Shown one piece after another: positions 1 through 64,000 of a stretch of DNA of 64,000 bases. This DNA is from Dehalobacter restrictus DSM 9455 (GTDB lineage Bacteria > Bacillota > Desulfitobacteriia > Desulfitobacteriales > Syntrophobotulaceae): the NCBI RefSeq assembly GCF_000512895.1, contig NZ_CP007033.1, positions 1,022,001 to 1,086,000 of the forward strand, given 5' to 3'. Within the stretch, counting starts at the first letter, position 1; each line of letters begins with the position of its first letter. Both the position numbers and the translations under genes were made by a program. Below the pieces are notes generated by a model. It was not told the origin of the DNA and made no database searches. It saw only the letters and a list, made by a program, of their open reading frames with translations.

Positions 1-467
1 CCCCCAAGATTATTCAACTGGCACAGGACAACCCGCAAGTCGGTTTGGCTGTATCGCTTCATTCAGTCAGAAATGAAGTCAGGGATACGCTGGTTCCTAT
101 CAACAGGAGATATCCATTGCAGGAACTGCTGGAAGCCTGCCGGTATTATTCCGATCAGACGAACAGAAGAGTTACATTTGAGTTTGCTTTACACCAACAG
201 AATGTCTCCAAAGAGGAAGCAGAAAAACTGGTCGTTCTCCTTAAGGGCATGCTGGCCCATGTCAATTTGATCCCCATTAATCCGGTAATCGGCAGCGACG
301 TTCAAAAAGCGGGCAAAGAGCGGTTAACGATGTTCAAAAGGGTTCTCGAAGCGGGCAAGATTCCTGTTTCGATCAGAGAAGAAAAAGGCCTGGACATTGA
401 CGCAGCCTGTGGTCAGCTTAGACAGCGTTTGGAGTGTGAGGAGTATGCGTCTCTTAAACAAAGTTGA
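1..467 (+). CDS. rlmN: 23S rRNA (adenine2503-C2)-methyltransferase RlmN, C-terminal part
   Basis: The gene enters from the left edge; the first complete codon is at position 3, and about 155 residues of the C-terminal half are present. RlmN is a radical-SAM enzyme that methylates A2503 of 23S rRNA and A37 of some tRNAs. Family blocks are visible: VSLHS followed by a variant of the N-E-L-R-D-x-L-V-P-I-N segment, RRVTFEFAL, HVNLIPINP, and near the end DIDAACGQL, whose Cys is the second methyl-carrying cysteine of the family. The CxxxCxxC cluster lies outside the window. The stop overlaps the start of the FHA gene, so the two are probably co-transcribed. Confidence 0.93.
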   Translation, partial: PKIIQLAQDNPQVGLAVSLHSVRNEVRDTLVPINRRYPLQELLEACRYYSDQTNRRVTFEFALHQQNVSKEEAEKLVVLLKGMLAHVNLIPINPVIGSDVQKAGKERLTMFKRVLEAGKIPVSIREEKGLDIDAACGQLRQRLECEEYASLKQS

Positions 468-1230
468 ATCGATCGCCGAACAGATGGCTACATTTTTGTT
501 CAGCAAGTCGGTAGGTACGATTCAGCCTGTTCAGGTTGCCAGGGAACTAAATAAAATCATGCTGAAAAATAAACAGGTCAGCATATCCCATGTCTATGTC
601 CCGAATGTTTACACCGTAAGTTTAAACCCAAAGGATTATGCGGTATTGGAAAGTTTTGGAGAGACACTGCTGGTGGAGCTGGCCAAACATCTCTATGACG
701 AAGGGACCAGGCAGGGCTACACTTTTCTGGCGCTTCCGGTTGTGCGGATGCAGCCTTCGGAGAAGATGGATGCTGGCTTAATTAAAACCCAGATTGAGTT
801 TAAAGATTCTGTTGTCGCCAATTGGCGGATTAACGAAGAAAAACCGCCTGCGGAAGATGAAGAAATGGAAAAAACAACAGTTCTGGCGGATGCTGCAAGA
901 TTAATCATGGCATCATCCAAAACAATCGGCAGGAAAACTCATCCTTATCTCGAAGTTATAAAAGGGACAAATGAAGGTGAGATTTACGATCTTAATAAGG
1001 ACGAGTATATCGTCGGACGCCAGGAAGATTGTGATATTGAAGTCGGAGACCTGGAGATCTCCCGTCACCATTTGAAGCTTTATACAGAGAATAGAAGGTG
1101 GTTTGTTCAGGATCTAGGCAGTACCAACGGTACCTATCTGAACAAATTAAGGGTTGACCGCTATATGGTAAATCCTGGGGACAGGATAAAGGCCGGACAA
1201 ACGCATTTTCAATTTCAGGTAGATAAGTAA
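445..1230 (+). CDS. fhaA: FhaA-like protein: DUF3662 plus C-terminal FHA domain
   Basis: A 261-residue protein. The N-terminal half (about residues 1-120) has the DUF3662/FhaA_N character. After an acidic linker (EDEEMEK) an FHA domain fills roughly residues 170-258, with IVGRQEDCDIEV, the SRHHLKL core and GSTNGTYLN, the residues that read phosphothreonine. In related bacteria FhaA binds phosphorylated partners in cell-wall synthesis such as MviN; here that role is inferred from the PASTA kinase and PP2C phosphatase downstream. The ATG at 445 is chosen because GAGGAG lies just upstream; it overlaps the end of rlmN by 23 bases. An in-frame upstream start at 397 would lie inside rlmN and has no such site. 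Confidence 0.85.
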   Translation: MRLLNKVESIAEQMATFLFSKSVGTIQPVQVARELNKIMLKNKQVSISHVYVPNVYTVSLNPKDYAVLESFGETLLVELAKHLYDEGTRQGYTFLALPVVRMQPSEKMDAGLIKTQIEFKDSVVANWRINEEKPPAEDEEMEKTTVLADAARLIMASSKTIGRKTHPYLEVIKGTNEGEIYDLNKDEYIVGRQEDCDIEVGDLEISRHHLKLYTENRRWFVQDLGSTNGTYLNKLRVDRYMVNPGDRIKAGQTHFQFQVDK

Positions 1231-1243
1231 AGTCGGTGATTGA

Positions 1244-1687
1244 ATGCAAATGCTTACGGTAGTTGGAAGGATTGTATTTGTTGGTTTTATCTATCTCTTT
1301 CTCTTACGGATATTGACGGTTATGCTGGCCGATTTAAGGTCGAAGGGAATCATGAGCAAAACCGAATCTGATCTTGGCTGTATCGAGGTCTTAAGCGGAG
1401 CTGAAAAGCTGCCCAAAGGACGCAAGATCAAGATTGATTCCCGAGGGCTTTCCATCGGAAGAGGAAAGCACAACGATATCGTCGTTCCGGACCATTATTG
1501 TTCGCTGGATCATGCTGAATTCAAGCACAACAGAGGGATGACAACGCTGGAGGATGTTGGGAGCACGAATGGTACCTGGGTGAACGGAGAACGGATCAAC
1601 TCCCAGGTCCAGCTTGTTTCCGGTGACTTCATCAAGATAGGCAGCATTACTTTTCTATATTCGAGGTGGGGAAATGAAAGCAGTTAG
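1244..1687 (+). CDS. Membrane-anchored FHA domain protein (FhaB type)
   Basis: A 147-residue protein with one N-terminal transmembrane segment (about residues 5-28, GRIVFVGFIYLFLLRILTVM) and a cytoplasmic FHA domain (about 60-140) with LSIGRGKHNDIVV, the SLDHAEF core and GSTNGTWVNGE. In this conserved cluster the second FHA protein is a likely substrate or effector of the PASTA kinase; that is family knowledge, not shown here. It begins 13 bases after the first FHA gene and overlaps the phosphatase gene by 14 bases, so translation is probably coupled. An alternative ATG lies two codons downstream at 1250. Confidence 0.8.
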   Translation: MQMLTVVGRIVFVGFIYLFLLRILTVMLADLRSKGIMSKTESDLGCIEVLSGAEKLPKGRKIKIDSRGLSIGRGKHNDIVVPDHYCSLDHAEFKHNRGMTTLEDVGSTNGTWVNGERINSQVQLVSGDFIKIGSITFLYSRWGNESS

Positions 1688-2396
1688 GATTTATGAGACC
1701 GGTTGTGTTAGAAAAAACAATGAGGATTATTTTCTTATATTGCCGGAGGAGTCATTTTTTGCGGTGGCCGATGGAATGGGTGGACATAATGCCGGGGAAA
1801 TAGCTTCGAGGATCGCGGTCGAACAATTAGAGGAAAAAGCAGCTGAATTAAAATCTACGGATATTCAGGATATGCAGGACTGGATCGTTCAGGCTGTGAA
1901 TCAGGCCAACCGTGAAGTATACGAAGTATCGCTTCGGACTGAAGGGACGGAAGGCATGGGAACAACTCTGACTGCTCTGATGATCTATGACAATAAAGCC
2001 GTTGTTGGCCATGTGGGCGACAGCAGGATTTATTTATGGCGAAATCAGACCCTCACGCTCCTGTCGGAGGATCATTCGATGGTTAACGAACTTGTCCGCC
2101 TCGGGGAGCTGACGGAGGAGAAAGCCAAAAATCATCCGCACAAGCATATTTTGTCCAGAGCGCTGGGTGTGGAGCTCAACATTGATGTAGATTGTTTCCA
2201 ACTTAAAGTACAGGACGGAGATGTTTTTCTTCTGTGCACGGATGGCTTTTCAAATGAAATCAGTGATCAGGAGATTGCTGCGGAGTTTTCCGAGGCTAAA
2301 TCATGGGATGACCATCTCGAAACCTTGAAGAATGTTGTGATCGAACGGGGGGCTCCGGATAATTTTACGGCTATATGCTGTATTGTGGAGCGGTGA
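1674..2396 (+). CDS. prpC: PP2C-family serine/threonine phosphatase
   Basis: A 240-residue PPM phosphatase that would reverse phosphorylation by the PASTA kinase encoded further down. The metal-binding signatures are present: the N-terminal N-E-D motif, ADGMGGHNAGE (about residue 33), GDSRIYLW (about 115), TDGFSNEISD (about 190) and the terminal APDNFTA. Length matches Stp/PrpC proteins. A GAGGTGGGG ribosome site lies immediately upstream. It overlaps the FHA gene before it and runs straight into the ftsW-like gene, so it belongs to a single operon. Confidence 0.93.
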   Translation: MKAVRIYETGCVRKNNEDYFLILPEESFFAVADGMGGHNAGEIASRIAVEQLEEKAAELKSTDIQDMQDWIVQAVNQANREVYEVSLRTEGTEGMGTTLTALMIYDNKAVVGHVGDSRIYLWRNQTLTLLSEDHSMVNELVRLGELTEEKAKNHPHKHILSRALGVELNIDVDCFQLKVQDGDVFLLCTDGFSNEISDQEIAAEFSEAKSWDDHLETLKNVVIERGAPDNFTAICCIVER

Positions 2397-2400
2397 GAAC

Positions 2401-3687
2401 ATGCTACATCGTCTATCTTTGAGAGTTCTGACTTTAGTAATTCTATGGATGGGACTTGGTGTACTGAAACTTGATGATATGACTGAAAGCGGTTTTTTCC
2501 TGCAAGGAGCTGTATTTTCTTTTTTGATCCTAGCAGGTGCCTTGTTTGAAATATTTTTTTGCTATCAGGGAGATCCGTATCTCCTGCCGGTAGTTCAGAC
2601 CATCCTCGCGATTGGCTTGGTTTTTCTAACAAGGATCAATCCTGCCCTGGCGGCGGACCAATTTATCTGGGCGAATCTGGGCTTGATCATTTACTATGCT
2701 GTCTTTCTTATTTTACGAGATTACCGCAAGCTTGGTGAGTATCAGTATCTCTGGGGAATGCTGGCCTTGCTTATGCTTCTGCTGACGCTGATATTTGGGA
2801 CCACCATCAATGGTGCGACAAGCTGGTTTAGGTTTGCCGGGATGGGTTTCCAGCCCGAGGAGCTCGTCAAAGTGGCCCTGCTTCTTTTCCTGGCATCCTA
2901 TTTAAGTGATAATAAAGAGCTTTTACGTTTTGGAACGATTCAGGTTGGGAAATTTTCTCTGCCTGATGCCAAAACAATGGGCCCGTTTGTTTTTATCGGC
3001 GTATTTGTTCTCGGATTGCTGGGTGCCCAGAAAAGCCTTGGAACGGCGCTGGTATTCTTCCTTCTCATGGTGTTTATCTTGTATGTCGCAACCGAAAGAC
3101 TGCTTTATCTCGTGGTTTCCGTTCCGCTGGTCATGGTGACCGGGGCAGCTGGTTATATCCTGTTTGATCATGTCCGCGTAAGGGTTGCTACCTGGATTAA
3201 TCCGTGGCTGGATGCCAGCGGCGGGGCTTATCAGATCTCCCAGTCGATCTTTGCCATAAGCGGGGGAAGGCTTCTCGGGACAGGTCTCGGAAATGGGATA
3301 GGTGCTTACCAGATTCCGAATGCGGACACTGATTTTATCTTTTCGGTAATTGCTGAGGAAATTGGTTTTATTGGCGCAATGGCAGTCATCAGTCTGTTTA
3401 TTATTGTTGTAATGCGCTGTTTCTGCGTCAGCACCAGAGCTGTGGATCGGTTTGGCCAGATCCTGGCGGCGGGAATAGGCATTCTGATCGGTGTGGAAGC
3501 GCTGATCATCCTGGCTGGGGTGACCAAAATGCTTCCGCTTACAGGTCTGCCTTTGCCTTGGATGAGCTACGGGGGAAGTTCCATGGTCGGACACTTTTTA
3601 CTCCTTGGGATTCTGGCCGGCATTTCTCATAGCTCAGCTTTCTCCGTGAGTCAGATACCAATTGGAAAGCAGGCAGATGCCTTATGA
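2401..3687 (+). CDS. ftsW: FtsW/RodA/SpoVE-family peptidoglycan polymerase
   Basis: A polytopic SEDS protein of about 428 residues with ten or so hydrophobic segments. Family markers are visible: FQPEELVKVALLLFLA, the W-x-N-P-W block (TWINPWLD), GRLLGTGLGNG, DFIFSVIAEEIGFIG and LPLPWMSYGGSS. SEDS proteins polymerise glycan strands from lipid II together with a class B PBP, and such a PBP follows directly with a 4-base ATGA overlap. The ATG at 2401 is preferred over an in-frame TTG at 2383, because the GGAG/GGTGAG site lies between them. Whether it serves division, elongation or sporulation cannot be told from sequence. Confidence 0.9.
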   Translation: MLHRLSLRVLTLVILWMGLGVLKLDDMTESGFFLQGAVFSFLILAGALFEIFFCYQGDPYLLPVVQTILAIGLVFLTRINPALAADQFIWANLGLIIYYAVFLILRDYRKLGEYQYLWGMLALLMLLLTLIFGTTINGATSWFRFAGMGFQPEELVKVALLLFLASYLSDNKELLRFGTIQVGKFSLPDAKTMGPFVFIGVFVLGLLGAQKSLGTALVFFLLMVFILYVATERLLYLVVSVPLVMVTGAAGYILFDHVRVRVATWINPWLDASGGAYQISQSIFAISGGRLLGTGLGNGIGAYQIPNADTDFIFSVIAEEIGFIGAMAVISLFIIVVMRCFCVSTRAVDRFGQILAAGIGILIGVEALIILAGVTKMLPLTGLPLPWMSYGGSSMVGHFLLLGILAGISHSSAFSVSQIPIGKQADAL

Positions 3688-5099
3688 ACAATGGAATCCG
3701 CAAAATTGCACTGATCATGGTTTTTAGCTTTGTTTTTCTAAGCCTGGGTCTGGTATACTGGCAAGTGGTTAAGGCCGATGAGATGCTGGATAATCCAGCT
3801 AACCGGCGCGCGATTTATTTAGAGGAAAGAATTACCCGGGGCGGCATTTTTGACCGCAACGGCGTTGTTCTGGCAAAGACGGAGCAAACCGCTGACGGAA
3901 AAGTCAGAACGTATCCGCAGGGTGAGATGTTTGAGCCTTTACTGGGGTATGCCACAGTAAAATACGGTTCTGCCGGCCTTGAAGCAACGGAGGCGGAAAC
4001 ACTTCTCGGAATGAAGAATCCTTCCATTCTCAGACGGATTCAGAATGCATTTGAATTGCAGAGAACAGGTAATGACCTGATACTGACACTTGATTCCCGT
4101 CTACAGGAGACTGCTTATCAGAGTTTGCAGGGCAAGACCGGAGCAGTGGTGGCAATCGATCCACAAAACGGGGATGTTCTGGCGCTGGTCAGTCAGCCAA
4201 GCTATGATGCTGGAGCAATTGAACAGGACTGGGACGAAATTATTGCCGAGGCGGACAGTCCGCTGGTGAACCACGCTTTCTCGTTGTTTCCTCCAGGATC
4301 AATTATGAAAGTTGTTACTTCAGCAGCCATTTTTCAGGCAGGACTCGACACGACAGAACTTTATGATTGTGAAGGTTCTACTGTGATTAACGGGCAGACG
4401 ATCCAGGAACAAAATGATAAAGCGCACGGCTGGGTCAATTATGATCTTGCTTTGGCCTACTCCTGCAATACTTATTTTGCTCAGTATGGGATCAAAGCTG
4501 GTGTGAATCATTTTTTGGAGGCTGTGTCCAATTTCGGATTTGGCAGGGATATCCCGTTTGATCAGTATGTTCCGATCAGTTCAATTACCAGAGATGACCC
4601 TTTGCCGGAGAACTTAAGCCTCAATTTGTTTGCCGAGAGTACCTTCGGTCAGGGTCAGGTAATGGTTAGTCCTTTCCATATGGCCTTGATCACAGCCGGA
4701 GTTGCCAATGACGGCAAAATAATGGTTCCACATTTGATTGACAGTGTGCTCGATTCCAAGCAAAATAGTATCTATCGAAGGACACCTGAAGTTTGGCTGA
4801 CGCCTCTCAGTAAGGAAGAAGCAGAAAAAATAACAAGCGGCATGGTTTTGGCTGTCAATAAAGGAACAGCATCTCCCGGAGCCATATCTGGGGCCCAAAT
4901 AGCAGCAAAAACCGGCTCGGCTGAACCGGGCGGAGACGGGGATACCCACGCCTGGTATATTGCTTTCGCTCCTGCGGAGAATCCGGAAATAGCTGTAGCG
5001 GTCCTGGTGGAACATGGCGGAACCGGCGGCGGAGCGGCAGCGCCGATCGCTAAAGCAGTCATAGAGAAAGCACTTGAATTGAAAGAAGGTGAAAACTAA
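3684..5099 (+). CDS. pbpA: Class B penicillin-binding protein (transpeptidase)
   Basis: A 471-residue protein with an N-terminal signal anchor (about residues 7-28), a short dimerisation region with RGGIFDRNG, and a transpeptidase domain. The three active-site motifs are intact: SxxK at Ser206 (GSIMK), SxN (SCN, about residue 260) and KTGSAE (about residue 409). It cross-links peptidoglycan outside the membrane and probably pairs with the SEDS protein just upstream. The start overlaps that gene's stop (ATGA), and the stop overlaps the kinase start (TAATG). It is short compared with FtsI because it lacks PASTA repeats, which sit on the kinase instead. Confidence 0.93.
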   Translation: MNNGIRKIALIMVFSFVFLSLGLVYWQVVKADEMLDNPANRRAIYLEERITRGGIFDRNGVVLAKTEQTADGKVRTYPQGEMFEPLLGYATVKYGSAGLEATEAETLLGMKNPSILRRIQNAFELQRTGNDLILTLDSRLQETAYQSLQGKTGAVVAIDPQNGDVLALVSQPSYDAGAIEQDWDEIIAEADSPLVNHAFSLFPPGSIMKVVTSAAIFQAGLDTTELYDCEGSTVINGQTIQEQNDKAHGWVNYDLALAYSCNTYFAQYGIKAGVNHFLEAVSNFGFGRDIPFDQYVPISSITRDDPLPENLSLNLFAESTFGQGQVMVSPFHMALITAGVANDGKIMVPHLIDSVLDSKQNSIYRRTPEVWLTPLSKEEAEKITSGMVLAVNKGTASPGAISGAQIAAKTGSAEPGGDGDTHAWYIAFAPAENPEIAVAVLVEHGGTGGGAAAPIAKAVIEKALELKEGEN

Positions 5100-6775
5100 T
5101 GGAAAAGATGTTCGGAGGAAGATATGAAATAGAAGAAAAGATTGGGGCCGGAGGGATGGCAATCGTCTACCGGGCCAAGGATACATTACTGAACAGAACC
5201 GTTGCTATCAAGGTCCTGCGGGAACAGTACGCTTCCGATGAGGGTTTTATCCGTCGTTTTCGCCGGGAAGCGCAGTCTGCAGCCAGCCTGTCTCACCAGA
5301 ACATCGTTTCGATCTATGATGTGGGCAGAGACGGGAACGAAGATTATATTGTCATGGAGTATGTCAAAGGCCAGACGTTAAAGGATATTATCCGTACGCA
5401 AGCGCCTCTTTCCCAGGATAAGGCGATTCATATTATCCGTCAGATTGCTGAAGCACTGGTTCATGCACATGCCAACAATATTATTCATCGGGATATCAAA
5501 CCGCAGAATATTTTAATTGCATCGGATGGAAGGGCCAAAGTTACTGATTTTGGGATAGCCAGAGCCGCCTCTTCGGCAACCGTCACCCATACCGGGGATA
5601 TCGTCGGCTCAGTGCATTACCTGTCACCGGAACAGGCCAAGGGTTCCCAAACCACGGAACAGTCCGATATCTATTCGCTTGGAATCATCCTTTATGAACT
5701 GATTGCGGGAAGGCTTCCGTATGACGGAGATACCGCGATTACCATTGCCTTGAAGCATATCCAGGAGGAAGTCGAGCTGCCCGGGAAGCTTGTTGCCGGA
5801 GTCAGCCCGGAACTGGAAACAGTGATCATGAAAGCACTGGCCAAATCACTTCAAGACCGCTATAAAAGTGCAGCGGAATTTCTCGAGGATCTCGACAGGA
5901 TCGAAGCCGGAGAGACCATTGTTTGGGAAAAAAGACAGGCCAGAGACCATGAAGATACCATGCAGACCCAGGTTCATAGGGGCTTGAAGGATAAAGTAAT
6001 CCCGAATGAGGCCAAGAATGATGCGCTTCTGCGTACCAAAAAGCGCAAGAAAAAAATTCCGATGCTGGTTATGATTGCTATTGCCGCACTGATTGTAGTT
6101 GTCGGGACATCCTCAGGAGTTTGGGTTTTCACCCATACACAGGTGGTTAACGTTCCGGATCTTACCGGTAAGACTGTAGAAGAAGCTACAATCGAATTGA
6201 CCAAAGCCCGTCTGGCTCTCGGCAACCGGACCGAAACCTACAGCGATAAAATTAAGCAGGGTGGGATTGTTTCTCAAAGCATTAAGCCAAAGAGTGAAGT
6301 TAAGGCTGGAAGGTCAGTGGACATTGAGATCAGCAAAGGGGTAGAATACATTAAAGTACCGAATGTAACAACCGGGTATCCGCTTCAGGAAAACGCTGAG
6401 AGTACGCTTAAGGAAGCCGGTTTTACGAATATTTCGGTCAAAACAATGCTGAGCGCTTCCATTTCGAAAGGACATGTTTTTGGACAATCGGTTGCGCCCG
6501 GTTCGACCTGGACAAAGAACGGAGAGATCGAACTGTTTGTCAGCGAAGGAATTCAACCAACGATTACCGCTATGCCTGATTTTACAGGCATGTCACTGGA
6601 GTTTACCACGGATTACCTAGAAAAATACGATATGAAAGTAATGCCGATCATGGAAGAATCGGATTTGTTTCCGGAGAAAGCCGTGATTACCACTGAACCC
6701 AAACCGGGCAAACCAATCCAGCAGGGTTCGGAAGTGACCATTGTTGTGTCTCAGGGACCGGGGCCCCCGGCCTAA
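5099..6775 (+). CDS. prkC: PASTA-domain serine/threonine protein kinase
   Basis: A 558-residue Hanks-type kinase. The kinase domain spans about 10-270, with the G-loop GAGGMA, Lys38 in AIKVL, HRDIKPQN (Asp132), DFGIA and the P+1 region YLSPEQA. A basic juxtamembrane stretch (TKKRKKK) leads into one transmembrane helix (about 321-344), followed by three extracellular PASTA repeats (about 350-416, 417-486, 488-556). PrkC/Stk proteins sense muropeptides or lipid II and phosphorylate FHA proteins and wall enzymes; both partner types lie in this same operon. A GAAGGTG site precedes the ATG. Confidence 0.95.
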   Translation: MEKMFGGRYEIEEKIGAGGMAIVYRAKDTLLNRTVAIKVLREQYASDEGFIRRFRREAQSAASLSHQNIVSIYDVGRDGNEDYIVMEYVKGQTLKDIIRTQAPLSQDKAIHIIRQIAEALVHAHANNIIHRDIKPQNILIASDGRAKVTDFGIARAASSATVTHTGDIVGSVHYLSPEQAKGSQTTEQSDIYSLGIILYELIAGRLPYDGDTAITIALKHIQEEVELPGKLVAGVSPELETVIMKALAKSLQDRYKSAAEFLEDLDRIEAGETIVWEKRQARDHEDTMQTQVHRGLKDKVIPNEAKNDALLRTKKRKKKIPMLVMIAIAALIVVVGTSSGVWVFTHTQVVNVPDLTGKTVEEATIELTKARLALGNRTETYSDKIKQGGIVSQSIKPKSEVKAGRSVDIEISKGVEYIKVPNVTTGYPLQENAESTLKEAGFTNISVKTMLSASISKGHVFGQSVAPGSTWTKNGEIELFVSEGIQPTITAMPDFTGMSLEFTTDYLEKYDMKVMPIMEESDLFPEKAVITTEPKPGKPIQQGSEVTIVVSQGPGPPA

Positions 6776-6806
6776 AATGACCCAAATATCTGATGCAATC
6801 ATTTTT

Positions 6807-6836
6807 TTGACATGATAAGAGGTACAGGAGTAATTT
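6807..6836 (+). promoter_or_regulatory. Possible sigma-A promoter before rsgA
   Basis: TTGACA at 6807-6812 and TAATTT at 6831-6836 are separated by 18 bases, about 30 bases before rsgA. The -35 is perfect and the -10 is weak. It would allow rsgA-rpe-thiN expression apart from the wall operon. Confidence 0.35.
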
Positions 6837-6865
6837 GAATTAGAGCGGAGGAAAGAACAGGATAT

Positions 6866-7735
6866 ATGCTGATTCAGGGAACATTGATGAAAGGATATGC
6901 CGGCTTTTATTACGTATACGCCGATGACCGGGTATGGGAATGCTCCCTGCGCGGTCGTTTTCGTGTAAAAAAGCAGGAATTTATCCCCGGCGACAAGGTG
7001 ATGGTTCTTCCAGGAACAGGGGATAAGGCCACGATTGAAAAGGTACTCGAACGTCAAAATTCTCTGGTCAGGCCGTATATTGCAAATGTGGATCAGGTTC
7101 TCTTGGTCTTCTCCCTGAAGACCCCTGATCCGGATTACAATTTGCTGGACAGGCTGCTCATTCAGGCCGGAGAAGCAGGAATCAGCATTTTGATCGTATT
7201 CACCAAGGAAGATCTGGATGTTGGAAATAAAACCCCGTCTGTCGATTACCGCAGGATCGGCTATGAAGTCGTCCAGGTGTCGAATCGGACGCTGACAGGA
7301 ATTGATGAAATTGCTGAAAGGCTCAAGGGCAATGTGTCTGTGTTAGCAGGACCTTCCGGATCTGGCAAATCCAGCCTGATCAATGCTCTGAATCCCGGGA
7401 AGGCACTTAAAACAGGTAACGTCAGCGACAAAATCGGCCGGGGAAGGCATACAACCAGGCATGTCGAGCTTCTTTCCGTAGCAGGAGGACTTGTTGCAGA
7501 TACGCCGGGATTTTCATCCCTGTACCTGCCCGAAATGAAGAGAGAGGAACTGCAGTCCTACTTTCCTGAGTTTGTCCGGATTAAACAGGAATGCCGCTTT
7601 TCAAGCTGCCTTCATGACAAGGAACCTGACTGTGCTGTAAAAGAAGCCCTGAGCGAGAGCCTTATTAGTTCTTCCAGATATGAGCACTATCTGCAGTTTT
7701 TAAAAGAAGTCATCGAACATGAAAAAAAATATTAG
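6866..7735 (+). CDS. rsgA: Ribosome small-subunit-dependent GTPase RsgA
   Basis: A 289-residue circularly permuted GTPase that acts late in 30S maturation. An N-terminal OB fold is followed by the permuted G motifs: G4 as TKEDL, then P-loop GPSGSGKSSLINAL, G2 threonines (GRHTTRHV) and G3 DTPGFSS. The C-terminal zinc-binding cluster C-x4-C-x-H-x5-C (CRFSSCLHDKEPDC) is intact. A GGAGGAAAG site precedes the ATG. It sits between prkC and rpe as in many Firmicutes. Confidence 0.95.
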   Translation: MLIQGTLMKGYAGFYYVYADDRVWECSLRGRFRVKKQEFIPGDKVMVLPGTGDKATIEKVLERQNSLVRPYIANVDQVLLVFSLKTPDPDYNLLDRLLIQAGEAGISILIVFTKEDLDVGNKTPSVDYRRIGYEVVQVSNRTLTGIDEIAERLKGNVSVLAGPSGSGKSSLINALNPGKALKTGNVSDKIGRGRHTTRHVELLSVAGGLVADTPGFSSLYLPEMKREELQSYFPEFVRIKQECRFSSCLHDKEPDCAVKEALSESLISSSRYEHYLQFLKEVIEHEKKY

Positions 7736-7885
7736 ATGTATCAGAAGGTAACTTAGAATTTTTTTGATACCCCAATAAAGGGTTTCAGGGCTGAACGAAG
7801 AATAATTACAGAAAACCGTACAATAATGATAAGAAACTGCACGCAGCCAAAGAAACAGCACCATAGGTTTGGAAGGAGGATCTTT

Positions 7886-8590
7886 ATGGCTTTGACGATT
7901 GCCCCATCGATACTGTCTGCCAATTTTGCCAGATTGGGAGAGGACGTCAGTCTTGTTGAAAATGCGGGGATTGATATGCTGCATATAGATATTATGGATG
8001 GACATTTTGTTCCGAATATCTCGATAGGGCCTGCCGTTGTTGGATCGCTCCGCAAGGTCTCCGCGCTGGAGTTTGATGTTCATCTGATGATTGAACATCC
8101 TGAAAAGTATGTTGAAGATTTTGTGAAGGCAGGTGCCGACTCGATCACAATTCATGCTGAGGCGACCAGGCACCTTCACCGGGTCATCCAGCTGATCAAA
8201 TCCCTGGGGGCGAATGTGGGCGTTGCACTGAACCCTGCAACCCCGCTGGAAATGCTGACATATGTTTTGCAGGAACTTGATGTTGTGCTGCTGATGACTG
8301 TGAACCCTGGTTTTGGCGGCCAAAAGTTTATTCAGGAAGTCTTGCCGAAAATCGTAGCACTGTCGGGGATATTGAAGGAAGTAAACCCGCTTTGCCGTAT
8401 TGAGGTGGATGGCGGAATTAATGTTGAGACAGCCCGTCTGGTAAGCAAAGCCGGGGCCGAGATATTAGTAGCTGGTGCAGCTGTATTTAGTTCTCCGGAT
8501 CCGCAGCAGGCGATTTACGATATCCTTGAAGCAGCCAAAGAGGAACAGCGTGACAACAAAAATAAAAGATTCCGGGGGATCAAGCAATGA
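7886..8590 (+). CDS. rpe: Ribulose-phosphate 3-epimerase
   Basis: A 234-residue TIM-barrel enzyme that interconverts ribulose-5-phosphate and xylulose-5-phosphate. Visible family elements: IAPSILSANF, the metal/catalytic DIMDGHFVPN, HLMI, NPGFGGQKF and EVDGGIN. The ATG at 7886 follows an AAGGAGG site; a longer in-frame start at 7826 would add 20 residues with no counterpart in the family. The stop overlaps the next gene by ATGA, so it is translationally coupled to thiN. Confidence 0.95.
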   Translation: MALTIAPSILSANFARLGEDVSLVENAGIDMLHIDIMDGHFVPNISIGPAVVGSLRKVSALEFDVHLMIEHPEKYVEDFVKAGADSITIHAEATRHLHRVIQLIKSLGANVGVALNPATPLEMLTYVLQELDVVLLMTVNPGFGGQKFIQEVLPKIVALSGILKEVNPLCRIEVDGGINVETARLVSKAGAEILVAGAAVFSSPDPQQAIYDILEAAKEEQRDNKNKRFRGIKQ

Positions 8591-9246
8591 AGGTTGCAGT
8601 CGTGGCAAACGGAGAATGGGATGCTGCGTGGGGCCGCGGCGAACTCGCCGGGAATCATATCGAGATGTTGATCTGCGCGGACGGAGGCGGCAACAAGGCC
8701 ATCGCTTCAGACAGAATCCCTGATGTATTGATCGGGGACCTCGATTCCATTACAAAAGAAAATCTGGAAAAATGTATAGCGGCCAAAACAACCGTCAAAC
8801 AATATCCTTGCGAAAAAAATGAGACGGATTTAGAGCTCGCTGTGGCCTATGCAGATACATATTTAGATTCTCAGGGATGTTTCCAGGACGAAATCGTCCT
8901 TTATGCCGCCGGCGGTAAAAGGCTGGATCACCTGATGGGGAATATCTCAATCATGATTGCGTATGCTGAGAAAGGCAGACGGCTGAAGATGAAAGACCCG
9001 AAATCTGATGCTTGGGTGATGCTTCAGGGTAAAGAGAACATCAAGGGCAGCATTGGTCAGCAGTTGTCGATCGTCGCCTTATCCGATGATGCGCGGGTAT
9101 CTGCCGAAGGGCTGTACTATCAGCTGGATATGCTAAATCTTGCGCATAATTCTCCGCGTGGAATCAGCAATGTGTTTACGGATAAAGATATTTCGATTGA
9201 AATTCATGAAGGCAAAGTTCTGATCTATGTTCAAATGCCTTGTTAA
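8587..9246 (+). CDS. thiN: Thiamine pyrophosphokinase
   Basis: A 219-residue enzyme transferring pyrophosphate from ATP to thiamine. Signatures are ADGGGNKA, IPDVLIGDLDSI, the N-E-T-D-L-E-L-A block (about residue 79) and GGKRLDHLMGNI; the C-terminal half is the beta-sandwich thiamine-binding domain. The start overlaps rpe by four bases. A strong hairpin terminator follows about 35 bases downstream. Confidence 0.93.
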   Translation: MKVAVVANGEWDAAWGRGELAGNHIEMLICADGGGNKAIASDRIPDVLIGDLDSITKENLEKCIAAKTTVKQYPCEKNETDLELAVAYADTYLDSQGCFQDEIVLYAAGGKRLDHLMGNISIMIAYAEKGRRLKMKDPKSDAWVMLQGKENIKGSIGQQLSIVALSDDARVSAEGLYYQLDMLNLAHNSPRGISNVFTDKDISIEIHEGKVLIYVQMPC

Positions 9247-9281
9247 TCTTAAAACTTACTCCTTAAAATGGGTTGAAAAGC

Positions 9282-9314
9282 AAAAACCCCGGCTTTAAAG
9301 TCGGGGTTGTTTTA
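9282..9314. terminator. Bidirectional terminator between thiN and rpmB
   Basis: ACCCCGGCT and AGTCGGGGT pair around a TTAA loop. There is an A-run before and a TTGTTTT tract after, so it can stop transcription from both convergent genes. Confidence 0.85.
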
Positions 9315-9342
9315 ATCCAATCACAGTCGTTTCACGATGAAG

Positions 9343-9534
9343 TTAGATTGCTCGTTTCACTTTACCTGAACGAAGGCATCTTGTGCAGACTTTGACATGG
9401 GTGGGAGTACCGTTCACTACAGCACGGACACGCTGGAGGTTTGGTTTCCAGGTACGCTTGGAGCGAATATGGGAGTGACTGACACTCATCCCGGAAGAAA
9501 CTCCTTTTCCGCAAACATCACAAATACTAGCCAT
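9343..9534 (-). CDS. rpmB: 50S ribosomal protein L28
   Basis: A 63-residue L28 protein. It keeps both CxxC pairs (CDVC near the N-terminus, CTRC near the C-terminus) of the zinc-binding form. SHSHIRSKRTWKPNLQRV is the family core. The start is the internal ATG (MASICDVC), which follows a GGAGG-containing leader. It is a single gene convergent with thiN. Confidence 0.96.
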   Translation of the reverse strand: MASICDVCGKGVSSGMSVSHSHIRSKRTWKPNLQRVRAVVNGTPTHVKVCTRCLRSGKVKRAI

Positions 9535-9576
9535 GATTTCTTCTACCTCCTTTTCACCCAAAAATGACACTATTAC

Positions 9577-9605
9577 AGTTTAGCAGAACTTAAAAGAATT
9601 GGCAA
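9577..9605 (-). promoter_or_regulatory. Likely sigma-A promoter of rpmB
   Basis: On the minus strand TTGCCA (9605-9600) and TAAACT (9582-9577) are 17 bases apart, about 43 bases before the rpmB start. Confidence 0.45.
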
Positions 9606-9855
9606 GAGCAGGTTTTTATTATCTGACGAGGTTTATATAGGTCTTATACAATCCTGCAAATGCAAATATTTTACTCATATATTATACTACATTTACCGGG
9701 TACTGATAAGAAAAAATAAGGAGTTGTTCCCTGAGGTATTCACATAGCCTCAATTGACTTTGTAAATGCAACCTATACATTACTGGGTGATTGCATTTAA
9801 ATCTTCAAACAGGATAGTGGCATTAAGTCTTACAATCGAAAGTCTCCTTTTTCTT

Positions 9856-9875
9856 CACTCCCCCATGGGGGAGTG
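9856..9875. repeat. 20-bp perfect palindrome
   Basis: CACTCCCCCA is followed directly by its reverse complement TGGGGGAGTG. There is no loop and no T-tract, so it looks more like a protein-binding or cruciform site than a terminator. It lies inside the repeat-bracketed island. Confidence 0.6.
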
Positions 9876-9913
9876 ATTGCATTTAGTCTGGCAATATTCC
9901 GACAAGAACTTTA

Positions 9914-11282
9914 GGATGTGTTCTGCGGGAATCTTTGAGTCAAAGGAGAATTTACCATGGCAAAAACAAGCATCTCACTGATTCGGAGCGTCTACAAATT
10001 GAGCAGCTACTGCGAGAGGGCGTATCTCTTAAGCGGATTGCCGTCACCCTTGAAAAAAGCGCATCCACCATTTCCCGTGAAATTCGCGCCCGCGCCATTG
10101 AAAGCAATAAATATGCGCCATACCGTATCCATAACCGCTGCGCCAATCTCAATGTCTGCCAAAAAATGCAGATCTGCTCCGACAAGCCTAATTGCACAAG
10201 AAAGTGTTCCCGCTGTAATTACTGCAATGCCGTATGCGAGGAATTCGAGGAGCGACGCTGCCACAGGCTTTATGATCCACCGTATGTCTGCAACGGTTGT
10301 CTTGAAGCTTACCAGTGTGTCCTACGGAAAAGTATTACCTCCACAGAAATGCTCATGAGGCATACCGAGAGATGCTGGTGGAATCCCGCTCCGGTGCAAA
10401 TATTACCGAGGATGAACTGCTCTACCTTGACGAATGGATCAGTCCCCTCATCCAGCGTGGGCAATCTGTTCATCACATCGCAGTCCACAATGCCGACAGG
10501 CTTATCGTCAGTGAGAAATCCATCTACCGCTATGTTTCCGGCGGACTCTTTAAGGCGAGAAACATTGACATGCCCCGGGTCTGCCGCCTTAAGCCCAGAA
10601 AAACCAAAACGGTGGAGCATAAAATCGACAGCACCTGCAGGCTTGGCCGCACCTACGCCGACTTCCTGGCCTTTACGGAAGCATCAGACGCTCCGGTCGT
10701 TGAGATAGATTCAGTTATCGGGCGTGTCGGTGGAAAGGTCCTGCTCACGATGATGTTCAAGTCCTGTGACTTGATGCTGGCCTTCATCAGGGAACGCAAT
10801 ACCTCCCAGTCCGTTATCGACGTCTTCAACTGCCTAGACGAAACTCTTAGCAGAGAGGTGTTCAGCCGCCTTCTTTCCGTTTGCCTCGCTGACAACGGTT
10901 CAGAGTTTTCAAACCCGAAAGCTTTGGAGTATGATGCACAGGGCCGCCGCAGGACGCGGCTGTACTACTGCGACCCATTCGCATCATACCAGAAGCCCAA
11001 CGTGGAGTTGAACCACGAGTTCATTAGGAAAATATTGCCCAAAGGCACATCGTTTGACGCCCTGTGCCAAGGGGATATTGACCTTATGATGTCGCATATC
11101 AACTCCTATTCCAGGGAGAAACTGGGCGACAAATCGCCGTTGGATGTGTTTAACTTCATCTACGGGTACGATGATGTCCTTAAAAAGCTGAGAATCAGCA
11201 GGATTCCTGCTAATGAAATCCTGCTGAAGCCGTCGCTTTTGAAAAAATAATTTCAGTATCATTTAACCCGCAGAACACATCC
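9914..11282 (+). mobile_element. IS30-family insertion sequence, 1,369 bp
   Basis: Perfect 16-bp terminal inverted repeats are visible: GGATGTGTTCTGCGGG at 9914-9929 and CCCGCAGAACACATCC at 11267-11282. They enclose one transposase gene of the IS30 type. No convincing 2-3 bp target duplication is seen (TTA left, ATA right). The element lies between rpmB and the Asp23/Gls24 gene, inside the repeat-bracketed island. Confidence 0.88.
9957..11250 (+). pseudogene. IS30-family transposase with two single-base frameshifts
   Basis: Read from the ATG at 9957 (behind AAAGGAG), the frame breaks after MAK in the A5 run at 9962-9966; one more A gives MAKNKHLTDSER, the expected start. The second break is in the A4 run at 10328-10331; one more A joins LRKK to YYLHRNAHEAYR. 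Apart from these, all parts are present: helix-turn-helix (about 9970-10090), a cysteine-rich zinc-ribbon-like region, and a DDE domain with EIDSVIG, LADNGSEF and NVELNHEFIRK followed by LPKGT. A TTG at 9935 would bypass the first break but has no ribosome site. The gene is either recently inactivated or affected by homopolymer sequencing error. Confidence 0.8.
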
Positions 11283-11297
11283 ATACCGATCCTGATC

Positions 11298-11345
11298 AAG
11301 GGGACGCGGTTACTCTGTCCGAAAAACGGTTTCCGGGTACCCCTT
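11298..11345. repeat. REP-like imperfect palindrome
   Basis: AAGGGG at 11298-11303 pairs with CCCCTT at 11340-11345. The inside is rich in short complementary pieces (GGACGCGGTTACTCTGTCC; CGAAAAACGG). It resembles the GGGGACGGTT-type extragenic palindromes common in clostridial genomes. It is directly right of the IS. Confidence 0.4.
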
Positions 11346-11656
11346 TTATTAGTATACTCTTTTTTAGAACTCGGCTGGCAGATTTTCGCTCCATATAATC
11401 TGAATCGGCTATTTTTAACAGGTACTATACCTGTTATTCCCAGTATTTTGACAGACTCAATGAAACCCCACTATATTTACTCTGTCAAAGGTTGCATTTA
11501 CTTTGACCGCTCACCGTATTCACATAGTATTTGACGAAAGCTACCGCGTATATTATCCTAATTATATTAAAGGAAACGATGAATCTTTCAAAATGGAATT
11601 TTATCATGCAAAAGATTAAATTGATGCCGGATTATTGGGAAAGCGAGGTTGAAAAG

Positions 11657-12013
11657 ATGGCAAAGCTGATGGAAACAAAACTGGGAAATGTAGAAATATC
11701 AGAAGATGTTATAGCTACGATCTCAGGTGCGGCGGCAATCGAGTGCTATGGATTGGTGGGTATGGCTTCAAGAAAGATTTCGGACGGCGTTTCAGGTTTG
11801 CTTAAAAGGGAAAACTTATCCAAAGGGGTGAGCGTCACCCTTCAGGAAGAGGACTTGATCATAGACCTTAACATCATTGTGGGATACGGAATTAAAATAT
11901 CGGAGGTTGCCTCCAATGTAATGGACCGGGTCCGTTACACTGTCGAGACAATGACAGGTCTAAAAGTGGCTGAAGTAAACGTAAATGTTCAAGGGGTAAG
12001 ATTTTTAGAATAG
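11657..12013 (+). CDS. yloU: Asp23/Gls24 family envelope stress protein (YloU)
   Basis: A 118-residue protein of the Asp23/Gls24 family, with GNVEISEDVIATISGAAA at the N-terminus and the V-x-D-L-N-I-I-V-x-Y-G core. Members are small cytoplasmic, membrane-associated proteins of unclear mechanism linked to envelope homeostasis. The ATG at 11657 has GAGG eight bases upstream; the longer frame to 11531 adds 42 residues with no family counterpart. It precedes fakA, as yloU precedes yloV in Bacillus, so joint transcription is likely. Confidence 0.88.
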   Translation: MAKLMETKLGNVEISEDVIATISGAAAIECYGLVGMASRKISDGVSGLLKRENLSKGVSVTLQEEDLIIDLNIIVGYGIKISEVASNVMDRVRYTVETMTGLKVAEVNVNVQGVRFLE

Positions 12014-12059
12014 TTGAGAATACACTCAGATGATCTTAGGATGAGTAGGAGGATAAATT

Positions 12060-13784
12060 TTGAAAGCCGTGTCGGACACTATAGCTCAAAAAATTGACGG
12101 AAACGTATTAAAAGATATGATAAGGTCGGGGTCTCGTCTGCTGGAGCAAAGGAAGAAGGAAATTGATGCTTTGAATGTATTTCCGGTCCCGGACGGGGAT
12201 ACGGGTACAAATATGAATTTGACATTCAAAGCAGCATCATTAGCAGCAGACAAGGTAACGGGCAATTCTGTGCATGAAGTCGCAAGTGCCGCTTCTACAG
12301 GTTCCCTGATGGGTGCTAGGGGGAATTCAGGTGTTATTTTGTCTCAGATCATGAGAGGGATTGCCAGGGGCTTGGAAGGTCTTAACGAAGCAAATGCTCT
12401 CCAGATGGCTCATGCGCTGCAAACCGGTGTTGAAAGCGCGTACAAGGCAGTAATGAAACCGGTCGAAGGAACAATTCTTACTGTATCCAGGGAGACTGCC
12501 CGGGGTGCATATCTTAAAGCAAAAAGCGGAACGACTGATATTCTGGAAGTTTTGAGGGCTGGTTGTGAAAAAGGTGAAGAGGCGCTGGCCAGGACGCCTG
12601 AGATGCTGCCTGTTCTGAAACAGGCAGGTGTGGTTGATGCCGGCGGTCAGGGCTTCCTGACTATTCTATACGGCTGGATCTTGGCTTTGGAAGGCAAGGA
12701 AATTGGTTATGCTGAGGTACAGCAGGAGGAGGTCCAGATTCCTGCGGTTTCAGGTATTATTGCCGTTGGAAGCTTGGAATTTCCATATTGTACTGAGTTT
12801 CTGGTGAAAGGAAATGGCCTTGATCCCGATATTATAAGACAGGCACTCCTGGACAAAGGTGACTGCTTGTTGGTCGTGGGCACGGAGGATGTGGTCAAGA
12901 TCCATATTCACACCCGGAACCCCGGACTTATTTTGGATTATGCCATCAAATATGGTTCTCTGCATGAAGTTCAGATTCACAATATGCTTGCCCAGAATGA
13001 GCTGGCTGCCCATCAGGCCAAAAATGTGCCTGAAAGCAGTGAAGCTGCTTATACCGGCGGGCTTGAGGATGCTTCATCAGGGGCTCCTGCAGACCAGGCG
13101 GCTTCGGCCGGGACAACAAAGGTCAAGGACTATGGGATCGTTGCCGTCGCCATGGGAGAAGGTATTGCCCAAATCTTCACCAGTCTGGGTGTCGATGAGG
13201 TTGTTTTCGGCGGTCAGACGATGAATCCGAGTACCAGTGATCTTGCCGAAGCGATTAGGAAAGTTCCCGCCCGCCATATTTTCCTTCTGCCGAACAACAG
13301 TAACATCATCATGGCGGCCGGTCAGGTCAACGAACTGATTGAAGACAAGGAAATCTACGTTATTCCGACTAAGACAATACCGCAGGCGATCGCTTCTTTA
13401 CTTGCTTTCAATTCCGACAGCCTTCCGGAGGAAAACGTTCAAAATATGACAACGGCATTCAAACAGGTAAGTTCGGGAGAAGTAACTTATGCAGTCAGAA
13501 ATTCGCAGTATGGCGAGCTGGAGATTGCCGAAGGGGATATTCTTGGCCTGATTGAGGGAACAATAAAGACGACAGGCAGAGATATTCTCGACGTTGCCAA
13601 AAATGTTCTGGAGGAAATGAATTGGCGCGAAAAGGATCTTGTCACCATTTTTTACGGTAAAGACATGGCTGAAGAAGATGTAAGCCTGCTTACGGACTGG
13701 CTTAGCGAGGAAAAACCGGAGATTGAAGTCGAGGTTTATTCAGGGAAACAGCCATTATATTATTATATTCTCGGGGTTGAATAA
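12060..13784 (+). CDS. fakA: DAK2-domain fatty acid kinase subunit FakA (YloV family)
   Basis: A 574-residue protein. The N-terminal DhaL/DAK2 kinase domain (about 1-200) shows NVFPVPDGDTGTNM, with its metal-binding aspartates, and SLMGARGNSGVILSQI. The central and C-terminal parts are the DAK1-like 2 region (NPSTSDL, NNSNI). FakA phosphorylates fatty acids presented by a FakB partner for phospholipid synthesis; no fakB lies in this window. The TTG start at 12060 is supported by TAGGAGGAT a few bases upstream. A strong terminator follows. Confidence 0.92.
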   Translation: MKAVSDTIAQKIDGNVLKDMIRSGSRLLEQRKKEIDALNVFPVPDGDTGTNMNLTFKAASLAADKVTGNSVHEVASAASTGSLMGARGNSGVILSQIMRGIARGLEGLNEANALQMAHALQTGVESAYKAVMKPVEGTILTVSRETARGAYLKAKSGTTDILEVLRAGCEKGEEALARTPEMLPVLKQAGVVDAGGQGFLTILYGWILALEGKEIGYAEVQQEEVQIPAVSGIIAVGSLEFPYCTEFLVKGNGLDPDIIRQALLDKGDCLLVVGTEDVVKIHIHTRNPGLILDYAIKYGSLHEVQIHNMLAQNELAAHQAKNVPESSEAAYTGGLEDASSGAPADQAASAGTTKVKDYGIVAVAMGEGIAQIFTSLGVDEVVFGGQTMNPSTSDLAEAIRKVPARHIFLLPNNSNIIMAAGQVNELIEDKEIYVIPTKTIPQAIASLLAFNSDSLPEENVQNMTTAFKQVSSGEVTYAVRNSQYGELEIAEGDILGLIEGTIKTTGRDILDVAKNVLEEMNWREKDLVTIFYGKDMAEEDVSLLTDWLSEEKPEIEVEVYSGKQPLYYYILGVE

Positions 13785-13786
13785 AC

Positions 13787-13820
13787 AAAAAAACTTCGGC
13801 TTCGGCCGAAGTTTTTTTTA
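13787..13820 (+). terminator. Intrinsic terminator of the yloU-fakA unit
   Basis: AACTTCGGC and GCCGAAGTT form the stem, with a short loop, an A-run before and eight Ts after. Confidence 0.9.
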
Positions 13821-13887
13821 TCCAAGCCGGTTTCTCGATGTAGGTCTTCGAAAGCATCTTGTTAGGGCAGATCTCCTAAGCCAATCT

Positions 13888-13981
13888 GCTAGGGTAAGTC
13901 TGCATGCCACAATACCGCTTTCGGCTATTGCGTCTTCCTTGACGCAAAAAGCCACACTACGCCATCCAGACTTACCCTAGC
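13888..13981 (-). repeat. Dispersed palindromic intergenic repeat, copy A
   Basis: A perfect 15-bp outer stem joins 13888-13902 (GCTAGGGTAAGTCTG) to 13967-13981. Inside is the hairpin TTGCGTC-N6-GACGCAA at 13928-13947. Read on the minus strand it carries the family elements GCGTAGTGTGGC, loop AAGGAA and GCCGAAAGCGGTATTGTGG. The 5' arm is shorter than in copies C and D2. It lies between fakA and sdaAB; the rest of that gap holds nothing recognised. Confidence 0.8.
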
Positions 13982-14071
13982 ATAATGGTTTTGTAAGTAA
14001 CTAAGCTATCGTAAATGTATGAATGAAAGAGAAAAGATTACCCCAAGTTATTACTGAAGGAAGGTGAGCGG

Positions 14072-14749
14072 GTGAAGGTTGGGAGTGTTTTTGATTTGCT
14101 GGGGCCGGTAATGGTCGGGCCATCAAGTTCCCATACGGCGGGGGCGGTCAGGCTTGGTCTGATGGCTGCTAAAATACTTGGCGCCGAAGTGAAGCAGGCC
14201 CGTATCCAGCTGCACGGTTCTTTCGCTGAGACGGGGAAGGGACATGGAACTCATCTTGCCTTGACAGCAGGGCTGCTCGGGATGAAGCCGGATGATAGCC
14301 GGATCAGGGAGGCTTCGAGGATTGCACTAGAGGCTGGGATGGAAACGGTATTTGAAAATGTCAATCTGGGTGATGTACACCCGAATTCGGTTCGTTTCCT
14401 GCTAACCGGCTGGGGTGGGGAAAAAGCTGAAATCAATGGTTCATCGCTGGGCGGCGGGAAAATTCTGATTACTGCGGTTAATGACTTTAACGTGGAGTTT
14501 ACCGGGGAATATCCTGCCTTAATTGCGATCTATATGGATTACCCGGGAATGATAGCTGAAATAACCAAACTGCTTGCGGGCAAAGGAATCAATATTGCCC
14601 AGATGAAAGTATCCAGAGAAGGCAAAGGGCAAAATGCGCTGGCGGTTATTGAGACGGATGAGCCGATCACGGATATTCTTAGCAGCGAAATGAAAAAGAT
14701 GCCGATGATCGAGCAGGTGATGTTTATTGAACCCATCATAGACATTTGA
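14072..14749 (+). CDS. sdaAB: L-serine dehydratase, beta subunit
   Basis: A 225-residue subunit of the two-chain, iron-sulfur L-serine ammonia-lyase (serine to pyruvate plus ammonia). The N-terminal domain has GPSSSHTAGAVRLG; the C-terminal third is an ACT domain (about 150-220, PALIAIYMDYPGMIAEI). The GTG start follows AAGGAAGGTGAG. The alpha-subunit gene starts 16 bases after the stop. Confidence 0.95.
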   Translation: MKVGSVFDLLGPVMVGPSSSHTAGAVRLGLMAAKILGAEVKQARIQLHGSFAETGKGHGTHLALTAGLLGMKPDDSRIREASRIALEAGMETVFENVNLGDVHPNSVRFLLTGWGGEKAEINGSSLGGGKILITAVNDFNVEFTGEYPALIAIYMDYPGMIAEITKLLAGKGINIAQMKVSREGKGQNALAVIETDEPITDILSSEMKKMPMIEQVMFIEPIIDI

Positions 14750-14765
14750 CGCGGGGGGTTGACAG

Positions 14766-15632
14766 ATGCGTTCTTATGGTGAATTAGTGGAAAAAACCGA
14801 AAAGCTTAATAAAAAAATCAGTGATATGGTTCTTCAGGAGGAATGTCTGAGGACAGGTATACCGGCTGAACAGCTGTTAAAAAAAATGAAGAACCATTAT
14901 GCCGTGATGCGGGAATCAGTTGAAAGTGGAATGACCGGAGAATGGAAATCATTGTCAGGACTTGTAGGAGGAGAAGCTGCTCTTTTGGAGAAATATAGAG
15001 AAAGCGGCAAGTCGATTCTGGGTAATCTGGTGAACAAGGCAGCAGCCAGAGCAATGGCCGTAGCTGAGGTAAACGCCGGTATGGGCAGGATCGTTGCAGC
15101 ACCGACAGCAGGATCGTGCGGCGTGTTGCCCGCTGTACTGCTGACAGTTCAGGAAATGTCGGATGCAACGGAAGAAGATGCCGTTCAGACTCTTTTTACA
15201 TCTGCCGGCCTTGGGATGGTCATTGCGGAAAGAGCTAGTGTCTCAGGTGCAGAAGGCGGGTGTCAGGCTGAGATAGGTTCAGCGGCTGCCATGGCTGCAG
15301 CGGCAGCAGTGGAATTGTGCGGCGGATCGCCCGATCAAACAGCGCAGGCAGCAGCATTGGCTTTGAAAAGTTTTCTTGGTTTAGTCTGTGACCCTGTAGC
15401 CGGGCTGGTCGAGGTGCCCTGTGTAAAAAGGAATGCCATGGCAGCAGTTATAGCATTAACCGCAGCCGAAATGGCTTTGGCTGGAATCAAAAGTGCGATC
15501 CCATTGGATGAGGTCATTGATGCAATGGCTTCAATCGGCAGGGAGATGTCCTGCAGCCTTAAGGAAACGTCCCGGGGGGGACTCGCCGTCACTCCTGCGG
15601 CTCAGAAATATAAAGATCATTTGGCAAGGTGA
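14766..15632 (+). CDS. sdaAA: L-serine dehydratase, alpha subunit
   Basis: A 288-residue catalytic subunit. The family core APTAGSCGVLPAV (about residue 118), SGAEGGCQAEIGSA and CDPVAGLVEVPC provide the cysteines that hold the 4Fe-4S cluster used in dehydration. A GGGGGG-rich ribosome site precedes the ATG. It forms an operon with sdaAB and probably continues into recG, whose GTG starts 4 bases after the stop. Confidence 0.95.
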   Translation: MRSYGELVEKTEKLNKKISDMVLQEECLRTGIPAEQLLKKMKNHYAVMRESVESGMTGEWKSLSGLVGGEAALLEKYRESGKSILGNLVNKAAARAMAVAEVNAGMGRIVAAPTAGSCGVLPAVLLTVQEMSDATEEDAVQTLFTSAGLGMVIAERASVSGAEGGCQAEIGSAAAMAAAAAVELCGGSPDQTAQAAALALKSFLGLVCDPVAGLVEVPCVKRNAMAAVIALTAAEMALAGIKSAIPLDEVIDAMASIGREMSCSLKETSRGGLAVTPAAQKYKDHLAR

Positions 15633-15636
15633 GAAT

Positions 15637-18018
15637 GTGCTGCAATCAGATCATTGGCGAAACAGCGTGAATAGGGCGATGAAAGCCGAGGAAAAACAGG
15701 GATTTATTAATACAGGCGCAGTCGGCGGCTTCAGCAGCTTTTTACTGGACTTGCTTGCTGAACTGGACGGTGTTTTTTCCGCGGAAAACCTCGCCTCAAT
15801 GCAACGAATAGCAGAAGAGTATCATGAAGTCAGCCCGTATAAACGACGGGCTTTATGGCGTGAACTCCAGGAACTACTGGATAAAACAACATCTTCAGAT
15901 GCTCCTGGACTAGCTTCTGGAGCAATCTGCGGAACAACATCGGAAGAAGCATCAGGAACCTTTCGTACCACAGAGAAAGTCTTAACCAGCCTTGAAGTTC
16001 AGACAGGAAGCATCTGTCATCCCCAAAATCTGCAGTATATCAAAGGTGTCGGACCGCAAAGAGCCAAACAGTTCGAAAATATGGGGATTTATACGGCTGA
16101 GGATCTTCTGCGGCATTATCCGCGCAAATATGAAATCCGATCGAAACGGCGGATTCAGGATATTCAGGACGGGGAGTATGTTACGATTGACGGGATTGTA
16201 ACTGGAAGCCAGGTTACCAAAGGCAAAGTCAAGGTCGTCAAATTAAATATTAAACAGGACGGCAGAAGCATTCATGCCGTCTGGTTCAATCAAATACATA
16301 TTCCAAAACAATACCCGGACGGAACAAAGGTCACTGTGACAGGAAAAGCACAATGGCGCACCAGGATCCCGGAATTGCTTGCGTCCGAAATCAGGAAAGG
16401 ACTTTACGAGGGTCCTGCTCAAAAAATGGTTCCAGTATATTCGGAAACAGCCCGTCTCAATTCGAAAACTATCCGGGAGATCATCCAGGTTATTTTGCCG
16501 CAGGCTGACCGAATCTTTGACGAGTTCTTTCCGTATGAGGAAAATAATTTGATGGAACGGCGACAAGCCATCAAAGAAATTCATTTTCCGCACTCCGCAG
16601 AAACCCTGAAAAAGGCACGTGAAAGACTGGTCGTTGAGGAAATCCTTCTGCTTCAGCTGGCGTTGGCTAGGCTTCGTTCCCCCGGGCCTCAGAAAGCAGG
16701 TCTCGTTTTAAACCAGGGTGGAGCTTTGGTCCAAAAATTTGCTTCCGGGCTTCCTTTTCGGCTGACCGGTGCCCAGCAAAGAGTCATCCGGGAAATATTC
16801 CGAGATATGGGGAGCATTGAAAAGCCGATGGCCCGTTTGCTTCAGGGCGATGTTGGATCAGGTAAAACCGTGGTAGCGATGGCTGCCCTGCTGCAGGCTG
16901 TGGGCTCGGGTTTTCAGGCCGCTATGATGGCGCCGACTGAGGTGCTTGCCCAGCAGCACTATGAATCGCTGCAGGCCGCATTTGAACCTTTAGGGGTAAA
17001 AGTTGTATTCCTTGTCGGGAACCAGAGTAAGCCTGAAAGGGAACAAATCTTAGGGCAGATTTTGAGCGGAAAAGCGCAGGTTGTCGTCGGAACCCAGACC
17101 CTCATTCAGGAATCCGTCCGGTTCAACGCCCTCGGTCTTGCCATTACCGATGAACAGCACCGGTTTGGCGTCAGACAGCGGACTCTATTGCAGGACAAAG
17201 GCGAGAATCCGCATGTCCTGGTGATGACCGCTACCCCGATCCCGAGGACGCTTGCGCTGACTTTATACGGCGATCTTCGGCTTTCGGTGCTAGACGAGCT
17301 GCCTGCTGGCAGGAAGCCGATTATCACCAGGAAAATTTCAGACCGCAGCCGCTCTAGCATGGAAAAATTTCTGAAGCAGCATGTCGCTGCGGGTCGGCAG
17401 ATCTATGTCGTTTGTCCGCTTGTCGAGGAAACAGAAAAATCGGATTTTGTTTCAGCAACCCAAAAGGCTGATGAATTAAGCCGCATTTTTGAAGGAAGCA
17501 GTGTTGCGCTTCTGCACGGAAGAATGAAAGGACAGGAGAAAGAGGAGATCATGCAGCGCTTCCGACGCGGGGAGATTGATATCCTGGTTACGACAACTGT
17601 CGTCGAAGTCGGAGTCAATGTACCGAATGCGTCTGTGATGGTGATCGAGGATGCTGAAAGATTCGGGCTTGCCCAGCTTCACCAACTTCGCGGAAGAGTC
17701 GGACGCGGACAAGAACAGTCGTATTGTCTTCTGATCAGCAATACCCGGGACAGTGCCCGGCTGAATGTTCTTTGTGAGACAGAGGACGGCTTCCGGATTG
17801 CCGAGGAGGATTTGAAGATCCGGGGCCCGGGAGAGCTGCTTGGGCTTCGCCAGCATGGCGTACCGGAGTTAAAGCTTACAGACCTGGGAACTGACGGAAG
17901 ACTGGTTGAAAAAGCCTATCAACTGCTTCAAAAGGTTCTGAAAGATCCTCAGAAATACGAAAAAGCCTATCAGGAAGTCAGCCGCCTTTATCCCAAAGAA
18001 AAAATCGGAGTGAATTAG
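15637..18018 (+). CDS. recG: ATP-dependent DNA helicase RecG
   Basis: A branch-migrating helicase that remodels stalled forks and Holliday junctions. The wedge domain starts around residue 132 (LQYIKGVGPQRAKQFENMG), followed by helicase motifs LLQGDVGSGKT (Walker A), TDEQHRFG (the family's DExH-box variant), MTATPIPRT, LLHGRMKG and QLHQLRGRVGRG. The GTG at 15637, with AAGGTGA just upstream, gives 793 residues, about 110 longer at the N-terminus than typical RecG. The extra part is helical-looking and low in conservation, as in some Thermotoga-type RecG. An ATG at 15681 is an alternative. Confidence 0.93.
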   Translation: MLQSDHWRNSVNRAMKAEEKQGFINTGAVGGFSSFLLDLLAELDGVFSAENLASMQRIAEEYHEVSPYKRRALWRELQELLDKTTSSDAPGLASGAICGTTSEEASGTFRTTEKVLTSLEVQTGSICHPQNLQYIKGVGPQRAKQFENMGIYTAEDLLRHYPRKYEIRSKRRIQDIQDGEYVTIDGIVTGSQVTKGKVKVVKLNIKQDGRSIHAVWFNQIHIPKQYPDGTKVTVTGKAQWRTRIPELLASEIRKGLYEGPAQKMVPVYSETARLNSKTIREIIQVILPQADRIFDEFFPYEENNLMERRQAIKEIHFPHSAETLKKARERLVVEEILLLQLALARLRSPGPQKAGLVLNQGGALVQKFASGLPFRLTGAQQRVIREIFRDMGSIEKPMARLLQGDVGSGKTVVAMAALLQAVGSGFQAAMMAPTEVLAQQHYESLQAAFEPLGVKVVFLVGNQSKPEREQILGQILSGKAQVVVGTQTLIQESVRFNALGLAITDEQHRFGVRQRTLLQDKGENPHVLVMTATPIPRTLALTLYGDLRLSVLDELPAGRKPIITRKISDRSRSSMEKFLKQHVAAGRQIYVVCPLVEETEKSDFVSATQKADELSRIFEGSSVALLHGRMKGQEKEEIMQRFRRGEIDILVTTTVVEVGVNVPNASVMVIEDAERFGLAQLHQLRGRVGRGQEQSYCLLISNTRDSARLNVLCETEDGFRIAEEDLKIRGPGELLGLRQHGVPELKLTDLGTDGRLVEKAYQLLQKVLKDPQKYEKAYQEVSRLYPKEKIGVN

Positions 18019-18058
18019 TGCTGAGAACAATTTTATACTAATAAACAAGTCACAGTAC

Positions 18059-18087
18059 GTATGATTTTTTTGCACAGGCTCATACTA
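18059..18087 (+). promoter_or_regulatory. Consensus sigma-G (forespore) promoter
   Basis: GTATG at 18059-18063 and CATACTA at 18081-18087 are separated by 17 bases. Both boxes fit the sigma-G/sigma-F pattern GHATR / CATnnTA with the expected 17-18 base spacing. It stands 60 bases before the small SASP-like gene. Confidence 0.65.
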
Positions 18088-18146
18088 TTCCTTGTCGGCA
18101 CATTCCAGTCACGGATTGATGCAGAACTTTCAAGGAGGCAGAGGGT

Positions 18147-18281
18147 ATGACAGAGGCGAAAAAAGATACGGCAAGTGAATTGGAAAATCTTAAATATGAA
18201 ATTGCGCAAGAGATGGGTCTTCCCCAGAAAAAAACAAAAAGAAAAAGTAAAAACAGAGAAGACGTAAAGAATAAAGAATAA
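18147..18281 (+). CDS. Mini alpha/beta-SASP-like protein, 44 residues
   Basis: The ATG at 18147 follows AAGGAGG. The product is 44 residues; its middle LENLKYEIAQEMGL matches the first conserved block of alpha/beta small acid-soluble spore proteins (compare LNQLKYEVSKELGI in the 96-residue SASP at 61406-61696). The DNA-binding second block is missing; a strongly basic tail (KKKTKRKSK) takes its place. The YE-IA pair resembles a GPR cleavage site, and gpr is the next gene, on the opposite strand. A consensus forespore promoter lies upstream. The function is inferred: a spore DNA-associated or GPR-substrate peptide. It could also be a decayed SASP. Confidence 0.65.
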   Translation: MTEAKKDTASELENLKYEIAQEMGLPQKKTKRKSKNREDVKNKE

Positions 18282-18329
18282 AGAATGGCGAATAACGAAT
18301 TACGAATTACGAATTACGAATTACGAATG
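18266..18329. repeat. Two adjacent heptanucleotide tandem repeats
   Basis: AAAGAAT occurs three times at 18266-18286 and ACGAATT/G five times at 18295-18329. The first array contains the stop codon of the mini-SASP gene. Confidence 0.85.
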
Positions 18330-18342
18330 ACGAGATACGGAA

Positions 18343-18396
18343 TAAAAAACCTTCTGTTGAAGCATTGATTGATATGCTGCAACAAAAGGTTTTTTA
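18343..18396. terminator. Long hairpin terminator between mini-SASP and gpr
   Basis: AAAAAACCTT...TGTTG pairs with CAACA...AAGGTTTTTT, and an inner GCAT/ATGC pair extends the stem. A-run and T-run flank it, so it can serve both convergent genes. Confidence 0.75.
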
Positions 18397-18466
18397 GTTA
18401 CGGTTAAAGGATATGTTTCTCTTATAATCATTATAGTTATTCGGGTCGATGTAAAAAGTAGATTGT

Positions 18467-19462
18467 TTAATGAAGGTAGGTCTCAAAATTATGGCTGTCA
18501 ATTCCGGAATGAATGCTCTGGTTGATTGCTGCAGCAATAATTTTAGCGCTTCTTTCAATTAATTCATCGACTTCCTTGGGTGTAACCATCAGGCTGCCCT
18601 CGTAGGGCGACAAGGCTTTCTGCATGACATTCATCAAAACCTGTTCATTTTCCTGTTGATAGATTTTGGCCAGGGAAGGTTCGGATTCCATTTGTTCAAA
18701 AAGCTCTTCGATGGTCTTATGCGCGATGATTGCAGCATTGACAACAGTGGGAACGCCGATAGCAATGACTTTGCAGCCAAGGGTTTCTTCATTGAGCCCT
18801 TTGCGGTGATTACCAATTCCGGAACCAGGATTGATCCCGGTATCCGCTAATTGAATGGTTGTGCCGATTCTATCCAGTGCACCTGCGGCTAGGGCATCGA
18901 TCGCGATCACGTAATCCGGGCGGACATGTTCAACCAGTCCGCGGATTACCTCCGCCGTCTCGATTCCGGTCAGGCCAAGCACACCAGGTGATATCGCTGA
19001 CACTTGGCGCATTTTCCCCTCAATTTCTTCGGGGGTATAATGAAAAAGGTGACGGGTGACCATGATTTTCTCGACAACTTTGGGCCCAAGCGCGTCTGGA
19101 GTTGCCTGCCAGTTGCCAAGACCAACGATCAAAAAACTGGTATCTTCCTTAAAATTAAACAATCCGGCGAGATGCCTTGCTAATACTGCAACGATTTTAT
19201 TGTGCTGCTGGTAGTTGTTTTCTTTGATATCCGGAGCATCAATTGTAATATAATTTCCTTTAGGCCTGCCCAATTCTTTTTCGCCTTTGGCATTTATGAT
19301 TTGAATTGCGGTGACAGTTGCCTCTTGAAGTTCTTCTTTTTTCATGATGACGCCCGCTATCTCCTGGCCGCTTTCTCCCCGCAGCAAGTCATGGGCTTCC
19401 ACCGCCAGGTCGAGAGAAATATTCATTTTTTTTAGAAAGCTTGATTTGTTCGATAATTTCAT
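18467..19462 (-). CDS. gpr: GPR endopeptidase (germination protease)
   Basis: A 331-residue aspartic-type protease that degrades SASPs when spores germinate. Visible family blocks: DLAVEAHDLL near the N-terminus (the propeptide region precedes it), FLIVGLGNWQATPDALGP, DYVIAIDALAAG with the catalytic-region aspartates, and NPGSGIGNHRKGLNEETLG. Two SASP-type genes (18147-18281 and 61406-61696) are possible substrates in this window. A GGAG site lies 11 bases before the ATG, and a forespore-type promoter is present. Confidence 0.95.
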   Translation of the reverse strand: MKLSNKSSFLKKMNISLDLAVEAHDLLRGESGQEIAGVIMKKEELQEATVTAIQIINAKGEKELGRPKGNYITIDAPDIKENNYQQHNKIVAVLARHLAGLFNFKEDTSFLIVGLGNWQATPDALGPKVVEKIMVTRHLFHYTPEEIEGKMRQVSAISPGVLGLTGIETAEVIRGLVEHVRPDYVIAIDALAAGALDRIGTTIQLADTGINPGSGIGNHRKGLNEETLGCKVIAIGVPTVVNAAIIAHKTIEELFEQMESEPSLAKIYQQENEQVLMNVMQKALSPYEGSLMVTPKEVDELIERSAKIIAAAINQSIHSGIDSHNFETYLH

Positions 19463-19492
19463 ATCGGCAGCAGCTCCTTTTTAAATCTGTTT

Positions 19493-19522
19493 TAGTATGT
19501 TGGATTTCTAACACAGATATTC
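19493..19522 (-). promoter_or_regulatory. Consensus sigma-F/G promoter of gpr
   Basis: On the minus strand GAATA (19522-19518) and CATACTA (19499-19493) are 18 bases apart, 31 bases before the gpr start. gpr belongs to the forespore regulon in Bacillus, which agrees. Confidence 0.65.
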
Positions 19523-19771
19523 AAATAAGGAAGATTGATGAGTAAAAAATAAAGTGGCAAATTCAAATTGCGTATCAAATAAAATATTAATTGGAGATTC
19601 AAGTCGGAGATTCATTAGATACTGGAATGGAATAATATGTTTTTCGTTTGGAATCAGATATGATATACTTAAAAAATGGGAGTATCCTGTAAAAAAATAT
19701 TTAAATCAGGTTAGATCACTGTATAATAAAAGGATAAAGTGAAGACATCATATCCAGAGGACTAAAACATC
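19523..19771. other. AT-rich spacer with no gene recognised
   Basis: Between the gpr promoter and rsmD. An open frame of 62 codons (19554-19742) has no ribosome site or family likeness. A TATGATATACTT stretch near 19660 could belong to an rsmD promoter, but no good -35 is seen. Confidence 0.5.
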
Positions 19772-20335
19772 GTGCGAATTATTTCTGGGCAATGGAAAGG
19801 CCGCAATTTAAAAACTGTTAAAGGCATGGATACCCGTCCGACTTCCGATAAAGTCAAAGGGGCGATTTTCAATATTCTTGCCGGCAAGGTAATGAACGCC
19901 AGAGTCCTGGATCTTTTTGCGGGAACCGGAAACCTTTCCTTTGAAGCTTTGTCCAGGGGGGCCCGTCATGCTGTTCTGGTTGAGAAAGATACTTCAGCCC
20001 TGGAGACAATCAGAAAGAATGCCGAAATTCTCGGGGCAGCACCAAGGACCAGCATACTCCGGATGGACGCAATGAATTTTTTTAAACAAGCAGTTCAGGA
20101 ACGCTTTGACTTAATTTTTCTTGATCCGCCTTATCGGCGGGGACTGGCCGACATGGCCCTTGCCTATTTGCAGACGCACACTGTCTTAAATCCCAGTGGA
20201 GTCATTATCATTGAAACTTCTTCAGACGAAACCATTGATGATGCGATAGATCCTCTGGAGATAAGGTTAACAAGAGAATATGGAGATACCAGGTTATGGT
20301 TTATTCAGAACAAAGAAGAGCATGAGGAGGGATAA
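19772..20335 (+). CDS. rsmD: 16S rRNA (guanine966-N2)-methyltransferase RsmD
   Basis: A 187-residue SAM-dependent methyltransferase. It has RIISGQWKGRNL, RPTSDKVKGAIFNIL, the SAM-binding VLDLFAGTGNLSFEALSRGA and the catalytic DPPY motif (LIFLDPPYRRG). The GTG start has an AGAGG upstream. The usual neighbour coaD is absent; a coiled-coil protein follows instead. Confidence 0.95.
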   Translation: MRIISGQWKGRNLKTVKGMDTRPTSDKVKGAIFNILAGKVMNARVLDLFAGTGNLSFEALSRGARHAVLVEKDTSALETIRKNAEILGAAPRTSILRMDAMNFFKQAVQERFDLIFLDPPYRRGLADMALAYLQTHTVLNPSGVIIIETSSDETIDDAIDPLEIRLTREYGDTRLWFIQNKEEHEEG

Positions 20336-20340
20336 TTCCT

Positions 20341-20829
20341 TTGGAAAATCATTTGATTGATCTCATTGAACAGTTGGAAGAAGTGCTTGACCATGGAACC
20401 AAGGTGCCTTTAACCGGCAAGATCATGGTTGATGAAGAAACAGTATTAGAAATATTGGATGGAATCCGTTCCGTTCTGCCGGAGGAAATTAAACAGGCGA
20501 ATTATGTTTTGGCTGAAAGAGACCGCTATATGGAAGAAGCCCGCAGCGATGGGCAGAGAATTGTAGACCGGGCGCAAAAGCAGGCTGACCAGCTGCTTCA
20601 GGAAAATGAGATCGTTGCTCAATCCCGGGCCTATGCCGAAGAAATTGTCTTAAAGGCGCAGCAGTATTCCCGAGAAGTAAAATTAGGCGCTTTGAAATAT
20701 TCCGATGATCTGCTTCAGGATATTGAATCAAAAATGGGAGAGGCTTTTCAATCCATCAAAGCCAGCCGGGAAGAATTAAATGCTATGGCCCGTTGGGATG
20801 AACGGGTTCAGACCATGGAGCAGGAATAA
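20341..20829 (+). CDS. Coiled-coil protein found next to rsmD
   Basis: A 162-residue, highly charged, mostly helical protein with a continuous region of coiled-coil character (about 60-150: ERDRYMEEARSDGQRIV, KQADQLLQ). There is no membrane segment and no cysteine. It is often annotated as an ATPase because it resembles the ATP-synthase b-subunit helix, but no nucleotide-binding motif is present. The TTG start at 20341 is supported by GAGGAGGG nine bases upstream, five bases after rsmD. Function unknown. Confidence 0.7.
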   Translation: MENHLIDLIEQLEEVLDHGTKVPLTGKIMVDEETVLEILDGIRSVLPEEIKQANYVLAERDRYMEEARSDGQRIVDRAQKQADQLLQENEIVAQSRAYAEEIVLKAQQYSREVKLGALKYSDDLLQDIESKMGEAFQSIKASREELNAMARWDERVQTMEQE

Positions 20830-20840
20830 ACAAATTTATC

Positions 20841-22019
20841 TTAATGGCGGTGCACTTTTTTCCATATTCCAATCATGAAGACAATGAAAAGCAGGGCCAA
20901 ACTGCATAGGCAAAAATACAGGCTGCTCCATCTTAAGGACAACAGCCAGGAAGCATCACCCCCAGTTGGCTGTACAGGGAGGCCGGAGGTTGGAATATGG
21001 CTGAATTTTAGCAGTAGCTGACTGATCAGAAGCGCCAAAAAGGAATGGATAGTTCTACCGGCTATAAATGGAAGGAGCCGAAGATCTGTCGACGCCGTAA
21101 AGCTGGATACCTGTGCAAAAACAGAAATCCCCCCCCATCCAAGCAGCAAGGCAAGGACCCCAATCTTGCTGTTCAGGGATGAAAAGGCCTGGACGGCTGC
21201 ATTACAGCCCAAGGTGGTTTCCAAGAATCCCTGGATGATGGCATTTGCTTCCAGAATAGAAATGGACCCGGCCGAGAGGAAATGGAATGTGTCGGCTAGA
21301 ACGGAGCTTAGATGCGTTACTGTTAGAAGATGGGTTATTACAGAGAAAAAAATGATATATCCTCCAACCAGGATAATCGTTGACGTACTTTCCCTGACTG
21401 CATCAGCCAATAATGCGCCAATGGTTTTATTGTTTTGTTGGAGGTTTTTTAATTCACGCAAAGCCTTTCTCCAGGAAGAATTCGTTCTTGGAATAGCCTT
21501 TTCGGATGAAACACCATAATTACGAAAAATCAAACCGACCAGCAGGTTGGCCAGATAAACAGATCCTGCAATAATAATGCCCAGGGCAGGGTTTCCAAGC
21601 ATCCCCGACGCCACTGCCCCGAACATAAAACCTGGACTGGGATTGCTAGTAAAAGCAAGAAGTCTTTCCCCTTCGATCCGTGTAATATCTCCGTTTTTCC
21701 TTAGTTTGCATGTCAGTATCGCTCCGATCGGAATCCCCGAAGTATGTGTCATGGCCAAAACAAAAGAGGCTTTGCCCGGCAGGCGAAAAACAGGACGCAT
21801 CAGTGGTTCGAGCAAGACTCCCAGAAAGTTGACTAGGCCAAGCTGCAGAAGAAGTTCAGAGACAATGAAGAATGGAAATAAGGCCGGCAAGATATAATTT
21901 ACCCAAAGCGTTAAGCCTTTGGCGGCAGAACTCAATACTTCCTGAGGATAAATGAACATACAGGCGGCAAGTATTAAAAAGAGCAGGATTCTCAGGAATG
22001 GCAAGGCAGTCGTCACCAT
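20841..22019 (-). CDS. ylbJ: Sporulation integral membrane protein YlbJ
   Basis: A 392-residue polytopic protein (eight or so hydrophobic segments) of the nucleoside-recognition/gate-domain family. Typical elements are NYILPALFPFFI, TSGIPIGAI, FTSNPSPGFMFG and GWGGISVFAQVSS. In Bacillus YlbJ is made in the mother cell and is needed for spore cortex formation. It sits beside rsmD as in many Firmicutes. The ribosome site (AAAGGA) is unusually close to the ATG; the GTG one codon on may be used. Confidence 0.88.
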   Translation of the reverse strand: MVTTALPFLRILLFLILAACMFIYPQEVLSSAAKGLTLWVNYILPALFPFFIVSELLLQLGLVNFLGVLLEPLMRPVFRLPGKASFVLAMTHTSGIPIGAILTCKLRKNGDITRIEGERLLAFTSNPSPGFMFGAVASGMLGNPALGIIIAGSVYLANLLVGLIFRNYGVSSEKAIPRTNSSWRKALRELKNLQQNNKTIGALLADAVRESTSTIILVGGYIIFFSVITHLLTVTHLSSVLADTFHFLSAGSISILEANAIIQGFLETTLGCNAAVQAFSSLNSKIGVLALLLGWGGISVFAQVSSFTASTDLRLLPFIAGRTIHSFLALLISQLLLKFSHIPTSGLPVQPTGGDASWLLSLRWSSLYFCLCSLALLFIVFMIGIWKKVHRH

Positions 22020-22248
22020 CCTTTAGCGTATTTAGAACGGAACACCAAAAGGGGTTGACAGGGCACAAAGATATGATAGACTCTTTATAATCAGTTCATA
22101 TATTGTTTACTTTATTTCACTCATATTTAGGGTATTCCTATATGTGATTTATATAACCGGAGTATACAAAGATAAGAAAGAGAAAAAAATACAATATTAT
22201 ATAGGCAATGTATCTTGATTGGTGGAAGAGAGTAAAGGAGTGTAATTT

Positions 22249-23451
22249 GTGAAGATTCTCGTGCTAAATTGCGGCAGCTCATCGCTCAAATACCAGATGA
22301 TGGATATGGAAACGAAGAGTGCGATGGCAAAAGGCCTGGTGGAAAGAATCGGGCTTCCCGGAGCGATGCTTACGCATCGTCCGAAAGGTGGAGAAAAAGA
22401 GGTCATTATTGCTGATTTGCCGGATCATACAGCTGCGATCAAATTGGTTTTACAGGCTGTGATCGATCCGAATTTTGGTGTTTTAACGTCACTGGAAGAA
22501 ATTGATGCAGTAGGGCACAGAGTGCTCCATGGTGGAGAAAAAGTGTCCGGCTCCGTGCTTGTGAATGCAGAGGTCAAACAGGCGATTGAAGAGTGTTTTG
22601 AACTTGGACCGCTTCATAATCCAGCCAACCTGGCGGGGATTATTGCTTGCGAACAGATGATGTCGGGGACACCTCAGGTTGCGGTGTTTGATACGGCATT
22701 CCATCAAACGATGCCTCCGGAGGCTTATATCTACGGGATACCTTACGAGCTGTATGAAAAGTACAAGATCCGCAGATACGGTTTCCATGGGACCTCACAT
22801 AAGTATGTCAGCCAGCGGGCCGCGGTGGTCATGGGCAAACCGCTGGAAAAGTTAAAGCTGATCAGCTGCCATCTGGGTAACGGATCTTCACTTACGGCTG
22901 TAAAATATGGGAAATCAGTTGAAAATTCCATGGGGTTCACACCGCTGGAGGGGCTGATGATGGGCACTCGGTCGGGGGATCTTGATCCGGCCATTGTTCC
23001 GTTTATCATGAAAAAAGAAAGGATCTCCGGGGACGCAGTCAATGCGCTGTTAAACAAGAAAAGCGGCGTACTTGGCCTTTCGGGAGTCAGCAGTGATTTT
23101 CGCGATTTACAGAAAGCTGCTGACGAAGGCAATTACCGTGCCCAGCTTGCCCTGGATGTTTTTGTTCATGACGTTAAAAAATACATTGGTGCCTATGCTG
23201 CAATTCTAGACGGCGTCGACGGGATCATATTTACAGCCGGACTGGGAGAAAACTCTCCTTTAATTCGCCGGTCAATCTGTGATACGCTGGGCTGCATCGG
23301 TGTCAGTATTGACGATGAGAAAAATGAAGCGGCCGTAGGGCAAGAAGTGGACATTTCCAAGTGGGGAGCCAGATGCAAGGTTATGGTTATCCCGACAAAC
23401 GAAGAACTTATGATTGCCTTGGATACTGAGGAAATCATCCAGAAGATGTAA
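22249..23451 (+). CDS. ackA: Acetate kinase
   Basis: A 400-residue enzyme interconverting acetyl phosphate plus ADP with acetate plus ATP. ASKHA motifs are present: LVLNCGSSSLKYQ at the N-terminus, FDTAFHQTMP, RRYGFHGTSH, SCHLGNGSSLTAV and FTAGLGENSP. The GTG start follows AAAGGAGTG. No pta gene adjoins, so substrate-level ATP formation would rely on a partner elsewhere. Confidence 0.96.
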   Translation: MKILVLNCGSSSLKYQMMDMETKSAMAKGLVERIGLPGAMLTHRPKGGEKEVIIADLPDHTAAIKLVLQAVIDPNFGVLTSLEEIDAVGHRVLHGGEKVSGSVLVNAEVKQAIEECFELGPLHNPANLAGIIACEQMMSGTPQVAVFDTAFHQTMPPEAYIYGIPYELYEKYKIRRYGFHGTSHKYVSQRAAVVMGKPLEKLKLISCHLGNGSSLTAVKYGKSVENSMGFTPLEGLMMGTRSGDLDPAIVPFIMKKERISGDAVNALLNKKSGVLGLSGVSSDFRDLQKAADEGNYRAQLALDVFVHDVKKYIGAYAAILDGVDGIIFTAGLGENSPLIRRSICDTLGCIGVSIDDEKNEAAVGQEVDISKWGARCKVMVIPTNEELMIALDTEEIIQKM

Positions 23452-23458
23452 TCCTTTC

Positions 23459-23487
23459 TTGACAAAGAAAAAAGTGATAACTATAAT
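23459..23487 (+). promoter_or_regulatory. Consensus sigma-A promoter before yceD-rpmF
   Basis: TTGACA at 23459-23464 and TATAAT at 23482-23487 with a 17-base spacer, both perfect. It begins eight bases after the ackA stop. Confidence 0.85.
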
Positions 23488-23517
23488 TACAGTTGTTGCA
23501 TATCGAGGTGATTGCTG

Positions 23518-24030
23518 GTGATCGTCAATGTTTTTCAATTAAGGCGGGCCGAGGGTGGGTCAAAAACTTTTAGTTTTAATGAAGAAAATTTTCCACCTTT
23601 GCAGCTCGGAAATGAGTCTTATCGTTTCTTATCCCCGCTTGAAGTGGAATTAAAAGCTGAAAATGTTGGCAAATCACTCTTGGTGAATGGGAAAATATCG
23701 TCTGTGATTGCTGTTAGTTGTTCCAGATGTCTGAAAGAATTCCCGTATAATCTGAAGATTGTTTTTGAAGACGAATGGGTCCCGGCAGAATTTGCTTCTG
23801 AAGCCAAAGACGACAGCATACTGGTTTTTGAAAAGGACGAATTCCCGATTGACGACAGGATTGTAGAGCATATGCTGCTGCAGCTTCCTTTAAAGTTCTT
23901 ATGTTCTGAAGACTGCAGGGGGCTCTGTCTGAAATGCGGCGCTGACCGCAATGTGAATCCTTGTTCGTGCTCCACTGAGGATATTGATCCTCGCTTAGAA
24001 ATATTATCCAAATGGAATAAGGGGGTGTAA
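23518..24030 (+). CDS. yceD: YceD/DUF177 family protein
   Basis: A 170-residue protein of the DUF177 family, which is encoded directly before rpmF in most bacteria and is linked to 23S rRNA accumulation in plants and E. coli. Two cysteine pairs are visible: SCSRC in the middle and C-x-E-D-C-R-G-L-C-x-x-C-G near the C-terminus. The GTG at 23518 is preferred to a TTG at 23512, because GAGGTGA at 23505-23511 would overlap the latter. Confidence 0.85.
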   Translation: MIVNVFQLRRAEGGSKTFSFNEENFPPLQLGNESYRFLSPLEVELKAENVGKSLLVNGKISSVIAVSCSRCLKEFPYNLKIVFEDEWVPAEFASEAKDDSILVFEKDEFPIDDRIVEHMLLQLPLKFLCSEDCRGLCLKCGADRNVNPCSCSTEDIDPRLEILSKWNKGV

Positions 24031-24035
24031 TATCA

Positions 24036-24215
24036 ATGGGTGTTCATCAAAATAAACAATCCAAATCTAGAGTCCGCAGGCGCAGAGCAATGGATAAGCT
24101 GTCCGTTCCTAATCTTGTGGAATGCCCCCAGTGCCATCAACAGAAGCTTCAGCATCATATTTGTGCGAACTGCGGCTATTACAATGGCAAAGAAGTCATC
24201 TCTATGGGTGAATAA
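24036..24215 (+). CDS. rpmF: 50S ribosomal protein L32
   Basis: A 59-residue protein starting MGVHQNKQSKSRVRRRRA. It has the zinc ribbon C-x2-C-x9-C-x2-C (CPQC ... CANC), so it is the zinc-binding form. It begins five bases after yceD, behind a GGGGGTG ribosome site. The pairing with yceD upstream and plsX downstream is the classical order. Confidence 0.97.
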   Translation: MGVHQNKQSKSRVRRRRAMDKLSVPNLVECPQCHQQKLQHHICANCGYYNGKEVISMGE

Positions 24216-24246
24216 TAAGTTAGAGTACTCGAAAAAACAGATCAAA

Positions 24247-24268
24247 GCTTGGCGTCAGCCAAGTTTTC
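24247..24268 (+). terminator. Hairpin terminator after rpmF
   Basis: CTTGGC and GCCAAG pair around GTCA, followed by TTTTCT. The same bases also provide a possible -35 (TTGGCG, 18 bases before a TATAAT at 24273-24278) for plsX, so it could combine attenuation with a new start. Confidence 0.5.
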
Positions 24269-24301
24269 TGTATATAATGAGAGAAAGGGGGTATGTCGTG
24301 G

Positions 24302-25297
24302 ATGAAAATCGCCGTTGATGCCATGGGCGGAGATCATGCGCCCGGAGAGATTGTCAAAGGCGCCTTAAAAGCGGCCAAGATTCTTCCGGATATCCAGATC
24401 ATCCTTGTCGGACAGAAAGACAAGATAGACTTACATATACCTGAAGACTTAAAAAGCACGATTGAGATTTATGAATGTTCCGAAGTCATTGAGATGGATG
24501 AACATCCGGCCGCTGCGATTAAGAAGAAAAAAGATGCCTCTATTGTTGTCGCCACGAGACTCGTGAAGGAAGGATATGCGAATGCTCTGGTGTCAGCAGG
24601 CAGCACCGGAGCACAGATGGCTTCAGCTTTGCTGGGCTTAGGCAGAATTAAAGGAATTAACCGGCCTGCAATCTGTACGGTCCTGCCGACGCTTCAAGGC
24701 GGAAAGCTGCTGCTCGATGTCGGTGCCAATCCGGATGCCAAACCGGAAAACCTTCTGCAGTATGCGATGATGGGAAGTATCTACGCCGAAAAGATTCTGG
24801 GGCTTAAAAGTCCCAAGGTCGCCTTGCTGAATATTGGCAGTGAAGAGGGTAAAGGGAACGAACTTGTTCAGGCTGCTTATGACCTGCTAAAACAATCTTC
24901 CCTGAATTTTGCCGGAAATATTGAAGGCAGGGACATTCCCTATGGGACTGCAGATGTCATTGTCTGTGATGCTTTTGTCGGCAACATTGTACTAAAAACC
25001 ATTGAAGGAATGTCATCATCGCTTTTCCAGCTGATTATGCAAAAAATTACAGCTAGCACTATCAGGAAAATAGGAGCAATACTGGTTAAACCCGGATTGA
25101 AAGAAATTGCACACATGCTGGATTATTCTGAGTACGGTGGGGCCCCGCTTCTCGGAGTGGACGGTACAAGTATTATCTGTCACGGAAGTTCCAAAGAAAA
25201 TGCTATTTTTAATGCTGTTCGTGTAGCCAAAGAATGTATCGAAGGACAAATTATTGAAAAAATCGTCGATGGTTTAGAAAAAAGTACGCAAAAATAG
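24302..25297 (+). CDS. plsX: Phosphate acyltransferase PlsX
   Basis: A 331-residue peripheral membrane enzyme converting acyl-ACP to acyl phosphate for phosphatidic acid synthesis. Family blocks: KIAVDAMGGDHAP, LVSAGSTGAQMASALL, LLDVGANPDAKP, LNIGSEEGKGNEL and CDAFVGNIVLKT. The second in-frame ATG at 24302 is chosen, because the GAAAGGGGG site is ten bases from it and only one base from the ATG at 24293. The ACP gene follows after 120 bases; the usual fab genes between them are absent. Confidence 0.95.
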   Translation: MKIAVDAMGGDHAPGEIVKGALKAAKILPDIQIILVGQKDKIDLHIPEDLKSTIEIYECSEVIEMDEHPAAAIKKKKDASIVVATRLVKEGYANALVSAGSTGAQMASALLGLGRIKGINRPAICTVLPTLQGGKLLLDVGANPDAKPENLLQYAMMGSIYAEKILGLKSPKVALLNIGSEEGKGNELVQAAYDLLKQSSLNFAGNIEGRDIPYGTADVIVCDAFVGNIVLKTIEGMSSSLFQLIMQKITASTIRKIGAILVKPGLKEIAHMLDYSEYGGAPLLGVDGTSIICHGSSKENAIFNAVRVAKECIEGQIIEKIVDGLEKSTQK

Positions 25298-25417
25298 ACT
25301 GCTGCCATGAAAAAGTTGCTTGCATTATTGATAAATACTGGTACAATTCTGAATAAAAGACTTTACTGCTCAGAATAATAGGGTAAGAAATAAACTATCT
25401 GAGAGGGGGTGGCATAA

Positions 25418-25645
25418 ATGGATGTATACGAAAAGGTAAAAGCAATCGTTATTGATCAACTGGGAGTAGGCGAAGATGAAATTACTCCTACCACGACGTT
25501 CCAAGCTTTAAACGCAGATTCTCTGGACATTGTTGAGCTTGTCATGGCACTTGAAGAGGAATTCAACCTTGATATTGCCGATGAAGAGGTGGAAAATATT
25601 CAGTCCATTGCTGATGTTGTGAAGTATGTGCAAGAGAACCAATAA
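25418..25645 (+). CDS. acpP: Acyl carrier protein
   Basis: A 75-residue acidic protein. The phosphopantetheine attachment Ser lies in NADSLDIVELVMALEEEF. A GAGAGGGGGTGG ribosome site precedes the ATG. A candidate promoter, TTGCAT-N16-TACAAT, lies in the 120-base leader. A strong terminator follows. Confidence 0.96.
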   Translation: MDVYEKVKAIVIDQLGVGEDEITPTTTFQALNADSLDIVELVMALEEEFNLDIADEEVENIQSIADVVKYVQENQ

Positions 25646-25656
25646 GCCTAGTTTCG

Positions 25657-25688
25657 AGGCCCCGTAGTTAGGCTACTACGGGGCTTTT
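25657..25688 (+). terminator. Intrinsic terminator of acpP
   Basis: GCCCCGTAG at 25659-25667 pairs with CTACGGGGC at 25676-25684, followed by TTTT. Confidence 0.88.
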
Positions 25689-25716
25689 AACTCATTCAGG
25701 ATGAAAGGAGCAATAC

Positions 25717-26463
25717 ATGGCCAAAAGAAACCGCCGCGCGTATTTCCATAAGAGCTCCCGGAATAAATACCTTGAACAAACGGGAGAAGTTGAATCCTTT
25801 ATCAGGCAGTTAGGGCTGGAAAACCTGCAAAGCGAACTGATTTTTACTGCGCTGACGCATCCTTCTTTTACTTTTGAAAATCCCAACAGCGGGTTGGAGA
25901 ATAATCAGCGGCTGGAGTTTTTAGGCGATGCCGTTTTGGATTTTATCATTGGCGAGTATCTCTATCAGAACTATCCGGATAAGCCTGAAGGTGAACTTAC
26001 CAAAATGAGGGCTGCAGTTGTCAATGAAACGACGCTGGCTAGAAAAGCCCGCAGTATTAACTTGGGCCAGGCGCTCTTTCTGGGTAAAGGGGAACAATCC
26101 TCTGGCGGCAGGGACAGGCCGTCCATCATTGCTGATGCGCTGGAGGCAGTCATTGGAGCGATTTATTTGCAGTATGGCTTTGAAAAAGTTCGTAAATTCA
26201 TACTCGACATGCTTGTTCCGGAGATTCTGGAACTTAACGAAGGAAATTATGGAGATTTCAAAACCATGCTTCAGGAAAAAGCGCAAAAGAAGGAATATGA
26301 GGTTTGCTACAGGATCATTGAAGAGACAGGACCCGACCACGATAAGCGGTTTACTGCAGGGGTCTATCTTCATGGTGAACTGCAGGGAAAAGGAATCGGT
26401 AAGACCAAAAAAGAAGCAGAGCAGCAGGCAGCCCATTTTGCGCTGAAAGCATGGGAGGTATAA
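25717..26463 (+). CDS. rnc: Ribonuclease III
   Basis: A 248-residue double-strand RNA endonuclease. The nuclease domain has QRLEFLGDAVLDFIIGEYLY and later a second metal-site region (IIADALEAVIGAIYLQYG); a dsRNA-binding domain follows at the C-terminus (about 175-246, KKEAEQQAAHFALKAW). An AAAGGAG site precedes the ATG. It runs into smc with one base between, the usual rnc-smc coupling. Confidence 0.96.
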   Translation: MAKRNRRAYFHKSSRNKYLEQTGEVESFIRQLGLENLQSELIFTALTHPSFTFENPNSGLENNQRLEFLGDAVLDFIIGEYLYQNYPDKPEGELTKMRAAVVNETTLARKARSINLGQALFLGKGEQSSGGRDRPSIIADALEAVIGAIYLQYGFEKVRKFILDMLVPEILELNEGNYGDFKTMLQEKAQKKEYEVCYRIIEETGPDHDKRFTAGVYLHGELQGKGIGKTKKEAEQQAAHFALKAWEV

Positions 26464-26464
26464 A

Positions 26465-29400
26465 TTGGTGATACCTGGAATGGACGCGGAATTATTTCTC
26501 AAATCGATTCATATTCAGGGATTTAAGTCTTTTGCAGATAAAACAAAAATTGACCTGCAGCCGGGCATGAGCGTCATTATCGGACCAAACGGCAGCGGCA
26601 AGAGCAACGTCGCCGATGCTGTACGCTGGGTGCTTGGTGAACAAAGTGCCAAGAGTCTCCGCGGAAGCAAAATGGAAGATGTCATTTTTTCCGGAAGCTC
26701 GTCCCGCAGGCCTGTAGGGATGGCGGAAGTATCTCTGCTCTTTGATAATGCTTCAGGTCTTTTTCCGTTGGATTATGAGGAAGTTGTCATTACCCGCCGG
26801 GTTTACCGGGATGGAGAAGGGCAGTATTTTATCAACCGGACGCCTTGCAGGTTAAAAGATATTCAGGAACTTTTTCTTGATACCGGCTCGGGAAAAGAAG
26901 GATTTTCAATTATCGGACAGGGCAGGATTGAGGAGATTCTAAATCTGAAATCTGATGAAAGGCGTCTCCTGATTGAAGAGGTCGCCGGCATCAGTAAGTT
27001 CCGCCTGCGCAAGAGAGAAGCTTTGAGAAAACTTGAGGATACCCGGCAAAATGTCGATCGTCTCAGCGATATCATCGCCGAAGTCGAAGCCAGAATCGAG
27101 CCGTTAGCCGAACAAGCCGAAACAGCCAGGACAAGCAAGGAATTAATCTCAGGTCTGGAAAAGCTCGAGATTAATTTAATCGTTAATGAACTTTCTGATA
27201 TACACAGTAAACTGACCAATGCCCAGACCTCTGAAGAGACGCTGCGTCAGGAATTTACGGCACTGACAACGAGGGTCAATGAAGAAGAAAACCTGAGCGT
27301 ACGCGGCAGGTACGAACTGAATCAATTGGAACAACGCGTTCAGGACCTGCAGGGGGAAATATACGCTCTCGAAAATAAAATGAACGAAGCAGAGCACGAA
27401 TTATCCCTGCTTTCCGAGAGAAGCGGCTATATCCAGGAACAATTTGGGCGCCTGCAAAAAGAACTGGCGGTCGCACAGGAAACGATGGCCGCATCCGTTG
27501 AGAAAAAGAAAAACCTTACTGCAAAGCAAACACTTCTGCAGGAGATCCTCCAAAATGCAGCTAGGGATATAAAAGAGAAAGAACAACAGCTGGAAGAGCT
27601 TCGGAAATTAAGCGGGGAAGCACGTCTGGAAGAGCTGAAAACGGAAATCTTTGAAGAACTCTCCAACAAGAGCAAACTGGCTAGTGAAATTGCTGAAATT
27701 AATCAAAAAAAAGAAGCTCTTCTTCAACAAGAGAAACAATATACCCGAAATATCAAAGCCAAAGAAGCAGAGAAGGAATCTGTGCTTCAGGAGATTACTG
27801 CCCAAATTGAGGAAAAACAAAAACTGGAAGCCAGAGAGATCGAACTTCTGAGAAAAATAGAAAATATCAGGAAGACGATCCAAAACAACAGGCTGGAAGA
27901 ACAAAATGCCGAGACTGCGTGCTCGGAGCTTCAACGTAAAATTGACCAGGCTGGGGCGAGACTTCATGCCCTCCATACACTCCAGGACAGTCTGGAGGGG
28001 TATAACAGGGGTGTCAAGGAGACGGTTCTGGCTTACCGGAAAGGCCAAATTACCTGTGAGACTATATTCGGTACAGTGGCCGACAATATCGAAGTAGAAG
28101 CCAAATATGAGCTTGCAGTGGAAACCGCTTTGGGAAGTTCTTTGCAGAACATTATTGTGGAAAAAACCGAGGACGGGAAAAAGTGTATTGAGTACTTGAA
28201 AAAGACGAACAGCGGCCGCGCCACTTTCCTGCCTTTGGATGCAATCCGCGGAACGAGGCAGTCCCTTGATGACAAAACGAGACGGCATCACGGTTTTCAG
28301 GGGTTGGCGGTTGATCTGGTCAAGTTTGAGCCACGTTTTAAAGATATTATGGAGTCGCTGCTTGGAAGAATTCTGGTTGCAGACAATCTGGATTCTGCGA
28401 TTGAGCTGGCTAAAGCTAACCAATACCGGGTTAGGGTAGTGACGCTCTTGGGTGACCAGGTCAACATCGGCGGTTCGCTTACCGGCGGAAGCACAAGATC
28501 TCAAAGCAGCGGCCTCTTAAGCAGAGCAAGAGAAATTGAAGAACTGTCTCTGAAGACTAAGGACATGCAGGCCGAACTGGAAGAAAAGAAGCAGCGATAC
28601 ACTGCCATAAAGAAAGAAATGGAAGGCCTCGAGGAAGCGAAAGAAACCATTGATATGGAATTGCTGAAAATTAATGGGGCTAAAGATATCATCGATGTGG
28701 ACAGCAAACACCACGAGGAAAGAATGAACCGGCTGGAACAGGATTTCCGGGTTATCCGGTATGAACTGGATGAAGTCTGCAGTGAACTGACAGCATTTGC
28801 TGTCAAATATGAAGAAACCAGACACTTACTGAACGAAACAGAACAGAAGATTCTGGCTCTGCAGTCAGAGCAGACCGAGCAGGAACAACTGCTGAAAGAA
28901 AAAACTTCAGAGGCGCAGGAAATCTCGGAAAAGATTACTGCGGCCAAAGTTGAGGCTGCCAGATCGGAGCAGGAGTTTAACCAGATCATTCAGCAGATCA
29001 CTGAGGAAAATGAGCGAATTCTAGTTAATAAAGACCTGATCGCAGAAAAGAACAAGGAGATCGTCGGGCTTCAACAGGCTGAGCAGGAACTGTATTCCGG
29101 CAAGGAACAACAAGAAAATAGTGTTCAGGAATACACGGCCCAAATTGATGCTCAGAAATTCAAGCTTATCGAACTGCGCAGGGAAAAAGAATCTTTCTCA
29201 GCGAATAATCTCAAGCAGGAACAGGATATTCAGATGCTGCGGAGTCAGGCCAGGGACATGGAACAGCAGATTCATCAGAATGAGCTCCGAATTGCCCGCT
29301 GGCAGGGTGAATGGGAATCCGGAAATGACCGCCTTCAGGAAGAATACCACTTGGCTTGGAAAGACGCGTTAGGCTATCTTTCGCCTGAAAAGAAAGACTC

Positions 29401-30061
29401 TTTACAGGAGAAGATTGCTTTTTACAAACAAAAAATCGAAGAACTTGGACCCGTAAATTATACAGCTCTTGAGGAATACCCGGAAACGCTGAAACGATTT
29501 GAATTCCTGTCCACCCAGAAAAATGATCTGGATGAGGCCGGAAGGACACTTCAGGAGCTGATCGGGGAACTAGACAAGAGCATGATCGAACGTTTTCAGG
29601 AAGGCTTTACGGCCGTCAATGAAGCGTTCAAAGAAGTATTTAAACAGCTTTTCAACGGCGGACAAGCTGAACTGTTACTGGATGATCCGGACAATCTTCT
29701 GGAGACCGGAGTCAGGATCATGGCCCAGCCCCCGGGCAAAAGGGCACAGCTCCTGTCGCTTCTGTCAGGCGGGGAGAGGTCATTTACGGCAATTGCCTTG
29801 CTGTTTGCGTTCCTGAAAGTCAAACCGAGTCCGTTTTGCCTCCTGGATGAGATTGAGGCGGCACTGGATGAAGTCAACGTCAAAAGATTTGTGCAGTATC
29901 TGCGCAAACTATCCAAACATACGCAGTTTATTATTATCTCGCACCGCAGGGGAACCATGGAATCCGCGGACAGGCTGTATGGAATCACCATGGAAGAATC
30001 CGGCGTATCGAAGCTTTTGACTGTTGAGCTTGAAGACAGAATAGAGGCTCCGGCAATTTAA
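26465..30061 (+). CDS. smc: Chromosome segregation ATPase SMC
   Basis: A 1,198-residue condensin subunit. The N-terminal head has Walker A IIGPNGSGKSNVADAVRWVL; two long coiled coils flank a hinge (about 510-680, with YNRGVKETV, FGTVADNIEV and GGSLTGG); the C-terminal head has the LLSGGERSFTAIALLFA signature and Walker B FCLLDEIEAALDEVN. The TTG at 26465 sits six bases behind GGGAGGT; GTG 26468 and ATG 26480 are alternatives. Its ScpAB partners are not in the window. Confidence 0.97.
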   Translation: MVIPGMDAELFLKSIHIQGFKSFADKTKIDLQPGMSVIIGPNGSGKSNVADAVRWVLGEQSAKSLRGSKMEDVIFSGSSSRRPVGMAEVSLLFDNASGLFPLDYEEVVITRRVYRDGEGQYFINRTPCRLKDIQELFLDTGSGKEGFSIIGQGRIEEILNLKSDERRLLIEEVAGISKFRLRKREALRKLEDTRQNVDRLSDIIAEVEARIEPLAEQAETARTSKELISGLEKLEINLIVNELSDIHSKLTNAQTSEETLRQEFTALTTRVNEEENLSVRGRYELNQLEQRVQDLQGEIYALENKMNEAEHELSLLSERSGYIQEQFGRLQKELAVAQETMAASVEKKKNLTAKQTLLQEILQNAARDIKEKEQQLEELRKLSGEARLEELKTEIFEELSNKSKLASEIAEINQKKEALLQQEKQYTRNIKAKEAEKESVLQEITAQIEEKQKLEAREIELLRKIENIRKTIQNNRLEEQNAETACSELQRKIDQAGARLHALHTLQDSLEGYNRGVKETVLAYRKGQITCETIFGTVADNIEVEAKYELAVETALGSSLQNIIVEKTEDGKKCIEYLKKTNSGRATFLPLDAIRGTRQSLDDKTRRHHGFQGLAVDLVKFEPRFKDIMESLLGRILVADNLDSAIELAKANQYRVRVVTLLGDQVNIGGSLTGGSTRSQSSGLLSRAREIEELSLKTKDMQAELEEKKQRYTAIKKEMEGLEEAKETIDMELLKINGAKDIIDVDSKHHEERMNRLEQDFRVIRYELDEVCSELTAFAVKYEETRHLLNETEQKILALQSEQTEQEQLLKEKTSEAQEISEKITAAKVEAARSEQEFNQIIQQITEENERILVNKDLIAEKNKEIVGLQQAEQELYSGKEQQENSVQEYTAQIDAQKFKLIELRREKESFSANNLKQEQDIQMLRSQARDMEQQIHQNELRIARWQGEWESGNDRLQEEYHLAWKDALGYLSPEKKDSLQEKIAFYKQKIEELGPVNYTALEEYPETLKRFEFLSTQKNDLDEAGRTLQELIGELDKSMIERFQEGFTAVNEAFKEVFKQLFNGGQAELLLDDPDNLLETGVRIMAQPPGKRAQLLSLLSGGERSFTAIALLFAFLKVKPSPFCLLDEIEAALDEVNVKRFVQYLRKLSKHTQFIIISHRRGTMESADRLYGITMEESGVSKLLTVELEDRIEAPAI

Positions 30062-30092
30062 AATTAGCTTTGTACAATTAGCTTTGCTTGGG

Positions 30093-30206
30093 TTAGTCTC
30101 CATGATGGATAGCCGCTTTCGGCAGATTGCGCCCTCCGTGGCGCAAACAGCCGCGCTCCGCACTCCATGCTCCGCTTGACGCTGGCTATCCATCACGGAG
30201 ACTTAA
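30093..30206 (-). repeat. Dispersed palindromic intergenic repeat, copy B
   Basis: Outer arms 30093-30114 and 30184-30206 pair almost perfectly (TGATGGATAGCC with GGCTATCCATCA). The central hairpin is TTGCGCC-N6-GGCGCAA at 30127-30146. On the minus strand it reads AGCGGAGCATGGAGTGCGG, AGCGCGGC, loop ACGGAG, GCCGAAAGCGG: the family order. The outer stem sequence differs from copy C but stays self-complementary. Confidence 0.8.
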
Positions 30207-30290
30207 TTTGGAGTAAGTCAAAGTTTTTTATGCTAGTGTTATTCGGAGTCGTGGGACTAGTAAAACATAGGGAAATACCATACAAAACAT

Positions 30291-30450
30291 GATCTGCATT
30301 CTGGCATGCAGATCTGCTTAAATGACCCTATGATCAGTCTGGGGGCCACAGTTCCGCTGTGAGCGGAGCAGGATAGCGCAGCGCGGCCTTTTGTGCCATG
30401 GATGGCACAACGGCCGGAAAGCGGTATTGTGGCCACCAGACTTACCCAAG
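30291..30450 (+). repeat. Dispersed palindromic intergenic repeat, copy C
   Basis: It starts with a side hairpin GATCTGCAT-TCTGGC-ATGCAGATC (30291-30314). The main unit follows (30335-30443): AGTCTGG.GGCCACA pairs with TGTGGCC.CCAGACT, then CCGCT with AGCGG, GGCC with GGCC, and the apical TTGTGCC-ATGGAT-GGCACAA. Copy D2 is nearly identical over the whole length. With copy B this fills the 528-base gap between smc and ftsY; nothing else was recognised there. Confidence 0.82.
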
Positions 30451-30589
30451 ATTAATTTAATAGTTTGTAAATAAATTTCAGAATGTATGTTCCAGCCTCA
30501 GGGTTGGTCGAATGGACCGAGTTGTTAGAATTAACCGAGTGTGCTAAAATTTCAGTTGTGCCAATATTGCTTTGATAGGAGAAGATGAA

Positions 30590-31516
30590 GTGGCAGGAAT
30601 ATTTTCCAGACTTAAAGAGCGCCTGACCAAAACCAGAGAAGGTTTTGTCGGCAAAGTTGAACAGCTTTTTACCGGCTCAGGCAAAATTGATGAAGATCTT
30701 TATGAAGAATTGGAAGAGATTCTACTTCAATCAGATGTGGGTGTCAATACAACGCTGAAATTGGTTGGAATGCTGCGTGCATCCGTCAAAGAACAAAAAA
30801 TTAACGACCGCTCCGGGCTGAGGGATGTACTGCAGGAACATATTACTGCGCTATTGGGTGAAGAGATTCCCTTGTCTTTTGCAGATTCCAAGCCCACCGT
30901 CTATCTGATCGTTGGTGTCAACGGTGTAGGAAAAACGACCACGATCGGCAAGCTGGCCAAAAATCTGCAGGGCCAGGGTAAAAATGTTTTGCTGGCGGCA
31001 GGGGATACTTTCCGAGCAGCAGCGATCGAGCAATTGGAAGTATGGGGAGAACGGTCCGGGACAGAGGTCATCAAACAGTCGGAGGGGGCTGATCCTGCTG
31101 CGGTGGCTTTCGATGCACTTCATGCGGCAAGATCCCGGAATACAGATGTCCTATTGATCGATACTGCCGGAAGACTGCACAATAAAGTGAATCTGATGAA
31201 AGAATTGACCAAGATCAAAAAGGTGGTCGAGCGCGAAGTTCCGGATGCCCCGCACGAGGTGCTGCTGGTACTCGATGCGACGACCGGACAGAACGCCATC
31301 CAGCAGGTGAAACTGTTCAAGGAAGCAGTCGATGTGACAGGAATCATACTCACCAAGTTGGACGGCACAGCTAAAGGCGGTGTAATCCTGGGGATCCGGA
31401 ATGAAGCGGATATCCCGGTAAAATTGATTGGAATCGGTGAAGGGGCAGAAGATTTAAGGCCTTTTGAACCGAGAGAATTTGCCAGGGCCTTGTTTGACCG
31501 TTCTGAGGAGGAATAG
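30590..31516 (+). CDS. ftsY: Signal recognition particle receptor FtsY
   Basis: A 308-residue SRP GTPase that docks SRP-ribosome complexes at the membrane. After a short N region (VAGIFSRLKERLTKTREG) come the NG motifs: GVNGVGKTTTIGKLA (P-loop), DTFRAAAIEQL, DTAGRLHNK and TKLDGTAKGG. The GTG at 30590 has TAGGAG seven bases upstream; an in-frame TTG at 30572 lies before that site. The long acidic A domain of E. coli FtsY is absent, as usual in Firmicutes. Confidence 0.96.
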   Translation: MAGIFSRLKERLTKTREGFVGKVEQLFTGSGKIDEDLYEELEEILLQSDVGVNTTLKLVGMLRASVKEQKINDRSGLRDVLQEHITALLGEEIPLSFADSKPTVYLIVGVNGVGKTTTIGKLAKNLQGQGKNVLLAAGDTFRAAAIEQLEVWGERSGTEVIKQSEGADPAAVAFDALHAARSRNTDVLLIDTAGRLHNKVNLMKELTKIKKVVEREVPDAPHEVLLVLDATTGQNAIQQVKLFKEAVDVTGIILTKLDGTAKGGVILGIRNEADIPVKLIGIGEGAEDLRPFEPREFARALFDRSEEE

Positions 31517-31518
31517 TC

Positions 31519-32301
31519 TTGGATTTTGCACTGATTGGCGGTACCGGAATTGAAAATCTGGCGCTTGACGATAGGACCGAGGAGACAGTTGAAACGCCGT
31601 ATGGTTTTGTTCCGCTGGCTGAAGGGTTCATCGGCGGGATTGGAATGGTGTTTTTAAAAAGACATGGTGCAAAGCATACCTACCCGCCTCACCTGATTAA
31701 TTACCGGGCCAATATCTGGGCCCTCAAAAAAATAGGCGTGAAAAAGATTCTGTCGACAGGTGCAGTAGGCTCCCTGTCTGAAGCTTATCGAATCGGTGAT
31801 ATTGTCTTGCCGGACCAGTTCCTCGATTTTACGAAAAGCCGCGCGGCGACTTTTTTTGAGGATGGGGAACAGGGGGTTTTGCATGTCGATGTTTCGGAAC
31901 CTTACTGTCCCGATGTGCGTAATCATATCATAGAAGGTGCAGCAAGATCTGGCCTAAACGTGAAAAACGGCGGGGTCTATGTCTGTACCGAAGGTCCCCG
32001 TTTTGAAACTCCGGCGGAAATAAACATGTTCCGGATGCTGGGCGGGCACCTGGTAGGAATGACCGGAGTTCCGGAAGTGGTATTGGCCAGGGAACTTGGA
32101 ATGTGCTATGCGACCATGGCCCTCGTAACCAATCAGGCTGCGGGCATTAAAAAAGACCCATTGACACATGCCGAAGTAATCGCTACTATGGACTTGTTGA
32201 GCAAAACTGTGGCAGCATTGGTGGAAAGCACCTGTAAGATCATGGATCATGACCAGCGGTGTTACTGTACTACCGGAAGCAAAGAAGCAGGCTTATTTTA
32301 A
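31519..32301 (+). CDS. MTAP-family nucleoside phosphorylase, likely methylthioinosine-specific
   Basis: A 260-residue phosphorylase of the MTAP/PNP group. Motifs: ALIGGTGIE (phosphate loop), HRANI-like NYRANIWAL, LSTGAVGSL, CTEGPRFETPAEI and GMTGVPEVVLARE. Where adenine-specific MTAPs carry the TDYD motif, this protein has TNQAAG (Asn205), which in the PNP superfamily goes with 6-oxopurines. The gene heads a cluster with mtnA and an MTA deaminase, so phosphorolysis of methylthioinosine is the better guess. The TTG start follows GAGGAGG, two bases after ftsY. Confidence 0.85.
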   Translation: MDFALIGGTGIENLALDDRTEETVETPYGFVPLAEGFIGGIGMVFLKRHGAKHTYPPHLINYRANIWALKKIGVKKILSTGAVGSLSEAYRIGDIVLPDQFLDFTKSRAATFFEDGEQGVLHVDVSEPYCPDVRNHIIEGAARSGLNVKNGGVYVCTEGPRFETPAEINMFRMLGGHLVGMTGVPEVVLARELGMCYATMALVTNQAAGIKKDPLTHAEVIATMDLLSKTVAALVESTCKIMDHDQRCYCTTGSKEAGLF

Positions 32302-32344
32302 AGGTTGACACCAGCCAAGTTTTCTTAAGAAAGGCGGAAATCGT

Positions 32345-33379
32345 GTGAAAGCGCTTCAATGGCAGGGAGATCATTTGTTGATACTCGATCAGACGAAATT
32401 GCCGTTTGTCGAACAATACCGCGAAATACATTCTTACAAAGAAATGGCAGAGGCAATAAAAAATATGGAAGTTCGCGGAGCTCCGGCAATCGGGGCGGCT
32501 GCAGCCTACGGCTTTGCGCTGGGGGCTGCCGAATACCGCGGAAGCGGTGAAGACTTTAAAGATTATATGGATGAGGTTCGAGCCGTTTTGGAAGGAACAC
32601 GTCCAACTGCTGTAAACCTTTTTTGGGCACTTAGAAAAATGGAAGATAAATTCAGAGAATTTCTGAATATGAATGATATCGGAAATATTCGGGCAGCTTT
32701 AATCAATGAAGCGAATGAAATTGCCGAAGATGACCGCAGAATGAATAAACGTATTGGGGAATATGGCAACACGCTGATTCCGGAAAAAGCAAATATCCTG
32801 ACGCACTGCAATACAGGCAGTCTTGCTACGGTTGAATTTGGGACAGCTCTGGGGATTATTAGGACTGCACATGAATCCGGGAAAAAAATTCATGTCTTTG
32901 CAGGCGAAACGAGACCCCTTTTACAGGGAGCTAGATTAACGGCCTGGGAGCTCCTTCAGGATCAGATCCCGTTGACGTTGATTACGGATAATATGGCCGG
33001 CTATCTGATGCAGCAGGGGAAAGTCGATATGGTTATCGTAGGGGCGGACCGTATCGCCGCCAACGGCGATACGGCCAACAAGATCGGAACCTATTCGCTG
33101 GCCGTGCTGGCTGCTGCTCATCAAATTCCGTTTTATGTGGCGGCACCGACAACGACCATTGATTTGAAAATATCTGGAGGGGACGAGATCCCTGTGGAAG
33201 AGCGGGACGATCAGGAAGTTCGAAAAATCATGGATGTACGGATTGTTCCCGATGAAGTCAGTGTGTACAATCCTGCTTTTGATATTACGTTGGCAAAATA
33301 TATTACCGGGATTATTACGGAAAAAGGGATCATATCCCCGCCCTACTCTGTAAATATGGTGAAGATGCTGGTAAGATAA
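32345..33379 (+). CDS. mtnA: Methylthioribose-1-phosphate isomerase
   Basis: A 344-residue enzyme that turns methylthioribose-1-phosphate into methylthioribulose-1-phosphate. It shows VRGAPAIGAAAAYG, THCNTGSLATVEFGTALG (catalytic Cys), AGETRPLLQGARLTAWEL and GADRIAANGDTANKIGTY (catalytic Asp). It shares fold with eIF2B but has the isomerase residues. GTG start. It lies between the phosphorylase that makes its substrate and the deaminase mtaD. Confidence 0.95.
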   Translation: MKALQWQGDHLLILDQTKLPFVEQYREIHSYKEMAEAIKNMEVRGAPAIGAAAAYGFALGAAEYRGSGEDFKDYMDEVRAVLEGTRPTAVNLFWALRKMEDKFREFLNMNDIGNIRAALINEANEIAEDDRRMNKRIGEYGNTLIPEKANILTHCNTGSLATVEFGTALGIIRTAHESGKKIHVFAGETRPLLQGARLTAWELLQDQIPLTLITDNMAGYLMQQGKVDMVIVGADRIAANGDTANKIGTYSLAVLAAAHQIPFYVAAPTTTIDLKISGGDEIPVEERDDQEVRKIMDVRIVPDEVSVYNPAFDITLAKYITGIITEKGIISPPYSVNMVKMLVR

Positions 33380-33394
33380 TACAAAATAGAAAAA

Positions 33395-33445
33395 AACATT
33401 CGGCTCAAATGGATTTCTGTACAGGTTCATTTAAGCCGTTTTTTT
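33395..33445 (+). terminator. Probable terminator after mtnA
   Basis: CGGCT.AAATG pairs with CATTT.AGCCG across a 17-base loop, followed by seven Ts. Confidence 0.65.
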
Positions 33446-33493
33446 CTGCAAACAGGGGTCAAATAATATAGAAGAGAAAGAAGGTAACAAACA

Positions 33494-34792
33494 ATGTCCA
33501 GGTATCTAATCAGAGCGATGATTTTGCCGATGACCGATGCGCAGGATTTCTACCCGCAGGGAGAAATTGCGATAGACGGGGACCGGATTGTTTCTGTCGG
33601 GGAGAGAGGAACAGCCCCGGCGGGTTTTAATCCGGACAGAGTCCTGGATTTAACCAACCATGTCGTGATGCCCGGACTTATTAACACGCACACGCATGCT
33701 GCAATGACACTGCTGCGCGGCTATGCCGATGATATGCCGCTTATGCCTTGGCTGCAGGAAAAGGTCTGGCCTTTTGAAGATAAAATGACACCGGAAGATA
33801 TCTACTGGGGGAGTTCGCTTGCTCTTTGTGAGATGCTCCGTTCCGGTACGACGACCATGACGGATATGTATATTAGTGAAGAAGAAACGGCCAGGGCAGT
33901 TTTGGAATCAGGGACCAGAGCACTGCTGTCCCGCGGCATGATTGATCATAATAAAGAAGCCGGCAACAGATCGCTGCAGGAAAATATTGAATTATTCCGG
34001 AAATATCATAATGCCGGGGACGGACGAATTAAGATTATGTTTGGCCCGCATGCCCCGTATACTTGTTCCGGAGAATTTCTGCTGACTGTAAAACAGGAGG
34101 CCGATAAGTTAGGAGCCGGCATCCATATCCATCTCGCGGAGACAGAATCCGAAATCGCTACAATCAGGGAGAGATATGGAACAACGCCGCTCTGCTGGCT
34201 GGAACAACAGGGTATACTGGGAGGACAGATTATTGCTGCCCATTGTGTTTACCTGAATGATGCCGAACTTGATATCCTTAAAAGGTATAACGTAGGGGTT
34301 GCCCATAACCCGGAAAGCAACATGAAGCTGAGCAGCGGAACAGCGCGGATTCCGGAAATGCTTAAGCGGGGGATTGCTGTCGGACTCGGAACAGATGGTG
34401 CTTCCAGCAATAATGATCTTGATATGTTTGGGGAAATGCGTTCGGCTTCCTTCCAGCAAAAATTGCTTGGCTCCCCTGAAGACCTCAAAGCCTATGAAGT
34501 TCTGAAAATGGCGACGGACGGAGGGGCAACCGTGGCAGGATTGAAGGATCTAGGCAAACTTCAGCCCGGCTATAAAGCGGATATGATTTCGATTGACTTT
34601 GATCAGCCGCATTTCTATCCGAGGTTCTCAATACCTTCGCATCTGGTTTACTGTGCCAGGGGCGGGGATGTCAGAACGGTGATCGTCGACGGAAAGATCC
34701 TGATGGAAGACGGGAGACTGCTGACACTTGATGAGCAGAAAATCTGCCGCGAAGCAGAAAAAAGAGCCAGGAGAATAGCGTCTGAAGTCTGA
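33494..34792 (+). CDS. mtaD: 5-methylthioadenosine/S-adenosylhomocysteine deaminase
   Basis: A 432-residue amidohydrolase that deaminates MTA and SAH to the inosine forms. Zinc-site motifs are complete: NTHTHAAMTLLRG, HAPYTCS, IHIHLAETESE, AAHCVYL and GTDGASSNNDLDM. Placed with the phosphorylase and mtnA it suggests MTA to MTI to methylthioribose-1-P plus hypoxanthine. A terminator upstream suggests partly separate control. Confidence 0.94.
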   Translation: MSRYLIRAMILPMTDAQDFYPQGEIAIDGDRIVSVGERGTAPAGFNPDRVLDLTNHVVMPGLINTHTHAAMTLLRGYADDMPLMPWLQEKVWPFEDKMTPEDIYWGSSLALCEMLRSGTTTMTDMYISEEETARAVLESGTRALLSRGMIDHNKEAGNRSLQENIELFRKYHNAGDGRIKIMFGPHAPYTCSGEFLLTVKQEADKLGAGIHIHLAETESEIATIRERYGTTPLCWLEQQGILGGQIIAAHCVYLNDAELDILKRYNVGVAHNPESNMKLSSGTARIPEMLKRGIAVGLGTDGASSNNDLDMFGEMRSASFQQKLLGSPEDLKAYEVLKMATDGGATVAGLKDLGKLQPGYKADMISIDFDQPHFYPRFSIPSHLVYCARGGDVRTVIVDGKILMEDGRLLTLDEQKICREAEKRARRIASEV

Positions 34793-34843
34793 GCTTTTCG
34801 CTATCCTGCCGACTCAGTAAAACAAGGGAAATCCTGTAAAATT

Positions 34844-37255
34844 TCATAAAGAAATGATTGAAGAATTTACTGAAGAATTTTCTAAAATAAGTTGCTGGGG
34901 CAGGCTGAAAAATACTTTTTCGAACTCTTTAGCCGGCATAGGCTTGGCCAGATAGTAGCCTTGAATCTGATCACAACCCAATTCTTTGAGCACGTCGTAT
35001 TGGGCTGCAGTTTCAACGCCTTCGGCGATGGTTTTAATTTTCATAAAATTCGCCAGCACAATAATCGAACGCACAATTTCTTTGTCAAACTCATCATTGA
35101 CAATATGATCAATTGAGAGCTTGGAAAATTTTATGCGGTCGAATGGGAACATCTTCAAATGATTTAAAGAGGAATAACCGGTCCCAAAGTCATCAATTGA
35201 GACAGAGATTCCGATATCCCTGATCGTTTTGGTAATCTCGTGAATATCGTAGGCATCTTCGATTGCTATGCTTTCAGTGATCTCCATATCAATCCATTCC
35301 GGAGGAACAGCATAGAACTTGATTGCTGATTTGATCATTTCCCCAAATTCTTTATGATTTAGCTGTTTGATCGAAACGTTGATGCCCATTTTCAGAGTGG
35401 TCTGATAACGGTTGTTCCATTCGGCAATTTGGCGGATCGCCCTGTTCATCACCCATTCTCCAAGCGGAATAATCAGGTCTGTCTCTTCTGCAATCGAAAT
35501 GAATTCGCTCGGAGGAATTGAACCTTCAGCTGGACTATTCCAGCGGAGCAGTGCTTCAATCCCGATAAGACTGTTATCCGGTATGCTGAACTGGGGCTGG
35601 TAATGAAGTGAAAATTCTTTATCATAGATCGCTTTTCGCAATAAAATTTCAAGCTTTAGATTCCTTTGGAGGATCGCATTGATTTGCTCATTGAAAAAGA
35701 CGTATTTATTGAACCCTATTTTTTTGGCCTCATACATCGCTATATCGGAATTCTGGATCAGGGCGTCAAGACTTGAAGCATCATGCGGGTAAATGGAGAT
35801 CCCGACACTGATCGTTATGTGGAATGTATATTTACTGAGTTGGATTGGTTCTGCACAGATGGCGATGATACTTTGAGCCAGGTTCTCAATATCTCCGTTG
35901 TGATATTTGCCATGGAACGCCAGCACAAATTCATCACCGCCGAAGCGGGCCAGCAGGTCATGTTCAGGATCGATAAATTTCTGGAGACGCTTGGAAAGTG
36001 CAATGATCAGTTTATCTCCGATAATATGGCCATAAACATCATTAATTGTTTTAAACCGGTCAATATCGAGAAATAACAGGACGAGAATATGATCGTCCTG
36101 GCAGCTTTTGATTTTTTCCTGCACAGCTTCCAGAAAGAAGCGGCGGTTATAAAGCTTGGTTACGATATCTTGACTGGAAAGATAATGTAGCTGGCGGTTT
36201 TTCTTCTCGAGTTCTCTGGCTTTTTCCGAAAGCTCCCGTGTGCGTTCATCAATACGCTTTTCAAGTTCAGCGTTCAGCTCCTTTTCTCTTCTTAAGAGAT
36301 GCTGGTCTCTGATGGAATTCTGAATATGATTGCTCAGTATTCCATGAAGAAAGATAATGATGAGATAAATCAATAAGCTCTGAATATCGAATCCAACGAA
36401 AAACAGAATGATAATTGGACCTACCAATAAGAGCAGCCCCTGATTCCGGTAACCTTCGTTGGAATAATCCCCATAAAGCTCAGTATCATCAGCCCCTGCT
36501 TTTATATCCTCGGGTGTTATAAGCGCACTGAGCGCAATGCCTAGCAATGTCGCCATATAAACCGAATCAATCACTGAATTCGGAATATAAAGATCATGCA
36601 GATAGAGATAATAATAGACCAGATCGATCAAAGCAAAGGCCAAAACGGCACCTGTTGCAAGCCGGACGGAGGGTGCGATATTACCGGCCCGGATTGAGAA
36701 GAACCAGATGGCTATACCGGTCATCATGCCAATATCAAGAAGAATGCTCATAGCTGAAGTCCAGCCGCCTCTGGAAACGAGATAAAGGTTCTCGTAGTTC
36801 GCATCAAAGTAAATGATCCAAATCAACAGCAGAATGGAAACAGACATCGCCAGACTGTCAATCAGTAGCTGCAGGACATTCCATCTTCTGAAACGGTTTA
36901 GGGCAAAGATGACAGAACCGATCGAAAGAAAAAGATTGGTGCCAAAATACAGGGCTGCAACAAACAAATCATCTATTGGATCAATTCCAAGTATCCAAAC
37001 AGAATAGTCCCACATAAAGTCACCGACTGCCCAAAAAAGGGAAGCAAAAGAAAAAAACAGCCAGATGGTACGAACATACTTTGGCTGGCTTGATTTATAA
37101 TAGGCCTGCAAAAGCAGAAAAAATGAAATCAGTGCACCAACCGGCGAGAGAATATTTCCCCAAAAATCGGATTGGCTAATGGTCGCAGTAAGGTAAAAAA
37201 GATAATAAACAGCAATGAAAACAAAAATCAGTGTCTTATTCTTTGTTACTTTCAT
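34844..37255 (-). CDS. Membrane GGDEF-EAL c-di-GMP signalling protein
   Basis: An 803-residue protein. The N-terminal third has about eight to ten hydrophobic helices; a coiled coil follows (about 335-375, RREKELNAELEKRI). The GGDEF domain keeps RFGGDEF but lacks the RxxD inhibitory site (PEHD at that position). The EAL domain keeps the EALLRW signature, the E in EITES, DDFGTGYSS, AEGVET and the Q in QIQGYY, the usual metal and substrate residues. Synthesis and breakdown are both possible on paper. No signal-binding domain is recognised in the membrane part. Confidence 0.9.
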   Translation of the reverse strand: MKVTKNKTLIFVFIAVYYLFYLTATISQSDFWGNILSPVGALISFFLLLQAYYKSSQPKYVRTIWLFFSFASLFWAVGDFMWDYSVWILGIDPIDDLFVAALYFGTNLFLSIGSVIFALNRFRRWNVLQLLIDSLAMSVSILLLIWIIYFDANYENLYLVSRGGWTSAMSILLDIGMMTGIAIWFFSIRAGNIAPSVRLATGAVLAFALIDLVYYYLYLHDLYIPNSVIDSVYMATLLGIALSALITPEDIKAGADDTELYGDYSNEGYRNQGLLLLVGPIIILFFVGFDIQSLLIYLIIIFLHGILSNHIQNSIRDQHLLRREKELNAELEKRIDERTRELSEKARELEKKNRQLHYLSSQDIVTKLYNRRFFLEAVQEKIKSCQDDHILVLLFLDIDRFKTINDVYGHIIGDKLIIALSKRLQKFIDPEHDLLARFGGDEFVLAFHGKYHNGDIENLAQSIIAICAEPIQLSKYTFHITISVGISIYPHDASSLDALIQNSDIAMYEAKKIGFNKYVFFNEQINAILQRNLKLEILLRKAIYDKEFSLHYQPQFSIPDNSLIGIEALLRWNSPAEGSIPPSEFISIAEETDLIIPLGEWVMNRAIRQIAEWNNRYQTTLKMGINVSIKQLNHKEFGEMIKSAIKFYAVPPEWIDMEITESIAIEDAYDIHEITKTIRDIGISVSIDDFGTGYSSLNHLKMFPFDRIKFSKLSIDHIVNDEFDKEIVRSIIVLANFMKIKTIAEGVETAAQYDVLKELGCDQIQGYYLAKPMPAKEFEKVFFSLPQQLILENSSVNSSIISL

Positions 37256-37536
37256 ATTTATTTCTCCGTACAGTATTTATCAATCATATTATCGGAATTT
37301 TCTTTGATTTTCTGAAATATATGTAATATATTACCACGAAAAAATAGCAATTTATACATTAAAATGTAAATACATTGATCATAAAGTCAATTATACGCAT
37401 AAATAATAAAAGATAATAAATAAAGTGAACCAGTTCTAAAAATGCTAAAACCAGACAATGATTTACAAATTTCTTATTATTTTGACTTGCTAATCCCAAT
37501 CCAACAGTAAGTGAAAAACACACGCAAGTAAAAAAC
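37256..37536. other. AT-rich divergent intergenic region
   Basis: Very AT-rich spacer between the GGDEF-EAL gene and ylxM. It must hold the GGDEF-EAL promoter, but no clear pair of boxes was found. An 84-codon minus-strand frame (37359-37613) lacks a ribosome site and family likeness. Confidence 0.5.
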
Positions 37537-37565
37537 TTGACACCGAAGGTATTTTTGGATAAGAT
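37537..37565 (+). promoter_or_regulatory. Sigma-A promoter of ylxM-ffh
   Basis: TTGACA at 37537-37542 and TAAGAT at 37560-37565 with a 17-base spacer, 50 bases before ylxM. Confidence 0.7.
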
Positions 37566-37614
37566 ACAGATGGTGTAAAGCAAAAATACTTTACAGTGAG
37601 GCCGGAATATCAAA

Positions 37615-37980
37615 ATGAAAGAAATCGCTGAAAAAGCCTTGTTATTTGATTTTTATGGCCCCTTGCTGACAGAAAAGCAAGGAAAAATATGGGATCTGTA
37701 CTATCAGCAGGATTACTCACTGTCTGAGATTGCTGCCGAAGAAGGCATCAGCCGCCAGGCAGTTTATGATTTACTCAAAAGAACTGAAAAGATTCTGGAG
37801 GGATATGAGCACAAGCTTGGACTCATTTTCCGATTTATCCAGGAAAGAGATAAATTCCACCGCATAGAGTCTTTGCTGGAAGAAGCAAAACAAGAAGATT
37901 TCTCCAGCGGATCTGCCTGGAAACGTCAGTTGGATATAAATATGCGGATCAAAGAGATTATCGCAGATACACTCGAATAG
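37615..37980 (+). CDS. ylxM: YlxM family SRP-associated DNA-binding-like protein
   Basis: A 121-residue helix-turn-helix protein ([32 protein letters not shown]), similar to sigma region 4. YlxM is encoded directly before ffh in Firmicutes and modulates the SRP in Streptococcus; direct DNA binding is not established. The GAGG before the ATG and the adjoining ffh agree with this assignment. Confidence 0.93.
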
Positions 37981-38017
37981 CGAATAAAAATACGATGGGG
38001 AAAGAAGGGACGCCGGG

Positions 38018-39406
38018 ATGGCAATGTTTGAGGGTCTAAGCGAAAAACTCCAGGCTACTTTCAAAAGACTTAGAGGAAAAGGTAAATTAACCGAAGCCGA
38101 TGTTACAGAGGCCCTGCGTGAAGTTAGAATTGCGCTGCTTGAAGCAGATGTCAATTTCAAGGTCGTCAAAGAACTGATTGCCCGGATCAAGGAGAGGTCT
38201 GTAGGTCAGGAAGTACTGGAATCCCTTACTCCCGGGCAGCATGTGATAAAAATTGTCCACGAAGAGATTATCCGTCTGATGGGTGGGAGTGAAAGCAAAA
38301 TATCGATTTCCTCCAAACCGCCGACAATTATTATGCTGGTGGGACTGCAGGGAGCCGGAAAAACCACTCATGGCGCCAAGCTCGCCAATATGCTGAAAAA
38401 GCAGGGGAAGCACCCGCTGCTGGTCGCCTGTGACATCTATCGTCCTGCTGCAATTAAACAGCTGGAAGTTTTGGGGGAACAGATCAAGGTTCCGGTTTTT
38501 TCTCTTGGTCAGGAAAATCCCGTGAAGATCGCTTCCGAGAGTCTGGTATTCTCGAGAAAAAATGGCAATGATGTCGTCATCATCGATACTGCCGGACGGC
38601 TGCATATTAATGAAGAACTCATGGATGAACTGTCCAGAATCAAAGGAAATGTCAAACCGCATGAAATATTGTTGGTTGTCGACGCCATGACAGGTCAGGA
38701 TGCAGTGAATGCTGCCGATGCTTTCCACCAACAGCTCGGACTTGACGGTGTCATTCTTTCCAAGCTTGACGGGGATACCCGCGGCGGTGCGGCGCTTTCC
38801 GTCAAAGCAGTGACCGGCTGCCCGATCAAATTTGCCGGAACCGGTGAAAAAATGGATGCTTTGGAAGTTTTTCACCCTGACCGGATCGCGTCCAGGATTT
38901 TAGGTATGGGCGATGTGCTTACTCTGATCGAGAGAGCCCAGCAGAATGTCGACGAGAAAAAAGCCAGGGAACTGGAAGAGAAAATCCGTAAACAAGAGCT
39001 TACGCTGGATGACTATCTTGATCAGATCAAACAGCTGCGCTCGATGGGTCCTTTGTCGTCTGTGCTGGAAATGCTGCCTGGAATCGGCAAGCAGCTGAAA
39101 GGCGTCGAGATCGATGAGAAAGAGTTCTACAAGGCGGAAGCCATCATCTGTTCGATGACAGCGGATGAAAGAAGAAAACCGATCCTGATCAAGGACTCCC
39201 GTAAAAAAAGGATAGCGAAAGGGAGCGGAACAACGGTTGTCGATGTTGGAAGGCTTCTTAAGCAATATGAACAAACCAAGAAAATGATGAAACAGCTTTC
39301 CGGACTCCCAGGGATGGGAGGAGCCGTCAAAGGCGGTACGAAGAAAGGGAAAAAAGGGAAAAAACAGGGCAAGAAATCTTTCCCAAAATTCCCTTTCCAG
39401 ATATAG
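38018..39406 (+). CDS. ffh: Signal recognition particle protein Ffh
   Basis: A 462-residue SRP54 GTPase. The N domain is followed by the G domain with [15 protein letters not shown] (P-loop, with His where Thr or Ala is common), [24 protein letters not shown] and [14 protein letters not shown], then a methionine-rich M domain containing [10 protein letters not shown] for RNA binding. The C-terminus is lysine/glycine-rich ([12 protein letters not shown]). It is cotranscribed with ylxM; rpsP follows. Confidence 0.96.
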
Positions 39407-39523
39407 TGCCGATTTAAACACAATTTAAACAATCAGATATTCCTTTTAAATCATTGCGGACTCCCAAATATCATTGATGTTGTTGAATATATGGGTTTAG
39501 AGTTTGTTGGAGGAGGTGAAATT

Positions 39524-39787
39524 ATGGCAACAACGATTCGTTTGCGCCGCATGGGTGCAAAGAAAAATCCTTTCTACCGTCTTGTAGTATGCGACTCAGC
39601 ATCCCGCCGTGATGGCAGGGCAATTGAGGAAATTGGTTATTATGATCCTACCAAAAATCCTCATGAAATCAAGATAGATGAGATCAAAGCGCTGGAATGG
39701 CTGACTCAGGGAGCTCAACCTTCGGATACCGCAAAATCTCTGCTCAGTCAGGCCGGAATTATGGAGAAATTTCATAAATCCAAGTAA
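39524..39787 (+). CDS. rpsP: 30S ribosomal protein S16
   Basis: An 87-residue S16 protein ([45 protein letters not shown]). The start is the ATG at 39524, behind AGGAGGTGA; the longer frame to 39491 runs through that site. It heads the standard rpsP-khpA-rimM-trmD order. Confidence 0.97.
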
Positions 39788-39804
39788 GCATGGAGGTGAC
39801 TCCT

Positions 39805-40035
39805 GTGAAAGAAGTCGTAGAGGTACTAGCTAAGGCATTGGTGGATCATCCTGAAGAAGTTATTGTGGTTCAGAATGCTACAGAGAGAACTGTGCACCTT
39901 CAATTGACAGTTGCTCAGGAAGATATGGGCAAAGTGATCGGTAAACAGGGTAAGATCGCTAACGCTATCCGGACAATTGTCAAGGCTGCGGCCGTGAAAG
40001 ACGGACGCAGGGTTATTGTTGATATTGACCAGTAA
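39805..40035 (+). CDS. khpA: KH-domain RNA-binding protein KhpA (YlqC)
   Basis: A 76-residue single-KH protein, with the GKVIGKQGKIANAI loop carrying GxxG. In Gram-positives KhpA pairs with KhpB/Jag and binds many RNAs. The GTG at 39805, five bases behind GGAGGTGA, is the start; an ATG at 39790 lies before the site. A terminator follows. Confidence 0.92.
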   Translation: MKEVVEVLAKALVDHPEEVIVVQNATERTVHLQLTVAQEDMGKVIGKQGKIANAIRTIVKAAAVKDGRRVIVDIDQ

Positions 40036-40041
40036 GGTTGG

Positions 40042-40061
40042 AAAGGGCTCAGGCCCTTTTT
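40042..40061 (+). terminator. Hairpin terminator between khpA and rimM
   Basis: AAAGGGC and GCCCTTT around a TCAG loop, ending in TTTTT. The next 130 bases before rimM contain no clear promoter or riboswitch that I can name. Confidence 0.75.
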
Positions 40062-40192
40062 GACTTTACTGGTTTAGAAAAACGCTAAGTGCTTTCTGAA
40101 CCATCTAAGGGCAGCTAAAACTGACGACGGCCAAGTTTTCTTTAAATGGGATGATGGATCGCGGAACTCTATAAAGGAAAGGGCGTAACGCC

Positions 40193-40702
40193 TTGGAAAG
40201 TGTATTAATTGGAGAGGTCCTAAAACCGCAGGGTGTCAAAGGAGAAATCAAGGTATATCCGATTACGGATAATACGGAGCGGTTCAGGGATCTGAAAGAA
40301 ATTTATCTGTCTGATGGAAGGACTGAAAAAAAATTTCATGTCCAGGGGGTAAGGATTGATCCGAAAGGTATCGTGTTCTTGACTTTGGAAGGCATTGCTA
40401 CTAGGGAGGATGCTGAAAAGATCCGTGGATTTGAGGTCAGACTAGACCGATCGGAGATTCCTCCGCTGCAAGACCGCTGGTATTACTTTGAGCTTGAGGG
40501 AATGCAGGTTTACGAGAATGATATTCTGCTGGGGACTTTGATAAGAGTTCAGGAAACTGGTTCGAACGATATCTATATTGTCCGCGGCGAAAAAACCGAA
40601 TTCTGTGTTCCGGCTTTAAAAACCGTTGTCAAAAAGGTGGATGTCCCGGCGAAAAGAATGGATGTCATTTTGCCTCCGGGGTTACTCGATGATGAGTCTT
40701 AG
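40193..40702 (+). CDS. rimM: 16S rRNA processing protein RimM
   Basis: A 169-residue assembly factor for the 30S head that binds S19. The N-terminal RimM barrel has LIGEVLKPQGVKGEIKVYP; the C-terminal PRC barrel has YYFELEGMQV and IYIVRG. The start is a TTG at 40193 with AAAGGG upstream. trmD follows 18 bases after the stop. Confidence 0.94.
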   Translation: MESVLIGEVLKPQGVKGEIKVYPITDNTERFRDLKEIYLSDGRTEKKFHVQGVRIDPKGIVFLTLEGIATREDAEKIRGFEVRLDRSEIPPLQDRWYYFELEGMQVYENDILLGTLIRVQETGSNDIYIVRGEKTEFCVPALKTVVKKVDVPAKRMDVILPPGLLDDES

Positions 40703-40720
40703 CATAAAGAGAGGCTGCGT

Positions 40721-41524
40721 ATGAAGTTTACGGTACTGACGATTTTTCCGGAAATGTTTGCGCCATTAAAAGAAAGCATTCTGAAAAGGGCTCAGGAAGC
40801 GGGCCTGCTTGAGATAGCGCTTGTTAATTTCCGCGATTATGCCGAGAGCAAACATAAAAATGTGGATGATATCCCGTATGGCGGGGGCTCGGGAATGGTT
40901 CTAAAGCCGGAGCCTCTGTTCAAGGCTGTCCGGAATTTGCCGGAGCCTGCAGGAAGCCGCCGAATTATTTTGCTCTCGCCTCAGGGAAAAAAATTTGAGC
41001 AGCGGGAAGCTTTGAGACTGGCTGGATATGATGAGTTAGTTCTTTTGTGCGGCCATTATGAAGGATTTGACGAGAGAATACGCGTCCTGGTCGATGAGGA
41101 GATGTCCATCGGAGATTATGTTTTAACGGGAGGAGAACTTGCTGCGATGGTGATGATTGATTCGGTGGCAAGGCTCTTGCCGGGCGTTCTCGGGAACAGT
41201 GTTTCTCAGGAGGATGATTCCCACAGTCAGGGTCTGCTCGAGTATCCTCAGTATACACGTCCTCCCGACTTTGAAGGAATGCAGGTGCCCGAGGTTCTGC
41301 TTTCAGGACATCACGCCAATATTGAGCGCTGGCGTAGAAAAGAGTCTCTGAGAAGGACTCTCCTGAAAAGAAGTGATTTAATCCCGCAGATAGAGTTTCA
41401 GCAAACAGATTATCCGCTTTTAGAGGAACTTACGCTCGATCATCCGGAGATTAAGATTTATCGCGAGAAATGGGAGCATTTAAAGCCTGCTCTGAAGCGG
41501 AGACAACGAATTAAGAGCGAGTAG
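40721..41524 (+). CDS. trmD: tRNA (guanine37-N1)-methyltransferase TrmD
   Basis: A 267-residue SPOUT knot enzyme modifying G37 next to the anticodon. Motifs: LTIFPEMF, NFRDYAESKHKNVDDIPYG, LLCGHYEGFDERI and the knot SIGDYVLTGGELAAMVMID. A typical C-terminal helical part follows. ATG start behind GAGAGG. It ends the rpsP group. Confidence 0.96.
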   Translation: MKFTVLTIFPEMFAPLKESILKRAQEAGLLEIALVNFRDYAESKHKNVDDIPYGGGSGMVLKPEPLFKAVRNLPEPAGSRRIILLSPQGKKFEQREALRLAGYDELVLLCGHYEGFDERIRVLVDEEMSIGDYVLTGGELAAMVMIDSVARLLPGVLGNSVSQEDDSHSQGLLEYPQYTRPPDFEGMQVPEVLLSGHHANIERWRRKESLRRTLLKRSDLIPQIEFQQTDYPLLEELTLDHPEIKIYREKWEHLKPALKRRQRIKSE

Positions 41525-41540
41525 TATAAAGACCTATTGT

Positions 41541-41605
41541 GGCAGGTCTGCTTGCCAAAACTACCGCTATCGGCTATTGTGCCCTCCGTGGCGTTTCTAG
41601 TGCCG
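41541..41605 (-). repeat. Dispersed palindromic intergenic repeat, partial copy D1
   Basis: Minus-strand reading gives AAACGCC-ACGGAG-GGCACAA, GCCGATAGCGG and GCAGACCTGCC, i.e. the 3' half of the family. The apical stem is no longer fully paired, so this copy is decayed. Confidence 0.6.
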
Positions 41606-41639
41606 TCTTACGAAGTGAATGCTTATGCGTCTGAAGAAA

Positions 41640-41797
41640 GATCTGCATTCTGGCATGCAGATCTGCGTAAATAATCCTACGATCAGTCTGGGGGCCACAG
41701 TTCCGCTGTGAGCGGAGCAGGATTGCGTAGCGCGGCCTTTTGTGTCAAGGATGACACAACGGCCGAAAAGCGGTATTGTGACCCACAGACTAACCCT
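41640..41797 (+). repeat. Dispersed palindromic intergenic repeat, copy D2
   Basis: It is nearly identical to copy C, including the side hairpin GATCTGCAT-TCTGGC-ATGCAGATC. The apical hairpin here is TTGTGTC-AAGGAT-GACACAA: both sides changed together relative to copy C (TTGTGCC/GGCACAA). With D1 it fills the gap between trmD and the methyltransferase gene. Confidence 0.82.
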
Positions 41798-41829
41798 AGA
41801 TTACTATTTAATAAGATCTGGAGGAAATA

Positions 41830-42390
41830 ATGGGAGAACTATATGTAGCCCTTATTCACGCACCTGTCTACAACAAAAATATGGAGCAGATCGCAACGTC
41901 GATAACCAACCTTGACTTGCACGATATTGCCCGAAGCTCAACTACTTATGGAGTGAATACCTATTATGTTGTCCATCCCGGTCCGGCTCAGCAGGATCTA
42001 GCCCGGCGGATCATGGGCTTTTGGCGGGAAGGGTATGGCGCTGAATATAATCCCAATAGATATGAAGCTTTTGAGAAAGTGAAGCTTGCCTCGACGCTGG
42101 AAGAAGCTGTCCAGGAAATCAAAATCAAGAATCCCGGCAAGAAATTATTCACGGTTGCAACGGATGCGAGACTGTACCGGAATACGATTGAATATTCCGA
42201 CCTGCGCCGGAAGCTCGAGGAAACTGATGAGGACTTTCTGCTGCTTTTCGGAACAGGTTGGGGCATCATAAAGGAAGAAATGGAAAAAGCAGATTATATT
42301 CTGAAGCCGGTTTACGGTTTCGGAGACTATAATCATCTGTCTGTCCGTTCAGCTGCGGCAATTATTTTGGACAGGCTCAGAGGCCATTAA
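41830..42390 (+). CDS. SPOUT-type RNA methyltransferase (TM1570 family)
   Basis: A 186-residue protein of the Methyltrn_RNA_4 group, a SAM-dependent RNA methyltransferase of unproven target commonly encoded next to trmD. It has LIHAPVYNKN at the start, TYGVNTYYVVHP, a LLLFGTGWG loop that forms part of the knot, and the C-terminal YNHLSVRSAAAIILDRL. GGAGG lies before the ATG. Target RNA unknown. Confidence 0.85.
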   Translation: MGELYVALIHAPVYNKNMEQIATSITNLDLHDIARSSTTYGVNTYYVVHPGPAQQDLARRIMGFWREGYGAEYNPNRYEAFEKVKLASTLEEAVQEIKIKNPGKKLFTVATDARLYRNTIEYSDLRRKLEETDEDFLLLFGTGWGIIKEEMEKADYILKPVYGFGDYNHLSVRSAAAIILDRLRGH

Positions 42391-42465
42391 TTGGTTATTT
42401 TTTGAATTGACAAGGCACAAGAATAAAGTGTTTTTTTTCGGAGAAAATAGTGCTGGGGTGAGCTT

Positions 42466-43611
42466 ATGAAAAACACTTTAATTCTGGGTGGGGGAATCGG
42501 CGGTATTGTTGCCTCCAATATTCTTAAAAATGTGGCGGGGGATTCCATGCAGGTAACGGTCGTGGACCGGGAACTCAATCATCACTTTGCAGCCTCTTAT
42601 CCACTCCTTATGATCGGTCAGCGAAAACCAGCGGATATAACAAGGAAGTTAACCAATTTAAAAAAGAAGAATATCCATGTTTTGCATCAGGAAGTACAAA
42701 AAATTGATTTAACCGGACATCAGGTCTCAACAAATCAGGGAGTCTTGCCTTTTGACTATTTGATTATTTCTTTGGGAGTGGAGTATCACACGGAGACCGT
42801 ACCCGGATTCACAGAATATGCTTTAAATGCTTATGATTTTGATGGGGTAAGAAAGATAAATCAGCAATTAAACAATTTCTCCTCCGGACGAATTGTTTTT
42901 TTTATATCCAGCTTGCCATACAAATGTCCATCTGCTCCTTATGAAATAATGTTTCTTTTGGACCAGTTTTTTCGGAAAAGGGGAATTCAAAATAAAATTG
43001 AGCTTACCTTGGTGACGCCAGATTACTCCCCGGAGCCATTAGCCAAGCCCAAGGTTGGGCAAAGTGTAAGGAAAATGCTTGCTGAAAAAGGGATAAAATT
43101 GATCACGGAAGCGAAAGTGCTCAGGATTGAGGAAAAAGCTTTGATCCTGGATCATGACACGAAAATTGCTGCGGATCTTTTGTTAGGTATTGCGCCTCAC
43201 TGGACCCCGGAGGTATTACGAAAGTCAAATTTGGTGGATAGCAGCGGATTTGTTCAAGTAGACCTTCACACTTTGGAAACAAATTACCCGACAATCTATG
43301 CCATTGGTGATGCTGCAGCGGTAAAGCTTCCGGTAATGGGGGCCTACGCACCGAAAGCCGGTGCGTTTGCGCATTACCAGGCGGATGTTGTGGCAAGAAA
43401 TATCTATCTTCTGTCCAGGGGGGCAAAGCCGGAATATACCTATAAAGGAAAGGGTACCTGAATCATGAATACCGGGTTCGGTCGGGCCCGATATTCATCG
43501 GTTCAGTATTATAAAAAACCAAGCCCATCGATCTCTCTATGGAAGCCAACGCGGACAGCCTATTTGGCAAAACTTGGATTTGAAAAATACTGGTTTGGCC
43601 GTTTTATATAA
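42466..43611 (+). CDS. SQR-like FAD oxidoreductase with in-frame UGA, candidate selenoprotein
   Basis: Read conventionally the frame stops at 43461 (331 residues); read through the UGA at 43459-43461 it continues 49 codons to TAA at 43609, giving 381 residues. The sequence has the FAD-binding ILGGGIGG, the redox Cys154 in YKCPSAPYE, and YAIGDAAAV near the C-terminus. SQR and flavocytochrome c sulfide dehydrogenases carry a second redox Cys about 175-200 residues later, after a GKG-type turn; here the UGA (position 332) stands at that place, in GKGT-UGA-IMNTGFGRA. The extension keeps family-like features (GFGRA, FEKYWF). A SECIS-like hairpin follows the UGA. The alternative is a nonsense mutation. 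The start ATG follows GGGGTGAG. Confidence 0.7.
43459..43498 (+). promoter_or_regulatory. Candidate bacterial SECIS element
   Basis: Directly after the UGA: ATGAATA (43465-43471) pairs with TATTCAT (43492-43498), then after a C/A mismatch CGGG pairs with CCCG, and UUC with GGG (two wobbles), closing on the loop GGUC (43480-43483). The loop begins 18 nt after the UGA. The E. coli fdhF SECIS, as I know it, also has a GGUC loop 18 nt after its UGA. A distinct bulged U as in fdhF is not obvious. Confidence 0.65.
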
Positions 43612-43697
43612 TCCTGGAATCAGAAAGATCAGAAAAACAGAAATGAAAAGCAGATATGAAGGACAAGCAAAAATTGACGCTGTATCGAAAACTTGAA

Positions 43698-43739
43698 GAA
43701 ATTAACTAGAGGAAATTAACTAGAGGAAATTAACTAGAG
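43698..43739 (+). repeat. Three tandem 14-mers upstream of rplS
   Basis: GAAATTAACTAGAG is repeated three times without change. It is non-coding and lies 25 bases before the rplS promoter. Confidence 0.85.
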
Positions 43740-43763
43740 ATTTAGTAAAAAAGATATAGCATA

Positions 43764-43792
43764 TTGCGCATTTTTGGTGTGTGTGGTAATAT
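43764..43792 (+). promoter_or_regulatory. Sigma-A promoter of rplS
   Basis: TTGCGC at 43764-43769 and TAATAT at 43787-43792, 17-base spacer, about 80 bases before the rplS start. Confidence 0.6.
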
Positions 43793-43799
43793 GATACAG

Positions 43800-43873
43800 T
43801 GTAAAAAACGGATGGTCCTCTGGCTTGATGTAAGAAGTTAAGAACATCTAGGCAAGGAAGGGGGTAATTTATT
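43800..43873 (+). promoter_or_regulatory. rplS leader, possible L19 autoregulatory RNA
   Basis: The leader contains a stem GATGT/ACATC flanked by GCTT and TAGGC around a 12-base loop, followed by the AAGGAAGGGGG ribosome site. Firmicutes rplS leaders often carry a small L19-binding structure; this match is by position and shape only. Confidence 0.35.
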
Positions 43874-44215
43874 ATGGATTATATTCGTATGATTGAAGAG
43901 CAGCAGCTTAAAGATAATATTCCTTCATTCCGTCCTGGAGATACAGTCAAAGTACATGTACGTATTATCGAGGGTACTCGTGAGCGTATTCAGGTCTTTG
44001 AAGGGCTTGTGATTAAAAGGAAGGGCGATGGCTTAAGGGAGACTTTCACCGTGCGCCGTGTTTCCAACGGAGTAGGTGTAGAAAGAACATTCCCCCTTCA
44101 TTCTCCGCGTATTGACAAGATTGAAGTTGTACGTAAAGGTATTGTCCGCAGAGCGAAACTTTACTATCTGCGTGACCGTTACGGCAAATCGGCCAGAATC
44201 AGAGAACGCCGCTAA
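43874..44215 (+). CDS. rplS: 50S ribosomal protein L19
   Basis: A 113-residue protein with [48 protein letters not shown] and the C-terminal [14 protein letters not shown]. The ATG follows AAGGAAGGGGG. It carries its own promoter, and a terminator lies before rbgA. Confidence 0.97.
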
Positions 44216-44230
44216 TAACAGAGAAGATGG

Positions 44231-44263
44231 AAAAGAGCTGGAGAAATTCAGCTCTTTTGTTTT
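44231..44263 (+). terminator. Terminator between rplS and rbgA
   Basis: AAAAGAGCTG and CAGCTCTTTT pair around an eight-base loop, followed by GTTTT. Some read-through into rbgA is likely, as no new promoter is seen in the 12 bases after it. Confidence 0.75.
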
Positions 44264-44275
44264 CTATGGAGGATT

Positions 44276-45097
44276 ATGAACATTCAATGGTATCCTGGTC
44301 ATATGACCAGAGCGAAAAGAAAGCTCGAAGAACAACTGGCTTGGGTTGATATTGTCATGGAACTGGGAGACGCTCGTTTGCCACTGAGCAGCAGGAATCC
44401 TCTGCTGAAGCAGCTGCTTGGGAACAAGCTCCGCTTGCTTTTGCTCAACAAATCGGACCTTGCTGACAAAAAGAGGATTGACCAGTGGCTTGTGAAACTT
44501 GGCAAGGAAGGACCTGTTTTAGCGATTAGTTCCATGACCAATGTTGGCGTCAAAAAAATTGTCCCGCTGCTCGAGGAACTGATGACGGATAAAAGAGAAC
44601 GGCTGGCCGCCAGGGGAGTGCGGGGAAGACCTATTCGCGTCATGGTTGTTGGTATACCCAATATTGGCAAGTCTACGCTGATTAATCAGCTGACCGGCGG
44701 TTCACAAGCCAAGACGGGCAACAAACCAGGTGTTACGCGCGGCAACCAGTGGATCAGGATACATGATAAAGTCGAGCTGCTTGATACTCCGGGTATGCTT
44801 TGGCCCAAATTTGATGATCCTGAAGTAGGCAGGAAACTCGCTGTGACCGGTGCGGTAAGAGATGAAGTGTTCGATCAGGAAGAACTTGCTCAGTGGCTGC
44901 TCGCCTGGCTTAAACAGAATTATCCTCTGGAACTGCAAAGCTTTTACAAACTTGGGGAAAACGAGACCGATCTTGAAGGGATTGGCCGCAGAAGGGGCTG
45001 TCTAGTCAGCGGTGGCAGAATTGATACCTTCAAAGCCGCCCAGATCTTTCTTCGTGAATTCCGCAGCGGTAAGATTGCCAAAGTGACTATGGACTAA
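44276..45097 (+). CDS. rbgA: Ribosome biogenesis GTPase RbgA (YlqF)
   Basis: A 273-residue circularly permuted GTPase needed for late 50S assembly in Bacillus. Order of motifs: IQWYPGHMTRAKR, NKSDL (G4), GIPNIGKSTLINQL (P-loop), KPGVTRG (G2) and DTPGMLWPK (G3). A GGAGG lies just before the ATG. It is followed by rnhB, the usual order. Confidence 0.95.
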   Translation: MNIQWYPGHMTRAKRKLEEQLAWVDIVMELGDARLPLSSRNPLLKQLLGNKLRLLLLNKSDLADKKRIDQWLVKLGKEGPVLAISSMTNVGVKKIVPLLEELMTDKRERLAARGVRGRPIRVMVVGIPNIGKSTLINQLTGGSQAKTGNKPGVTRGNQWIRIHDKVELLDTPGMLWPKFDDPEVGRKLAVTGAVRDEVFDQEELAQWLLAWLKQNYPLELQSFYKLGENETDLEGIGRRRGCLVSGGRIDTFKAAQIFLREFRSGKIAKVTMD

Positions 45098-45176
45098 AAA
45101 TTTGACGCTTCTATACATTACGGAGACTGGTCTCTAGAGTATGTGCCACATTTTATTCAGCTGGGGAGATGAAGGA

Positions 45177-45824
45177 ATGGATGAAATCGAAAGGATAGGG
45201 AAACTCCTGGAGATAGAAAAAGGTTTGTTTGCTGAAGGATATTCACGGATTGCCGGTATAGATGAAGCAGGAAGAGGTCCGCTTGCCGGTCCTGTCATTG
45301 CCGCTGCTTGTATCTTGCCAAGGGAGTTTGAGCTTCCCGGCCTGAATGACTCGAAGAAATTATCGGAAAAGAAAAGAAGGAACTTAGCTGAAGAAATCAA
45401 AAAGCAGGCTGTTGCTTTTGCACTGGGAAGTGCGACGCCCGGCGAAATTGACCTGTTAAACATATTAAGGGCCACAAAGCTGGCGATGATAAGGGCCCTG
45501 GAAAACCTGAAAATCAACCCTGATTACGTCATTATTGACGGCAGGGACATGCTGAATATGGATACGGCTCAGAAAGCCATTATTGGTGGAGACGCTCTTA
45601 GTGCGAGTATTGCCGCAGCTTCAATTCTGGCCAAGGTTACCAGGGATGCGCTGATGGATGAGATGCATCAGATTTATCCGGAATATCATTTTGATCAACA
45701 CAAGGGTTATGGAACCAAGCTGCACATGGAGGTAATAAACCGCTTTGGTCCTTGTCCAATCCACAGGCAGAGTTTCTCGCCGATCAAAGAGATAATCGCC
45801 GGGACACAGTATAAACTCGGGTAA
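45177..45824 (+). CDS. rnhB: Ribonuclease HII
   Basis: A 215-residue enzyme removing ribonucleotides from DNA. Catalytic residues: GIDEAGRGPLAGPV (Asp, Glu), VIIDGRDML (Asp) and SASIAAASILAKVTRD (Asp). The ATG at 45177 has GGGGAG eight bases upstream; an earlier in-frame ATG at 45141 lacks a ribosome site. A terminator lies about 90 bases after the stop. Confidence 0.95.
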   Translation: MDEIERIGKLLEIEKGLFAEGYSRIAGIDEAGRGPLAGPVIAAACILPREFELPGLNDSKKLSEKKRRNLAEEIKKQAVAFALGSATPGEIDLLNILRATKLAMIRALENLKINPDYVIIDGRDMLNMDTAQKAIIGGDALSASIAAASILAKVTRDALMDEMHQIYPEYHFDQHKGYGTKLHMEVINRFGPCPIHRQSFSPIKEIIAGTQYKLG

Positions 45825-45909
45825 TATCTGAGATTGGGACCGGCATACAGTGTACATAAAAAAGATTTGAGACTTAAGGATTACAATAGAATTTATTTCA
45901 GTAACAGAT

Positions 45910-45948
45910 AAGGAATAGCTGCATTGTACGCGGCTATTCCTTTTTGAT
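45910..45948. terminator. Terminator between rnhB and the LysM gene
   Basis: AAGGAATAGC and GCTATTCCTT pair, followed by TTTTTG. As the next gene is convergent it may serve both. Confidence 0.8.
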
Positions 45949-45979
45949 TTTTATTCAATGACGTATCCAATATTTCCAA

Positions 45980-46126
45980 CTATTTTACTCTGATTCTTTC
46001 ACCAACATAAATACGATGTCTGCGCTTTCTTAAATGGGGATTCAAATTTAATAAGATGATGACAGTCACGCCGTGCTGGCGTGCAATCTTAGATAAATTG
46101 TCTCCCTTGTGAACCTGATGATGCAA
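45980..46126 (-). CDS. LysM-domain mini-protein, 48 residues
   Basis: On the minus strand a TTG start lies eight bases behind AAAGGAG. The product is essentially one LysM module: HHQVHKGDNLSKIARQHGVT, then LLNLNP, and IYVGERIRV at the end. LysM binds N-acetylglucosamine glycans, but there is no signal peptide, so a surface role is uncertain. A GTG at 46135 would abut the ribosome site. It lies downstream of comM on the same strand and may be its co-transcribed tail. Confidence 0.75.
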   Translation of the reverse strand: MHHQVHKGDNLSKIARQHGVTVIILLNLNPHLRKRRHRIYVGERIRVK

Positions 46127-46255
46127 ACGGATCACTCCTTTAACTGAACTATATATCCATATTATGGAGTGACCCAGATTGTTCGTGTATGTACATATGG
46201 ATTATCTTTTGTAATTAAATTTATGATTATACTTTGCTGAACTTATTTGATTACT

Positions 46256-47782
46256 TCATTGATTCGTCTTCGTTCTGTCCAAAGCCCTGTACTGCAATGA
46301 TTCGGCTAGATGTTCCGCCTGTATATTATCAGATTCGGCCATATCGGCGATCGTTCTGGCTACACGCAGGATACGGTCGTGGGCCCGGGCACTGAAGAGG
46401 TTTTTATCAAAAACTTTTTGCAGGAGGGATTCACCGGCGCTGTCCAATTGGCACAGCACTTTTGTTTCGCGACCGGTCATCTCGGAATTTGTCCGGCTTC
46501 CTTTTAATCTTTTTTGCTGGAGTTCTCTGACTTTGATCACCCGTTCCTGAACCATAACGGAGGTTTCCCGGTTATCCCCGCGCTTTAGCTCGCCATAGCT
46601 TAAACGAGGGACTTCCAGCTGGATGTCAAACCGGTCCAGTAGGGGTCCGGAAACCTTTCCGCGGTAGTGGCTGATTTGAAGTGGCGTGCAGGAACATTCC
46701 CGGCCATTCTCTCCAAAATAGCCGCACGGACACGGATTCATCGAAGCGATGACACAAATGCGTGTCGGAAACTCCATTCTGCCTCTCAGACGGATTAACG
46801 TCAGTTTTCGGTCCTCGAGCGGCTGACGGAGTGCTTCGAGGACTTCCCGGGAAAACTCAGGCAGCTCATCCAGAAAGAGAACACCGTGATTGGCCAGGGC
46901 AAGTTCCCCGGGCTTAATTTTCTGTCCCCCGCCGATGATTCCGGCAACTGTAGCCGTATGGTGAGGGCTGCGGAAAGGCCTTTGCGTAATCAGCTGCCCA
47001 TTTCCCCGGATAATACCAGTCAGGCTGTGAAGCTGAGTCACATCAAGACTCTCCTCAACCGTGAGCGGCGGCAGAACCCCGGCAAATGCTCTGGCCAGCA
47101 GCGTTTTCCCAGAGCCGGGCGGACCAACCATCAACAGGTTGTGCCCCCCGCAGGCGGCAATTTCCAGTCCGCGTTTGACCTGCATCTGCCCGTGAATATC
47201 CGACCAGTCCACAGATACCTTTTCAAAGATTTCAGCAGAGGGCGGGGAAGGAATAACGGAAAAATGATCTTCTCCGTTCAGAATCCCCACTAACTCAGCA
47301 AGACTGATTACGCTTGCACTTTCTATTTCGGTTACAAGCCTTGCTTCGGCCAGATTCGCAGGCGGTATAATCAGGACTTGTTTTTCCGGCCCGCTTTTTA
47401 AAGCCAGCGCCATGGTCAGAACACCTGGTATCGGACGTAAAAGGCCTTCCAGGGAAAGTTCACCGGCAAAAACATAGCGGTTCAATACGGAGTTATTCAG
47501 TTCTTCCATGGCAGCCAATATACCCAAAGCGATCGGTAAATCCAGACCGGAGCCTTCTTTGCGCAGGTCTGCAGGAGCAAGATTAACTGTAATTTTTTTC
47601 AAAGGGAAATCGAAGCCTGAGTTTTTCAACGCTGACCGGACTCTGTCTCTGGCCTCTTTCACAGCAGTGGCCGCAAGGCCTACAATTTCCAGACAGGGAA
47701 GACCATTGGCAATATCCACTTCGACACTGACCGGCTGGGCTGAGAGATTGTCGACAGACATTCCGCTGACAGAAGCAAACAT
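46256..47782 (-). CDS. comM: YifB/ComM family Mg-chelatase-like AAA ATPase
   Basis: A 508-residue protein: a ChlI-type N-terminal domain (MFASVSGMSV, KITVNLAPADLRKEGSGLDL), AAA core with GPPGSGKTLLARAFAGVLPP (Walker A) and GVLFLDELPEF (Walker B), a four-cysteine insert (NPCPCGYFGENGRECSC) and a C-terminal lid. ComM promotes branch migration in natural transformation in some bacteria. The ATG at 47782 has GAGGTG seven bases upstream, so the extra 13 codons before it are not used. Confidence 0.94.
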   Translation of the reverse strand: MFASVSGMSVDNLSAQPVSVEVDIANGLPCLEIVGLAATAVKEARDRVRSALKNSGFDFPLKKITVNLAPADLRKEGSGLDLPIALGILAAMEELNNSVLNRYVFAGELSLEGLLRPIPGVLTMALALKSGPEKQVLIIPPANLAEARLVTEIESASVISLAELVGILNGEDHFSVIPSPPSAEIFEKVSVDWSDIHGQMQVKRGLEIAACGGHNLLMVGPPGSGKTLLARAFAGVLPPLTVEESLDVTQLHSLTGIIRGNGQLITQRPFRSPHHTATVAGIIGGGQKIKPGELALANHGVLFLDELPEFSREVLEALRQPLEDRKLTLIRLRGRMEFPTRICVIASMNPCPCGYFGENGRECSCTPLQISHYRGKVSGPLLDRFDIQLEVPRLSYGELKRGDNRETSVMVQERVIKVRELQQKRLKGSRTNSEMTGRETKVLCQLDSAGESLLQKVFDKNLFSARAHDRILRVARTIADMAESDNIQAEHLAESLQYRALDRTKTNQ

Positions 47783-47950
47783 TTTTTTCACCTCAAAAAC
47801 AAAATTCGCTTCTGACAGCAAATATCCTTCTATAAAGTTACATTAATGGATTAATATAGTTGAATTTTGGCGATATTTATGGAATCAGACAGAATGTCAG
47901 ACAAAAACATTAGACAGAACATTAGACAGAAACGGAAAGAAAATAAGCAT

Positions 47951-48304
47951 TTATAGTGCCCCTTGGATCCAGTTGAACTCGGGAACGCCTTCAGCCATGT
48001 TAATGGCGAAAATATCAAACCTGATTTGCGGCCATTGATGATAGTGTTGTTCCAGAAGATAATACGAGGCAATACTTTTAAGCCTTTGGATTTTCCAGAG
48101 GCCGATGCTTTCTTCTGCGGATCCCCGGATATTGGAGCTCCTCAGTCTGACTTCGATAAATACAATTGTTTTCCCATCCCTGGCGATAATGTCGATCTCT
48201 CCCTTGGGACAGCGATAATTGCGCTGGATAATGTTCAATCCGGCTTCCTTAATATGTTCCAAAGCCATATCTTCGCCCCGCTGCCCCAACTGTCTTTTAT
48301 TCAA
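47951..48304 (-). CDS. yraN: UPF0102/YraN family endonuclease-like protein
   Basis: A 117-residue restriction-endonuclease-fold protein: NKRQLGQRGEDMALEHI, NYRCPKGEIDIIARDG and FIEVRLRSS give the E, D and ExR(K) residues of the family. Biological role unknown. A TTG start at 48304 with TAGGAGG ten bases upstream gives the usual length; the longer open frame has no site. It lies upstream of comM, as commonly found. Confidence 0.87.
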   Translation of the reverse strand: MNKRQLGQRGEDMALEHIKEAGLNIIQRNYRCPKGEIDIIARDGKTIVFIEVRLRSSNIRGSAEESIGLWKIQRLKSIASYYLLEQHYHQWPQIRFDIFAINMAEGVPEFNWIQGAL

Positions 48305-48513
48305 TGTTTCAGGACCTCCTAAGAGTAAAAACTCCCGTACATATTCAACGTAACAGATCAACTTGTATATAATGATTAATATTACCAAAAATGGGATGAA
48401 ATAGTAATGTATTATTTGTGAATAATTGTATCATGAAAGAAAAAATACCGCCAGGATGTTCACGATTCAGTGTTGTTCGCAATTCAGGTTGACTGAACGA
48501 TAAGCATATAAAG

Positions 48514-49464
48514 CTACAGGCTTTCTTCAATCAGCCAGATATATTCCCAGGCTTCCTGGCTGCTTTGCAAACCGTCATACCATGGAATCCCCGAGACGGG
48601 TCTTTCGGAAAAATAACGCGCTTTCAGAATGATTTCCGGACGGTATTCGTAATGCATAATATCGAAATTTCCCCATTTGCCGCCCCAGATAAAACCATAT
48701 TTTTCAAAGATAGCAGAGACCTCCTGGGGATAGGCATTAAGCCTTTTCTGACCTTCTTCACGGGTGGACCAGCGCCAATAATCGTATTTATTACTGTTAA
48801 GATCGATTGCGATACCGTAGGCATGGGAACTCAGCCTGTTTGTACCGCCGATCAGCCGGTAATTGAAAGCCCCGCTGCTTGGAAAAGAAGCAGCGTACAC
48901 CTTATGGCTTTGGCGGGACAACGGAAGCAGTTCTTTCATAACCGCCTTTAAGGATTCTGCAGCTTTATTGTTCCCGTTAAACTCTACATACTTGTAGCCA
49001 ATGCTGACTTTGATCAGATTGGACAGGATTGATTTCTTGCTCATTCCGTAGACTTCTTTCAGAAGCGGATAAACTCTTGCACAGCCAGGGTTGTAGTAAT
49101 TAGGCAAAACTTCGGTAATCTTGGACAATGAGTAGAGCTGATCCATCATATCCTGGAGATCGGGGTTTCCCGATTTCTGCCAGGCGTTTTTTTCTTTTCT
49201 GTCATCATATAAGATTTTTTTCCCGGATTTTAAAAGGACATAGACCTCATTTCCGGATACTTTATCCACACCGGTAATGGTTTCGGGATAGGCCAGCATC
49301 AGACATAGAATATCCCTTTTCATTACGGCCTCATATTCCCAATCGGAAACTGGGGATACTGCGGCTGCGTTTACGGTTATTAAATGTCTATTCCAGATGA
49401 TTTTGCAGCCTGTAATTAACAAGACAATCACAATCAGACTTAAGATAAATCGTTTAAAGTTCAT
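48514..49464 (-). CDS. M15-family peptidase lipoprotein (D-Ala-D-Ala carboxypeptidase-like)
   Basis: A 316-residue protein with an N-terminal signal and lipobox (LLITGCK), so it is likely a lipoprotein on the outer face of the membrane. The C-terminal M15 domain has the zinc motif SSHAYGIAIDLN (His, Asp) and the downstream FDIMHYEYRPE (catalytic Glu/His region). Such enzymes trim peptide stems of peptidoglycan. The middle (about 60-200) has no recognised domain. Single gene, divergent from the hydrogenase operon. Confidence 0.85.
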   Translation of the reverse strand: MNFKRFILSLIVIVLLITGCKIIWNRHLITVNAAAVSPVSDWEYEAVMKRDILCLMLAYPETITGVDKVSGNEVYVLLKSGKKILYDDRKEKNAWQKSGNPDLQDMMDQLYSLSKITEVLPNYYNPGCARVYPLLKEVYGMSKKSILSNLIKVSIGYKYVEFNGNNKAAESLKAVMKELLPLSRQSHKVYAASFPSSGAFNYRLIGGTNRLSSHAYGIAIDLNSNKYDYWRWSTREEGQKRLNAYPQEVSAIFEKYGFIWGGKWGNFDIMHYEYRPEIILKARYFSERPVSGIPWYDGLQSSQEAWEYIWLIEESL

Positions 49465-49583
49465 GGCTCGTTCATCCTTCCGGGGAACCTTGAGAAAGGC
49501 TAATCATAATTATTTATGCCTGAACAAAACAGGATAGACCTGCAAATCTCGTATAGTGCAATAGCATGCGGTAATAATATTCT

Positions 49584-49611
49584 TTGAACTGAAAAAATCG
49601 CAAAGTATAAG
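49584..49611 (+). promoter_or_regulatory. Possible promoter of the hydrogenase operon
   Basis: TTGAAC at 49584-49589 and TATAAG at 49606-49611 with a 16-base spacer, 39 bases before the small-subunit gene. Confidence 0.4.
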
Positions 49612-49650
49612 ATAACAGGGTACGAAAGACCGCAGAAGGGATGTAAGGGT

Positions 49651-50592
49651 ATGGTGAATAAAGATGTTCCAGCAAAACCTCTCATTATCTGGCTCGGGAC
49701 GAATACCTGTGCCGGCGACATGCTTTCCCTTCTTAATGCCAAGGATCCGGGCTACCAGGAGTTGATCAGCAGCATTGCAGAGCTTCGTTTTGATTATCTT
49801 TTGGGGGCGTCCGAAGGCAGTGATGCCATCAATGTTCTTGATGATCTCCAGAAAAATCATAAAGCGGCATACATCCTGGTGGTTGAAGGGAGCATCCCAA
49901 CGAGATCCAATGGCCTGTATTCTGTGATCGGTTATCGGAACGGCAAGGCTTGGACGGCTTTGCAGGCAGTGCGGGAACTGGGTGCTGAAGCTCGTTACGT
50001 GGTTGCTGCCGGTACCTGCGCAGCGTTCGGAGGGATCTATGCTGCAGCTCCGAACCCTTCTAAATGTGTATCATTACAGGCTGCTCTAGACAGAAAAGTT
50101 ATCAATGTGCCTGGATGCCCAATCAACCCCGAATGGATGATGGGCACTTTGAACCATTTAATTCAGTACGGTGAGCCAGCACTTGATGATTATAGCCGGC
50201 CCAAACTTTTCTATGGAGAAACAATCCATAACCTTTGCCAGCGGCGGGATTATTTTGACAACAGCATCTTTGCCGCTAAGCCGGGAGAACCGTGGTGCAT
50301 GTATAAGATTGGCTGTAAAGGGCCGGTCACCTATGCAGATTGCCCTGTCCGCCAGTGGAACGGAGAGCATCTAAGCTGGCCGGTAAAAGCCAATACCCCT
50401 TGTATCGGCTGTGCCAGCCCGGAGTTTCCCGATGGAGACGTTCCATTCTTTGAACACTTACCAGATGTAAAGCTTCCTGGGATCAAAGTAACGGCAAATA
50501 GGGTGGGCCTATTGACAGGGGTTGTGACCGCGCTTGGTATTGGCGCTCATCTGTTAGGAAGCATCCTGACCGGCAGATTGCGGAAACACTGA
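49651..50592 (+). CDS. NiFe hydrogenase small subunit
   Basis: A 313-residue electron-transfer subunit. Proximal-cluster ligands: Cys20 with Asp23 in CAGD instead of CxxC, Cys123 (GTCAAFGG) and Cys156 (VPGCPINP). Distal and medial clusters: His193/Cys196, Cys216, Cys222, Cys231, Cys251, Cys254. A C-terminal hydrophobic helix (about 284-307) anchors it to the membrane. No twin-arginine signal is present, and the upstream frame closes at a stop without another start codon. Asp as a proximal ligand is known from group 1h (actinobacterial-type) enzymes. The large subunit follows after 121 bases. Confidence 0.9.
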   Translation: MVNKDVPAKPLIIWLGTNTCAGDMLSLLNAKDPGYQELISSIAELRFDYLLGASEGSDAINVLDDLQKNHKAAYILVVEGSIPTRSNGLYSVIGYRNGKAWTALQAVRELGAEARYVVAAGTCAAFGGIYAAAPNPSKCVSLQAALDRKVINVPGCPINPEWMMGTLNHLIQYGEPALDDYSRPKLFYGETIHNLCQRRDYFDNSIFAAKPGEPWCMYKIGCKGPVTYADCPVRQWNGEHLSWPVKANTPCIGCASPEFPDGDVPFFEHLPDVKLPGIKVTANRVGLLTGVVTALGIGAHLLGSILTGRLRKH

Positions 50593-50713
50593 AAAAGGAT
50601 CTTCCAGGCGGAAGCAAGCCAAAAATCAAGGCTCAACTTAAAAAGGTCATAAGTAAGAAAACGGCAGGTAAAAGATTGTATGAAAACGCGAATAAAGGAA
50701 AAGGACTGACTTC

Positions 50714-52117
50714 ATGAAAAAGATTGTCATAGGGCCGCTTACCAGGGCTAACAACTCCTGCGCCGTAGAGGTCACAGTTGAAGACAAAAAGGTGGTAGAT
50801 GCCCGCTGCAGCGGGATCTTTTTCAGAGGATTCGAATTGATACTGCAAGGAAAAGATCCGCAGGACGCCGCGTACCTTACGGAAAGAATCTGCGGGATCT
50901 GTTCATCTCTGCATGGAGCAGCTGCCTCCTACGCCTTGGAAGACGCTGCCGGGATCAGACCGCCCCGCAATGCCAACATTTTGCGAAACCTGATCATCGG
51001 GGCAGATATGCTTCAGAATCATATCCGTCATCAGTATTTGTTTTCCCTGGTGGATTATTTGACTTTGCCAGAGAGGGCCCCTTTTGTTCCAGGTTATACC
51101 AAAGATAAGCGACTGAAAAAAAAGAAAAACGACGCGATGGTGCAGAATATGTATTTAGCGCTGGAAATAAGCCGCCTGGCTCACGAAATGGTGGCCCTGC
51201 TAGGCGGAAAAGCTCCGTTTCCTCATGGGATATTGGCTGGAGGGGCTACAGTTCCGCCTTCTGCCGATGTGGTCATGAATTTCCGGTCGAAGCTCCAAAA
51301 AATCAATCGGTTTATCCAGAGTCAGATGGTACCCGATGTATACATCCTTGCAGAAGCTTACAGTGATTACTTTGAACTCGGCCAAAGAACCCCAAATATG
51401 CTTGAGTACGGACTGTTTCCATGCACTGAGCAAGATCGGGGGAGATATTTTCCCGGTGGAGCAATGCTGAACGGCCAAATCCAGAAGCTTGATCTGGCGT
51501 TGATTAAAGAACATACGGCAAGGTCCTGGTATGCAGCAGAGTCCGGACCGCGAAACCCATCTGGAGGCCAGACAGTCCCTGAACGGGAAAAAGAAGACGC
51601 CTACTCTTGGATAAAGGCGCCCCGTTATTCCGGTGTGCCACTGGAAGGGGGACCGCTGGCCAGGCTCTGGATCAAAGGAGATTACCGAAAGGGCATATCG
51701 ACGATGGACCGGATGATCGCCAGGGCACTTGAGGCCCAAAAAATAGGGGCCTTGATGGAATCCTGGCTCGATGAGCTTGAGCCGGAGGGACGCATATTCG
51801 TACCCTTTGAAGTGCCGAAAAATGCCGAGGGTATTGGCCTCACCGGAGCAATGCGCGGTCCGCTCGGACACTGGCTGCGGATTGAAAACGGCAGGATTGC
51901 CCAATACCAGATCATTACACCCAGTGCCTGGAATTTTTCGCCTCGGGATAATCAGAATTGCAGAGGACCGGTCGAGGAAGCGCTGATCGGAATTCCAATT
52001 GCGGATGAAAAACAGCCCATTGAAATCGGCCGGGTGATCAGGGCATTTGACATCTGCTCCTCTTGTTCGACGCATTTAATAACCACCAGAACATCGATCG
52101 GGGAGATCATGATATGA
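50714..52117 (+). CDS. NiFe hydrogenase large subunit
   Basis: A 467-residue catalytic subunit. The four Ni ligands are intact: Cys60 and Cys63 in RICGICSSLHG (L1), Cys448 and Cys451 in DICSSCSTH (L2, where Ile replaces the usual Pro of DPC). Thirteen residues after His454 form the C-terminal extension normally cut off after Ni insertion. No maturation protease or hyp gene lies in the window. The stop overlaps the cytochrome b start by ATGA. Likely a membrane-bound uptake enzyme feeding quinone. Confidence 0.93.
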   Translation: MKKIVIGPLTRANNSCAVEVTVEDKKVVDARCSGIFFRGFELILQGKDPQDAAYLTERICGICSSLHGAAASYALEDAAGIRPPRNANILRNLIIGADMLQNHIRHQYLFSLVDYLTLPERAPFVPGYTKDKRLKKKKNDAMVQNMYLALEISRLAHEMVALLGGKAPFPHGILAGGATVPPSADVVMNFRSKLQKINRFIQSQMVPDVYILAEAYSDYFELGQRTPNMLEYGLFPCTEQDRGRYFPGGAMLNGQIQKLDLALIKEHTARSWYAAESGPRNPSGGQTVPEREKEDAYSWIKAPRYSGVPLEGGPLARLWIKGDYRKGISTMDRMIARALEAQKIGALMESWLDELEPEGRIFVPFEVPKNAEGIGLTGAMRGPLGHWLRIENGRIAQYQIITPSAWNFSPRDNQNCRGPVEEALIGIPIADEKQPIEIGRVIRAFDICSSCSTHLITTRTSIGEIMI

Positions 52118-52686
52118 ACTGGAAAAAGCAACGTCATTCAGGAACAGCCAGACTGCTTCACTGGGTTTATGCGCCAGCTGTATTGGCTTTAATTCTTAGC
52201 GGGCTTTACATTCACAGCCCATCGCGCGCTTTTGGTTTCAAACGGATGGACTCAGCCCGGAAGACACACGCCGTCGCCCAGTTTTTACTGTTGAATTCGT
52301 ATCTGGCACGGATTTGCTACGGGATGAAAGACAAAAACTATAAAGAGATCATTCCGAACCGCAAGACCTTAAAGGCAATGCCCGGATTTTTAAAATACGA
52401 ATTCTTCCTATCCGGAAAAAAGAAGAAGTATCCCAAATACAATCCAGGTCAGAAAATATTGATCACCTCGCTCGCAGGATTGATCCCGGTCCAAATTATT
52501 ACCGGGATGGCCCTCTACTTTAAGCCCCTGCAGAGAGCGGTCAAACCGACAGGAGGATTAAACCCTGTACGCTGGCGGCATTATCTGGCGGCATTAATGA
52601 CGGCCTCATCTGTATCCGTTCATCTTTATTTTGCTCTGACGAATGGCCTTAAAAAACTTAAATCAATATTTACAGGCTATGCGTAG
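52114..52686 (+). CDS. NiFe hydrogenase b-type cytochrome subunit
   Basis: A 190-residue membrane protein with four hydrophobic segments and histidines in the expected haem positions (RLLHWVYAP, RKTHAVAQF, RWRHYLAAL, SVHLYF). It would pass electrons from the small subunit to menaquinone. The ATG at 52114 overlaps the large-subunit stop. The loop between helices two and three is unusually lysine-rich (SGKKKKYPKYNP). Confidence 0.85.
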   Translation: MNWKKQRHSGTARLLHWVYAPAVLALILSGLYIHSPSRAFGFKRMDSARKTHAVAQFLLLNSYLARICYGMKDKNYKEIIPNRKTLKAMPGFLKYEFFLSGKKKKYPKYNPGQKILITSLAGLIPVQIITGMALYFKPLQRAVKPTGGLNPVRWRHYLAALMTASSVSVHLYFALTNGLKKLKSIFTGYA

Positions 52687-52814
52687 ATTCCGATTCAAAG
52701 AGCGTGGCGTTTGAACCCAAGGCAGAAAAGGCTAAAAAAGAATCATGCAGAGAATCGTACAAGGAAAAAATTAGAAAAGTAGAAAATAGAGAAGTAGAAA
52801 AATAGAAAAATAAA

Positions 52815-52843
52815 TTGACCATAAAAAATATAAGGTATATGAT
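52815..52843 (+). promoter_or_regulatory. Promoter of cadC-cadA
   Basis: TTGACC at 52815-52820 and TATGAT at 52838-52843 with a 17-base spacer. The operator-like array begins directly after the -10. Confidence 0.7.
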
Positions 52844-52847
52844 AATA

Positions 52848-52926
52848 TATGAACAAGTATTCAAGTATTCAAGTATTCAAGTATTCAAGTATTCAAGTAT
52901 TCAAGTATTCAAGTATTCAAGTATTC
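52848..52926 (+). repeat. CadC/ArsR-type operator fused to nine tandem octamers
   Basis: ATGAACAAGTATTCA, an imperfect TGAACA-N2-TATTCA inverted repeat of the SmtB/ArsR/CadC operator type, sits just after the -10. Its right half, in the unit AAGTATTC, is then repeated nine times exactly (52855-52926). The array is non-coding 5' leader; 35 bases separate it from the cadC ATG. Confidence 0.75.
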
Positions 52927-52961
52927 AAATAAGCGTAATTGCAAAGGAGCGGTTTGTTTTG

Positions 52962-53327
52962 ATGGAGGGGAAAGCGGAGAATTTGCGGTGTGACTGCCTG
53001 GTTATTCATGAAGAAATTGTCGGTAAGGTTAAAGAAGCGATGCCGCAGGAAGAAAATCTGTATGATCTTGCCGAACTGTTTAAAGTATTCGGTGATACGA
53101 CAAGGATAAAAATTCTCTGGGCGCTTTCCGAAGCAGAAATGTGTGTCTGCGACCTGGCCTTTCTATTGGATATGACCCAGTCGGCAATTTCCCATCAGCT
53201 GCGGATTCTTAAGCAATGCAGGCTGGTAAAAAACAGAAAAGAAGGAAAAATCGTATTCTATGCGCTGGATGACGAGCATATCAAAGGCATTTTCAGCCAG
53301 GGAATGCTCCATGTCAAAGAAGGATAA
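52962..53327 (+). CDS. cadC: CadC/ArsR-family metal-sensing repressor
   Basis: A 121-residue winged-helix repressor. It has the N-terminal cysteines of CadC (LRCDCLVIHEE), the metal-site box E-M-C-V-C-D-L-A in place of ELCVCDL, and the recognition helix TQSAISHQLRIL. Cd/Pb/Zn binding at the Cys site would release DNA and induce cadA, which starts two bases after the stop. The ATG at 52962 follows AAAGGAG; the frame open further upstream runs through the octamer repeats and is not coding. Confidence 0.92.
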   Translation: MEGKAENLRCDCLVIHEEIVGKVKEAMPQEENLYDLAELFKVFGDTTRIKILWALSEAEMCVCDLAFLLDMTQSAISHQLRILKQCRLVKNRKEGKIVFYALDDEHIKGIFSQGMLHVKEG

Positions 53328-53329
53328 GG

Positions 53330-55597
53330 ATGCGTGAGGAGAAAAAAGATATGGCTATAAAAAGTCAGGAAGCAGTCATCCTGCTTGCCGGTCTTGGCTG
53401 TGCAAACTGCTCGGTTAAAATCGAACAGGAAGTAAGGAAGCTGGATGGCATAATAACTGCAAATATTGATTTTGCAGGCAGTAAACTCTATCTAGAGGTA
53501 AATGATTCTGAAAAAATCACAGATATTGCCGTCCAAATTGAAAAAATCGCTTCCGGGATTGAGGCCGGGGTAAGCATTACTGGGATCAGGTCCAAAGATA
53601 TGGGTGCAGCCAGTAAAGAAGAGAAAACCACGGAACAAGAAAAACAAAAAGAACAAAAAGAACAGAAGGAACAAAGAGAACAAAGAGAACAAAAAAAACA
53701 GAAAGTTAATGCCGAGCTGTTTTGCTTTGTCATTGGAGCCGTTATTTTTGCTGCTGCGTTTCTGCTAAAATTGAAACCTGCCGTTGAAATTGTATTGTTT
53801 CTGATCAGCTATTTATTGGTTGGCAGTCAGATTATCTGGGCGGCGCTTCGGAATTTTGTCCGCGGCAAGTTTCTCGATGAAAACTTTCTGATGCTGATTG
53901 CTACAGTTGGGGCGCTGGCTATTCAGGAATATCCCGAGGCGGTAGCTGTGATGCTGTTCTACCGGGTCGGTGAATTTTTCCAGGACAGTGCTGTCAACCG
54001 TTCCCGCCGCTCGATCAGTGAACTGATGGATATTCGTCCGGACTATGCGAATTTAATGAAGGGAGATTCCATAAGCAAAGTGCCGCCGGAGGAAGTCAGG
54101 GAAGGCCAGATGATTCTGATCAAACCAGGAGAGAAAGTTCCCCTCGATGGCACAGTGCTTGTGGGCAGGTCTGTTTTGGATACCTCGGCGCTCACCGGAG
54201 AATTTATTCCGAGGGAGGTCGAAGCCGGCAGCAGCATTCTGGCTGGTTTTATTAATAAGACCGGGGTCTTAACCGTAAAAGTTACGAAGGTTTATGAGCA
54301 GAGCACGGTTGCACGGGTTCTGGATCTGGTGGAAAAGGCCACCTCTAAAAAAGCTAAGACAGAAAATTTCATGACAACATTTGCGCGTGTCTATACACCG
54401 GTTATTGTGCTCGGAGCTGCACTTTTAGCTTTTCTGCCCCCGCTGTTTATTGAGGGGGCCACGTTCAGCGAATGGCTGAACCGGGCTTTGGTCTTTCTCG
54501 TGGTGTCATGTCCCTGCGCACTGGTGATCTCCATTCCGTTAAGCTTTTTTGGGGGTATCGGAGGCGCTTCCCGAAACGGCATCCTGATCAAGGGAAGCAA
54601 CTACCTGGAAGGCCTGAATCAAGTGCGTACGGTTGTCTTCGATAAGACTGGTACGCTAACTGAAGGTGTATTTGAAGTTACCGGAATACAAGTTGCTCAG
54701 GGGTTTGATGAAGATACTTTGCTGGAATATGCTGCCGCGGCTGAATATTTTTCAGGTCATCCCATTGCGGCCTCGATTTTGAAACGATACACCGAAGATG
54801 ATACAAAAAAACTGAACACGAAGGGCATTGATCAGAAGGATATCCATCAGTACCAAGAAATACCAGGTTATGGCGTAAAAACAGTATATCAGGGAAAAGA
54901 AGTCATGGCCGGCAGCGCTAGGCTCCTGACTGAGGAAGGAATCTCCCTGACGCAAATACCCGAGGTTGGAACGATTGCCTATATCGCGATTGACCGTCAA
55001 TATGCCGGCTATATCCTGATTACGGACAGAGTCAAAAAAGATGTTCAGGAGGCTTTGCGGGGCTTGAGACAGGCAGGGGTCAAGAAATTGGTTATGCTGA
55101 CCGGAGACACGAAGGCGATCAGTGAACAGGTTGGACAGCAGTTGGGGTTTGACCAAGTTTACGCTGAATTGCTTCCCGATCAAAAGGTTGCTGTTCTGGA
55201 AGAACTGGAGGAGCAGAAGGAAAACGGCAGTAAACTCGTTTTTGTCGGAGATGGGGTCAATGATGCGCCGGTCCTGGCCAGGGCCGATATCGGGGTTGCC
55301 ATGGGCGGACTCGGGTCGGATGCAGCGATTGAGGCCGCGGATATTGTCCTGATGACGGACGAACCTGCCAAACTGCTCGAGGCAATCCGGATTGCCCGGA
55401 AAACGAAAGGAATTGTCTGGCAAAATATTGGTTTTGCGCTCGGAATAAAGATAGGTGTCCTCATCCTTGGAGCGATGGGTGCCGCGACAATGTGGGAAGC
55501 TGTATTTGCTGATGTAGGCGTGGCTGTGATTGCGATCCTGAATGCAATGCGGGTGTTAAAGAAGAAAAAAGTTAAGGAATATGATATAGTAATATAG
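53330..55597 (+). CDS. cadA: Cd/Zn/Pb-translocating P1B-type ATPase
   Basis: A 755-residue efflux pump. N-terminal heavy-metal domain with GLGCANCS, then a low-complexity Glu/Gln/Lys linker (about 95-125, encoded by near-hexameric repeats), six to eight membrane helices with the CPC motif (SCPCALVIS), TGE loop (SALTGEF), phosphorylation site DKTGTLTEG, HP motif (SGHPIAA) and GDGVNDAPVLA. The CPC and the upstream CadC fit Cd2+/Zn2+/Pb2+ export. ATG 53351, nine bases after GAGGAG, is an alternative start. Confidence 0.93.
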   Translation: MREEKKDMAIKSQEAVILLAGLGCANCSVKIEQEVRKLDGIITANIDFAGSKLYLEVNDSEKITDIAVQIEKIASGIEAGVSITGIRSKDMGAASKEEKTTEQEKQKEQKEQKEQREQREQKKQKVNAELFCFVIGAVIFAAAFLLKLKPAVEIVLFLISYLLVGSQIIWAALRNFVRGKFLDENFLMLIATVGALAIQEYPEAVAVMLFYRVGEFFQDSAVNRSRRSISELMDIRPDYANLMKGDSISKVPPEEVREGQMILIKPGEKVPLDGTVLVGRSVLDTSALTGEFIPREVEAGSSILAGFINKTGVLTVKVTKVYEQSTVARVLDLVEKATSKKAKTENFMTTFARVYTPVIVLGAALLAFLPPLFIEGATFSEWLNRALVFLVVSCPCALVISIPLSFFGGIGGASRNGILIKGSNYLEGLNQVRTVVFDKTGTLTEGVFEVTGIQVAQGFDEDTLLEYAAAAEYFSGHPIAASILKRYTEDDTKKLNTKGIDQKDIHQYQEIPGYGVKTVYQGKEVMAGSARLLTEEGISLTQIPEVGTIAYIAIDRQYAGYILITDRVKKDVQEALRGLRQAGVKKLVMLTGDTKAISEQVGQQLGFDQVYAELLPDQKVAVLEELEEQKENGSKLVFVGDGVNDAPVLARADIGVAMGGLGSDAAIEAADIVLMTDEPAKLLEAIRIARKTKGIVWQNIGFALGIKIGVLILGAMGAATMWEAVFADVGVAVIAILNAMRVLKKKKVKEYDIVI

Positions 55598-55633
55598 GCA
55601 AAAACACGCACGTAAAAAAGGAAAGGGAACTTG

Positions 55634-57220
55634 ATGGAAAAGACGACGAACCAGAATCAGATTAAACCCAGAAGGACATTTGCAATTATTTCTCACCCGG
55701 ATGCTGGGAAAACGACCTTAACAGAAAAGCTGCTGTTTTTTGGCGGGGCTATCCGGCTGGCTGGTACGGTAAAAGGAAGAAAAGCAGCCAAGTATGCAAC
55801 TTCCGACTGGATGCAGATTGAAAAAGAACGTGGCATTTCCGTAACTTCGAGCGCCATGCAGTTTTCATATAACGGAATTCATATCAATATTTTAGATACA
55901 CCCGGGCACGAAGATTTTAGTGAAGATACCTATCGCACGCTGATGGCAGCCGACAGCGCCGTCATGCTAATCGATCTGGTCAAAGGTGTCGAAGCCCAGA
56001 CCATCAAGCTGTTTAAAGTCTGCCGGATGAGAGGCATACCGATTTTTACGTTTATTAACAAGCTGGACCGTTTTGGCAAAGACCCGCTGGATGTCCTTCA
56101 AGAGATTGAGGATGTTTTAGGCATTAATACGGTTCCTTTGAATTGGCCGGTCGGAATGGGAAAAGATTTCAGTGCAATCTACGACCGGCGGCATCAATGT
56201 CTGGAGCTTTACCGGGACGGCGAACGGAAACGGATTGAGGCGGGCGAACGCGGACTTGAAGATCCCGCTCTCAAAGACTGTCTCGAACCTGCCTTATATG
56301 ATAAGCTTCGCGAAGATCTGGAATTATTGGATATTGCAGGGGATCCGTTTGACGAGGAAATGATTCAGGAGGGGATGCTGTCTCCGGTCTTCTTCGGCAG
56401 CGCGCTGAGCAGTATTGGCGTCCAAACTTTTCTGGAGCAGTTCCTGGAAATGGCGCCTGAGCCAAGACCGCAAAAAAGTTCGGTTGGCTACATTCAGCCG
56501 ACCGATCCTCAATTTTCAGGTTTCATTTTTAAGATTCAGGCCAATATGAACCCGGCCCACAGGGACCGGATTGCGTTTATGCGGGTCTGTTCGGGCAGGT
56601 TCGAACGCGGAATGGCAGCCAATCATGTCCGAAGCGGCAAGAAGATCAAGCTTCCACAACCACAGCAGTTCTTGGCACAGGAACGCGATATCCTGGAAGA
56701 GGCATATCCCGGAGATGTGGTGGGTTTGTTTGATCCGGGCATTTTTCGGATCGGCGATACCCTGAGTGAGGAAGGGACCTTTGAATTCGAAAAGCTGCCG
56801 CAGTTTGCGCCGGAGTATTTTGCCAAGATTATCAATCTGGATTTTTCCAAGTACAAACAGTTTCAGAAGGGAATCAAGCAGCTGACGGAAGAAGGGACAG
56901 TGCAGGTCTTCCGGACCTTTATGGATGGGCCGGAGGAACTGATTGTCGGCGTTGTGGGAAAGCTTCAGTTTGAAGTCCTGGAATACCGCCTCGAAAATGA
57001 ATATGGAACAAGAATTCAGCTTCATCATCTTCTGCATCATATGGCCCGCTGGGTCAGAAGCGACAAACTTGTTGATCCGGCCAATTTGCGCGGACTCCGT
57101 AATCTGTGCGTCAAAGATCAGGATGACCAGATGGTCGTTCTTCTTGAGGACGAATACTACCTGGACAGACTGAAGGATAAGTACCCGGAGATTACGTTCC
57201 ATACATCCTCTAACGACTAG
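55634..57220 (+). CDS. prfC: Peptide chain release factor 3
   Basis: A 528-residue translational GTPase that recycles RF1/RF2. It has ISHPDAGKTTLTEKLL, RGISVTSSAMQF, LDTPGHEDFSEDTYR and NKLDR, and the RF3-specific C-terminal domains (VGVVGKLQFEVLEYRL). The ATG at 55634 follows GGAAAGGG. It follows cadA closely but is probably an independent gene. Confidence 0.95.
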   Translation: MEKTTNQNQIKPRRTFAIISHPDAGKTTLTEKLLFFGGAIRLAGTVKGRKAAKYATSDWMQIEKERGISVTSSAMQFSYNGIHINILDTPGHEDFSEDTYRTLMAADSAVMLIDLVKGVEAQTIKLFKVCRMRGIPIFTFINKLDRFGKDPLDVLQEIEDVLGINTVPLNWPVGMGKDFSAIYDRRHQCLELYRDGERKRIEAGERGLEDPALKDCLEPALYDKLREDLELLDIAGDPFDEEMIQEGMLSPVFFGSALSSIGVQTFLEQFLEMAPEPRPQKSSVGYIQPTDPQFSGFIFKIQANMNPAHRDRIAFMRVCSGRFERGMAANHVRSGKKIKLPQPQQFLAQERDILEEAYPGDVVGLFDPGIFRIGDTLSEEGTFEFEKLPQFAPEYFAKIINLDFSKYKQFQKGIKQLTEEGTVQVFRTFMDGPEELIVGVVGKLQFEVLEYRLENEYGTRIQLHHLLHHMARWVRSDKLVDPANLRGLRNLCVKDQDDQMVVLLEDEYYLDRLKDKYPEITFHTSSND

Positions 57221-57264
57221 TATACCGTTCTCTAAATAACCAGACATTTAAACCTTCATAGCTG

Positions 57265-57319
57265 GGTCTGTGTGCCACAGTTCCAGCGTAAGCGGAGCAT
57301 GAATGCGGAGCGCGGCTGT
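57265..57319 (+). repeat. Dispersed palindromic intergenic repeat, truncated copy E
   Basis: Contains GTCTG, GCCACAGTTCC, AAGCGGAGCATGAATGCGG and AGCGCGGC, i.e. the 5' half of the family. The apical hairpin and 3' arm are missing. It sits between the convergent prfC and NHEJ polymerase genes. Confidence 0.65.
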
Positions 57320-57369
57320 CTGTCATGATACATCCAAATTTTTACAATCTGCGAAATAAAGGTAAATGA

Positions 57370-58260
57370 TTAAATTTTTTCAAGGATAAAGTCGAGATCT
57401 TGGCAGCTCCTGCTGTTCTGTCCATTTTTCAGCGGAGCAAAGAGATCTCCTTTATCTTTCAGCCTGCTGCTGATATTCAGCAGATTAAGATCCTGGGGTT
57501 TGACCCCGTGCCGCAGCTCCCCCCATTCCAGCGGAGCGGCAACGGAGGCGTAGGCCGTTGCCCTTGGAGAATAAGGACTGATGATGGTTTTACCCTGCCA
57601 CATCTGCAGATAGTCAAAATAGAGCTTATGGCCTCTTTTGGCGACACTGCGCTCCAGGGTAATTTGCCGGGGGTATTTCTGGCTGAAATAAACCGCAAAA
57701 AATTCGTTGATTTTTCTGGCGGTATCGTAATCATACTTCCCGCCTGTCGGAATATGGATCTGAAGTCCGCTTGCCCCGGAAGTTTTGATATAGCTTGTAA
57801 TCTGAAGCGCTTGAAGCTCTTCAAAAATCAGCAGGGCCGCTTCCGTGACATCCTCAAAGGTCTGACCTTCGGAAGGGTCCAGATCGAAAACCAGTGCAGA
57901 AGGATACTGATCCCTGTCATAGGGGTTAAATGGAATGTGGAATTCCAGACAGGCCTGGTTTCCGAGCCAAATGAGGATTGCTTCTGATGCTAAAATGATA
58001 TACTGATTATCCCGCCATTCGATCGTCGGAATCCACCCAGGGGCATAATCAGGGATGTTTTTCTGAAAGAAGGACTTGCCCTGGAAACCATCAGGATAAC
58101 GGATCGTCGTCAGTAGACGGTCTTTGACGTGAGGCAGAAGGTACGGGGCTAATTCCAGCAGGATTTTCAAATAATCAAGCTTGCGGATACCGAGGTCAGG
58201 CCATAATAATTTTTCAGGATTGGTTATAGTGAGCGTTTTGCCGTCAACTTCCAGGTTCAT
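57370..58260 (-). CDS. ligD: LigD-type NHEJ polymerase (primase-polymerase) domain protein
   Basis: A 296-residue stand-alone polymerase module of bacterial non-homologous end joining. Metal aspartates lie in LVFDLDPSEG, and other conserved pieces are KSFFQKN, TSGASGLQIHIP and SPYSPRA. It fills gaps with ribo- or deoxynucleotides at breaks. The start overlaps the ligase gene's stop by ATGA. In Pseudomonas and Mycobacterium these modules are fused in one LigD; here they are split. Confidence 0.9.
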   Translation of the reverse strand: MNLEVDGKTLTITNPEKLLWPDLGIRKLDYLKILLELAPYLLPHVKDRLLTTIRYPDGFQGKSFFQKNIPDYAPGWIPTIEWRDNQYIILASEAILIWLGNQACLEFHIPFNPYDRDQYPSALVFDLDPSEGQTFEDVTEAALLIFEELQALQITSYIKTSGASGLQIHIPTGGKYDYDTARKINEFFAVYFSQKYPRQITLERSVAKRGHKLYFDYLQMWQGKTIISPYSPRATAYASVAAPLEWGELRHGVKPQDLNLLNISSRLKDKGDLFAPLKNGQNSRSCQDLDFILEKI

Positions 58261-59198
58261 TCCGTGATGAATTCCTTTCCTTGGGCTTCAGAGGCAGGAT
58301 CTTTGCTGAAACCAATAATTTTAGGGTGGCGGAGACTCCTGCTGTCTGTCCATTCCAGGAAACTTACCCAGCAGGTCAAGACCGGTTTGAGCCAGGTCGT
58401 ATCCTTCATTTTTTTAAGGTTGTCGAACGGGCTGCTTTCCTGGGTATAATCCGAAGCGTAAGCCTTGAGAAGCTGGAAGTCTTTCTGGGCCAGTCCAAGA
58501 CTCGCATTCCCGATGTAGAGGTACTGGTCTCCCTGGAAGATACCAAGCAGCAGTGAGTTTGGAAATTGCTCTTTCCAGGATAATCCGCCGACAATGGCCA
58601 GGATTTTTTTGCTGATTTTGGTTTTGAACCAGTCATTATGTTTTTTGCCAGCTTGGTAACGGCTGTTCTTTCTCTTGCTAACGATTCCCTCGTAATTTCT
58701 TTCTTTCATTAGCTTAAACAGAGCTGAACCGTCCGTAAAATCATCGGTAACCGTGATGTTGGAAGAAGATGACACCTTGGTCCGAAGAAGATCTTGTCTC
58801 TCTTCTAGAGGACGGTTACGCAAGTCTGTGCCATTAAAGAACAAAAGATCAAACAAGATGTAGCAGACCGGGTATTTTTGCTGATAGACGGGCAGATTAG
58901 AACTGTTTCTGAGGCGTTCCCGATTCATGATCAGATGAAAGGATGGTCTGTTCCCGGTATTGAAAACAACCAGTTCACCATCCAGTACGGCCTGATGGCC
59001 GTTCAGCAGTTTTGGAGCTATCTGGATTTCAGGATAGAAAGAAGTTCGCTCCCTGCCACTTTTGGTGTAGATCTGGACGCTGCCGTCTTCAATATAGGAT
59101 AACCCTCTGATACCGTCCCATTTAATCTGGTGGATCCACGCATCACCTGTCCTGATTTCAGATGACAGCACAGGCTCCATTACTTCCAGCAGTTTCAT
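58257..59198 (-). CDS. ligD: ATP-dependent DNA ligase of the NHEJ system (LigD ligase module)
   Basis: A 313-residue ligase. The nucleotidyl-lysine motif is IKWDGIRG; further motifs are DGELVVF, ILFDLLFFNG, EGIVSKRKNSRY and WFKTK, followed by an OB fold. The ATG at 59198 follows CTGGAG; an earlier in-frame ATG at 59216 has no site. It lies between ku (upstream) and the polymerase gene. Confidence 0.92.
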   Translation of the reverse strand: MKLLEVMEPVLSSEIRTGDAWIHQIKWDGIRGLSYIEDGSVQIYTKSGRERTSFYPEIQIAPKLLNGHQAVLDGELVVFNTGNRPSFHLIMNRERLRNSSNLPVYQQKYPVCYILFDLLFFNGTDLRNRPLEERQDLLRTKVSSSSNITVTDDFTDGSALFKLMKERNYEGIVSKRKNSRYQAGKKHNDWFKTKISKKILAIVGGLSWKEQFPNSLLLGIFQGDQYLYIGNASLGLAQKDFQLLKAYASDYTQESSPFDNLKKMKDTTWLKPVLTCWVSFLEWTDSRSLRHPKIIGFSKDPASEAQGKEFITE

Positions 59199-59248
59199 AA
59201 AAATCTCCAGGCACATTAAGTTTGACGTCTATGGATAGATTAATATGT

Positions 59249-60127
59249 TTATTTTAGAGTTGACAAGGTACTAGCTTGCGGTTGTCTTTTTCTCTTCCTG
59301 GGCATCAGTATCCGGGTTGGTTTTTCTGCAGTCTTTGTTTTGCCCCTGGAAGGTTTCTTCTTGGTTTCTTTTAAACTGGCCTGAAGGGCTTCCATCAAGT
59401 CAATGACATTACGGTGGGGCGCTTCAGGTGCGACTTCTATTTCCCTGCCTTCAATCTTTTTGTTGATCAGCTCTCTCAGTGCTTCCCGGTAATTATCCTT
59501 ATATTTTTCCGGCTCGAATGGTGCAGTTAAGTTGGTAATCAGCTGGGTCGCGATATCAAGCTCTTTTTCGTTGACACCCTGCTGCTCGCTGATTCCCGGT
59601 ACCTCGCTGACGGGTCTTATTTCATCTGGATAGAAAATGGTTTCCAGGACCAGGACCTTATTGTAAACCCTTAAGGCAGCCAGCGTCTGTTTATTGCGGA
59701 TAGTCATTTTAGCCAGGGCAATTTTGCCGGTATCATTCATGGACTGTCGCAGGAGATGATAGGCTTTGCCGCCGGTATCCTGCGGTGCTAGGTAATAGGA
59801 TTTGTCGTAATAAATCGGATCAATTTCTGCAAGATTAATAAAATCAAGGATTTCAATTGACTTCTCTTCCACTTCAGATTTTAAGGCAATAAGATCTGTC
59901 TCATTGATAATAATAAAATGACCGGTTTCATATTCGTACCCACGAACGATTTCCTCTTCTTTTACTTCTTTGTTACATGTCGGACAATGCTTTTCATACT
60001 TAAGAGGGGTACTGCACTCCTTATGGATGTATCTGAAATGGATGTCCTTCTCTTCGGTAGCAGCAAACATTTTGATGGGAATATTGACCAAACCAAAACT
60101 TATGGAACCTTTCCACATTGTATGCAT
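59249..60127 (-). CDS. ku: DNA end-binding protein Ku
   Basis: A 292-residue bacterial Ku that rings DNA ends and recruits the ligase. Family pieces: WKGSISFGLVNIP, FRYIHKECSTPLKYEKHCPTC with a zinc-like Cys pair, KSYYLAPQ, and a lysine/arginine-rich C-terminal tail (KETKKKPSRGKTKT) that probably contacts DNA. GGAGGG lies eight bases upstream of the ATG. It is the first gene of the Ku-ligase-polymerase operon, useful for repair in germinating spores. Confidence 0.95.
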   Translation of the reverse strand: MHTMWKGSISFGLVNIPIKMFAATEEKDIHFRYIHKECSTPLKYEKHCPTCNKEVKEEEIVRGYEYETGHFIIINETDLIALKSEVEEKSIEILDFINLAEIDPIYYDKSYYLAPQDTGGKAYHLLRQSMNDTGKIALAKMTIRNKQTLAALRVYNKVLVLETIFYPDEIRPVSEVPGISEQQGVNEKELDIATQLITNLTAPFEPEKYKDNYREALRELINKKIEGREIEVAPEAPHRNVIDLMEALQASLKETKKKPSRGKTKTAEKPTRILMPRKRKRQPQASTLSTLK

Positions 60128-60410
60128 CCTGTTCAGCCCTCCATTTTTCAGATATAGGTAGTATGAACATTACGCGGTAAAAATATGAAAAAGCCTGATG
60201 TTGGTGGAACAGACAGAAAGAGCATGTATAGCGCTGAGTAATGAACTTGAATAGTGGCTCAAAAAGAGGTAGAATCAAAGAGAAAATTACTTTGAATATC
60301 AAAATAATTTGAAATTTGAAAATTAATTAATGAAGAAAACTGTTAGAAAGAATTAATGTTTGCAAAAATTATTCAAGAAATTGTTGAAGAAATTATTGGA
60401 GGGCTGTATT

Positions 60411-61364
60411 TTGAAGTTACCTGTGTTAAGAGTAGGAGGTCTGATCCCGAAGTATCCGATCATCCAGGGCGGGATGGCTATTAGAATTTCCACTTTTCAG
60501 CTGGCTGCGGCTGTGGCCAACGCTGGTGGAATAGGGATTATTGCTGCGACGTCTTTGGATGAAACTGAGTTAAAAGGTGAAATCAGGAAGGCCAGGGAGA
60601 AATCCAAAGGAATCATCGGAATAAATATTATGTTTGCAGCAACGCGTTTCAAAGAACTTGTCTGCGCTGCGTTGGAAGAAGGCATTGACCTGATTATCCA
60701 GGGAGCCGGTTTTTCCAGGGATATTTTTCGCTGGTGCGCTGAGGCAAAAACCCCTTTAGTCCCGATTGTATCGACGGCCAAGCTTGCCAGGATTTCTGAA
60801 AGCTTGGGAGCGGCAGCGGTCGTAGTAGAAGGGAAAGAAGCGGGAGGACATCTCGGAACAGATCAGTCCATGAGAATTCTTGTTCCTGAGGTCAAGGCGG
60901 CTATTTCTATCCCGGTCATTGCGGCAGGAGGCATTGTGGATACGGGAGATTTACAGGAGGCGTTTAGCCTTGGTGCTGACGGCGTGCAAATGGGGATCCG
61001 TTTTGCAGCCAGTGAAGAGGCGAACGGAGCACCGGCCCTCAAAGAAGCTTATCTGAGAGCAACGGCAGAAGATATTGTCATCATTCAAAGTCCCGTCGGG
61101 CTGCCCGGGAGAGCAATCCGAAATAAATTTACAGATGAAATCCTTTCGGGGAAAGTAAAATCCCCACAAATATGTGAGGGCTGTTTAAAAAAATGCACAG
61201 CAACTTTTTGCATAAAGGAGGCCTTGATCAATGCTCAACAGGGTAATTTGGATCAGGGACTGATTTTTTCAGGACAATATATTGAAAAGATAACTGAAAT
61301 CCTACCTGCAGGGAAAATGATCAGTGATTTGGTTAAAGAATATGAGGAAATTGAGGAAATGTGA
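60411..61364 (+). CDS. FMN-dependent nitronate monooxygenase / FabK-like oxidoreductase
   Basis: A 317-residue TIM-barrel flavoprotein: YPIIQGGMAIRIS at the start, IIQGAG, VEGKEAGGHLGT, IPVIAAGGI and GADGVQMG (phosphate binding). The C-terminal part has four cysteines in C-E-G-C-L-K-K-C-T-A-T-F-C, common in clostridial members. Whether the substrate is a nitronate or an enoyl-ACP cannot be settled. The TTG at 60411 lies six bases behind GGAGGG; the frame further upstream is AT-rich and unlikely. The spacer 60128-60410 holds no recognised gene. Confidence 0.82.
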   Translation: MKLPVLRVGGLIPKYPIIQGGMAIRISTFQLAAAVANAGGIGIIAATSLDETELKGEIRKAREKSKGIIGINIMFAATRFKELVCAALEEGIDLIIQGAGFSRDIFRWCAEAKTPLVPIVSTAKLARISESLGAAAVVVEGKEAGGHLGTDQSMRILVPEVKAAISIPVIAAGGIVDTGDLQEAFSLGADGVQMGIRFAASEEANGAPALKEAYLRATAEDIVIIQSPVGLPGRAIRNKFTDEILSGKVKSPQICEGCLKKCTATFCIKEALINAQQGNLDQGLIFSGQYIEKITEILPAGKMISDLVKEYEEIEEM

Positions 61365-61374
61365 TCATTTAAAG

Positions 61375-61397
61375 AAGAGGATGGAAACCATCCTCTT
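61375..61397. terminator. Hairpin between the FMN oxidoreductase and SASP genes
   Basis: AAGAGGATGG and CCATCCTCTT form a ten-base-pair stem with an AAA loop between convergent genes. The T-tracts are poor. Confidence 0.6.
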
Positions 61398-61405
61398 GAT
61401 CAGTA

Positions 61406-61696
61406 CTAGAGTCTTCCACCGTTGTTCACCATGTTACTTTCGGCAAATTCAATCATCTTTTTAACCATATTTCCACCGATTTTTCCGCCAATTTGACCGC
61501 CAATCCGGCCGGCATCCCTTGATGTGATGTCTCCGTTATATCCCTTGTTTAACTGGATGCCCAATTCATTGGCTACTTCATATTTGGCGTTGTTCAGATA
61601 CTGCGCATATTCCTGCGGTCCGCTGTTCATGATACCCAACTCCTTGGAAACTTCATATTTTAGTTGATTCAAATCAGAATTTGATTTTCTCCCCAA
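61406..61696 (-). CDS. Alpha/beta-type small acid-soluble spore protein
   Basis: A 96-residue SASP that coats and protects spore DNA. It has two family-type blocks, LNQLKYEVSKELGI and NNAKYEVANELGI, followed by DITSRDAGRIGGQIGGKIGG and MVKKMIEFAE. The second block carries the GPR cleavage context (YE-VA). The gpr gene lies 42 kb away in this window. The TTG start at 61696 follows GAGGTGAT. Confidence 0.93.
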   Translation of the reverse strand: MGRKSNSDLNQLKYEVSKELGIMNSGPQEYAQYLNNAKYEVANELGIQLNKGYNGDITSRDAGRIGGQIGGKIGGNMVKKMIEFAESNMVNNGGRL

Positions 61697-61727
61697 ACTA
61701 AATCACCTCTTTATATTTTTCTTATTT

Positions 61728-61756
61728 TAGTTTGTTCAATTCTACAACACAAATAC
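61728..61756 (-). promoter_or_regulatory. Possible sigma-G promoter of the SASP gene
   Basis: On the minus strand GTATT (61756-61752) and CAAACTA (61734-61728) with a 17-base spacer; each differs by one position from consensus. Confidence 0.4.
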
Positions 61757-62000
61757 GATGAAATGTTTTGCTATTCAGGCAAAAAAATGACAAATCTTTT
61801 TATGAGGAAGAATTACAGAAGAAGATAAAACAATGAAGAAAATAAAACAAAGGAAAAAAATGCAAAAAATATAAGAATGATATGAATGTGCAGACAACCT
61901 TTTTCTTTGCCTGGCCGGATAAAAAGCATAATCCATCTCCTTACTGCATAAAAAAATGATATAGACTGTCTGGATTTTATTTGGAAAGGAGTTTCGAATC
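61757..62000. other. Divergent intergenic region, no gene recognised
   Basis: AT-rich spacer between the SASP and NlpC/P60 genes. A minus-strand frame (61775-62032) overlaps the next gene and lacks a ribosome site. No clear promoter for the P60 gene was found. Confidence 0.5.
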
Positions 62001-62663
62001 ATGCAAGTTGCGCTCCCTTTGGCAGAATCCAATCAGCCCACCTTCGTTCCAAAACAGGTGATTGGCCTAACAGCACTTCTACTGGCCGGAACTGCCGTAG
62101 TCCCCTCAAATCCTTATGCCCTGCAGGAAATTGCCTCCTTGCGTACTAAGATTACGGCAGCTCCTGCTAAAACGGTTGACGAAAGCCCTATGCAGACCGA
62201 CAATATTAGAATCATGGAGGAAAAAGCTGGCGAGAGCAGCTTTTCTTGTGTAAATGTCAGTACCCTTTCCCTCATAGAAGCAAGCAAAGAAAAAGCAGAA
62301 ATTCAGGCCGGTATCGTAGCTTCGGTACTAAACTGGAATGGGACTGCCTATAAATGGGGCGGCCGGTCGAGATCCGGTGTCGACTGTTCAGGGCTGGTTC
62401 AAAGAGTATTTCTTGAGAATGGAATTCAACTTCCAAGGACATCGTATGAACAATTCAGAGAGGGGGTCGGAATACCCAAAACAAGATTAGAACCTGGTGA
62501 TCTGATCTTTTTTCATACCAACGGAGCCGGAGCAAGTCATGTTGGAATCTATCTCGGTGATAACAAGTTTATTTCTGCGGCCAAGCATTGCGTTCAGGTT
62601 TCTTCACTGGATGAACGTTACTGGGCGGAGCATTACCGGGGCAGCAGAAGAGTGATCGCATGA
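62001..62663 (+). CDS. NlpC/P60 family cell-wall peptidase
   Basis: A 220-residue protein. The N-terminal region has one hydrophobic segment (about 19-36, KQVIGLTALLLAGTAVV) that may act as a signal or anchor, then a linker and a C-terminal NlpC/P60 domain (about 105-218) with the catalytic Cys in GVDCSGLVQRVF and His in ASHVGIYLG. It would cut peptide stems of peptidoglycan; no separate wall-binding domain is present. GGAAAGGAG precedes the ATG. Confidence 0.9.
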   Translation: MQVALPLAESNQPTFVPKQVIGLTALLLAGTAVVPSNPYALQEIASLRTKITAAPAKTVDESPMQTDNIRIMEEKAGESSFSCVNVSTLSLIEASKEKAEIQAGIVASVLNWNGTAYKWGGRSRSGVDCSGLVQRVFLENGIQLPRTSYEQFREGVGIPKTRLEPGDLIFFHTNGAGASHVGIYLGDNKFISAAKHCVQVSSLDERYWAEHYRGSRRVIA

Positions 62664-62711
62664 CACTGAGGACAGTCAGCTGCCAAGTATGTTGATTCAA
62701 AAGACGGATTC

Positions 62712-62740
62712 TTGACAGAAGAATCAATAAACTCTATAAT
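62712..62740 (+). promoter_or_regulatory. Consensus sigma-A promoter of the serA-like gene
   Basis: TTGACA at 62712-62717 and TATAAT at 62735-62740 with a 17-base spacer, about 107 bases before the start codon. Confidence 0.88.
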
Positions 62741-62746
62741 CAAAAT

Positions 62747-62846
62747 AACCTAAAATTTAGGCAAATCGCTGCAAGGGAAGGTATTACCTCTCGTCTCCAT
62801 GGGGATGGGAGGTTTAGTTTATTTCAGATACTGGGGGTAGAGTCAG
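62747..62846 (+). promoter_or_regulatory. Structured leader of the serA-like gene
   Basis: A 12-bp stem with a CATG loop lies at 62786-62813 (ACCTCTCGTCTC with GGGATGGGAGGT, some wobbles), followed by TTTAGTTTATTT. A small palindrome CCTAAAATTTAGG precedes it. The shape allows an attenuator or a cis-regulatory RNA, but I cannot assign it to a known riboswitch class. Confidence 0.4.
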
Positions 62847-64000
62847 ATGAAGATTTTGGTGAATAACAAAGTGGCAGAGGCTGGAATTCAACTGCTGCGT
62901 GAAGAACATGACGTGGATACATATTGTACATTATCTCAGGAAGAACTGATCAAAATGATTCCGAAATATGATGCTCTGGTCATCAGAGGCGATACGATTG
63001 TCAGCAGTGAAGTCATTGAAGCCGGCAGGAATTTGAAAGTAATCGGAAGGGCTGGTCTGGAAGTTGAGCATATCGATATTCAGGCAGCCACAAAGCAGGG
63101 GATTGTTGTCCTGAATGCCCCTCAGGGCAACAGTGCTTCTTCCATTGAATATACCATCGGGATGATCCTGGCTCTGGCCAGAAGGATTCCTCAGGCTTAT
63201 TCCTCTGTCAAGCGCGGAGAGTGGCAAAGACAGAAGTTCCTAGGAATGGAGCTGAAAGAAAAGGTCTTGGGCATCATCGGCCTGGGGCGGGTCGGCATGG
63301 GCGTGGCCAAGCGGGCCAAAGCGTTCGATATGAAAGTGATTGCCTATGACCCGTTTTTAAGTGATGATAAAGGCAGAGAGCTGGGGATTGAGCTGGTGGA
63401 TCTGGATGAGATCTTAAGTAAAGCAGATTACCTGACACTGCATATTCCGGCGACAGTTGACACGCGCAATCTGCTGAATAAAGATGCGTTTTCCAAAATG
63501 AAAAAGGGCATCAAGATTATTAACTGTGCCAGAGGCGGAATCATTGATGAGGAAGCTTTGATCTGGGCACTGCAGGAAGAGATTGTGTCCGGGGCAGCTT
63601 TGGATGCGTTTGCTGAAGAACCTCTTCAGCCAGATCATCCGCTGGTGAAGATGGAGAATGTGGTCTGCACTCCCAGGATTGCCTCCCGGACGCAGGAAGC
63701 TGAAAACGAGGTTGCGGTTTGCGCAGCCCGCGGCGTGCTCGCTGCGCTGAGATCCGAACCGGTTTCAACTTCACTGAATATTCCGCCTGTATCAAGAGAT
63801 GTCATGAATATGATCAAGCCTTACCTTCACTTGATGCAAAAAATGTGTGTTCTGGCTGTCAAACTGACTGAAGGAAGAATAAAAAACATTGAAGTCCGCT
63901 ATAATGGAGATATCAGCACTGCGGATACCAAAATGCTGACGTTGGCAGCCATAAAAGAGGTCTTAAATCCAATCCTTCAGGAAGAGGTCAATATTGTCAA
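62847..64000 (+). CDS. serA: SerA-like D-3-phosphoglycerate dehydrogenase, 3' end beyond window
   Basis: The first 384 residues of a D-2-hydroxyacid dehydrogenase of the phosphoglycerate type. NAD-binding fold with GIIGLGRVGMGVAKRAKAF, the substrate Arg in NCARGGIIDEEAL and the Glu in DAFAEEP are present. The catalytic His of the usual PHLGAST motif is replaced: the sequence reads CTPRIASRTQEAE (Arg277). Other consensus positions also drift (GRAGLEVEHID for GRAGVGVDNID; NSASSIEYT for the usual AEHT). The remainder would hold the ASB/ACT region. A weak GGGGGTAG site lies before the ATG. It may be a paralogue with altered activity. Confidence 0.85.
   Translation, partial: MKILVNNKVAEAGIQLLREEHDVDTYCTLSQEELIKMIPKYDALVIRGDTIVSSEVIEAGRNLKVIGRAGLEVEHIDIQAATKQGIVVLNAPQGNSASSIEYTIGMILALARRIPQAYSSVKRGEWQRQKFLGMELKEKVLGIIGLGRVGMGVAKRAKAFDMKVIAYDPFLSDDKGRELGIELVDLDEILSKADYLTLHIPATVDTRNLLNKDAFSKMKKGIKIINCARGGIIDEEALIWALQEEIVSGAALDAFAEEPLQPDHPLVKMENVVCTPRIASRTQEAENEVAVCAARGVLAALRSEPVSTSLNIPPVSRDVMNMIKPYLHLMQKMCVLAVKLTEGRIKNIEVRYNGDISTADTKMLTLAAIKEVLNPILQEEVNIV

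Follow-up and report, generated by a model that had tools for sequence, protein, structure and literature searches.

The reading frame at positions 42466-43611 (+ strand) of the window, the 64,000-nt stretch analyzed here (bases 1,022,001-1,086,000 of the complete 2,943,336-bp Dehalobacter restrictus DSM 9455 genome), very probably encodes a putatively membrane-associated sulfide:quinone oxidoreductase (SQR)-type FAD protein in which UGA332 is decoded as selenocysteine (Sec) by means of SelB and a hairpin, the redox pair consists of Sec332 and Cys154, and electrons pass to menaquinone. A selenocysteine-containing SQR had been proposed for this frame in an earlier note, and its coordinates were reproduced. 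The frame begins with ATG at 42466, 4 nt downstream of a Shine-Dalgarno-like GGGGTGA (42455-42461, + strand) that is similar in orthologues, meets its sole in-frame TGA at 43459-43461, and then stays open for 49 codons to a TAA stop at 43609-43611, giving 381 codons with TGA read as Sec.

The first redox cysteine is encoded by codon 154 (TGT, 42925-42927, + strand) within the motif YKCPSAPYE, and codon 332 (TGA, 43459-43461, + strand) lies 178 residues beyond it. Residues 154 and 332 align with both redox cysteines of human SQOR in a phmmer alignment, which agrees with the proposal that the TGA stands at the second redox position, and C154 and C/U332 are invariant in two homologue alignments (A1 and A2). 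Alignment thus identifies Cys154 and the TGA column as the predicted SQR redox pair. The Pfam match of the protein is Pyr_redox_2, and a sequence search of solved structures placed SQRs and flavocytochrome c sulfide dehydrogenase (FCSD) at the top. In the AlphaFold model (pLDDT 91.7) the Sec-bearing strand and the C-terminal helix are ordered; Foldseek returned SQRs as the best matches to this model (E 6e-32, TM to query 0.84-0.90), and VIA-align gave Z scores of 46 over 375 residues for SQR, 43-44 for FCSD and 40 for NDH-2. The frame is therefore predicted, on its modeled structure, to encode an SQR-fold flavoprotein.

The coding part 3' of the TGA (43462-43611, + strand) contributes the rest of strand 329-337, strands 340-347 and 355-358, and the C-terminal helix 363-380, a candidate membrane/quinone region that is short and has a modest hydrophobic moment. 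Across this part pN/pS is 0.07-0.44 and amino acid identity is about as high as upstream, indicating that purifying selection acts on the codons beyond the TGA. The Cys SQRs of human (SQOR), Acidithiobacillus ferrooxidans and Aquifex aeolicus have the same fold and FAD-protein architecture as the D. restrictus protein, which differs from them in having Sec for the second Cys, in being only 21-25% identical in structural alignments, and in a shorter C-terminal region that ends in a single helix. The flavoprotein subunit of FCSD also has the same fold, but no cytochrome subunit gene is adjacent to the D. restrictus gene.

In SQR biochemistry, the second redox residue joins a sulfur bridge with the first. 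In the proposed mechanism, SelB with Sec-tRNA(Sec) would bind the GGUC loop 18 nt past the UGA and direct Sec to codon 332, and Sec332 and Cys154 would form a redox pair at the flavin, with a selenenylsulfide in place of the disulfide. Sulfide, or a related sulfane or persulfide, would attack the selenenylsulfide bridge, the sulfur would be held on the pair, and electrons would travel through FAD to menaquinone; the selenenylsulfide could allow faster attack and release. There is strong support for SelB-dependent, co-translational Sec insertion at UGA332, which is almost certain, while sulfide oxidation into menaquinone is something we infer, as regards both substrate and direction. Unlikely, but the most serious of the alternatives, is a Sec protein that in vivo is not an SQR and acts as a polysulfide or persulfide reductase, a selenide-oxidizing enzyme or a different quinone-linked thiol enzyme from the same superfamily. 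The common fold of SQR, FCSD, CoA-persulfide reductase and NDH-2 would permit this, sulfur genes are absent nearby, and organohalide-respiring anaerobes are not known as sulfide oxidizers. Comparison of gene neighborhoods across relatives found no conserved sulfur-metabolism neighbors, and no partner gene family common to the relatives except for syntenic ribosomal-cluster neighbors in close kin. The protein nevertheless has the two redox positions of SQRs, spaced as they are in that family, its closest structures are SQRs, the C-terminal helix is present, and menaquinone is the sole quinone of D. restrictus (PMC4751268).

Downstream of the TGA lies a putative SECIS core (43473-43490, + strand) consisting of a 7-bp stem, CGGGTTC/GGGCCCG (43473-43479/43484-43490), and a GGTC apical loop (43480-43483) 18 nt past the TGA. 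The earlier note was right about the GGUC loop and its distance; its start of the hairpin three bases after the TGA did not hold, since the extended helix begins directly after the TGA and in the D. restrictus genome reaches outward as far as the TGA itself. In relatives, conservation is limited to the upper 7-bp stem with its loop. The fold of 43459-43506 has an energy of -24.0 kcal/mol (z -4.6), and 0 of 200 shuffles folded as low. When both strands of the window were scanned, one TGA out of 2,529, that of codon 332, was followed at exactly 18 nt by a GGT loop on a stem of at least 7 bp. The hairpin (GGUC loop, 7 bp, 18 nt, -17.9 kcal/mol) also agrees with the published bSECIS model, which specifies a loop of 3-9 nt with G in its first two positions, an upper stem of 4-16 bp, a distance of 16-37 nt from the UGA and an MFE of -7.5 or lower (PMC13188914). 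That model is lax, and because 8.5% of the TGAs in the window also satisfy it, a match alone is weak evidence and conservation decides.

Conservation of the hairpin is pronounced. Among the Sec genes, third-position identity is 0.79 in codons 336-342 versus 0.40 across the other codons; of 296 windows of 7 codons, the top seven all overlap the hairpin. The Sec genes of the clostridial clade have CGGGTTC-GGTC-GAGCCCG or a near variant after the TGA, with the loop at 18 nt; because the stem sequence is nearly invariant, there is little covariation beyond G-U/A-U changes. The hairpin of the distant Sec gene L140 is unrelated in sequence, yet has GGT at the same 18 nt from the TGA. An Rfam search of the D. 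restrictus hairpin returned only PreQ1, at an E value of 6.8, a chance match.

The machinery required for Sec insertion is complete, with selA, selB, selC and selD, the genes the earlier note had named as a check, all found in the genome. SelB scores 379.5 bits, above cut-off, SelA 549 bits and SelD 396 bits, and the tRNA-Sec (65.3 bits) has the anticodon TCA. The selD frame (L101, G000:C1:2259630-2260550) contains one internal TGA of its own, making SelD itself a selenoprotein, and adjoins selA. Two Fdh genes in the genome contain TGA, in agreement with a published account of two Sec-containing formate dehydrogenases in Dehalobacter (PMC4751268), and one of the genes has a GGTC loop equally far from its TGA; the automatic list of TGAs around Fdh and SelD was noisy, and the first Fdh site alone was taken from it. 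SelB was above cut-off in 11 of the 11 genomes with TGA at codon 332, whereas several Cys genomes were without it (Fisher p 0.012, calculated with ten of the TGA genomes and not corrected for relatedness). One Desulfosporosinus MAG (UBA8487, G027) has two tRNA-Sec (L079 and L063) and two SelB (L081 and L099), yet Cys in its SQR; the doubling would reflect either contamination or a second Sec system.

Within the genus, TGA occupies codon 332 in four of the five genomes, and the fifth (G004) has TGC in L021, a gene 93% identical. TGA was found outside the genus in 'Ca. Formimonas warabiya' (L048), Peptococcaceae UBA6129 (L052) and a Clostridia MAG (L053, with a reading frame shifted upstream of the TGA), and in L131, L136 and L139, which come from three further families in the phylum. 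The distant SQR-like gene L140 (G420:C6:14800-16700) also has TGA in column 332 and, from its sequence, represents a predicted second Sec-SQR lineage in the phylum. TGT or TGC is found at this codon in Desulfosporosinus, Tepidanaerobacter, UBA6116 and others. In the alignment that the earlier note had proposed as a check, column 332 is Cys or Sec in nearly all homologues, and close relatives have TGA or TGC/TGT; the few exceptions are divergent, and most lack the first Cys too. In three genes of one genus (L141, L143 and L146), both redox positions have been lost (G and A/V) and the genomes are without SelB; these proteins have likely changed function. No relatives of the SQR-like gene were found in viral contigs.

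The alternation of Sec and Cys at column 332, the conserved hairpin and the complete Sec machinery bear out the view that Sec replaces a catalytic Cys, and the refuting conditions that the earlier note had listed were all checked and none held. Standard table 11 translation yields a 331-aa ORF, and the TGA could in principle be a true stop that leaves a truncated 331-residue flavoprotein, with the open frame behind it as a remnant. We regard this as very improbable: such a product would be missing two strands and the C-terminal helix, the region 3' of the TGA has low pN/pS and undiminished identity, the same TGA and hairpin recur in several families while others have Cys, the Sec machinery is complete in the genome, and conservation as a whole strongly disfavors it. 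That a sequencing error, or a nonsense mutation confined to one strain, turned a Cys codon into TGA is scarcely credible; although L021 of the same genus has TGC and relatives have TGT/TGC, the idea is refuted by TGA at this codon in 11 genomes assembled separately, each of which has SelB, and by a conserved hairpin. The ten further genomes with TGA come from several families, nine with the same hairpin and the L140 genome with a different one. Decoding of TGA without Sec machinery, as Trp or some other residue, has negligible probability, since no support for it was found and it is refuted by the alignment, in which 0 homologues have Trp at column 332 and nearly all have Cys; the tRNA-Sec with anticodon TCA also speaks against it.

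Read as a Sec-SQR, the D. restrictus protein is well supported as a further case and not the first to be predicted. The earlier note had known of no described Sec-SQR, but one is already catalogued: in two species of Desulfosediminicola, a COG1252 oxidoreductase was predicted by deep-Sep to contain Sec (Xiao and Zhang 2025, PMC12013277), and a 2026 review lists this protein as NF049943, with the motif HxxU (PMC13188914). The deep-Sep study states that further TGA-containing homologues exist, which are not named in its text (PMC12013277) and may include some of the present genes. In NCBIfam, NF049943 is the selenoprotein subtype of type III SQR. The D. restrictus protein matches it with an E value of 9.8e-74 and 248.6 bits, below the curated cut-off of 525, and other members of the clostridial clade score 212-261 bits. 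It would work like the NF049943 family, although by this score it is not placed in it. At the position of residue 332, proteins that pass the family cut-off show HANC and the D. restrictus protein shows KGTU, not HxxU; from the HxxU motif and the HANC column, the Desulfosediminicola Sec very likely occupies the same column as residue 332. Identity between the D. restrictus protein and members above the cut-off is about 30%, and the protein falls in a separate, well-supported clade. The described carriers of NF049943 are Desulfosediminicola, a genus of the Desulfobacterota, whereas the carriers found here belong to the Clostridia and to related groups of the same phylum.

The TIGR03385 family has a different, N-terminal catalytic position and a different motif, UGxP, and its match to the D. 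restrictus protein is weak (39 bits). Its Sec-containing CoA-disulfide reductase-like FAD oxidoreductase is likewise a Sec flavoprotein of the Pyr_redox superfamily (PMC13188914). No description of a Sec-SQR in Dehalobacter or other Clostridia was found in the searched literature. The present genes extend a very recent class of predicted selenoproteins to a genus of organohalide respirers and to several more families of its phylum, in a family that offers solved structures and assays. Because standard translation ends at residue 331 and the score is far under the NF049943 cut-off, automatic annotation likely misses the Sec-SQR.

A tree of the 32-row set interleaves Sec and Cys rows with seven changes, a parsimony count that alone leaves the direction of Sec/Cys change unsettled. 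Several Cys genes keep the hairpin, with third-position identities across it that match those of Sec genes: 0.86 in L021, 0.86 in L043 and L044, 0.80 in L050 and 0.67 in L049, and L047, a Cys gene from a genome without SelB, keeps it at 0.71; in the remainder of each of these genes identity is 0.41-0.51. The hairpin has been lost in the Cys genes L023 (0.26), L046 (0.17) and L051 (0.24). Since the hairpin is near-identical among Sec members and kept in several Cys relatives, repeated Sec-to-Cys reversal is suggested, and the simplest reading would be a single Sec origin at the base of the clade followed by such reversals, which left fossil SECIS elements. A reassigned tRNA-Sec reading UGC/UGU in the hairpin-keeping Cys genomes was considered and rejected: all tRNA-Sec found there have the anticodon TCA, so the Cys codons are read as Cys. 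The genes L001 and L021, 93% identical, from one genus and with the hairpin intact in both, provide a natural Sec/Cys experiment on the role of Sec in SQR.

The Sec of the clostridial clade, a lineage separate from the NF049943 family, probably arose independently. More tentatively, and with less than even confidence, we suggest that Sec was gained at least three times at the second redox position of SQR types (in the clostridial clade, in L140 and in the Desulfosediminicola NF049943 family), with several Cys reversals and lingering SECIS elements in the clostridial clade, and that in certain anaerobic environments Sec would thus bring a genuine kinetic or redox benefit, perhaps because the physiological substrate is selenide or a persulfide and not plain sulfide.

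The SQR gene sits in the ffh-rpsP-KH-rimM-trmD ... rplS-rbgA-rnhB cluster of ribosomal and tRNA-modification genes (window 38018-45824), interrupting its usual order. In Dehalobacter, L045 and L054, the gene is at the same chromosomal place, with an RNA methyltransferase-like gene on one side and rplS on the other, and therefore Sec/Cys exchange at this locus took place along vertical descent; L056 has the same downstream side as the Dehalobacter locus. Between the D. restrictus SQR gene and rplS there is a tandem array of a 14-bp unit, AACTAGAGGAAATT, in 3.6 copies (window 43690-43739).
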